Positions 1-43,506 of a stretch of DNA of 43,506 nt are shown one piece after another. Source of the stretch: Hymenoscyphus infarciens (Eukaryota; Ascomycota; Leotiomycetes; Helotiales; Helotiaceae). Position 1 is the stretch's first letter. Each line of letters opens with the position of its first letter. The notes below the pieces were generated by a model, which was given only the letters and a program-made list of their open reading frames with translations, made no database searches and was not told the DNA's origin. The stretch spans positions 1 through 43,506 of the forward strand of contig LLCB01000404.1 in the NCBI GenBank assembly GCA_001414345.1, written 5' to 3'. Position numbers and translations under genes: made by a program.

Positions 1-93
1 GAAGTATAAATAGGTCAAGGTGACGGTGATACTAAATGAAAAGGATGAGCTTGAAAATTACTTCTCGTTATATTGGTCATTTATTAGTTTCTA
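1..93. repeat. Terminal redundancy of the circular assembly (5' end of cox3)
   Basis: Bases 1-93 are identical to 43414-43506. The shared stretch holds the cox3 start codon (78-80, equal to 43491-43493) and the first 26 codons of cox3 on the minus strand. This is what a circular molecule looks like when cut with a short overlap, giving a unit length of 43,413 bp. The complete cox3 copy is at the right end. Confidence 0.93.
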
Positions 94-508
94 TTAATAT
101 AAATATTACTAATGATTATAAAACTTTATTAAGTAGCTCTTCGAAGACCTCTCTTAAAAAAAAAGAAGAAGAAGAAGAAGAGGTATGACTACCCTTTTTT
201 GCATTAAATACAACCCAAAGTGTATAATTAATAACAATTGTTTTTTTTGTATACCTTTGGTATATAATTAACCTTAAATATATTTTAATGATGTACCTCT
301 GGTATATCTTTAAACTATTTACAAGTTTAGGCTTAAAAATTTTTGGATATGTAAAAGATTGAATTAAACCAGCCGACTTAAAAAAAAAATAAAAGAATCT
401 TTAGTTATAAACCCTCTATATTATTTAAAAGAGGGGGTTTATAAGGAATATTGAAAACTTAATTTTATTATATCTTCCTTATATAAAAGAACGGACATTT
501 ATTATGAT
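94..508. other. Spacer between trnV and cox3 with simple repeats and a stem-loop
   Basis: No gene seen. It holds a purine microsatellite (about 151-184: an A run followed by GAA units), several near-repeats of a GTATACCTTTGGTATA-like palindromic motif (about 240-310), and a stem-loop at about 408-445 with arms TATAAACCCTCT and AGAGGGGGTTTATA. The stem-loop lies just downstream of trnV in the direction of transcription and could be a processing or stabilising hairpin for the cox3 leader. Confidence 0.6.
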
Positions 509-579
509 AAGGAATAGGTGATTTGAACACCTAACCGACCGTGTGTAAAACGGTCGCTCTACCGTTGAGCTAATTCCTT
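509..579 (-). tRNA. trnV: tRNA-Val (UAC), copy 1
   Basis: Folds as a full cloverleaf: 7-bp acceptor AAGGAAT/ATTCCTT, D stem GCTC/GAGC, anticodon stem ACCGT/ACGGT with loop TTTACAC (anticodon TAC), T stem AGGTG/CACCT. An identical 71-nt gene lies at 13668-13738 with unrelated flanks. Confidence 0.95.
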
Positions 580-1141
580 TTAATTAAGATTAATTAAATT
601 TTACGCATGTTAAATTGACATCACTTCGTAGAGAAATCATATTATTGAAACTTAATTCATTAGTTAATAAATATTTAATTAATAATGTTATGGGTATATA
701 TATTAGATCTACTAAAAGTTACGTAAAGTAAAATGTTTAAGAATAACATGTTTAAATTTTAATTAAAATGAATAAATTAAAAACCCCACTAATAACACTC
801 CAAAAGACCATCAAAATACCATTTAACCTATAACCATAGTAGTTTCTTTTTTATTATACCTCACTGTTTCTTGCTCTGGCCCTCTCTTTTTCTGGCTTCG
901 CATGAAAAAAGCAGAAGCCGCACGCATGCAAAAAAGGAATATAATAACTAATTATTTGCTCTGCCATACCTTACTATACTATACTTCGTAAGTAAGTAAG
1001 TAAGCAAGCGAAGGACTTCTTGCTTTGCCATACCATACTATACTATACTTCGTAAGTAAGTAAGTAAGTAAGTAAGCAAGAAGTCTGGCAGAGCCGCACA
1101 GAAATACATTTACGAGGATATAGATTAGTCAAGTTTATAAC
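580..1141. other. Repeat-rich spacer between trnR and trnV
   Basis: No gene seen. From about 870 it is made of dispersed repeats that recur elsewhere in the molecule: a CTCTCTTTTTCTGGCTTCG/AGAAGCCGCACGCATG block (about 870-928) and two copies of a CCATACTATACTATACTTCG plus (TAAG)n block (961-1006 and 1025-1086). The last part (from about 1095) begins a duplication shared with 16532 onward that contains the adjacent tRNA. Confidence 0.6.
961..1086. repeat. Two adjacent copies of the CCATACTATAC / (TAAG)n dispersed repeat
   Basis: Each copy has GCCATACC plus runs of CTATA, then TTCG, then 4-6 TAAG units and CAAG. Related copies are at 3698-3734, 17619-17709, 35521-35566 (reversed), 41289-41336, 41361-41450 and 41952-42002 (reversed). 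They lie almost entirely in spacers or introns. Confidence 0.8.
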
Positions 1142-1212
1142 AACGTGTACAAGATTCGAACCTGTAACATTTGTGGCCGAAACACAATGTTCTACCATTG
1201 AACTAACACGCT
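1142..1212 (-). tRNA. trnR: tRNA-Arg (UCG)
   Basis: Acceptor AGCGTGT/ACACGTT (one G-U), D stem GTTC/GAAC, anticodon stem TTGTG/CACAA with loop TTTCGGC (anticodon TCG), T stem ACAGG/CTTGT. It decodes CGN codons. The 5' half is followed upstream (1213-1237) by a tandem repeat of its own D-arm sequence. A diverged paralogue with anticodon TTG is at 16576-16646. Confidence 0.87.
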
Positions 1213-1237
1213 GTTCTACCATTGAACTAACATGGCA
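1213..1237 (-). pseudogene. Partial tandem copy of the trnR 5' half
   Basis: About 24 nt (GTTAGTTCAATGGTAGAACA-like) repeat the acceptor/D-arm end of trnR immediately upstream of it. The paralogous locus at 16647-16670 carries the same partial copy, so the partial repeat was present before the larger segment was duplicated. Confidence 0.75.
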
Positions 1238-1247
1238 TATATTATAA

Positions 1248-1317
1248 GCCCTTAAGATGAATCGAACATCTATAAAAATATTAACAGTATCTCGCTCTAC
1301 CGTTGAGCTATAAAGGC
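1248..1317 (-). tRNA. trnN: tRNA-Asn (GUU)
   Basis: Acceptor GCCTTTA/TAAGGGC, D stem GCTC/GAGC, anticodon stem AGATA/TATTT with loop CTGTTAA (anticodon GTT), T arm AGATG/CATCT. All arms pair; two G-U pairs. Confidence 0.92.
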
Positions 1318-1347
1318 TAATTAGAGTTTATACTAATATATATTATT

Positions 1348-1431
1348 AGGAAGAAAAGGAATTGAACCTTCGACAGCTTATGCTACTGAGTTTACAGCTC
1401 AGCCCGTCATACCAACAAACGGGACCTTCCT
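1348..1431 (-). tRNA. trnY: tRNA-Tyr (GUA)
   Basis: Acceptor AGGAAGG/TCTTCCT, anticodon stem CTGAG/CTCAG with loop CTGTAAA (anticodon GTA), long variable arm as expected for a class II mitochondrial tRNA-Tyr, T arm GAAGG/CCTTT. It is the first tRNA after rns in transcription order. Confidence 0.94.
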
Positions 1432-1544
1432 TTATATACATACATGGACCAATAATAAAAAAAAAAATACTTTTTTTTTAATCTATATTCATTTAGAATA
1501 TAGTGGCACATATACGTATATATATACATTGTTAATATTAATTA

Positions 1545-3400
1545 ATCCCGTGCAATTTCCACTACACGAACCATATTTCGACTTAACACCAATCAAAGTC
1601 ACGCATACGAAGATCTACCATAATATCTACTAGATAAATTGTTCTAATACAAAATACATACATATTTTGAATCCGAAGATAAATAAAATATAGACCAAAC
1701 TTATTGCACACACTTCTTTCGGCGCCTGACGAGTAGTTAGTACCTATCTGAGATTAAATTCACCGTGACGTGGTGATTCACGATTACTAGTAATTCCTTA
1801 TTCATGTAGTCGAATTTCAGACTACAATCCATATTTTATCCTACTTTATTAGATTAGCTCAAATTCACATTTTTGCATCATTTTGTATAGGAACATGTGG
1901 CACGTCTATCGCCCACAATATTCAGGCCATGATGACTTGTCTTGGTCCCTATTAACATAACCAATATAAAGGTGTGCAGCTTTATTTCTTTAAAATACAA
2001 ATAAAGCAAGGGTTTCCGTTAATTTAATGGAATTAACCAATATCTCACGACATTAACTGCAGACAGCCGTGCAACGCTTGTAATATCTTTCTACTAACAA
2101 TGTTAGTATTAAGATAATATTCAAATTGTGGTAAGGTTTTTCGCGTAACTACGAATTAAATAACATACTTCACTACTGGTTTCAGAAACGGTCTAATGAT
2201 TTCAGTTCCTGTGTTGCCACATTACTCTTGAGGTGAAATGCTTACACTTTCATTTATAGACTAAATATAAAACACCCCTTTTTTCAAGCGAAGCCAGAAA
2301 AAAGTATCCTTTTTTTTTTACAAAAGAAAAAGATATCTCAATATAGCTAAAAGTATAAAAAGATAGTGAATCTAATCTATGGCATTCATAATTTTCTGCT
2401 TGGACTACTAGGGTATCTAATCCTGTTCGCTACCCGAGCCTTCGTCCCTCAACGTCAGTTATTAGATAAAAGGTTGCTTTCGCCGTTATCAGTCTTCATG
2501 GTATTACTGAATTTCAACTCTACTCCATAAATACTCCCCTCCTCATATATAACTCTAGTCTAATCGTTTCTTATTTAAGACTAATTAAACCGTCTAGGTA
2601 CCCTTTAAACCTATTAAAGATGAATAACACTAGTCTTCTACGTATTGCCGCGACTGCTGGCACGTATTTTGGTCAAGACATATAGATAGAAAATTGTCAT
2701 AATCAGTATCCTATCTAGAATTTTATTCGATAAAATCGATCTTACACCTGTCCGTAGAAATAAGATATATCCTTAACCTCATTTCCCTAATCACGCAGAA
2801 TAGACAAATTAATTAACCCCCACTTACCTAATAGAGGAGGGTTAAAATGAATAACTTAATATAAAAAAAATATAATAAATTAGACAGCCAAGTGTAATTA
2901 GCCGAAGCTATTCATTCTCCCAAATTGCTGGTTCAGCCGTTAGGCTATTGACCAATATTCCCCACTGCTGTACTATACGTATTGGGGTTTTTTCAGACCC
3001 AATGTGATCGATCGACCTCTCAGCCTCGACTACGGAGTATCCAGCTAATTAAGCCATTACCTTAATTACTACCTATCCGAAATATTTATAATCCTCTTAA
3101 AGCGGAAATCGCTTTCCTTTAATTACTATGTATAACGTTAGCAATAACGACTTGTTAACGTTAATATTAATGAATAACATTAACTTACAATAATGTAACA
3201 TATAAGGTATTTATTAACCTTGCTTTAAGGCAGCCAAAATAAAATATACTCACCTGTACACCACTTCTAATGAAATTAATGATAACCACTTTTTATCATA
3301 AATAATATTAATGATATTCACTTATTAAATTAGACGTACGATTAGCATGTGTCAAGCATTTGGACAGCGTTCATTCAGAGCCATCATCAAACTCATCTTA
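1545..3400 (-). rRNA. rns: Small subunit ribosomal RNA
   Basis: Recognised from universal SSU landmarks read on the minus strand. The 530-loop sequence GTGCCAGCAGTCGCGGCAAT is at about 2641-2663. The 5' domain GAACGCTGTCCAAATGCTTG motif is at about 3345-3375. The 3' minor domain has TACTAGTAATCGTG near 1780 and a conserved tail near 1545-1600. Ends are approximate. The gene has no intron. A variable region near 2280-2320 contains an inserted copy of the dispersed GCGAAGCCAGAAAAAA repeat, which is otherwise confined to spacers and introns. It lies between nad4 and the trnY-N-R-V group. Confidence 0.93.
2276..2322. repeat. Dispersed repeat inserted in an rns variable loop
   Basis: Contains CAAGCGAAGCCAGAAAAAAG flanked by T runs, matching the TTCTGGCTTCGCCAGAAAAA family seen in spacers at about 880, 15600 and 19930. 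It would be transcribed as part of the mature or precursor SSU rRNA unless removed. Confidence 0.65.
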
Positions 3401-3502
3401 AAAAAATCTGGTGATACACACCATTACTATATGTATCGTAGTATGTCACCAGAAAAAAAATCTGGTGATACACACCATTACTATAACTATCATAGCATAC
3501 CT
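3400..3502. repeat. Two-copy 50-bp tandem repeat upstream of rns
   Basis: Units at about 3400-3452 and 3453-3502 share an A run followed by TCTGGTGATACACACCATTA and then a diverging AT-rich part. They sit at the presumed 5' boundary of rns, so they may be part of the transcript leader. Confidence 0.75.
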
Positions 3503-3543
3503 AAAAAAAAAGGGGTGGGGCATCCCCTTTTTTTTAGGTATGC
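3495..3543. repeat. Long inverted repeat (hairpin) between nad4 and rns
   Basis: Arms GCATACCTAAAAAAAA(A)GGGG and CCCCTTTTTTTTAGGTATGC pair over about 20 bp around a short TGGGGCAT loop. It is in the spacer after nad4 and before rns in transcription order. It could act as an RNA-processing or mRNA 3'-end hairpin; that role is inference. The rest of the spacer (3544-3750) holds a short CCATAC/TAAG repeat copy (3698-3734) and no gene. Confidence 0.8.
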
Positions 3544-3750
3544 GTAAGCATGCGATAAACTTTTCGCTTGGTTTTATCCACTGCTTACTAATGCGAAGGA
3601 ATATTATAAATATTAGCCATAATATTATATTGCGTGCTTCGCGTGCCTAATAATATGCGACATTTTAAAATAAACTATTATATTTTGTAGTGCGGCTGCT
3701 ATACCATACTTCGTAAGTAAGCATGGTATGGCAGAGCAAAGCAACTTTTA

Positions 3751-5226
3751 TTATATTGCTTGATCGAATATATTGTTATAAATTAATGATGAAACCGAGT
3801 AATGTAAACCGTCTAATATAGGAGCAGGATATATTCCTAATATAACAGTAAATATTACTAATGTAAGTAATATAAAAAATTCTCGCTTGTTTACATCACT
3901 TATATTAGCTTCAAAAAATTTACTAAAAGATCCACCAAAGGCTATTCGGTTAAACATATATATAGTATATGCGGCAGAAAATACTATAGATGAACTAGCC
4001 AAAACCCCTAATAAAGGCAATCTTTCAAATACACCATATAAAGACATAAACTCCCCTACAAAATTTAAAGTAAGAGGAACTCCACAATTACCTAAAGATA
4101 ATATGAAAAATAAAATAGAAAATAAGGGCATTACCTGAGCAAGACCTCTATAAAAACTAATTAGTCTAGTACCAGATCTATCATACAAGACTCCTCCAGC
4201 ACATATAAATAGACCACTAGAAACAAACCCGTGAGCTAATCCTAAAGCAATACCACCTTCTATTCCTTGAATAGTATTACTAAATACACCAATTAAATAT
4301 ACAGCTGCGTGTGATACAGAACTATAAGCTATTAGTTCTTTTAGGTCTATGGTTCTTAAAGTACTAAAACTAGCATATATTATAGTTATAACTCCTATAA
4401 GGTATATTATATATGTATAATCTACAGAGGCTTTAGGTAATAGAGGTAATATCAGTCTAAAAATACCGTATAAACTTAATTTTAATACAATTGCAGCTAA
4501 TATAATACTACCACCTAAAGGTGACTCCACGTGAGCTTTTAATAATCAAGCGTTTAAAAAAATAGTAGGTGTTTTCACTGCAAATGCTATAAATATTCCA
4601 TAAAATAAAAATAATTGTGTAGAATATTTGAAATTAGTTTTCATTAAGGCATCAAAATCGGTAGTACCCATTATAGATGACATAGTTAATATAGATAATA
4701 ATAAAAATAATGACCCTATTAATGTGTATAAGAAGAAATAAAAACTAGCTCGTACTTTATTACTTGATCCAAATAGACCTATTAGTATAAACAATGGAGG
4801 TAATATACTTTCAAAAAAGATGTAGAATAATAATATATCTAGTACTAAAAAAACGGCTAATAATAAAGTTTCTAGTAATAAAATTATTATCACATATGAT
4901 CTAACATTTTCTTGAATAGAATTTCAATTACTTAATAATGCTACTGGAGTTATTATAGTAGTTAATAATACAAAATATATGGATAACCCATCCAGACCTA
5001 AGTAAAAATCAAAATAGTTTATTTCATGGTATTCTTGGACAAATTGGTATTGGTTGTTACTAAAATCAAATAATATAAAAATTATTAACGATATAAATAA
5101 ATTAATTATAGATGTAACTAAAGCGATTTTTTTTAGACGATTGGTATTTAATAAATTATAGGACATACCGGTGGATATCCCAAATATACCTAGTAAAGGT
5201 ACGATTAATAAAAGAGAAAGTAACAT
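3751..5226 (-). CDS. nad4: NADH dehydrogenase subunit 4
   Basis: Encodes 491 residues with in-frame TGA Trp codons at about 4543 and 4921. It is a proton-pumping, antiporter-like membrane subunit of respiratory complex I in the inner membrane. The sequence is a string of hydrophobic helices; the family-typical segments SVSHAAVYL, LAHGFVSSGLF and KAHVESPLGG, with its helix-capping Lys and Glu, are all present. ATG start and TAA stop, no intron. It lies between cox2 and rns with a 278-bp spacer to cox2 and no tRNA between them, so its 5' end must be made by another route. A 28-nt degenerate copy of its start region is found at 6685-6712. Confidence 0.97.
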
Positions 5227-5504
5227 GTTTAAATTTAAAAAGTATATACAGATTTCCCTCAGGATTAATTAAATTAATCTTTACTATTACTATGCACAAC
5301 ACATAAATAAACTTTTAGGCACTACGCATATATTCGTAGATATAAAGAAAACCATAGAATTTAACCTTAAAATATAGAAAAACGGCCGAAGTTGCGCATT
5401 GTATATAGCTACTAGTAGCCGTAGGCTAATTATGTTTTTTTTAATATATTTGTTTTGGCTTCATGCGAAGCAAGAAGTATGGCCACAGCATATTTTTATT
5501 TATA
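5227..5504. other. Spacer between cox2 and nad4
   Basis: No gene or tRNA seen. It contains a short TTCATGCGAAGC repeat fragment near 5459. It is the longest mRNA-to-mRNA spacer without a tRNA or tRNA-like element. Confidence 0.5.
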
Positions 5505-6260
5505 TTACTGTTCTTCTAATCATGATAAAAATTTTTCAATTGATACTGATTCTATCACTATAGGCATAGAGCTGTGTAAAATACCACAAATTTCGGAACA
5601 TTGACCGTAAAATACTCCTTCACGGTTTATAAGTACAGATACTTGGTTTAATCTACCCGGATAGGCATCACATTTAATACCTAAAGCAGGGCAAGCAAAA
5701 GAATGTATAACATCCGCCGCAGTTACAATAAATCTTACGTGTGTTAATTCAGGGATAATTACTCTATTATCCACTTCTAACATTCTTAAGGCACCTTCTT
5801 CTAAATCAGATTCCGGAACTAAATATGAATCAAATTCTATAAATCCTTCGTCTGCATTTAAGAAATCGGGATATTGGTAACTTCAGTATCATTGATGACC
5901 TTCAGCTAAAACTGACATTGCTGGATCACTCACCTCATCCATTAAGTATAATAGTTTAAAGGAAGGGAAGGCTATTAGTATTAATATTAAAGCTGGTGTA
6001 ATAGTTCATATTAATTCTATTAATGTTCCATGATTTAGGTATTTATTTGATATAGGTGATTTTGCGTTACTATAATTTAGAACTATAGATAACATTATTC
6101 ATCCTACTGCGAATAATACTATAACTAAATAAAACATAATATTATCGTGTAATTCGACTAATCCTTCCATTTGAGGTGTAGCACTATCCTGGAAATAAAG
6201 CCCCCAAGGTCTGGGAGTATCACAATGGTTAAAAAGACTTAAAAGTAATAGATTTAACAT
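5505..6260 (-). CDS. cox2: Cytochrome c oxidase subunit 2
   Basis: Encodes 251 residues, the usual fungal length. It carries the CuA centre of complex IV and accepts electrons from cytochrome c on the intermembrane side. An N-terminal hydrophobic segment and two transmembrane helices precede the cupredoxin domain. The CuA ligand run is intact: [13 protein letters not shown], then the [12 protein letters not shown] motif with both Cys, Glu, His and Met. The aromatic EGHQWYWSYQYPD loop is present. The start chosen is the ATG at 6260, which gives the typical short fungal leader before the [15 protein letters not shown] block; a longer frame upstream runs into the tRNA-like element. No intron. 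Confidence 0.97.
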
Positions 6261-6360
6261 GTATATATATATATATATTGAAATATTTTTATTTAAATTA
6301 TGGTATAAATATGTGGAATATAACCTAATGGATTTTTTAAACATAAAGTAGTAATTGGCT

Positions 6361-6445
6361 AAAGAATAAAAGAATTGAACTTTTATAAAACTTGGATTAT
6401 TAAGATTATATAATCCAAGTGGCTTTACCATTAAGCTAATTCTTT
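6361..6445 (-). ncRNA. tRNA-like element T1 upstream of cox2
   Basis: Acceptor AAAGAAT/ATTCTTT pairs fully, D stem GCTT/AAGC, T arm AAAAG-TTCAATT-CTTTT. In place of a 17-nt anticodon arm there is a 31-nt hairpin with an 11-bp stem (ACTTGGATTAT/ATAATCCAAGT) and a 9-nt loop, so it is unlikely to decode. It sits about 100 nt before the cox2 start. It is the first of five related elements; see 15398, 16761, 19974 and 22891. Role as a processing signal is inference. Confidence 0.7.
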
Positions 6446-6784
6446 TTATTTACTGTTTGGTTTGCTATGGCTTACCTAATATTAAATAAGCATGAGCACA
6501 GTAAATATGTATCTTATTTAACTTAATTAACTTTGTAAAGGTAAACTTACAAAGTTAACTAAGTGTAAAAATAATCATGTATTTATATGGTGAACTGTAT
6601 CTTTACCTGTAATAAGTATACTATCTATAAAAATTATATTTAGTTACAAAAGGAGCTATGAATATACAAATTAAAACAATACTAAATAAAAGAAAAAGCA
6701 ACATTTTTAAATATATCTACTTTATAGATTTAAACCTGTATTAACAAATAGTAGTATAAACCTTCTTTTAAATTTATATTTAAA
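6446..6784 (-). pseudogene. Spacer built from fragments of cox1, nad1 and nad4
   Basis: Between orf343 and T1. Segment 6530-6554 repeats 25 nt of the cox1 last exon (7861-7885). Segment 6555-6581 repeats 27 nt from further inside the same exon (8027-8053). Segment 6661-6684 repeats 24 nt of nad1 (31752-31775). Segment 6685-6712 matches the nad4 start region (5207-5234) at 25 of 28 positions. The two cox1 pieces keep their order but lack the 141 nt between them. This looks like decayed gene-end copies left by recombination. Confidence 0.75.
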
Positions 6785-7816
6785 TTAATCTTTACGAGAA
6801 GTTAATATACTTGATATTTTACTTTTTAATTGTTTATCTAAATCTACTACTTCTTTTATAGATTTAGGATTATCTATATTAACTATTTGTTTAAACCGTT
6901 TCATTTCATATAAAGCTGGTATATTTTTTTTTACATCAGCATGTGTTATACTTTCATACTTATTAATCAATTTAAGAGTTTTATTACGAAGAGCATTAAG
7001 CTCATCGAAATAAATCTTAAGTTCTTTATTTGTATAAGGTTTTGGACTTGCATTTTCGTCGAATGTGATTTCATGCTGTTGCATAAATTTATTTCTCATA
7101 TCTATAATTTCTGAACGTACTGAAGATAATTCTTTATTAGTAATATCTGTATTAAGAGGGCTAATAACTTTTACTGCTTCTATTCTTTGAATAATAGATA
7201 TATTAAAAATCTGATGTTGACTTATAAGTGTTTGCATAATAAAAGAATTGGATTTATTAGCGTTTATTTTAGTAATTCTTTCAGAATAAATATCAGCATT
7301 TATTTTCATTTGCCCCTTAAATTTATTAAACTGTACTTCAAGCTCATCAATGTAAAATTCATCAACTACTTTTTGATAAACTTTAGTTATTAGTTTCTCT
7401 TTTTCTGTAACTTTAGGAGTCTTACTGGTATCTGAAGGCCCATCCATTGTCATAGGAGTTGCTAACTCTACACCGCTAAATAGACTTTGACCATGTACCA
7501 AAGAATTATACAAACCTAAAGGACTAGGCAATATGATATATAATTCAGACAATATAACTTTAAATTGATTTATATATTTAATAGTTGCTGATCAATATAC
7601 ACCTATATCTTTAAATAAATTTAAAGATATATTTTCAAAAAAGCCTAATAAACCTAATCTAGATATTAAGCCTATAAATATAGGACCTAACCATTGAAAA
7701 TTAAAAGTATATATAATATTATCTAATATTGTTATATACACCGTACAATAATCCACGTTAGTAAATATATATTGTCTAAAAAAAGCACCAATAACAATAC
7801 CTAAAAGACCAGCCAA
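6785..7816 (-). CDS. Unrecognised ORF (orf343), membrane N-terminus and coiled-coil-like C-terminus
   Basis: A long open frame begins at the 3' end of cox1 and needs one TGA read as Trp (near 7590) to run to its TAA. There is no in-frame ATG near the front, so the start is uncertain (TTG at 7816, or an alternative codon up to about 11 codons earlier, slightly overlapping the cox1 stop). The first ~130 residues hold three hydrophobic stretches, including LGIVIGAFFRQYIF and LGPIFIGLISRLGLLGF. The remaining ~210 are hydrophilic, Lys/Glu-rich and probably helical. I do not recognise the family. It is followed by cox1 tail remnants, suggesting it came in as an insertion behind cox1. It could be an expressed accessory protein or a decaying import. 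Confidence 0.6.
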
Positions 7817-7839
7817 AATCTTAGGTATTGTTAAGTATT

Positions 7840-13372
<5,533 letters not shown>

Positions 13373-13667
13373 GCTCCGCTTTACTGGGGAGCTTATAGAC
13401 CCATGAGTCTCCTCCGACTGTAGGTGCTCAATAACATTTGTCTGTTTGAAGGAAGGGAGATGGGAATCAGGCAAAATAAAATACCTTTTCGCCTTGCTTT
13501 TTAACTATAAAACTTAGTTTATAGTTAGCAATGGGGTCCGATTTATTTAAATAGAAATATTACGTCATACCATCCAAAAAATTGGGTGCGGCTTCTGCTT
13601 TAAAAAAAAAGAGCAAGCCATCCTTTTAATTATCTATAATAATTTTATAGCCTCAGAAACACTATAT
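13373..13667. other. cox1 leader / spacer
   Basis: Between trnV copy 2 and cox1. The cox1 frame is open upstream to about 13510 without an ATG. No other gene or conserved element recognised. Confidence 0.45.
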
Positions 13668-13738
13668 AAGGAATAGGTGATTTGAACACCTAACCGACCG
13701 TGTGTAAAACGGTCGCTCTACCGTTGAGCTAATTCCTT
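13668..13738 (-). tRNA. trnV: tRNA-Val (UAC), copy 2
   Basis: Identical over 71 nt to the gene at 509-579. It lies just upstream of cox1 and downstream of cob, so it could define both the cob 3' end and the cox1 5' end. Flanking sequence is unrelated to copy 1 apart from a base or two. Confidence 0.93.
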
Positions 13739-13985
13739 TAGTATATTTGTAGTAACATTACTACAAATATACGCATAAATACATAAAATTTAAATTATAA
13801 GCGATTCTTATAATATAAATCAGCATGTGCATTTCATAATTCTATGTAACCTAGTCAAACTTAACTTAGTTGTTAAAGCAATTGTTCTAGGTTTTGGGGT
13901 TACTTTTTTTTTTCTGCTCTACATAGTAGAGCAGAAAAAAAAAATCAGCAGTAGTCGTATACTGACTAGTATAAACCGCTTTAGG
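13739..13985. repeat. cob-trnV spacer with two inverted repeats
   Basis: Holds an inverted repeat at about 13740-13772 (GTATATTTGTAGTA / TACTACAAATATAC) and the palindrome TTTCTGCTCTA...TAGAGCAGAAA at 13904-13944. The latter belongs to a five-member dispersed family. Confidence 0.8.
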
Positions 13986-15143
13986 TTACTTTTTAGTAGA
14001 TAATTCAATTAAACTATTTTCCAGTAAACTGACTAAAGGAACAATTATTAAAAAATGTGAAAAATATAGAACAGTACTAATTTGTCCAAATTCTATAAAT
14101 GGACTTTCTACGTGTTTAGCACCTAAAACCATTAAAATTAAAAAGTTAGCTAGAAATATGTAGAATGCTATTTTACTTAAAGGTCTAAATTGTATACCTC
14201 TAATTTGGCTTAAATCTGCTAAGGGCATAACTAGTAACATTAAAATAGCACCAAGCATAGCGATAACACCTAATAATTTATTAGGTATAGATCTTAATAT
14301 AGCATAGAAAGGTAAAAGATATCACTCTGGAACTATAGCAGGTGGAGTTTGCATAGGATTAGCCATTACGTAATTATCACTATCACCTAAAACGTTAGGC
14401 ATAAAGAATACAAATACACTCAATACAATTATAAATAAAAATATTGTTACTAAATCTTTAAATAAGAAATAAGGAGCAAAAGGTAATCTATCATAGTTAC
14501 CTGAAATACCTAAAGGATTACCTGATCCAGCGCTATCGTGAAGTGCAATTAAATGCATTAAAACTAAAGCAGCTAATACAAAAGGTAAAACAAAGTGTAA
14601 AGCGAAGAATCTGTTTAATGTAGCATTATTAACGGAAAACCCACCTCACAGAAATTCAACAATATCTTGTCCAATTCATGGTATTGCACTCATAAGGTTT
14701 GTAATAACTGTGGCACCTCATAAACTCATTTGACCAAAAGGTAAAACATAACCCAGGAATGCGGTTACGATCATAAGTAGGAATATTACAGTACCTAAAG
14801 TTCAAACTAATGTTCTAGGAGCTCTATATGATCCATAGTATAAACCTCTACCTATGTGTAGGTATACTAAGAAAAAAAAAGCTGATGCAGTATTACTGTG
14901 TAAGTAACGTATTAATCAACCAAAGTTAACATCACGCATGATGTGCTCTACGGAGTTAAAGGCTTCTAAAACACTAGGATTATAATGCATAGCTAAAGTT
15001 ACACCTGTAACTATTTGTATTATTAAACAAACAGCTAATAAAGAACCGAAATTCCATAAATAACTTAAGTTAGCGGGTTGTGGTGCGTCGATTATATATG
15101 AATTAACCAATTTTAATAATGGATGACTTTTAAAAATTCTCAT
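13986..15143 (-). CDS. cob: Apocytochrome b
   Basis: Encodes 385 residues, the expected length, without introns. It is the haem-carrying core of complex III in the inner membrane. Both pairs of axial His ligands are present in the LAMHYNP and [12 protein letters not shown] / [13 protein letters not shown] segments and in the [19 protein letters not shown] helix. The Qo-site PEWY motif is intact ([21 protein letters not shown]). ATG start, TAA stop. Upstream is a degenerate tRNA-like element (15398-15486); downstream is trnV copy 2. Confidence 0.97.
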
Positions 15144-15397
15144 GTTTAATTTAATGTATTGTTTATCTTTTTTATCTTAATTTTATATGGATAACGCTTA
15201 GTTTATACTATAGCGTTATATTGATACTTATTCATGTTATGGCTTACTCGAAGCAAGAAGTATGGGTATAAGCACATACTTCTTGCTTCGCATGAGGCAA
15301 GAACTAATGAATTTTTACTTTAGTAGTTATATTTAACTCTATTAGGGATGTTTTGTAATTATATTTATCTTACTCCGTAGACTAATGTTGTTATCTT
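15144..15397. repeat. cob leader with an inverted repeat
   Basis: No gene. An inverted repeat of GAAGCAAGAAGTATG and CATACTTCTTGCTTC lies at about 15250-15290, made of the same TTCTTGCTTCG words used in other dispersed repeats. Confidence 0.6.
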
Positions 15398-15486
15398 AAG
15401 GAATAAAAGATTAGAACTTTTATATTTATTTTATTAATACATATTATTATTAAGTAAAATTTACTTTACCATTAAGTTAATTATTT
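15398..15486 (-). pseudogene. tRNA-like element T2 upstream of cob (degenerate)
   Basis: Related to T1 and T3-T5: D arm ACTT-AATGGTA-AAGT, T arm AAAAG-TTCTAAT-CTTTT, enlarged AT-rich anticodon hairpin. The acceptor (AAATAAT/ATTCCTT) has two mismatches, so it is the most eroded member. Confidence 0.6.
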
Positions 15487-15498
15487 TATTACTTATTA

Positions 15499-15640
15499 CC
15501 TCTCTTAAAAAAAAAGAAGAAGAAGAAGAAGAAGAAGAAGAAGAAGAGGTACATTTGGGATACTCTTCGAAGAGCTGTATTTCTTGCTCTGGCTCTCTCT
15601 TTTTCTGGCGAAGCCAGAAAAAAAGCAGAAACCGCACGCA
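15499..15640. repeat. GAA microsatellite plus dispersed CTGGC/GCCAG block
   Basis: An A run followed by about 12 GAA units (15511-15548) ends in GAGGTAC, matching a shorter copy at 151-184. It is followed by CTCTCTTTTTCTGGCGAAGCCAG...GCACGCATG (about 15585-15640), a copy of the block at 880 and 19930. Confidence 0.8.
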
Positions 15641-15665
15641 TGATTTAAATCAGTATCTAGGGTAA

Positions 15666-16331
15666 TTAAGCAGTATTTTGGGGTTTAATTGTAATTACAA
15701 TAGCACCCACCATAGCTAGTAATAATATTATAGATGTTAATATCAATCATATACCATACATAGTATATAATATATTACCTATTGTTGCAATATGACTAAC
15801 TTCTAATAAACTTCCATCTCAGACTTTACTAGAAACAAAATATATTTCATCGTTATCTAGCTCTACACCACTCAATTTAAAAAAAGAACGTGAAATAACA
15901 TTATAAATAAGACTAATTGTTGTAATATTAAAGCTAAAAGTATTGTAATGAACAATACAATAAGGTAATATATAATTTACTGTATAACTAAATGAAATGG
16001 ATATAAATATAGCCAAAGCTATACTATTACTAGTATTACTTAATAATTCACTTATTCTAACATTTATTAACATTAGAATAAAAAGGAATAAAATAGAAAC
16101 GGCTCCCACATATACCAATAAATAAGAAAGACCTATGAAAGTTAAACCTAATATAATAAGGTAACTAGCTATACTTAAAAACAAACCAATTAGGAATAAC
16201 ACAGAAACAATGGGATTTTTACTGATAATAACGAGTATTCCACATAATATTGCCATTAATGAAAGAATGCCTAAAATTTCTACTCTATAACCGTTTGTGT
16301 ACGTTTCACTTAAAAGATAAAGACTGTTCAT
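15666..16331 (-). CDS. nad6: NADH dehydrogenase subunit 6
   Basis: Encodes 221 residues, within the fungal range, with one TGA Trp near 15818. Membrane subunit of the complex I arm near the quinone site. Conserved helix 3 segment YLLVYVGAVSILFLFILMLIN is recognisable (with its pi-bulge region). ATG start at 16331 fits the short hydrophilic N-terminus; the C-terminus ends VGAIVITIKPQNTA. Flanked by repeat-rich spacers with palindromes and a tRNA-like gene upstream. Confidence 0.94.
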
Positions 16332-16575
16332 ATAAGCACAGTAAAATATTTGATTTATTATACCTCACTATTTCTATTACCACTTATCTAATAAAACAAG
16401 TACATAGTGCTTATTTAAAAGATATAGATAAATTAATGCTTACATGAGCATTAATAAAAAAAAAACAGAATATAATGACTAGATTTTTTGCGGATTTTTT
16501 TCTGCTCTAGTAGAGCAGAAAAAAAGCACAGAAATACATTTACGAGGATATAAATTAGTCAAGTTTATGCTAAGA
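16332..16575. repeat. nad6 leader with palindrome
   Basis: Includes the TTCTGCTCTAGTAGAGCAGAA palindrome (16495-16525) and, from about 16532, the start of a ~140-bp segment duplicated from 1095-1237. Confidence 0.75.
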
Positions 16576-16646
16576 CACGTGTACAAGATTCGAACCTGTA
16601 ACATTTGTAGGCAAAACACAATGTTCTACCATTGAACTAACACGCT
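16576..16646 (-). pseudogene. tRNA paralogue of trnR(UCG) with anticodon changed to UUG
   Basis: Same cloverleaf as 1142-1212 except for an A-G mismatch at the acceptor end and a changed anticodon loop, TTTTGCC. Read strictly, the anticodon is TTG (Gln), but position 37 is C, whereas working tRNAs have a purine there. A regular tRNA-Gln(UUG) exists at 33365-33436. Most likely a non-decoding duplicate, perhaps kept as a processing site before nad6. Confidence 0.65.
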
Positions 16647-16692
16647 GTTCTACCATTGGACTAACATGGGTTCTACCTTTTTGCTCCTGTAC

Positions 16693-16732
16693 TTTTTTTT
16701 TTCTGCTCTACTAGTAGAGCAGAAAAAAAAAA
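16693..16732. repeat. Palindrome of the TTCTGCTCTA family
   Basis: T run, TTCTGCTCTA, CTAG centre, TAGAGCAGAA, A run: a near-perfect inverted repeat. Other members are at 13904-13944, 16495-16525, 19339-19374 and 20790-20822. Confidence 0.85.
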
Positions 16733-16760
16733 TAAGCAAAAGGAGCATGTGTAACGCATG

Positions 16761-16848
16761 AAAGAATAAAAGAATCGAACTTTTATTTTATTTTATTAAT
16801 AATAATAATTATTAAGTAAAATTTGCTTTACCTTTAAGCTAATTCTTT
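16761..16848 (-). ncRNA. tRNA-like element T3 between atp9 and nad6
   Basis: Acceptor AAAGAAT/ATTCTTT (7 bp), D arm GCTT-AAAGGTA-AAGC, T arm AAAAG-TTCGATT-CTTTT, all well formed. The anticodon arm is replaced by a long AT-rich hairpin of about 35 nt. Nearly the same acceptor, D and T arms as T4 and T5. Confidence 0.7.
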
Positions 16849-16944
16849 TATTACTAATTACCCTATATCTTTGGTAATTAATAATTTAATTATAATACAA
16901 ATATATATGGTAATAAGTAATAAAATAAAATTTATACAAATATA

Positions 16945-17214
<270 letters not shown>

Positions 17215-17444
17215 TTAAATAGCAACTATATATAAGTGTAAATATTCCTTAAATTTATTTATATTTTATTAATATAAGCATAGATCTGGGTTTATTTTAA
17301 TATATAAATATTTAGGTATTACCTATACTAGGCATTTATTGTTATTGCTTGTTACTTAGGTAACATGTTTTTTTTTGGCTAAAACTAAAGTACAATTTAA
17401 TATAAAACTACTAATGTAGTTTATTGATTTATTATAATATACTG

Positions 17445-17514
17445 CTCTTATTCAAGACTTGAACTTGAATCTAAATATTAGAAGTATTCGGCTCTACCAT
17501 TAAGCTAATAAGAG
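17445..17514 (-). tRNA. trnR: tRNA-Arg (UCU), copy 1
   Basis: Acceptor CTCTTAT/ATAAGAG, D stem GCTT/GAGC, anticodon stem GAATA/TATTT with loop CTTCTAA (anticodon TCT), T arm CAAG/CTTG. Decodes AGA/AGG. Identical to 31073-31142; the upstream flanks of both copies are still alignable but diverged. Confidence 0.93.
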
Positions 17515-17618
17515 TTTAATATTACAATACATTAAATTTTTAAACCCATAAAAGAAATTAAAAATAAAGTATTATTATATTATTATTTATTTAATCCACA
17601 GTACACTTTATTTTAACT

Positions 17619-17709
17619 AAAAAAAAGAATAGCGCGCTCTGCCATACCATACTATACTATACTATACTTCGTAAGTAAGTAAGTAAGCAAGAAGTCTTCG
17701 AAGACGCAG
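17619..17709. repeat. 90-bp dispersed repeat, twin of 41361-41450
   Basis: Shares the string from AAAAAAGAATAGCGCGCTCTGCC through the CCATACTATAC and TAAG runs to AAGTCTTCGAAGACGCAG, differing mainly in TAAG copy number. The end GTCTTCGAAGAC is itself palindromic. Confidence 0.88.
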
Positions 17710-17734
17710 TAAATATATTAATCCACGGTTATAA

Positions 17735-18003
17735 GTTTGGATACAATTAAGCCGGTTCCTGTCATAGTTATTAATCTATATTAAAGCATAACATCGGGCT
17801 TGCAAGTTCGCGTACATCTTATACTGTATTTAATTTAGTTTTAATTAATACATTTAGCTATATTTATAGTAAGATGTCCCTAATTTTCTGTTAAATACCC
17901 TAGCTTTTACTTAACATACATTCTTTATATGTTTTCGCTTAATATGCGCCGGACTTTCCTATGCTATACGAAGGTATAGCATTTTACTATTAGTATCACA
18001 AAC
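17735..18003 (-). ncRNA. rnpB: Mitochondrial RNase P RNA
   Basis: RNA subunit of RNase P, which cuts tRNA 5' ends. On the minus strand it has the conserved 5' P4 strand AGGAAAGTCCGG (about 17949-17960), an internal ACAGAAA segment (about 17885) and the 3' P4/J strand GACAGGAACCGGCTTA. The ends pair as helix P1 (GTTTG and GATAC with GTATC and CAAAC). Length near 270 nt, in the range of reduced fungal mitochondrial RNase P RNAs. A small stem-loop (GCTATAC/GTATAGC) precedes P4. It lies between trnC and trnR(UCU). Ends are set by the P1 pairing. Confidence 0.87.
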
Positions 18004-18316
18004 AAGTATAATATTAAATTATAAGGACTTAAAAATCCTTTTTTTTTATAAGAAGATTTAGTTTAATTAGAAACAATAAACTAGCTTATATAATAGTAAT
18101 ATATAAAATTTAACCTGATTAAATTATAGATTAATTTAGAGATATTGCACAGTTTTTTTAGTGATTTAAATATTTATAAAAACTAAATATACCCTGCTCA
18201 TACTACTGCGTTGTGCGGAGCACTTGCTGATTTTCCTGGCTCTCTACGAAGGTAGTATGACAGAGCAGAAAAAAAAGGCCAGAGCCAGAAGTATGGCCAG
18301 AAACATGAAGTATAAA
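18004..18316. other. Spacer between trnC and rnpB
   Basis: AT-rich; no gene seen. The part near 18210-18305 is a patchwork of the dispersed words CTGATTTTCCTGGCTCTC, ACGAAG, AGCAGAAAAAA and GCCAGAAG. Confidence 0.5.
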
Positions 18317-18387
18317 GAGACACGGGGGACTCGAACCCCATATTTTAGATCTGCAATCCAAACGTAGGACCAACTACAACACATCTC
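18317..18387 (-). tRNA. trnC: tRNA-Cys (GCA)
   Basis: Acceptor GAGATGT/GTGTCTC (several G-U pairs), anticodon stem TTGGA/TCTAA with loop TTGCAGA (anticodon GCA), T loop TTCGAGT with GC-rich stem. Lies 25 bp after atp6. Confidence 0.9.
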
Positions 18388-18412
18388 GCTTAATTAAGGT
18401 ACTTCATATGAA

Positions 18413-19189
18413 TTAGTGTAAATCTAAAGCATCTTTAATATAGCTACTTGTTAATACTACAAATACTTGGGCCTGTATGAAAGCTATACCCAGTTCTAAA
18501 CCTGAAAATGCGATAATAAACGCTAAAGGTATTAGTCCTAAGAAAAAAAAAATAAAACCAGATGTCATAATATTGTAAGTAAAACCAGCCAAAATATTTA
18601 ATAACATGTGTCCACTTAATATATTAGCTCCTAATCTAAGCCCTAATGAAACATTTCTAGATAAGTACGAGATAAACTCAATTAAAACTAGTAATGGTAA
18701 TAAGGCTAAAGGACAACCAGCTGGTACTAATAATGAGAAAAATTCTAGTTTATGTTTTTGAAATCCTAATATGGTTGCACCCAGTACTACAGTAAAGCTA
18801 AGAGCAAACGTAAATATAAAATGACTTGTTGACGCAAAACTGTATGGAACCATACCTATTAGATTGTTTATAAGGATAAAAACAAATAAAGTATATATAA
18901 AAGGAAAATATACTTGACCTTTCGTAGGGTTTATTTGGTTTACTACTATACTATGTACAGTAGCATATAATGATTCTTGACCCATTGATCAACCATTACC
19001 AACTATTTTATTATAGTTTGTGGCTAATAAATTTAAGGAAATTATTAGGAATGTACCTGTCACTAGGTATAATCCGATATTAGTTAAAGATAATTGTAAA
19101 TTACCAAGAATTGGAGCATTAACGCTTAATAGGTTTCTGATTTCAAATTGGTCTAGTGGGCTACAAATTTGCGTGTATATATTGTTCAT
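18413..19189 (-). CDS. atp6: ATP synthase subunit 6 (a)
   Basis: Encodes 258 residues. Forms the proton half-channels against the c-ring. The essential Arg lies in the LSRNVSLGLRLGANILSGHML block (SLGLRLGANI core), and the C-terminal GIAFIQAQVFVVLTSSYIKDAL segment is typical. TGA Trp near 18988. ATG start at 19189. The N-terminal SPLDQFEIRNL segment matches fungal Atp6. atp8 lies 314 bp upstream, trnC immediately downstream. Confidence 0.97.
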
Positions 19190-19338
19190 CTTCTGAGAGT
19201 TATTTTAAAGTAAAATTTATTGAAATTTACACTATTTACACTTCTAATTCAACCAGCCAGTGTGTTTATGCATTTATATATATATATATATATTATTAAT
19301 TATTATCCATACACAGGTATAATACCTCTTCGTCATGC

Positions 19339-19374
19339 TTTTTTGTTCTGCTCTACTAGTAGAGCAGAACAAAA
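19339..19374. repeat. Palindrome between atp8 and atp6
   Basis: TTGTTCTGCTCTACTAGTAG and its mirror AGAGCAGAACAA form a perfect inverted repeat. Note the paired compensating change TTG/CAA against TTT/AAA in the other members, which suggests the stem is maintained or copied as a whole. The remaining atp8-atp6 spacer is AT-rich with no gene. Confidence 0.85.
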
Positions 19375-19503
19375 TTAGCCAGAAGAGGAGATACATTTAA
19401 TATATATTCAAATGTATTTTGGGTGGGTAATAGCCAGCAAATATGGATTATATATGACTGTTTGGGGTTTATTTAATTATATCTAATTAATTGATTATAT
19501 TTA

Positions 19504-19650
19504 TTATAACTTACTTATAAAAATTCGAGAAATAAATAAACGAACGAATCTGGCTAGGACAAACTTAGAAAAAATATATACAGTTATTACTAGTAGTATA
19601 AAGGCAAATGTGATTTGATTCATAAAATAAAAGGGTACTAATTGAGGCAT
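19504..19650 (-). CDS. atp8: ATP synthase subunit 8
   Basis: Encodes 48 residues, the fungal size, starting MPQLVPFYFMNQITFAF. Single membrane helix followed by a basic tail (ARFVRLFISRIFISKL), contributing to the peripheral stalk of ATP synthase. ATG and TAA present, no intron. It precedes atp6, the common arrangement. Confidence 0.96.
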   Translation of the reverse strand: MPQLVPFYFMNQITFAFILLVITVYIFSKFVLARFVRLFISRIFISKL

Positions 19651-19973
19651 TTTTAATTATATTATTTAGGTTAACTTGGTCTTTATTTATATGCTTATTG
19701 TCTATATTAAAAAAGACTGAACATAACTATATGGACCGTGCTATTCCCTATGTAAAACGCCGCTCTGCTTTTTTTCATGCGAAGCACTGCTCTCTTGCTT
19801 ACTCATGCGACTTCGTAGAGCAATAAGTATGGTATGGCTGTAGTAGAGCCAGAAAAATTCAGCAAGTGCTTACTTACGAAGTATGGTATGGCAGGAAGGT
19901 ATATGTTTCTGGCTCTGGCTCTGGCTCTCTCTTTTTCTGGCTTCGCCAGAAAAAAGTAGAAGCCGCACGCATG
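19651..19973. repeat. atp8 leader made of dispersed repeats
   Basis: From about 19755 it is a mosaic of TTTTTTCATGCGAAGC, CTTACTTACGAAGTATGGTATGGCAG and (GGCTCT)n-CTCTTTTTCTGGCTTCGCC-AGAAAAAAG-GCCGCACGCATG blocks ending directly at element T4. No gene seen. Confidence 0.7.
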
Positions 19974-20063
19974 AAAGAATAAAAGAATCGAACTTTTATT
20001 TTTATTTTACTTAATAATTATTATTAATAAGTAAAATTTGCTTTACCTTTAAGCTAATTCTTT
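19974..20063 (-). ncRNA. tRNA-like element T4 between nad3 and atp8
   Basis: Acceptor AAAGAAT/ATTCTTT, D arm GCTT-AAAGGTA-AAGC, T arm AAAAG-TTCGATT-CTTTT. The anticodon arm is a ~34-nt hairpin whose outer stem ATTTTACTTA/TAAGTAAAAT is a 10-bp perfect pairing. Cannot act as a normal decoder. Confidence 0.72.
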
Positions 20064-20231
20064 TTATAACTAATTATAAAATTAGCTATAATTTTACCTA
20101 TTTAAATATTATTGATGGTATTATCATTTAGAGGGGGACGGGTTATTGTTTGGACATCTGAATTAATATAGGGGTATTAAAGCACAAAACTTTAAACCAT
20201 ATCATCTCTGAGTTTTTTATAATTAATGAAT

Positions 20232-20645
20232 CTAGTTTGTTTCAGTTATCGTAAACAATTTAGATGTTTGCTTGTTATCTAAAGTAAGCATTTGCCTGCT
20301 ATCAATTTTTAAGGCATTTTTACCTAATTCAAAAGCAAATCCTAACGTCAAGGCTAAAAAAAATATTAGCATTATAACTAAACCATAAATACCATTTGCA
20401 TATGCACTAACTACATAAGGATAAACTAAAAGAATTTCTAAATCAAATAATAAAAAAAGAAGTGCAAAAATAAAGAAAGAAATACTGAATTGTGTTCTAT
20501 TTTGACCTAAAAAAGAATGGAAACCACATTCAAATACACTATCTTTTTCCTGATATGGATTATGGGGAGCCAATAATAAATTAACCGCTAAGAATATAAT
20601 AGCAATTAATGGTATAAAAAAAAAAAAAAAAGTTGTACTTGTCAT
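20232..20645 (-). CDS. nad3: NADH dehydrogenase subunit 3
   Basis: Encodes 137 residues. Complex I subunit with the functionally important Cys loop: NPYQEKDSVFECGFHSF, followed by FFIFALLFLLFDLEILLVYP. ATG start preceded directly by GCTTAA, the end of a duplicated nad2 tail, reproducing the usual fungal nad2/nad3 junction (stop codon next to start). A poly-T tract gives five Phe codons after MTSTT. Confidence 0.96.
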   Translation of the reverse strand: MTSTTFFFFFIPLIAIIFLAVNLLLAPHNPYQEKDSVFECGFHSFLGQNRTQFSISFFIFALLFLLFDLEILLVYPYVVSAYANGIYGLVIMLIFFLALTLGFAFELGKNALKIDSRQMLTLDNKQTSKLFTITETN

Positions 20646-20730
20646 TTAAGCATTTAATAGTATTAATGCTAATATATTAGTCTTACTTAATTTTTTTAAG
20701 GGACTATACAATATAATACTATCTCTTCTT
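20646..20730 (-). pseudogene. Duplicated nad2 3' end in front of nad3
   Basis: Bases 20642-20692 match 21151-21202 (the nad2 stop region) with only a few differences, and 20697-20725 match nad2 at about 21265-21294. The intervening ~60 nt are lost. It is a decayed copy of the nad2 terminus, ending LALILLNA then TAA and the nad3 ATG. Confidence 0.8.
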
Positions 20731-20789
20731 CTTTTTTTTCATGCGAAGCCAGAAAAAGAGAGATAGATGAATTTTTCTCTTGCTCATGC

Positions 20790-20822
20790 TTTTTTTTTCT
20801 GCTCTAGTAGAGCAGAAAAAAA
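20790..20822. repeat. Palindrome at the 3' end of orf110
   Basis: TTTTCTGCTCTAGTAGAGCAGAAAA family member abutting the orf110 stop. Confidence 0.8.
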
Positions 20823-21155
20823 TCAGCAGCAACCGCAGGAGCTTATATTTGGGTTTAAATTAGATATAGAACTATGCCCTGTATGTATACTATTTATATT
20901 GGATCTTAAATAAAACTTTGGTTTAACAATCATTAGAGGCGTGCTGATTTTTCCTTTTGCTACGCACAGAAGTCTTGCTCCGCATGCTGAGCAGAAAAAA
21001 AAAAGCATGAGTGCAGGTCTATGAGCAACATAACCGCGTGGAGGTCGACCTATTATAGGTAATGTATTTATTGCGTTATAGGGGTGAGTAGGATTAGCCA
21101 CTATAACTGGTCCTATTCGGCCTCTGGGTCTATTATTTGTGGTGTTGTTTGTCAT
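20823..21155 (-). CDS. Unrecognised ORF (orf110) inserted between nad2 and nad3
   Basis: Encodes 110 residues; its ATG follows the nad2 TAA with no gap, the position nad3 normally holds. The first ~48 residues (RPRGRIGPVIVANPTHP, LPIIGRPPRGYVAHRPAL) look like a genuine protein segment rich in Pro, Gly and Arg. From about residue 50 the frame runs through a copy of the dispersed GCTGATTTTTCC...AGCAGAAAAAA repeat, so the C-terminus is probably repeat-derived. I do not recognise it. The N-terminal part has a spacing pattern like that of the second ORF in cox1 intron 2. It is probably the cargo or remnant of an insertion that duplicated the nad2 tail. Confidence 0.5.
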   Translation of the reverse strand: MTNNTTNNRPRGRIGPVIVANPTHPYNAINTLPIIGRPPRGYVAHRPALMLFFFCSACGARLLCVAKGKISTPLMIVKPKFYLRSNINSIHTGHSSISNLNPNISSCGCC

Positions 21156-22889
21156 TTAAGCATTAAATAGTATTAACGCTAATATATTAGCCATACTTAA
21201 TCATTCTTCCGGTATAAACATAAATAAAAGTATTATCATAGATAATGTAGATATAGTAATAGTTAAGGGGCTAGATAATATAATACTATCTACTTTAAAG
21301 GTGAATTTTTGGATTATATTGGGATTTTTATTCGAAGATATATTACCTTCTAAATTTAGATTTTTTATCTCATCGTTGATTTGATAATCTGGTTGATCAA
21401 AGAAAACTTGTTTGATTATATTTAAATAATAAACTCCGCTAATCACACTCGTTAATATGGCAACTAAAGCCATAAAAACATAACCACTATCTAAAGCAGC
21501 ACTTAATACCATCTGTTTGGCAAAAAAACCTATAAGAGGTGGTATACCTGCAAAAGAAAAAATGGTTATGGTTAAACTTAAAGCTAATACTGGATTTATA
21601 TAAAAATATCCTTTTAATTGGCTTATTAACTGTATGGGTGAATTTTCTTTTTCAGATAATTCTTTAAACTCCTCCGTTTTATTTTCATAATAAAACAGGG
21701 TAAAACCGATACTAATTAGTATAATAAACGCGTTTAAATTACTAATAGAATACTGCATTAAGTAAAATATAAATGCTTGTATTGATTCGATACTATTAAT
21801 ACTTAATGCTAATAATATAAATCCTACGTGTGAAATGGTACTATAAGCAAACAATCTTTTTATTCTCACTTGACTTAGACCCAAGACTGTTCCAATTATT
21901 AGCGATAGTAAAGAACTAACCAATAAACTTGTGGTTCAACTAAATTCATAATTAAATAAGGAATTACTACTATAATGTACTAATTCTAGGAAAAAGATGA
22001 ATATGGATATTTTAGCTACTATTGCTACGAATGTGGTAACTATGGTAGGTATTGCATCATAAACATCAGGTGATCAAAAATGAAATGGTGCTGCACTTAC
22101 TTTAAATAAAAAACCTACACTTAAAATTAGTAAAGATATATTTATATAATCTGATTTATATCAATCTAAGACTTGATGATTTAATTCTTTGGCTAGATCT
22201 ATTGCCCCATGCGGAGTAAAAGCATTAGCCAAATCACTTATGCTAGTTACAACATATATTCCATCTAAATTAGTTGTACCCGAATTAGCATATAATAAAC
22301 TGGTACCTAATAAAATAAAACAAGAACTTAAACCACCTAATAAAAAATAAGTCAGACCACCACTAGTAGCTAATTCTGAGTTTCTATATAATGTACTAAG
22401 TAAGTATAAACCATAACTTTGTAACTCTATAGAAAGGAATATAGAAACTAGATCACTACTTGATATTAAAAATACCGCCCCAGTTATAATGAATAGTAGT
22501 ATTAAAGGATATTCAATTATTTTAAACTGTTCTCCCATCTTATCTACTATTTTTGTTCTATAGTATCGTAAATTATATAAAAATAATTTACTTATTGAAG
22601 AATATTCTGGTATTCAAACCCTTCTGGGGTAAAAACCGGTTAACTGTAAAATAGCCGCACTTATTATAAATATAAAGATATGAAAATTTTGTGTGGTACT
22701 GGTTGCATGAAATAAACCACCAAATAAACCAATACCTCTATCTAAATTTGTAATATATAAGGTATTTAAGGCAAGTATAAAAGAGTAGAGTAAAACTAAA
22801 ATAGCTACTCGACTGAAAAGTATAGACTTATCTCGTCTTAAAGTGACGGCGTTAGATAATAATAAAAACATAATTGAAGTAATTAACAT
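21156..22889 (-). CDS. nad2: NADH dehydrogenase subunit 2
   Basis: Encodes 577 residues with many hydrophobic helices and several TGA Trp codons. Antiporter-like membrane subunit of complex I. Recognisable parts: [79 protein letters not shown] at 22889 is one base from the 3' end of tRNA-like element T5, so a transcript trimmed there would be practically leaderless. The stop directly abuts orf110. No intron. Confidence 0.96.
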
Positions 22890-22890
22890 A

Positions 22891-22976
22891 AAAGAATAAA
22901 AGAATCGAACTTTTATTTTTATTATAAGAATTTAATTTATTAAATATAATTTGCTTTACCTTTAAGCTAATTCTTT
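22891..22976 (-). ncRNA. tRNA-like element T5 abutting nad2
   Basis: Acceptor AAAGAAT/ATTCTTT, D arm GCTT-AAAGGTA-AAGC and T arm AAAAG-TTCGATT-CTTTT identical to T3 and T4; enlarged AT-rich anticodon hairpin of about 31 nt. Its 3' acceptor end is one base before the nad2 ATG and its 5' end 118 bases after the aminotransferase stop, so it separates the nad5-aminotransferase and nad2 messages. Confidence 0.75.
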
Positions 22977-23094
22977 CTATAGTTGATTATACAACTATAG
23001 GTTAAAAAAAGATTTTTAGACGATTCCTATAACTAAAGCTATAATATTACTGGTTTAACTTAATAAACTTATAATATTTATTAACATTAGATTA

Positions 23095-24444
23095 TTATTT
23101 ATCTTTAAAATAATCTTCAATTAAAAGAGCTAAATTATCTACAATGTAATCTAGTTCTTTATAAGTACATGTAAAGGGAGGAGCTATCATTATGTGGTCA
23201 CCTCTTATACCATCCACGCAACCATAACCGCCATATATTTGCATATTGTATTTAGAAATACTTAAAGCCATTAAATTTTCATTTATTTTCATTTCACGAT
23301 TAAATGGCTCTTTAGTTATTTTATTACAAACAAATTCAATACCATAAAAGAAACCTCTACCTCTAATATTACCAACATAACGATGGCTACTTAACTTAGA
23401 TATTAAAGCCTTTTCTAGATATAAACCTTTTTTAGAGACTTTTTTAACTAAATTTTTTCTTTCTAATATCTCTAATACTTTAATACCTACAGCTGAGTTA
23501 TCTGCTAATGAATTGTAAGTTTGACTACTGAATATAGAACCACCTTTTAATATCTCTTTATAGACTTTATGATTAATCATAACAGCACCTAAAGTTCCGT
23601 GACCAGCACCTAAACCTTTAGCAACTACTTGAATATCTGGACTAACCATATCATATTCTCATGCGTGTAATGTACCCGTTCGACCTATTCCACACATGAC
23701 TTCATCCATGATCACTAAAACACCAAATTCATGACAAACATCACGCATAGCCTTCATATAACCAGGCACAGCGGGCATACAACCCCCTCCTGCTCCCCCT
23801 ACGGGTTCTAATATAAAAGCTATGACCTTTTCAGCCCCTACTTCGATAATTTTTGCTCTTAATTCATCGGCTAATCTATCTACATACATTTTATTCGACT
23901 CATTTTCTAAACGACCACGATATGCATTACATGCGGAAACAAAGTGTACATTTTTAGGTAATACCCCTTCGAATTGTTTTCTGCGCCCTGTATGCCCTGA
24001 TAAGCTTAAAGCTCCCAAAGTTATACCGTGGTATGAAATTCTTCTAGATATATACTCGGTTCTAGAAGATTGCCCTAACATCCTTTGATAAAGTGTGGCA
24101 AGTATTTGAGCTGTTTCTACACCTGTAGACCCAGATACTACCGGATATGACTTACACATTTGTCCCTTAGTACTATTAATTAATAGAGTATTTAACAAAA
24201 GAGAAGGTTTGTTACTGAAATTAGCGGGACTAGTATATATTCCCTTTTTGGCTTGAAGTCTTTTGGCATGTAATATTTCTTTATTACTGTACCCTAAACA
24301 CATAACTGCGGCCCCGCCACTAGCATCAAAAATTACTTTACCATCTACTAAAAAAAGATGCTTATCCTTAGTATAAGCAACTAGGGGGTATTTTTTCTTG
24401 AAGTCACGCTGAAGCGTTGCTTCTTGACTAATAGTAGATATAGA
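23095..24444 (-). CDS. Class III PLP-dependent aminotransferase domain (C-terminal half of the nad5 ORF)
   Basis: About 449 residues, the full size of this family (fold type I, omega-aminotransferase group). Visible features in order: N-terminal [20 protein letters not shown]; phosphate-loop [11 protein letters not shown]; aromatic-stacking [28 protein letters not shown]1 Asp in [19 protein letters not shown] (fusion residue ~972); Schiff-base Lys in [17 protein letters not shown] (~1001); substrate/phosphate Thr region [12 protein letters not shown]-terminal [13 protein letters not shown]. It most resembles a family found in fungal nuclear genomes and bacteria. It has no ATG of its own ahead of conserved sequence, shares Nad5's frame, and uses TGA for the conserved Trp (23659-23661), so it is adapted to mitochondrial decoding. 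Amino donor cannot be told. A basic, Ser-rich segment ([15 protein letters not shown]) just before it resembles a mitochondrial presequence. Confidence 0.9.
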
Positions 24445-27400
24445 ACGAAGGGTTAACCCTTCTAATCTACGCGGATTACTTAATGAATGGAAAGGATGAG
24501 CTTGAAAATTACTTCGCAATGCGGAGTACGGAGTGCGCAGTGCCGAGTGCGGAGTGCGCAGTGCAGAGTGCGCAGTGCGCAGTGCAGAGTGCGGAGTACT
24601 GAGTGCCGAGTGCGGAGTGCGCACGGATAAGTTAAAATTATACAAAGCTAATACAATTAATAATAGCAATAAACTATTGTCTATATTGGCTAAATAAGGT
24701 ATTAATAAATAAAAAATAACACCTATTAAGATATATAAAGCATAACTAGTAATAACTTTAGTATCTAAACTAGCTATATTTCGACTTAAATTAATTAAAC
24801 TTTTTTCTAAACCATATGGTCCTAATAATTCTACACTTCCTTTATCTATAACCTTAGTAGTTTGACCTCCTAATTTTAAAATTAGACCAGTTACATATTT
24901 GTTATAGAAAAGTTCAATTAAGAAACGTTGATTGAAGAATCCAAATATATTGTAACCTAATCTAGTAAATTTAAAAGAAATAAGTATTTTAGGTATAAAT
25001 TCTGATAGAACTATAGCTAAAACACTAAGTGAAATAGTAAATACTAGAGGTAATAATTTAAAGAAAGTCGGTACAGCAAATTCAGTGTCTAACATTATTT
25101 CATGTGTAGGATGAATAAATAAACTATTATCCATAAAGAAACCTGAACCTAACCCTATAAAGATATCTTTAGTTATATAACCAAAGAATATTGAGAATAC
25201 AGCTAATATTATTAAAGGTAAGCTCATAAATATATTACCTTCGTGGGCTCTTTTATCATAGTTAAATACATGGGATTTTAGATGATAATAATTAATCATA
25301 GGCCCATTAGGATTAGTTAAGAAAGTTAAATATAAAACTTTAACTGAGTACAAAGTAGTAAACATAGCACCAATAGTGGCTATAAAGTAAACAACTATAC
25401 CACTAAAGTAAAATTGTCCATAAGCAGATTCTAAAATAAAATCTTTACTATAGAACCCGGTCATAAAAGGGAAGGCAACTAAACTAAGACTAGCTATTAA
25501 CATAACAGAATATGTTAAAGGTAAATATGCTTTTAAACCACCATATTTTCTAAAATCTTGATTATCGGCAACTGCGTGAATTACTGCTCCTGCACCTAAG
25601 AATAATAATGCTTTATAAAAGGCATGATTAACTAAGTGGAATAAAGCTACATTATAAGAAGACAATCCTACTGCTATTACCATCATCCCTAATTGCTTTA
25701 ATACTTGTTATATATTATTTATATACTTTTTTTGGTATCCTCCTAGATTTTAGACTTAATCTACTCACACAAATGGTGCCGATATATCCTTTCTTAAACC
25801 CGAAACAGCTATATACTTTATAATTATACTAGATGAATCTGGGGATACAATACGCCTATCTGGTAAAAATTTAGAGTATATATTAAGATGGTATTTGGAT
25901 TTCATAAGCCGCCAGTGTAAATTATTAGGAGCAACAAATTTCATATCTATTGTTCTTAATTCTAGAACCCTATTAGGTGAAATTTGTGGAATAAAAATAT
26001 TCAAATTAGAATAAAATAACCTATAATTAATATCTTTTGGTGCATTTCAAAAAATACCTTGATATATTTTTCCCTCATAGCCAACTCCCCTAACAAAAAC
26101 CGAATTCCCCATATCTAGACTATATAGGTACTTTAACCAAAAACCAGTATTGTCATTATAATCTATAATACCCCTATAAAGAGAACCCTCTATAATTTTA
26201 GCTATAGGTATTAATGATATATTAATATTTTGTTTACGTATTTCTCCTGGTTTACGTTTTAAGTATCTATTTAAAAGTCATATAGAACCAACTAAACCCA
26301 GTAATATCAAGATGTCCCCTTCATAATCGGTCGGTACATCCCAACCGGGTAATTTTGTAGGAGTTTCCATTAGACCAGATGACAACAAAAAAAGTATTAT
26401 AACTAGCGTATAATATATTTAATATTATTTGGACCATTTCTTTATTAATCTATGTATTTATCTCATCTATCTTTAAATAAAACTCACTCATTTAGTTTAT
26501 ATATATCTTTATTGTTTAAAGATGGACGTTTCTCAAAAAATTCCTTTATTAAATTAACTCTCTTCTGTTTTTTACTTTTTAATGGATATTTAGAAAAATA
26601 ATTATCTACCATATTAAAAACCTCCTGTTTTCTATAAATAATATATTTAAAAGCCTCTGTTTTAGGGCTAGAAATGTCAACTCTACCAGAATAAATTTTT
26701 ATTAAGGGCTCTAATAAATATTTATTTTTCTGAGATGCACTTATAAACACTTGTCCACTTTTTTCATTAAAATAAATTGAACCATCACTGTCTATAAATC
26801 CACTAAATCAGCCATTATTAAAAGTTAAAGGTTTAGTATCCAACAAATCAATATTATATTTTACGCATAATTTGTTCATTTGCAATATTCGAGTTGGATT
26901 TCTTATTAAACCGTTTACAGCATTTATTAAACACATTAAACCTTTTTTATGGCTTAGCTGATATCTTAAGGCATTTGCATTAGATATAGTATATATAGAA
27001 CCTCCAAATTTATGTTTTATTTCATATAGTACTTGTTTATCCCTAATATCCATAACGACATTAAAACGTGCAGTTCCTTTTTTAGTTAAATGAAAATAAC
27101 CATCTCCATCTATCACACCCGCTAATCATTCATAAAAAGGTAGAGAGGTTTGTTTATGGTTTTCGGAGTTAAATTCATTAACAGAGTTAACATCCTTCAC
27201 TGGGTTAACAACATTCACTGTTTTCATAAAATCCCTCTGAGTTAAATTAATAGGGCTAGTGTCAAGGCAACCCTCCGCGGAGTAGTTTGTAAACTCTGCT
27301 AATTCTACTTCAATTGAGTATGGGTTAAACCAAAATTCATTTAAATTATCATATATGTGAACTAACTTTAAAAAGAAACGCTGTAAACATAGACATATTA

Positions 27401-30250
27401 ATTTATAAAGTATATTTAAGATTAGATTAAGGTAGTACTGTTGCTGGGATCCCTCTACCAAAAATAACCCAGTAAAAGGGATTAATACCGCAAAAGCAAA
27501 TACCCCTAAAAAATAGATTAATATCAAACGTATGGCCTCTGAGATTCCTACTAACTTGCTTATAATATTAACTTTTCATTTTTCTGACATGATTATATAA
27601 TTTAACATATAACAGTACTGCCGTAATATATATATTGCGGAAAATGAATTAAAAAAGCTAATACTAATATAATTATCATACAGATAATTATGAGCTTTGG
27701 TTATCTGCGAATTGGTTATATAAATAACTTCTACGCATATAGTTTGATGCCTGAACATATCAATATTATTAATACATTCTCGAGCCATTTGACTCATAGT
27801 GGAGTAGGCGATAACTTTTTTAATATCTTGTTGGAATAAACCAATAAGACTACTAAATACAGTAGTAATTGCACCTAATCATAAACATAGTATTAAAACA
27901 GTTGAGCTGTATTCTATTAAGGGACTTGTACGCATAAGTAAATACACACCTGCTGTTACCATTGTGGCGGCATGTATTAATGCAGAAACTGGTGTAGGAC
28001 CCTCCATTGCCATAGGCAATCATACGTGAAGACCAACTTGAGAACTTTTAGCCATTGCACCAATTAATAAGCATATACCAATAATTGTAACAATATTTTC
28101 ATTAACAAAAGGTGCCAATGAGAAGACAGTACTGTAATCAATGTTCAATTTATATATAGTCTTTCAACTATACTTGGACTATATCTTCACCCTGTAGTGG
28201 TTGGATTAATTGCTTTTATTATCATATTTAAGACTTACGCTATTACTCCTTGTGCGAGCCTAATAAAGGCCGATATAAATAAGAGAACCCTGCTATATAT
28301 ATACAGATAGATAATGTAAGGCTAACCTCATATTTACGGAAAAATGCCTATCACAGCAATGAAATAAAACGAAACCTTTTTTCATGCTTCGCATGAAAAA
28401 AGGAAGTTAATCACTTATTACATTCGCTTTTCTACAGGGGGTATAACGTGTAGTCTCTGAGGATCTTATTCTTAATCTAACATTAAGTTTCATTTCCTGC
28501 GTATTGTCCATTGTCACTAATCTAATTTAACTTAAATAAGATCTATTCTTTTAATGTTTATGGTTTGTGTAGGCTCTACTCTTTTATGGCTGCATGTTAT
28601 AACATGAACCGTAGAAAAAGCTATAATCAAAGTTTCCACAATATCCTATAAAAAGACTTTAGGAGTTTCACGACATATAGTTATATAATAAGGGTAATAT
28701 TACTACTACCCACGGCAACATTAAAATGTTAAACTATCCAAATGAGAGAAATTATATATTTTACGCTTATTATTAAATTGATTTTTTATTGCTTTAATAT
28801 CGGCAATATCCTGTTTACTTAAAGAAACTCCTCTATGGATATTTTGAGTTTGGCATCAATCTTTATAAGCTAGATATTTAGAAGAATATAGAGGGAAACG
28901 ATCAAAGTAATTACGAACTATATCATGACTTATTCTGTTATGGGCTATAACCATAAAAGCGTAAAAAACTTTGTCATCTCTATTTCTAGTTCTGGTATAG
29001 AGATTTACAGTCAAAAATTCTGCAATTTTAGTCATAATACTAAAATAACTAGCCCCTCCTTGATCTGAGGTAACATTTCTAGAATAGTTTTGTTTAACTT
29101 CTATACGGAAAAATGTTTGAACCTGAGTTCTGACAGCTTTGTTCTTTTTACGGTCATAAAGAGAAATAGAGAAATTACCATCTGCATCGGTAAAACCGGC
29201 CAACCATGCATTACTATCGAGAGATGATGTGTCTAAACCTAAACAAGGTATAACACTTTTATCATTTTCATTTATCCAATTTATAGCTCTATGTAAAGCT
29301 TCTATCTTTGGAGTACGCATACGGCCATTAATTATATTAATGATTTTTAATACTTCTTTTTTGGCTAATATTTGTAGTAAAACATGGCCAGCACTAGATC
29401 TGTCTATTACTTTACCTACTTTCAAAAGATAAGATAATTTTACTGCTAAAGGTCTATCATTGATATTGAAAACAATAAGAATTTTGGGACGATAAATTTT
29501 AGATTTAGATGTTTTATCGTGCACAGCGATATGACCATCACCCTCTATTAATCCTGCTAAGTATGACCCTATATTGTCACTAGAAAAAGAATGTCTCTTT
29601 TCTTTGTAATCTAAAGTATTTGTACTATAAAAAAATCTCTGCATTGTGCTCTGAATATATTTAAACATTTTTGAATATTTACCAAATGATCACAGGATAG
29701 CAAACATACCAATTGTTAAAAAACAATCACCCACTCTGTTAGTTAAGAAAGCAGACATAGAACTTTGATTTGCTGCAATTCTAGTAAACCAGAAACTAAT
29801 TAGAAGATACGAACAAATACCTACACCCTCTCACCCCACAAACATTAATAAAAAATTATTAGCTGTTACAAGTATAATCATCATAAATGTGAATAAACTT
29901 AAATAACTAAAGAACCTTTGATTGTGTGGATCGTGGCTCATATATCCTATAGAATATATGTGCACTAAAGAACTAACTATTAAAACAGGTATCAACATAG
30001 ATACAGTTAAACTATCAAAATGGAAACCTCATGAAACATTTAGAGATTCACTATCTATTCATCTAAATAGGTTTATAGAGACAGGTATGTTATTTAAACC
30101 TACTTCAAAAAAGGCAACCATGGCTAATAAAGTTGTTACAATTACACATGTACATGTAATTAATTGCGCTCCGCTAACACCGACTTTTCTACCAAAAAAT
30201 CCGGAAACTATTGATCCTAATAAAGGTAAAGTAATTATAGCTAAATACAT
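23095..30250 (-). CDS. nad5: NADH dehydrogenase subunit 5 fused to a class III aminotransferase
   Basis: Exons 29681-30250, 27792-28145 and 23095-25695 join to 3525 nt (1174 residues). Residues 1 to about 665 are a complete Nad5: [73 protein letters not shown], and the long lateral helix ending in [21 protein letters not shown]. This subunit is the distal proton pump of complex I. Instead of a stop, the frame goes on through about five TPHSALR-like heptapeptides, a ten-residue cox3-like piece ([10 protein letters not shown]), and a full aminotransferase (about 726-1174). The ATG overlaps the nad4L stop by one base (TAATG). Two group I introns interrupt the Nad5 part. Whether the product is cleaved is unknown. 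Confidence 0.93.
24486..24514 (-). repeat. 29-bp copy of the cox3 N-terminal coding sequence
   Basis: Matches 43448-43476 (also 35-63) at 28 of 29 positions, in the same reading frame, giving [10 protein letters not shown] in both proteins. It forms the junction between the heptapeptide repeat and the aminotransferase. Confidence 0.9.
24523..24620 (-). repeat. 14 x 7-bp tandem repeat inside the nad5-aminotransferase frame
   Basis: Plus-strand unit NNAGTGC (mostly GGAGTGC, GCAGTGC, CGAGTGC, AGAGTGC). Because 7 is not a multiple of 3, three units make one 21-bp period, read as the heptapeptide TPHSALR. Far more GC-rich than its surroundings. Confidence 0.95.
25756..26370 (-). CDS. Unrecognised second ORF in nad5 intron 2 (orf204)
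   Basis: Starts at an ATG and runs 204 residues with TGA Trp codons near 26279, 26050 and 25766. One predicted N-terminal membrane helix ([18 protein letters not shown]) preceded by a short acidic, Pro-containing head, followed by a basic stretch ([11 protein letters not shown]) and a ~150-residue soluble domain rich in Tyr, Ile and Asn. No endonuclease motif and no resemblance I can name. It is downstream of the endonuclease stop by 74 bp. Its length, ATG and single-pass topology favour a real protein, but expression from inside an intron is unproven. Confidence 0.6.
26445..27791 (-). CDS. LAGLIDADG homing endonuclease in nad5 intron 2
   Basis: Continuous with nad5 exon 2, about 449 intron codons. 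A long N-terminal extension (~220 residues) with hydrophobic stretches precedes the two catalytic motifs [11 protein letters not shown] and [11 protein letters not shown], which are about 115 residues apart. TGA Trp codons occur near 27575, 27125, 26807 and 26483. C-terminal [17 protein letters not shown] is typical. Both motif aspartates are present. The unusual N-terminal extension may be removed by proteolysis. Confidence 0.86.
27792..28145 (-). other. nad5: nad5 exon 2
   Basis: Encodes [18 protein letters not shown] to IAYSTMS, 118 codons, including the [20 protein letters not shown] antiporter signature with its essential lysine and the HAATMVTAG helix. Between introns 1 and 2. Confidence 0.93.
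28146..29680 (-). other. nad5 intron 1 (group I)
   Basis: Inserted at WSFG|NIDYS; exon ends TTTGGT, intron ends AATTG. 1535 nt. Core elements CAGAGACTACACG (about 28450) and a GATATAGTCC match (about 28178) on the minus strand. A hairpin TTTTTTCATGC/GCATGAAAAAA lies at about 28378-28402. Confidence 0.86.
28721..29668 (-). CDS. LAGLIDADG homing endonuclease in nad5 intron 1
   Basis: An internal ATG (29668) lies four codons inside the intron; the frame is also continuous with nad5 exon 1. About 315 residues with motifs [11 protein letters not shown] and, some 115 residues later, [11 protein letters not shown], so a two-motif single-chain enzyme. C-terminal segments [14 protein letters not shown] and [18 protein letters not shown] are typical. 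One TGA Trp (28853-28855). No disabling change seen; it should be able to cut intronless nad5. Confidence 0.9.
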
Positions 30251-30519
30251 TATTTATATTCTATTGCAATACTTCCTCTTAATCTGTAAAAAGCAACTAG
30301 AATACCTAAACCTATGGCTGATTCTGCACCAGCTATTGCTATAACGTATATAGCAAATGTTTGGCCTAATATATCATCAAAGCTAAGTGAACTTATCAAT
30401 ATTAAGAATGTAATAGCTAATAGCATTATTTCAATTGAAATAAGCATTAATATTATATTTTTTCTATTTAAAACGAAACCTAAAATTCCGATTAAAAAAA
30501 GTATTAAGGTTAAATTCAT
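30250..30519 (-). CDS. nad4L: NADH dehydrogenase subunit 4L
   Basis: Encodes 89 residues, three membrane helices, a small complex I membrane subunit. Contains the conserved [10 protein letters not shown] and [22 protein letters not shown] segments with both intramembrane Glu residues. Its TAA shares one base with the nad5 ATG (TAATG), implying co-transcription and coupled translation as in most filamentous fungi. Confidence 0.96.
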
Positions 30520-31072
30520 TGTATATTTGTTTTTATTTAAGTATAATTTATGTATATAACTTTCATAGTTAATAAGGCTTTAATTAATGTGATAATGTGG
30601 CTTTAAATTAATGATTATTATAATGTGATAATAAGGCTTTATATTAATGTGATAATAAGGCTTAAAATTAACTCTTCTCCCTTTTATAACCTTATAATAA
30701 GGATTATTTTCAGTTTATATATATAAACTGGATCTATCTTTGTTAAAGATAAGTATAAAATAATCCCGAATGTATTTAACCATTATTTGCTTAATAAAAT
30801 CTAGAGGCAATTTCTATTAAAATTCTTGTAATAGTATCATCGTCTAAACCTGAGAAAAAAAAAAGTCATCATCAAAAAAAAACCAACAAATAAAAAAAAA
30901 AGAAACAAATAAAAACCAAAAATGATAGAAAGACAAAAGGGACCATTTATAAATCAATAGAAGATAGATTTTTAATGAAAGTATTTAAACATAAAATTAA
31001 ACATAAATAAAAAGTTAGTATTTATGTTTAATAAGGTACTTTATGTTATGCTATTTAAAGATTAAGATACTG
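30520..31072. other. Spacer between trnR(UCU) copy 2 and nad4L
   Basis: No gene seen. At 30570-30672 there are three to four imperfect copies of an AAGGCTTTAAATTAATGTGATAAT-like unit. A stem-loop (CAGTTTATATATATAAACTG) is at about 30710-30731. A-rich tracts occur around 30850-30920. Confidence 0.6.
30570..30672. repeat. Imperfect ~24-bp tandem repeat upstream of nad4L
   Basis: Repeated words TTAATGTGATAATAAGGCTT (30644-30663 exact; earlier copies differ by a few bases). It is in the nad4L leader. Confidence 0.7.
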
Positions 31073-31142
31073 CTCTTATTCAAGACTTGAACTTGAATCT
31101 AAATATTAGAAGTATTCGGCTCTACCATTAAGCTAATAAGAG
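31073..31142 (-). tRNA. trnR: tRNA-Arg (UCU), copy 2
   Basis: Identical to 17445-17514 over the whole tRNA and about ten flanking bases. Lies between nad1 and nad4L. Confidence 0.93.
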
Positions 31143-31405
31143 TTTATAATAATACATAAAAAATTTAATCTCAGAAAAAATAGTAAAGTATTATTATAAT
31201 TATATAATATCTTATAACTTTCATTATATTAAACTTGAATAAGTAATAAAACATAGCCTTACAAACTAAAGCTAACTAATTTTTTTTAAGTTTTTTCTTA
31301 AAAGGCGGGATAATAACGCTGCGGTTAAACAGGTTAATTTTTTTTTACCCGGTAATATTGTTCCAGTTCTACAGGCTTGGCTTATGAAGGTTGTGGCACG
31401 GGGTG

Positions 31406-32488
31406 TTATAGCAAATTCAGGTTAGATGGTAATATTTCAAAACCATATAATATACATGGAATTAATATAACAAAAGCTATAACAATAGGCAGTAAAATTG
31501 TTCAACAGAAAGACATTAATTGATCAAAACGTATACGAGGGAATGAAACTCTAGCTCAAATGAACACAAAAATCATAAAACATGATTTTACACCTAAAGC
31601 TAAACCATAAAATAATCCTTCTATTATTGAATCGTCGAATAAGCTTTCATTATGTAAATTATTTATATAATATTCGAAATCAAAATATTGCATTAAGAAA
31701 AATAGAGATATATAATTGTATAGGTAACCACCTAAAAATAATATACTAGTTAATATACAAATTAAAACAATACTAGCATATTCAGCCAAAAAGAAAAGTA
31801 CAAAAACTACTGCTGCGTGCTCAGTCATAAACCCACTAACAAGTTCTGATTCAGCTTCGGCCAAATCAAAAGGAGCTCTGTTAGTTTCAGCTATAGAACC
31901 AATAAAGAATATAATAAATATAGGAAATAATGGTATAATAAATCATATGACTCTCTGAGCTTCTATATTAACAGTTAGATTCAAGCTTCCCGTCAGCATT
32001 ACAACTAATAATATAGCAGAACTTAATATTAATTCATAACTGATTAGTTGCGCAGTACTTCTAAGTGAACCTAAAAAAGCATACTTACTATTTGCACTTC
32101 AACCTGCTAATAGGATACCATATGTAGCCAGAGATGATACGGCTAACATGTATAGTATACCTAAGTTTAAATCATTTAAAGATAAACCTGGACCAAAAGG
32201 TATTACAAGGTAACCTAATAAAGAAAAAATTAAGGTTATAATAGGACCTAAAAAGAATAAAACTAAATTAGCCTGTGTTGGTGACACATATTCCTTTAAT
32301 AGTAGTTTTAAGGCATCAGCAAATGCTTGTAATATACCATAGTATCCTACTATATTAGGACCTAATCTTCTTTGCATACTCGCCATGGTTTTTCTTTCGG
32401 CTAATGTAATAAAAGCTACTGTCATAAGGATAGGTACTGTTACTATTAAGACTTCTAAAACAGAAATTAAAGAGGGTAAATAAATCAT
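31406..32488 (-). CDS. nad1: NADH dehydrogenase subunit 1
   Basis: Encodes 360 residues. Complex I membrane subunit forming part of the ubiquinone-entry channel. Conserved [58 protein letters not shown] segments and the basic [18 protein letters not shown] segment are intact. TGA Trp codons occur near 32098, 31926 and 31555. A 28-residue hydrophobic/acidic stretch (LYNYISLFF...DDSIIEG) between helices is typical of fungal Nad1. ATG start, TAA stop, no intron. Confidence 0.97.
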
Positions 32489-33104
32489 ATTAATATTACT
32501 TATTTGTATTATACTTTAATATATAATTATATAAAAATGTAATTATATTTATAATATGTAGTATTAAATATAACAATTTAACAAATAAAGATGGAATAAA
32601 CCTATTAAAAAAAAAGGAACAAATTTAAAGGTTAAAGGTTAGAATATTATTTTGTAAAGGCTAGTTTATAAAGAGCTAGGAAATTAAATACAATATGAGT
32701 GTTTTATAAAAGGTATCGCTTAATAACTTGGGTATCAATCAGTAAAAATATAACCCTTAAACCAGACGCCGTAACATATGATAACAAAATTAACAAAATT
32801 GCACAATATAGCGGAGATTAAAAATACTTAAAAGCAATAAGTTTAACATATATATCTTAATAAAATAAATTTTATGGTATATTTATATATTATAAATATA
32901 GCACTCAGCACGCTGAAAAATAAAGACATATATTTATCACCTAATTGAATGAATTTAAAGCAAAAACAATACCCTATATAGCTATAGTAATCGTTAGGCT
33001 AGTTATCTTATTAACCACACAAACCTTTTATATATTATGTTAATTTAACAGTAAGTTTACTTACTGTTCTATATAAGGTATATAAGACATATATAAACTA
33101 TAAA
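32489..33104. other. Spacer between trnM and nad1
   Basis: 616 bp of AT-rich sequence; no ORF, tRNA or dispersed repeat recognised. It is the longest gene-free stretch without repeats and a candidate place for promoter or origin signals, but I see no motif that proves either. Confidence 0.4.
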
Positions 33105-33176
33105 GCCGGGAGAGAAATTTGAATTCTCATTATTAATGCATGAAATTAATGTTCTAACCAATTAAACTATCCTGGC
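33105..33176 (-). tRNA. trnM: tRNA-Met (CAU) 1
   Basis: Acceptor GCCAGGA/TCCCGGC with one A-C mismatch, anticodon stem TTAAT/ATTAA, loop TTCATGC (anticodon CAT). One of three CAU tRNAs. Confidence 0.88.
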
Positions 33177-33238
33177 TATTATATTTTAATTAAAATTAAA
33201 TTAATTTAAAAGGTTCATATCTAAATATATATACTAAG

Positions 33239-33309
33239 GTGAATACCCTGATTCGAACAGGGAAATTACTATTCCACATACAGATGTTCTACCATTGAAC
33301 TATATTCAC
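33239..33309 (-). tRNA. trnH: tRNA-His (GUG)
   Basis: Acceptor GTGAATA/TATTCAC, D stem GTTC/GAAC, loop ATGTGGA (anticodon GTG), T arm CCCTG/CAGGG. Confidence 0.9.
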
Positions 33310-33364
33310 TTATATGTATATGTTTTGTACCATAACCCTTTAGGACTAAAAACTATAATGCTTT

Positions 33365-33436
33365 TATGCTGAAGTGATTCGAACACTCAATAATAAATAC
33401 CAAAAATTTATGACTTACCTATTAGTCTACAACATA
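33365..33436 (-). tRNA. trnQ: tRNA-Gln (UUG)
   Basis: Acceptor TATGTTG/CAGCATA, D stem GACT/AGTC, anticodon stem TAAAT/ATTTA, loop TTTTGGT (anticodon TTG, G at 37). The regular Gln tRNA. Confidence 0.92.
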
Positions 33437-33677
33437 CTTATAACTGTTTATACTAAAAAAAACTTTAGTATATACTATAGTAATAGTTAAAATCTATTAA
33501 AACAGAAATTATATAACATAGGTATAAACTCTTCGTCCGAAGGTGAGAAACACGCCATATATTATATTACTAATAACACCGTAGTATGCTATAAAACGCC
33601 ACATTATTAATAACACCGTATTAGTAATAATAAGAATTTAATTTTTTTTATTATAGTTCTATACAAAAACAGTATAT

Positions 33678-33759
33678 AAGGTAAATCCGACTTGAACGGA
33701 TAAGATTAAAAATCAAATAGTCCTAAACTATTCATGTCTACCAATTCCATCACTACCTT
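33678..33759 (-). tRNA. trnL: tRNA-Leu (UAG)
   Basis: Acceptor AAGGTAG/TTACCTT, anticodon stem AATAG/CTATT, loop TTTAGGA (anticodon TAG), class II long variable arm, T arm ATCCG/CGGAT. Reads CUN. Confidence 0.92.
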
Positions 33760-33767
33760 TATTTATT

Positions 33768-33839
33768 GCTCCAGATAAGATTCGAACTTACAACCTAAAC
33801 ATCTTCAGAGTTCCGCTCAACCAATTGAGCTTCTCGAGC
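33768..33839 (-). tRNA. trnF: tRNA-Phe (GAA)
   Basis: Acceptor GCTCGAG/CTGGAGC (one mismatch), loop CTGAAGA (anticodon GAA), T loop TTCGAAT. Only 8 bp from trnL(UAG). Confidence 0.9.
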
Positions 33840-33976
33840 TATTTCTTATTATCTTATATAAGATAAAATAAATAATACTACTACTATTATTATTATTTAT
33901 TTTATCTAAAAAAAGGTATACATATAATCAGTTACAACAATAACAATATGTAGTAAAAAAAGGGATTAAAAAGCCT

Positions 33977-34047
33977 GGAGACATCAGGAATCGATCCTGA
34001 AATAACGATATGCAAAATCGCAGTTTTACCAATTAAACTATATCCCC
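33977..34047 (-). tRNA. trnA: tRNA-Ala (UGC)
   Basis: Acceptor GGGGATA/TGTCTCC, D stem GTTT/AAAC, anticodon stem GCGAT/ATCGT, loop TTTGCAT (anticodon TGC), T stem CAGGA/TCCTG. Confidence 0.92.
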
Positions 34048-34128
34048 TTAAAAAATTAAACTTTTTTAATGTTAAATATAACCTATATATATATCAGATA
34101 TAAATATAACCTTTTATTCTTTTCTTTT

Positions 34129-34210
34129 ATCCGAAAAACGACTTGAACGTTCACGATATTATATCAATAAATCTTAAGATTATCCTGTCTACCAATTCCA
34201 GCACTCGGAT
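34129..34210 (-). tRNA. trnL: tRNA-Leu (UAA)
   Basis: Acceptor ATCCGAG/TTCGGAT, loop CTTAAGA (anticodon TAA), long variable arm. Reads UUA/UUG, by far the commonest Leu codons here. Confidence 0.91.
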
Positions 34211-34221
34211 TAAAAAAAAAT

Positions 34222-34293
34222 AAGGCCAGAGTGATTTGAACACTCATCTCAGCTGTCATGAGCAGCTTGCTTTACCAATTAAGCTATAACCTT
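34222..34293 (-). tRNA. trnM: tRNA-Met (CAU) 2
   Basis: Acceptor AAGGTTA/TGGCCTT, D stem GCTT/AAGC, anticodon stem AGCTG/CAGCT, loop CTCATGA (anticodon CAT), T stem GAGTG/CACTC. Confidence 0.92.
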
Positions 34294-34305
34294 AAAAACA
34301 TAAAG

Positions 34306-34375
34306 TGCGGATAAAGGAATTGCACCAATATATCTTGGTCATGAGCCAATTATGTTACTATTACATCAATCCGCA
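34306..34375 (-). tRNA. trnM: tRNA-Met (CAU) 3
   Basis: Acceptor TGCGGAT/ATCCGCA, anticodon stem ATTGG/CCAAG, loop CTCATGA (anticodon CAT). With three CAU genes, one is expected to be the initiator; which one cannot be settled by eye. Confidence 0.88.
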
Positions 34376-34399
34376 TAATTTTTGGTGTTTTTTTTTCAT

Positions 34400-34472
34400 A
34401 GCCTCAGAGGGGGTTGAACCCTCGTATATAATGATGAAAACATTATGTCTTAACCAACTTGACGATAAGGCC
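34400..34472 (-). tRNA. trnE: tRNA-Glu (UUC)
   Basis: Acceptor GGCCTTA/TGAGGCT, anticodon stem TAATG/CATTA, loop TTTTCAT (anticodon TTC), T arm GAGGG/CCCTC. Confidence 0.9.
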
Positions 34473-34482
34473 TAAAGCAAAA

Positions 34483-34525
34483 ATTGGTTAAGACATAATA
34501 TTACTATTATGTCTTAACCAATTTT
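34483..34525. repeat. Perfect inverted repeat derived from trnE
   Basis: AATTGGTTAAGACATAAT and its mirror ATTATGTCTTAACCAATT surround a six-base centre. The arm is the D-arm to anticodon-stem part of trnE, which lies just next to it, so this looks like an inverted partial duplication. Confidence 0.85.
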
Positions 34526-34548
34526 ACAATATTGCCATCCAAAAATAA

Positions 34549-34618
34549 GTCCAGTACAAGTATCGCACTTGTTTCAATTGGTTACAAATCAACTACATTA
34601 CTTTTATGCTAACCGGAC
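34549..34618 (-). tRNA. trnT: tRNA-Thr (UGU)
   Basis: Acceptor GTCCGGT/ACTGGAC, loop TTTGTAA (anticodon TGT), T arm ACAAG/CTTGT. The first tRNA after rnl. Confidence 0.88.
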
Positions 34619-35520
34619 GACTAGCCTAGGGCTTTTCGGGTGTTAGAATCTCTTCGAAGAAATAGCGCTGTATTATTTTTAAACTAACCGGACTTTCGTC
34701 AGTTAGCCTAAAGTAATGCGACTATTTTAGTCATTCTACTATGATAATAATATCACTTTATTACGGTTAGTACTAAATAATGTAATTGTCATTATTCGCA
34801 TTAAAAATTTTATTTTTTGTTATTATACATTTAAGATATCATAGCTAATTAGTTGTATATAGAATTAGTACTTTATGCCTAAAAACATTTAAATTCTTTC
34901 AGCTAAAGCCTATTAATTGCAATAAACCTAATAGGTTTAATATTGGGTTATTGCAAAATCGTAGTGTTAAACTACGTATTTTTCCAGAATATCTTAAAGA
35001 AAATTTCGTGCCTAGATGCATTCAGCACTTATTTTAGTTAACATAGCGTTCCTGCCGTGCCTATGTCATAAATTTACTTTGTGAAAGTAACATCCCTGTA
35101 TAAAATTAAATTTATACTTAAATTAATATTGGGCTCATAAACAACAGGTAAACCAGAGGTTAACATGCCCAGCTCCTTTCGTACGAGGGGACTAGCCTTA
35201 TTTTATTCTAATTTCCTCTAGAAGATAGAAACCATACTGTCTTACGACGTATTTAACCCAGCTCGTGTAACTTTTTAATCGACGAACAGTCGAACCCTTC
35301 ATGATTCCTGCGTTCATGTGGATAAGTTAAGCCGACATCGAGGTGCCAAACTGCGCACTCAATTTGTACTTCCTGGCGCAATTAGCCTGTTCAATTTTGT
35401 TAAAAGAGAATTATTCTCTATATCCATCTTTCGCAAGATGGTTCAGACTATTTCTTCATTTACTTTTCTTTTATATAATTAAAGCAACGCGAGATTTGAG
35501 AAGAAGGCAATATGTCTCTG

Positions 35521-35566
35521 GCTTACTTACTTACTTACGAAGTATAGTATAGTATGGTATGGCATG
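35521..35566. repeat. (CTTA)n / TATAGTATGG repeat in the rnl intron
   Basis: Reverse-oriented copy of the CCATACTATAC/(TAAG)n family, matching 41952-42002 closely. Confidence 0.82.
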
Positions 35567-35585
35567 ACTTCGTAGAAAACTTAAA

Positions 35586-37217
35586 TTATTTATTACTTAC
35601 TCAACCCTTAACACCATAAGCTCCATTTCTATTATTAGAATTTAATAGAGAGTATTGTATATTAGATTTAACATGACCTCTTAACATTATAGTAGATAAC
35701 CCTCTAAATGAAGAATCCACATTTTTTAAACCACCTATTCATTTCATTTTAAAAACAGATCTAGATGCAGTAAATCGTCTGGTTAATCTACCCTTAGCTT
35801 CTACCCTAATACCTGCCATTTTTCGGTGTTTTAAAGCCGAAAAGACATAATTATCTAATGAACTATAACTATCTATAGTCTGAGAGTTTTTAGAGTTGAA
35901 TATGCTTAAATAATTACGTCAATGGTAATATCAAGGTATATCTCAAGGTAATTTTACCTCTTCACGTCAAGGGAAAATATTTAATAATAAATTATTTAAA
36001 GGATCTTTAACGCCATCAGTAAACATAGAGTTAATATTATCATTCCGTATTTTATTTTCAATGTAATTATCGTTTTTCTCTTTAATTAACCTTCTGACTC
36101 TCCTTACGTTTTGTATTTTTAGTTTTCTTAAAGAGGCTTTTAAAACCTTGTATAGTTTATTATCTCTATTTCTTAATTTTAAAGAAACAGCTTGCGTAAA
36201 AATATCACTATTTAAATGCATTTTTTTTAAATTAACCAGGTTAAATTCTATAGTTTTATTATACATATTCTGAACTAAATCTCTAAGATTTTTTAAAAAG
36301 ACATTATTAGACTTAACTTGGTTTAACTTAAACAATAATCTATGTTTATATAAATTTTTAGTATATTTTCAATAGCATTTATACATGTAAAACTTATAAT
36401 CTGGATAATTGAAAGTATAAAGATTGGCAATTTTATTAAAAAAGAAATATTTTTCATTGTCATTCAAGATATTTTTTTCAATTAAACTGGTTAAAGTTTC
36501 ATACCATGTATTTATATTGCTATAGTATCGGTTTAATTTATTAACAAAATATATTAAATAAGCAAAATACCATTCTTCATAATGATTAGGTAAGTGTAAA
36601 TACTCACCCAAAGTAAAAGGTCTATTAAAAGTCCTAACTTCTTGACCATTTCTATCAATATTTATAGATAATATCTTACATAATTTTTTAGGATAATATA
36701 AGCTCTTATGAATTTCTCTTAATTTTCTAGACAAGGACATTATTCTAGGGTTATAAACATGATATGTTATACTTAGTGTACTGTTAGTATGCTTAAAGGC
36801 ACTTAACCCTACAAATGTTTTATTAGCAGATAATTTCTTATATCTAACTGGTAAATTATTAACTTTAAAGCCTTTAAGATTAAATTCCATATTAGAATAA
36901 CTTTTTAATAAACGCAGAATATTTTTATCCGCAGATGGTATAGATTTAATAGTATTTTTATTGAAACAATAGATACTGTTAAGTCATTCTTGAGTTGCTG
37001 GTGTATAATGTCTAGTTGGACCTGTATCACTATATCTATGTTTAAAAGGTTTAAGTATCAATTTTTGGCTTTTTTTATTAAATAAAAAAGAAGTAGCTTC
37101 TTTTTTAAAGGGTACTTTTTGTAATTCCTCTTGCTTACGTAGTATGGCAGGCATACTTCGTAGAGCGGTAACTTTTTTTAATTCATTTCTTTGAATTTCC
37201 AATTCACTATTACACAT
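35586..37217 (-). CDS. rps3: Ribosomal protein S3 (intron-encoded)
   Basis: Encodes 543 residues, very basic, rich in Lys, Asn and Tyr, as fungal mitochondrial Rps3 is. It is a component of the mitoribosome small subunit. The diagnostic C-terminal segment HRKMAGIRVEAKGRLTRR and the following TASRSVFKMKW and GLSTIMLRGHVKSNIQYS are clear; the middle is poorly conserved. In-frame TGA Trp codons, for example near 36981 and 36366. ATG at 37217 is the first possible. A stretch near residues 17-28 (ALRSMPAILRKQ) is encoded by a dispersed-repeat fragment (37131-37168), so the coding sequence has absorbed a repeat. No endonuclease motif in the same frame. Confidence 0.93.
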
Positions 37218-40200
37218 AATTTATTTTTTTTTTGTTATATTTATGGATTTAGATGAATACCCTAAGCTCAACCTTTAAGTTCTAACGTCTCATCACAATT
37301 AAATTAGGATGAGAATTGAGTCTATTTCATTAATATATGTCTTGCTTCGCACGAATACATTAATTATTATTAGCCTATATTATTATATTAAAATATAATA
37401 CAGGTAAAATTAATTTATAAAAGAAAAGTAATGTTGGGTTTAAAAAGGATATATCCAATTTATTAGTCGTTGAACGCTTTTACTTTTATATAAGTGTTTT
37501 ATATTTTAAGTAAATTACGCTTCAAGTTAACTTTTTTGTTGATAAAAAAGTCTTTCTTGAAATTAACCCAATTATTACCAATAGGTTTATCACATCTTTG
37601 TTTAGATGTGTTTAACATTGGGGGACTAAAATCCCTAGCGTAGCTTTTTCAAAAATCCAAGACCTTTCCTTTCTGCATCTTGTGATCATATGCCCCGCTT
37701 ACGCGACTGATAGACGTGTAAGTCAAACAGTAAAGCAAGATTAAGCCATTAAACTTGACAAGTAATAAACATAATTATATTATTAGTGTTCTTAACTATT
37801 CACATAAAGGGGTGTTTTACATCCCTATGTTTTTTTTAAATAGCATACTGAATAATATAACTAAAAACATTAAAAATTTAAAACTAATGTTTTAATTACA
37901 TCTATTTTCCATATAGTTAAAATCTTACTTGATTTAAAAATGTTAGTTCTAACTTAATTAGATATATAGCTGGATTGGTTATAGCTTAAGCTATACCAAA
38001 TAACAAACTAAAAATAAAGCAAAATATACCCAATTTCTCTACAGAGTAGAAAAATGCTATATTTTTCTGTCATAATATATTAAAATTACGACAATTTTAC
38101 CAAATTAACTTTGGATACACCCAGGTACTTTTTATGGGATCTGTGCCCCGCATAAACTGCCTCCTAGCAATTGTTCCCTTAAGGTTAATCATTGTATTTA
38201 TGGAGAGCGGAGGTTAGTTTCTACCCTATTTAACATCACCTCCTACGGAGGATAACGCCATATACTCTGACGTAGACTTTGTCTACCAATATGATTATAT
38301 AAATAAAGGTGTTTCAATTTTGGACCTCTACTTTCTACCTTATTCTCTAAAAATCGTACAATATCATATCCAATTACTAGTAACAGTAAAGCTGCATAGG
38401 GTCTTCTCGTCTAACTAGAGGTAAACTGTATCTGCACAGTTATTCCAATTTCACTGAGCCAATCATTGAGACAGCTGTTGTATCGTTAAATCATTCATGC
38501 AAGACCGCATTTAACGGCCAGGGTATTCCGCTACCTTAGGACCCTCATAGGTAAGGCCGCCATTGATCGGGGTTTCCTTCAAAACCAAGCTTATATTAGT
38601 CAACTTAGAAAATCCGTTAACCAGCCGACATCGGGCAGAAATCACACTCAATACTTTGATTTATTATCTTACTGCAGAGTGCTTTGTTTTAATTAAACAG
38701 TCGTACAACACTATTCCATGCTTCCTATTCTTTACCTAATATTAATTAGGAGGAATGGCTCTCCTTATCCCGAAGTTACGGTAGTTAGTTTGCCGAGTTC
38801 CTTAATGATTGTTCACTCAAACGCCTTCGTATTCTCTACTAGCTTACTTGTGGTAGTTTTTAGGTACGGTTTTAGGAACCTATGGTGGGGTTTAGTTATT
38901 ATTACATGAATATTTATTATTAAGCTAAATATAGCCTATTTGAGGCTATTTTAATATATTATTTATAATACTTAAAAGCTTTGGGTTTATAGTCTAGTTT
39001 AGACTTAGAGTTTATTGCATAATTTTAATAAAATAAACCCTCATATTATAACTACCGTTACTGTTTTTCCAGAACCTTCTTCACTGTTATGCAATCGGTT
39101 GTTACTTTGTAACCAAGTTTTGCTCATCGTTTAATCCCTTAGGTTGGTAAACTTAGAGGCCGTTACTTTATAAAAACCATAAGCTTTAGGCGGGGTTTCC
39201 CCTTTTCGTTACTCATGTCAGCATTCTCACTTGGGTTATCATTAAAGAAACCAATTTAACACAACTTCAACGTAGTTGAGCAGCTAAAATAATTATCAAT
39301 AATTACTTCAACTGTGTTCTAAATTATTAAATCTCTATACAACTAATGTTCTTAAAAAGAATAGTCTAGATTTACCCAACGTTCTGCTACCCCATTAAAT
39401 ATACTATTTCAATAGAATATTAAATGGACAAGGTGTCGGTATATTGTTTAGATCCGTTAAATTTTCGGTGCAACTATCAAAGTAATTAAATAATTACTAA
39501 ACCAGTGCTCTGTTACGAGATCTTCAAAAAATGAGCCGCTTCTAAGTCAATTTCCTAGTCGTATTAGATAGAAACTTCCTTAATTTCACTTAACAATAAT
39601 TTTGGAACCTTAACTCTTGTTCTGGGCTGTTTCCCTTTAGACATACAACCTTATCGTACTATGTCCGATTATTCAATATTCATCATTGCCCTTCCGAGTG
39701 CGAATACTCACCGATAAAATCATCACGATCCCCCGATATATGCAAAATTATCTCATATCCATATGGCTAACTAAAAAGCATAGCCAGTAAAATATTAAAA
39801 TAGTAGTTGCCTGAGATCACAGTTCTGTACCTGCTATGATGTAGTTTGAATTACCTACTTATATAGGTTTCGCAGAAAACCAGCTATCCTAGTCAGTGTT
39901 GTCTTTCACTAACTTACCACAGTTCTTCGGATATCTATACAACGATAAACCGTTCGGGCTTTTATAACCCTGACTGTAGTAAGATCACCAGGCTTCGGGT
40001 CTAATTTTAGATACTAATTCATTATTTCATAATTGGTTTATCTGGGCATTTCTGCTCGCATCTAATATTAACTCGCTGACCCATTATGCCAAAGGTACGC
40101 TCTTACTTTTTATTTAAATTTAACTCGAGCTGCTTATAAAACTACTATTTCTAACCTTTCCTTCACCGTACTTTTACGCTATCGCTTATATATTATATTT

Positions 40201-40589
40201 AGTCTTAGAGGAAGGTTCCCCTATATGTTCAAACAGGTTTTGCCCGTTTTACTTGCATTAGACTTTTCTACTTTCATTCACACTAATCATAGAATCTCGT
40301 TTGATTTCTTTTCCTGAAGTTACTAAGATATTTCGATTCACTTCGTTTATTATTGAATTTCTCTAAGAGTACATGTGAAAAAATTAAGCCTAAGTTTAGG
40401 CTTATTCACAATTTAAATTTTTAATTCCTGTTGGTGACTCTCTTTAATATATAGCCAGGTATCCCTAATAGTTTCTTTATATACTTTCCTATACTTTTTG
40501 TTTATTTGTATAGAAATATATTATAGATATCGTTTACACATACATTACTAATAGTACCGTATACACTAGTATTATATATAATAATAATC

Positions 40590-40659
40590 GGGTTATTATG
40601 ATTCGAACATAACAGATCTTCTACCCAAAAGAAGCGTCTAACCACTTGACTTTAACCCG
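40590..40659 (-). tRNA. trnP: tRNA-Pro (UGG)
   Basis: Acceptor CGGGTTA/TAACCCG, anticodon stem CTTCT/AGAAG, loop TTTGGGT (anticodon TGG). Confidence 0.92.
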
Positions 40660-40808
40660 TTTTATATGAATAGATTAATTATCCTTAACATGTGATTTTC
40701 TATGTAAAAGAGCTAAATCTTATGAAAAAATATATTACGCTAGAATTATGAGTAATATTGCCGGTTTTACTACATAGTAAATATATAAAAATATACTAAA
40801 AATAGTTC

Positions 40809-40894
40809 AGAAAATATGGGATTTGAACCCATGTAATTATTTATAATTAAACAAGTTTCAAGCTTGCCGCTTTAAACCACTCAGCCAATTTTCT
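40809..40894 (-). tRNA. trnS: tRNA-Ser (UGA)
   Basis: Acceptor AGAAAAT/ATTTTCT, anticodon stem GCAAG/CTTGT, loop CTTGAAA (anticodon TGA), long variable arm, T arm TGGG/CCCA. Confidence 0.91.
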
Positions 40895-40941
40895 ATTATT
40901 CTTTTATTTTTTTTTTATTTTTATTTATAATTAATACAATT

Positions 40942-41012
40942 GATTCCTCAGAGACTTGAACTCCGAACATATCCTTATCAAAAATATGCTTTACCAATTA
41001 AGCTAAGGAACC
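40942..41012 (-). tRNA. trnI: tRNA-Ile (GAU)
   Basis: Acceptor GGTTCCT/AGGAATC, D stem GCTT/AAGC, anticodon stem TATTT/GGATA, loop TTGATAA (anticodon GAT). Confidence 0.9.
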
Positions 41013-41054
41013 CTAACTAAACCTGAGTTTAGTTTGTCTGGGCTTTGTTAATAC

Positions 41055-41124
41055 AAGAGCACTCAGATTTGAACTGAGACAATAAAGTTTGAAGCTTCAT
41101 ATTCTACCATTAAACTATGCTCTT
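41055..41124 (-). tRNA. trnW: tRNA-Trp (UCA)
   Basis: Acceptor AAGAGCA/TGCTCTT, anticodon stem TGAAG/CTTTA, loop CTTCAAA (anticodon TCA), T arm CTCAG/CTGAG. The UCA anticodon reads UGA, direct support for translation table 4. Confidence 0.93.
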
Positions 41125-41173
41125 GATATATTATCTTTAATAAATATATTTATTTTAATTAATTCTAAACATC

Positions 41174-41252
41174 GGAAAAGAGATGATTCGAACATCCAGG
41201 TGTATAACACAATATTTAGCAAATATCTCGCTTTACCTATAGCAACTTTTCC
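41174..41252 (-). tRNA. trnS: tRNA-Ser (GCU)
   Basis: Acceptor GGAAAAG/CTTTTCC, anticodon stem GATAT/ATATT, loop TTGCTAA (anticodon GCT), extra variable arm. Short D arm. Confidence 0.86.
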
Positions 41253-41288
41253 TATAATAATTATTATCTTTTTCTGGCTTACCTACGA

Positions 41289-41450
41289 AGTTATGCATAC
41301 CATACTATACTATACTTCGTAAGTAAGTAAGTAAGCCAAAAGAAAAATAAAAGCGCAGGCCTAAAAAAAAAGAATAGCGCGCTCTGCCATACCATACTAT
41401 ACTATACTATACTTCGTAAGTAAGTAAGCAAGAAGTCTTCGAAGACGCAG
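41289..41450. repeat. Two copies of the CCATACTATAC/(TAAG)n repeat between trnD and trnS
   Basis: 41289-41336 is a short copy; 41361-41450 is the twin of 17619-17709 including the AGCGCGCTCTGCC head and the GTCTTCGAAGACGCAG tail. Confidence 0.87.
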
Positions 41451-41481
41451 CCGATTTTATTCTAATTTATTAAACTATAAC

Positions 41482-41552
41482 GGGCCAGATCGGGCTCGAA
41501 CCGACATATTCTTTCTTGACAAAAAAGCCCCTTACCATTAGGGTACTAACCC
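41482..41552 (-). tRNA. trnD: tRNA-Asp (GUC)
   Basis: Acceptor GGGTTAG/CTGGCCC, anticodon stem CTTTT/GAAAG, loop TTGTCAA (anticodon GTC). Confidence 0.9.
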
Positions 41553-41562
41553 TTCATATTTT

Positions 41563-41632
41563 ACAGTCAGTCGGATTTGAACCGACAAAAATCGTTTGGA
41601 AGACGAAAGTTTTACCATTAAACTATGACTGT
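41563..41632 (-). tRNA. trnG: tRNA-Gly (UCC)
   Basis: Acceptor ACAGTCA/TGACTGT, D stem GTTT/AAAC, loop CTTCCAA (anticodon TCC), T arm GTCGG/CCGAC. Confidence 0.92.
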
Positions 41633-41679
41633 TTTTATTATTTAAATATTTATTTAAGGGTGTTTTAACCTTAAAACCA

Positions 41680-41750
41680 CCTTGCGGAGCACAAGTGCTG
41701 AACCCATACCATTTGTTTGGAAGACAATCCTACCATTCATGGAAACCAGT
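41680..41750 (-). pseudogene. tRNA-Gly remnant
   Basis: Holds ATGGTAGGATTGTCTTCCAA and ACAAATGGTATGGGTTC: a D-loop, an anticodon arm TTGT-CTTCCAA-ACAA with TCC and the start of a T arm, but no acceptor pairing and a T arm running into TGCTCCGCAAGG repeat sequence. A decayed copy of the neighbouring trnG. Confidence 0.65.
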
Positions 41751-41760
41751 TTATATTTTT

Positions 41761-41831
41761 AAGACCTATGGGGGTCGAACCCATATAACAAAGATTAAAA
41801 GTCTCGTATTTTACCATTAAACTAAGATCTC
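41761..41831 (-). tRNA. trnK: tRNA-Lys (UUU)
   Basis: Acceptor GAGATCT/AGGTCTT, loop CTTTTAA (anticodon TTT), T arm ATGGG/CCCAT. First tRNA after cox3. Confidence 0.9.
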
Positions 41832-42061
41832 TTTTATAAACTCCACTTTACGCTTATAAAAAACAAAAAATATAAAGCGCGGGAGAAATAAAATTATTTA
41901 CTAACCTACTAACCATTAGTTAATTAATCGCCAGTATATCCTACAATATCTTCTTGCTTACTTACTTACTTACGAAGTATAGTATAGTATGGTATGGCAT
42001 GAGACCTTTTATTATACCATATTTTTATTATGGTTATAGCAAAGGAAATTAAAAACTTATT
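41832..42061. other. Spacer after cox3 with dispersed repeat
   Basis: AT-rich; one reversed (CTTA)n/TATAGTATGGTATGG repeat at 41952-42002. No gene seen. Confidence 0.6.
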
Positions 42062-43493
42062 TTATGAACCTCAATAATAGATAGAAATATATAAAAAAAG
42101 TCATACCACATCTACAAAATGTCAGTATAATATACCAGATTCTAAACCCAAATGATGATTTTCAGTTGAGTGGTAAGCCAGAACACGTCATAAACCCACT
42201 GCTATAAAAGCTGTACCTATCATAACGTGTACAAAAAATTTCAATAATTCACATTATTGTTTAGACTATGTCATCATATTAATTATCTTTAAATGAAATT
42301 ATAATTTAAATAATATGTAGAGTTTAATGCCATTCTTTTACTTTAAGTATTTAAAGTAAGATAATATTTATTAGCTAGTCGTTGAACCTTTAGATACGTT
42401 AGTTACAATATCTACTAGGAAGCAAATTATCTTATAATAAGACTTTCTTGCTATTGACTCTATTTTCAATTTATAAATATATATTAACTTAAAACCCAAA
42501 TATACCCTTTATAAATTCCACCTGTATTTGTTGTTTTTTTTTAATGCAATGGTTAATTTATTACAACATGAAGACTTTTAGCACAATCAGTAAAACTAGT
42601 ACATATAGTTTTATTATTACTACTATCTGTATCAACAATATTCTTGCGTACGAAGTAAGAGCAGGCTTCACTTATTAACTTGTCAGTATTTCAATGATAT
42701 CTCACTCCTTTAATTTCGTATGGGCTGTCTAATAAATAGATAGCTTCTATATTTATAAAAGATGGTAGAGTAATTAAGAGTTTATTTATTTTTATTATAA
42801 AGTACTTTTAAATTTATATATATATATAAAGGGGGCTACACATATGTTGGTTAACCCATGAAAGCCGGTACCAAAATAGAAACATGAACCAAAAATACCA
42901 TCACTTATAGTAAAAGAAGACACAGTATATTCTATACCCTGGAAACCAGTAAATATTACTGCCAATACCACAGTAGCCACTAAACCATTTAAAGCTCCGG
43001 TTCGGTTTCCTTGTATTAAAGAATGGTGAGCATATGTTACAGTAACACCAGATGATAATAATATAACCGTATTAAGTAGTGGTAATTCAAACGGATTAAT
43101 TGCTTCTATACCCATAGGTGGTCATTGAGCACCTAATTCTACGGTAGGTGCTAATGCACTATGAAAGTACGCTCAAAAGATAGCTAAAAAGAATAATGCT
43201 TCAGATACTATAAATAAAGCCACACCCATATTTAATCCTCTTTGGACTGCTAAGGTATGATTACCTAAATAAGTACCTTCACTAATAACATCCCGTCATC
43301 AGAAAGACATTGAAGAAATAAGTAAGACCAAAGCTAACAAAGCAAAATTTCCTGCATGTGGGAAAGCATGCATAGTTGATACTCCGCTAGTTGTTAATGT
43401 TAGTAAAGCCAAAGAAGTATAAATAGGTCAAGGTGACGGTGATACTAAATGAAAAGGATGAGCTTGAAAATTACTTCTCGTTATATTGGTCAT
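42062..43493 (-). CDS. cox3: Cytochrome c oxidase subunit 3, two exons
   Basis: Exons 42854-43493 and 42062-42231 join to 810 nt (269 residues, the usual length). Core membrane subunit of complex IV. Recognisable: [18 protein letters not shown] at the N-terminus, [51 protein letters not shown] across the splice, and the C-terminal [22 protein letters not shown] Trp codons throughout. ATG at 43493; the same start is seen at 80 because of the circular overlap. A 29-bp in-frame piece of exon 1 is duplicated in the nad5-aminotransferase linker. Confidence 0.97.
42232..42853 (-). other. cox3 intron (group I, no ORF)
   Basis: 622 nt; exon ends CATGGGT, intron ends TTTTTTG. The core element GACATAGTCTAAAC lies at about 42258-42275. 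No open frame of note; the frame from exon 1 stops after about 17 codons. Confidence 0.85.
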
Positions 43494-43506
43494 TTATTAG
43501 TTTCTA

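Follow-up and report, generated by a model that had tools for sequence, protein, structure and literature searches.

The analysed window is the whole 43,506-nucleotide contig LLCB01000404.1 of the Hymenoscyphus infarciens assembly, whose two ends overlap exactly over 93 bases, as expected of a closed circle. A tblastn search with a whole Nad5 query showed that nad5 is whole and lies in three exon blocks (30250-29660, 28145-27771 and 25701-24673). The first and middle blocks, with approximate ends at 29660..30250 and 27771..28145 on the minus strand, matched P0138 in tblastn with 95% and 96% identity, respectively. The last exon, which starts at about 25692, continues in frame into a gene for a class III aminotransferase (AT), exon and AT together occupying 23095..25692 on the same strand.

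The open reading frame that spans both (P0001; 25686..23095, minus strand, as are all its parts described below) encodes 863 amino acids under genetic code 4 and ends at a TAA stop (23097-23095); from stop to stop the frame comprises 870 codons, all of them open. The earlier note on this DNA had described a nad5 frame running without a stop into the AT, leaving the strand unstated, and had located its only break under the standard code at the Trp of TLHAW. Both claims were borne out: the single in-frame TGA (23659..23661) is read as Trp676, a column invariant in our alignment. Between residues 2 and 328 Pfam detected Proton_antipo_M and NADH5_C; the sole domain beyond the Nad5 part was Aminotran_3 at residues 439-852 (E 4.9e-65; 220.2 bits for a cut-off of 30.5; model positions 14-399 of 403). 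The in-frame joining of nad5 to a complete AT is confirmed.

The Nad5 C-terminal part (residues 1-350; 24637..25692) includes the conserved hydrophobic end, as seen from hydropathy and alignment, and matched the sequence of PDB chain 7zm7_5 (E 1e-157). With the whole Nad5 query, tblastn found no second, native Nad5 C-terminus in the window, where the only extra matches were weak ones within nad2 and nad4, and no second complete nad5 in the 65.6-Mb assembly, where the matches beyond the three blocks were short fragments on contigs C184 and C16. Searching the assembly for nad5 with P0001 yielded a single 33-residue match, on C603. Elsewhere in the window, cox1 and the next ORF overlap. An in-frame tail on Cox1 (ORF 6785-7858, after cox1) was considered and rejected; cox1 stops at 7840 and this ORF lies in a different frame.

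Predicted fold, conservation and codon use of the aminotransferase domain

For the AT domain (residues 421-863; 23098..24426), modelling predicts a transaminase fold with high confidence: the AF2 model had a pLDDT of 89.5 and a pTM of 0.89, and Foldseek TM values (query) were 0.85-0.90 among the 50 PDB matches listed. By motif, we take Lys690 (23617..23619), invariant in 37 aligned sequences, to be the Schiff-base lysine and Asp661 (23704..23706), also an invariant column, to be the PLP-binding aspartate. These two residues and the nearly full-length Pfam model agree with the earlier description of a complete class III enzyme with its hallmarks. The motif Lys, Asp, Tyr, Thr and Arg are all retained, as are 60 of the 62 columns that do not vary among the 36 other homologues in the alignment, the two losses being E119T (the Glu of the GSEA stretch) and K126I. 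At the 95% level, 75/88 columns are retained, the other sequences ranging from 72/85 (nuclear P0109) to all, and the changes include A120G, H318S and G319S (in the GSEA stretch and HGQTY). With 39-48% identity to those 36 homologues and an end branch of 1.27-2.34, the domain ranks with the most divergent sequences compared; the branch of P0113 was longer where this protein was included. Judged from its sequence, the function of the AT may have changed or relaxed.

The 443 codons of the AT stretch contain no in-frame stop before the terminator, whereas the other two minus-strand frames contain 45 and 43 and 1000 shuffles of the AT part gave a mean of 26 and a minimum of 11. Codon use includes TGA for Trp and TTA-rich Leu, and G+C at the three codon positions is 0.45/0.367/0.214, compared with a GC3 of 0.514 in the nuclear orthologue (951-base part). 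The silent sites of the AT are thus near mtDNA values but its first and second positions are not, a pattern like that produced by protein-level selection. The suggestion that the gene was recoded or selected for table 4 holds in the sense that it uses the mitochondrial code and mitochondrial codons.

The divergence of the domain and the loss of two otherwise invariant positions would also fit a decaying passenger, namely an AT that mtDNA took up and linked to nad5 but that is now under relaxed selection, its tail being tolerated since proteases trim Nad5. Long Nad5 tails are indeed common, and so presumably tolerated: in 71/120 listed homologues they run beyond the aligned core by more than 60 residues, 21 of these belonging to one related family. 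Against decay speak 443 codons free of stops and frameshifts where some 26 stops were expected, GC1 and GC2 values well above GC3, and intact motif residues in a fold predicted with high confidence, and we consider it rather unlikely.

The linker and possible routes of translation

Between the two proteins, residues 351-420 (70 codons; 24427..24636) form a linker that stands out by its composition, with a G+C content of 0.505 as compared with 0.266 in the Nad5 part and 0.345 in the AT. It contains a GC-rich tandem repeat of 7/21 bp detected with TRF (24515..24623), which codes for TPHSALR-like units; the repeat unit had 8 matches against 0 expected, all within this array. It also contains a copy of the cox3 5' end (24486..24515, 29/30 bases, coding SNFQAHPFH), the matching cox3 sequence lies at 43448..43477 on the minus strand and shows up again at 35-64 through the terminal overlap. 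Scraps of another respiratory gene occur in relatives, since 5/209 listed AT homologues have leaders resembling the Cox1 C-terminus, compared with 0/209 of the domain bodies, although the pattern used was drawn up after some leaders had already been seen. BLAST backs four of these five leaders, one of them weakly (P0002, E 0.013).

Between residues 199 and 461, P0001 has no ATG in frame, which makes translation of the AT in dependence on nad5, as had been proposed, plausible; a non-ATG internal start may also occur. Two codons are candidates by sequence for an internal start, a TTG (24517..24519) just before the cox3-like stretch and a GTG (24624-24622). According to PMC3434094, such codons start cox1 (TTG) and cox3 (GTG) in the mtDNA of Phialocephala subalpina, a helotialean fungus.

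The AT might accordingly be a separate protein, made from a shared transcript by way of the TTG at 24519 or the GTG at 24624, or released when the RNA is cut within the linker; the open frame would then reflect nothing but tight packing. The position of the TTG, the start codons of P. subalpina and the fact that cox1 and its neighbour also overlap in this window speak for this. Against it, all 70 linker codons are open, and so are the different linkers of two other Nad5::AT proteins (P0004 and P0005), though these, as predictions, are open by definition. On balance, we regard a separate protein as unlikely, slightly more so than decay.

Probable nuclear ancestry and joins to other respiratory genes

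Apart from the unusual architecture itself, we found nothing to suggest that the assembly had wrongly fused nad5 to DNA from the nucleus or from a contaminant. The AT is flanked by mtDNA on both sides in a contig with overlapping ends, its DNA has no match in the assembly other than the window (in a search that skips simple repeats), its codon use is mitochondrial and includes TGA for Trp, its best nuclear match is merely 46% identical, and two further Nad5::AT proteins occur in other datasets; such a chimera is thus very improbable. P0001 had no match in the viral contigs searched, and a search with an alignment gave one bacterial contig. Still less probable is a direct transfer of the gene from a bacterium to mtDNA, since, although the family is widespread in Pseudomonadota (at least 516 relatives, 80 loci kept), rooted AT trees separated fungi from bacteria with 100/100 support and placed the window AT on the fungal side, both with 11 bacterial rows and with 4.

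Of the two sources envisaged in the earlier note, nucleus or bacterium, these trees favour the first, on the fungal side, over the second. Two trees grouped the window AT with Leotiomycete nuclear copies and mitochondrial or mitochondrial-like copies (100/99 and 100/100). The assembly also retains a nuclear orthologue (C89), with two inferred introns that are absent from the mtDNA copy, and one nuclear gene of the assembly is sister to that of Hymenoscyphus albidus (100/100). A constraint uniting the window AT with the mitochondrial copies in one clade, apart from the nuclear ones, was not rejected when P0040 was added (p 0.502) and was borderline without it (p 0.0522); in one tree, 17 rows fell on one side of a branch with 49/82 support. 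We consider it likely, from these sequence comparisons, that the AT gene, which the trees place among fungal ones, was copied from the nucleus.

In-frame joins to respiratory proteins were found in 7/209 listed AT homologues, involving Nad5 (2), Nad3 (2) and Atp9 (3); all seven are protein predictions, which are necessarily open, and any homologue whose junction is broken would be missing from such a list. The Nad5 joins are P0004 (6 member sequences) and P0005 (3), and the Nad3 joins, identified with Pfam, are P0035 (1 member sequence) and P0312 (5). Pfam also identified the Atp9 join of P0113, whereas P0007 and P0282 are Atp9-like by BLAST; the identities of P0113, P0007 and P0282 to the window Atp9 are 94.6%, 61% and 78% over 74, 67 and 37 columns. 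A single origin of the three Nad5 joins was rejected on the AT part (AU p 0.0203, and 0.0061 without P0113, with long branches as a possible source of bias) but not in the tree of the Nad5 part (p 0.439). For relatives with neither a joined gene nor a label, location in mtDNA is judged from composition alone: 42/209 homologues passed a composition index of at least 0.95, which we take only as a hint because they include two Pyrenophora proteins encoded on long contigs that are likely nuclear.

The presence of the same enzyme joined to other respiratory proteins, in other sequences that are likely fungal, makes a nuclear origin followed by hitch-hiking likely. The explanation that we favour, with moderate confidence, is that a nucleus-derived AT of fungal descent continues in frame from the only complete nad5 and is translated by riding on it. 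A new mitochondrial ORF would lack a translation-activation signal of its own, but could gain one by attaching to a core gene at the 3' end. Recombination involving short repeats in the mtDNA and scraps of genes, such as the cox3 5' end here and the Cox1 C-terminus in relatives, would have created the junction. The long and variable linker would then be cut or serve as a flexible tether, and the freed or tethered enzyme might dimerise and act within the mitochondrion on an amine or an amino acid. An uncut tether on a subunit present once in complex I is at odds, however, with the dimeric state of class III enzymes.

More tentatively, the AT could be a mobile 3' passenger that moves among the ends of OXPHOS genes (nad5 at least twice, nad3 and atp9), the Cox1 and cox3 scraps being traces of earlier stops. 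It would be expressed only as a fusion that is later cut or tethered, and a nuclear gene could in this way re-enter an organelle genome while lacking translation signals of its own. Gene flow is usually described as running from the mitochondrion to the nucleus. In this case mtDNA contains an enzyme gene related to nuclear ones, which reads on from the sole complete copy of an essential complex I gene, while a nuclear copy is retained. If its product is made, it would reveal an expression route for a gene without mitochondrial translation signals, and a natural enzyme produced alongside a respiratory subunit or as a portion of it. Because joins recur with Nad5, Nad3 and Atp9, these ideas can be tested by comparing fungi instead of relying on one genome alone.

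Comparison with known mitochondrial genes and hybrids

AT genes are already known in ascomycete mtDNA. An aminotransferase class III-like gene is present in that of Annulohypoxylon stygium, according to PMC6140425, and the review PMC11277600 mentions a standalone aminotransferase in Pestalotiopsis fici, for which PMC6140425 names an N-acetyltransferase. Among our homologues, P0265 and P0269 are labelled Apiospora (mitochondrion), and P0241, shown with no mitochondrial label, comes from Juglanconis oblonga; P0265 and P0241 share the wider clade of the window AT. All belong to one enzyme family. However, the Annulohypoxylon and Pestalotiopsis genes are reported as intergenic (atp9-cox2) or standalone, whereas the window copy is not a free-standing ORF but lies in frame on nad5, and it is more divergent. 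The earlier remark that no standard mitochondrial gene for this enzyme was known needs amending in view of these relatives in mtDNA. As to an in-frame join to a respiratory gene, we found no report, by title or abstract opening among the papers listed, of an AT joined to Nad5, Nad3 or Atp9.

Another family of transferases in mitochondria is that of the N-acetyltransferases, which were reportedly the subject of work by Wai et al. in 2019. Like the AT, the N-acetyltransferases of Phialocephala subalpina and others are transferases with nuclear homologues encoded in ascomycete mtDNA, but they belong to a different enzyme family and are reported (PMC3434094) as free or intron-encoded ORFs, not ones placed on nad5.

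In-frame extensions past the conserved Nad5 end are also seen in other mtDNAs, including those of the nearest Nad5 relatives of the window. The tail of the window is an AT, whereas a Pfam scan of nine other proteins detected no domain above its cut-off in their tails, P0205 giving one weak match to DUF2569, and among the listed tails longer than 60 residues only those of P0004 and P0005 matched the window AT.

A close architectural parallel is offered by the mORF gene hybrids that PMC3630166 describes for atp6, atp9, cox2 and nad3 of Glomus sp., where they were detected in mRNA, and for atp6 of Allomyces macrogynus. As in the window, a core gene runs in phase, at its 3' end, into an ORF. In the hybrids, the passenger is a homing endonuclease accompanied by a replacement C-terminus, with the native one left behind, whereas the window passenger contains no LAGLIDADG or GIY-YIG endonuclease, Pfam giving Aminotran_3 alone, and is a metabolic enzyme.

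An aminotransferase in frame with nad5

The window is contig 340 of an assembly of 742 contigs (65.6 Mb), and its first 93 bases are identical to its last 93, an overlap predicted for a circular molecule. Besides rRNA and tRNA genes, it carries the protein-coding genes of ascomycete mtDNA, whose frames stay open under code 4. Using a Nad5 homologue as tblastn query, we located nad5 on the minus strand in three exon blocks (30250-29660, 28145-27771, and 25701-24673), the last of which is open down to 23095 and yields 863 residues. Pfam placed the Nad5 domains of this product within residues 2-328 and Aminotran_3, the class III aminotransferase (AT) domain, at 439-852. A PDB sequence match aligned the Nad5 part up to its hydrophobic end with a solved fungal Nad5 chain (7zm7), which we take to be that of Chaetomium. 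Thus, the in-frame fusion reported in the earlier note was borne out, as was its lone TGA at a conserved tryptophan (Trp676).

The linker between both parts (~70 residues) has a G+C content of 0.505, versus 0.266 in the Nad5 part and 0.345 in AT. It contains a 21-bp tandem repeat and, 3' of it, a 30-base copy of the cox3 5' end (29/30 identical; 0 expected by shuffling). Searched with a whole Nad5, the assembly yielded no second complete nad5 but two short fragments on other contigs (C184 48361-48570 and C16 22896-22994); the fusion protein as query matched a third (C603 204147-204236), and AT DNA had no second match there. The C603 fragment is 87% identical over Nad5 residues 135-167, part of this stretch being an insertion relative to five aligned Nad5 sequences.

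Origin of the gene and recurrence of the join

We retained 209 distinct AT homologues (the best 120 of 259 and the best 120 of 4228 matches, with overlap between lists) and rooted the AT trees on Pseudomonadota. Both rooted trees placed the window's AT inside fungi (100/100), favouring the fungal over the bacterial side of the source proposed earlier, a nucleus or a bacterium. Its clade there (100/99; 100/100) also comprised nuclear genes of Leotiomycetes and genes that are mitochondrial or mitochondrial-like. A single mitochondrial AT clade was not rejected when database protein P0040 was added (p 0.502) and was borderline without it (p 0.052). The nuclear AT orthologue of the same assembly, on contig C89, is sister to one from Hymenoscyphus albidus (100/100), and its frame is open once two inferred introns are removed. 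By this single gene, the host is probably a member of Helotiales close to Hymenoscyphus. Since the mtDNA copy has none of these introns, the transfer from nucleus to mtDNA was likely a copying event, perhaps via RNA. In a quick tree, two Diaporthe proteins from long, likely nuclear contigs (P0255, P0257) nested among mitochondrial-type AT copies, a pattern that could reflect transfer of the gene back into the nucleus.

An OXPHOS protein precedes AT in the same frame in 7 of the 209 homologues listed; being protein predictions, these have open frames by definition. Pfam identified Nad5 in P0004 and P0005, Nad3 in P0035 and P0312, and Atp9 in P0113 (94.6% to the window's Atp9 by BLAST); P0007 (61%) and P0282 (78%) are Atp9-like by BLAST, without a Pfam call. 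P0113 and P0007 also carry, between Atp9 and AT, a stretch resembling the Cox1 C-terminus, [13 protein letters not shown]. With a pattern devised after some examples were known, such Cox1-like leaders occurred in 5/209 listed homologues versus 0/209 domain bodies, with BLAST support for four of the five (P0002 weakly). In a second AT tree, which omitted P0113 to guard against a long-branch join, the window's AT grouped with the Cox1-leader proteins P0007, P0267, and P0296 (81/82), apart from the other Nad5 joins. One AT clade for the three Nad5 joins (the window's, P0004, and P0005) was rejected (p 0.020, and 0.0061 with P0113 omitted); for their Nad5 parts alone, one clade was not rejected (p 0.44). 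On the AT part, the enzyme seems to have reached nad5 at least twice, a reading to be taken with caution because the branches are long.

C-terminal tails extending >60 residues past the aligned core occurred in 71 of the 120 Nad5 homologues listed (P0122-P0239, P0004, and P0005). They fall into several families without BLAST kinship, the largest comprising 21 related tails, and Pfam detected no tail domain above cut-off in the nine Nad5 proteins scanned. The Nad5 homologues separated from the window's by the shortest tree paths (P0124, P0123, P0128, P0126, and P0122) bear tails 169 to 414 residues long, which belong to two other families. The ORF immediately behind cox1 (6785-7858, minus strand) and the Nad5 tail of P0212 are homologues (27%, E 6e-22), and this tail itself carries a weak Cox1-like scrap (E 0.007); on these sequence grounds, modules appear to move between the 3' ends of core genes. 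This ORF and the end of cox1 share 19 bases, stop included, in different frames; counting ATG, GTG, and TTG as starts, the first one in the ORF is a TTG (7816). The open frame holding the first part of cox1 (13474..12692) contains 17 TCA repeats (12785-12836), read as a run of Trp (TGA). Another ORF, of 169 residues (20646-21155, minus strand), gaplessly occupies the nad2-nad3 interval and ends in NILALILLNA, repeating the Nad2 end, [10 protein letters not shown], as if the junction had been rebuilt by insertion. C-terminal duplications of this kind have been described for mORF insertions (PMC3630166).

State and possible expression of the enzyme domain

Not a single stop interrupts the 443 codons of AT, versus a mean of 26 and a minimum of 11 in 1000 shuffles. 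Its silent sites are near mitochondrial composition (GC3 0.214, against 0.151 in the Nad5 part and 0.514 in part of the nuclear orthologue), with GC1 (0.45) and GC2 (0.367) both above GC3. It retains Lys690, Asp661, Tyr552, Thr723, and Arg775; by motif, Lys690 would form the Schiff base and Asp661 would bind PLP. Its predicted structure is confident (pLDDT 89.5, pTM 0.89) and matches solved transaminases with TM 0.85-0.90 among the 50 matches listed. The domain is also among the most divergent of the aligned set, and decay in progress is possible: two of the 62 columns invariant in 36 other homologues have changed, and the GSEA and HGQTY stretches are partly lost. The other 60 are kept, as are 75/88 columns at the 95% level, where the nuclear homologue P0109 is equally low (72/85). 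From sequence and model together, our interpretation is that AT is a genuine enzyme whose specificity has changed or loosened.

A gene in mtDNA needs the start and activators used by fungal mitochondrial translation. Between residues 199 and 461, the nad5-AT frame lacks any ATG and, therefore, has none at the beginning of AT; read-on from nad5 would supply the missing start. Class III enzymes work as dimers whose subunits share active sites. Cleavage of the linker, which varies across the three Nad5 joins, therefore seems likelier than lasting tethering. Alternatively, AT might possibly use an internal non-ATG start (candidates TTG 24519 and GTG 24624), such TTG/GTG-type starts being described for cox1 and cox3 in Phialocephala subalpina mtDNA (PMC3434094).

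Comparison with known mitochondrial genes

The earlier note knew of no standard mitochondrial gene for this family, a view to be corrected in the light of AT genes described in ascomycete mtDNA (PMC6140425, PMC11277600) and by database protein names. In the literature searched, judged mostly at title level, no in-frame fusion of a metabolic enzyme with Nad5, Nad3, or Atp9 came to light, so that such a join to a respiratory gene appears to be new, whereas mtDNA AT genes and in-phase joins are each known separately. Homing endonuclease ORFs joined in phase to core mtDNA genes have been described in Glomus, with mRNA evidence, and in Allomyces (PMC3630166). As in these hybrids, a foreign ORF lies in phase with a core gene in the window; however, their passenger is a homing endonuclease, whereas that of the window is a metabolic enzyme.
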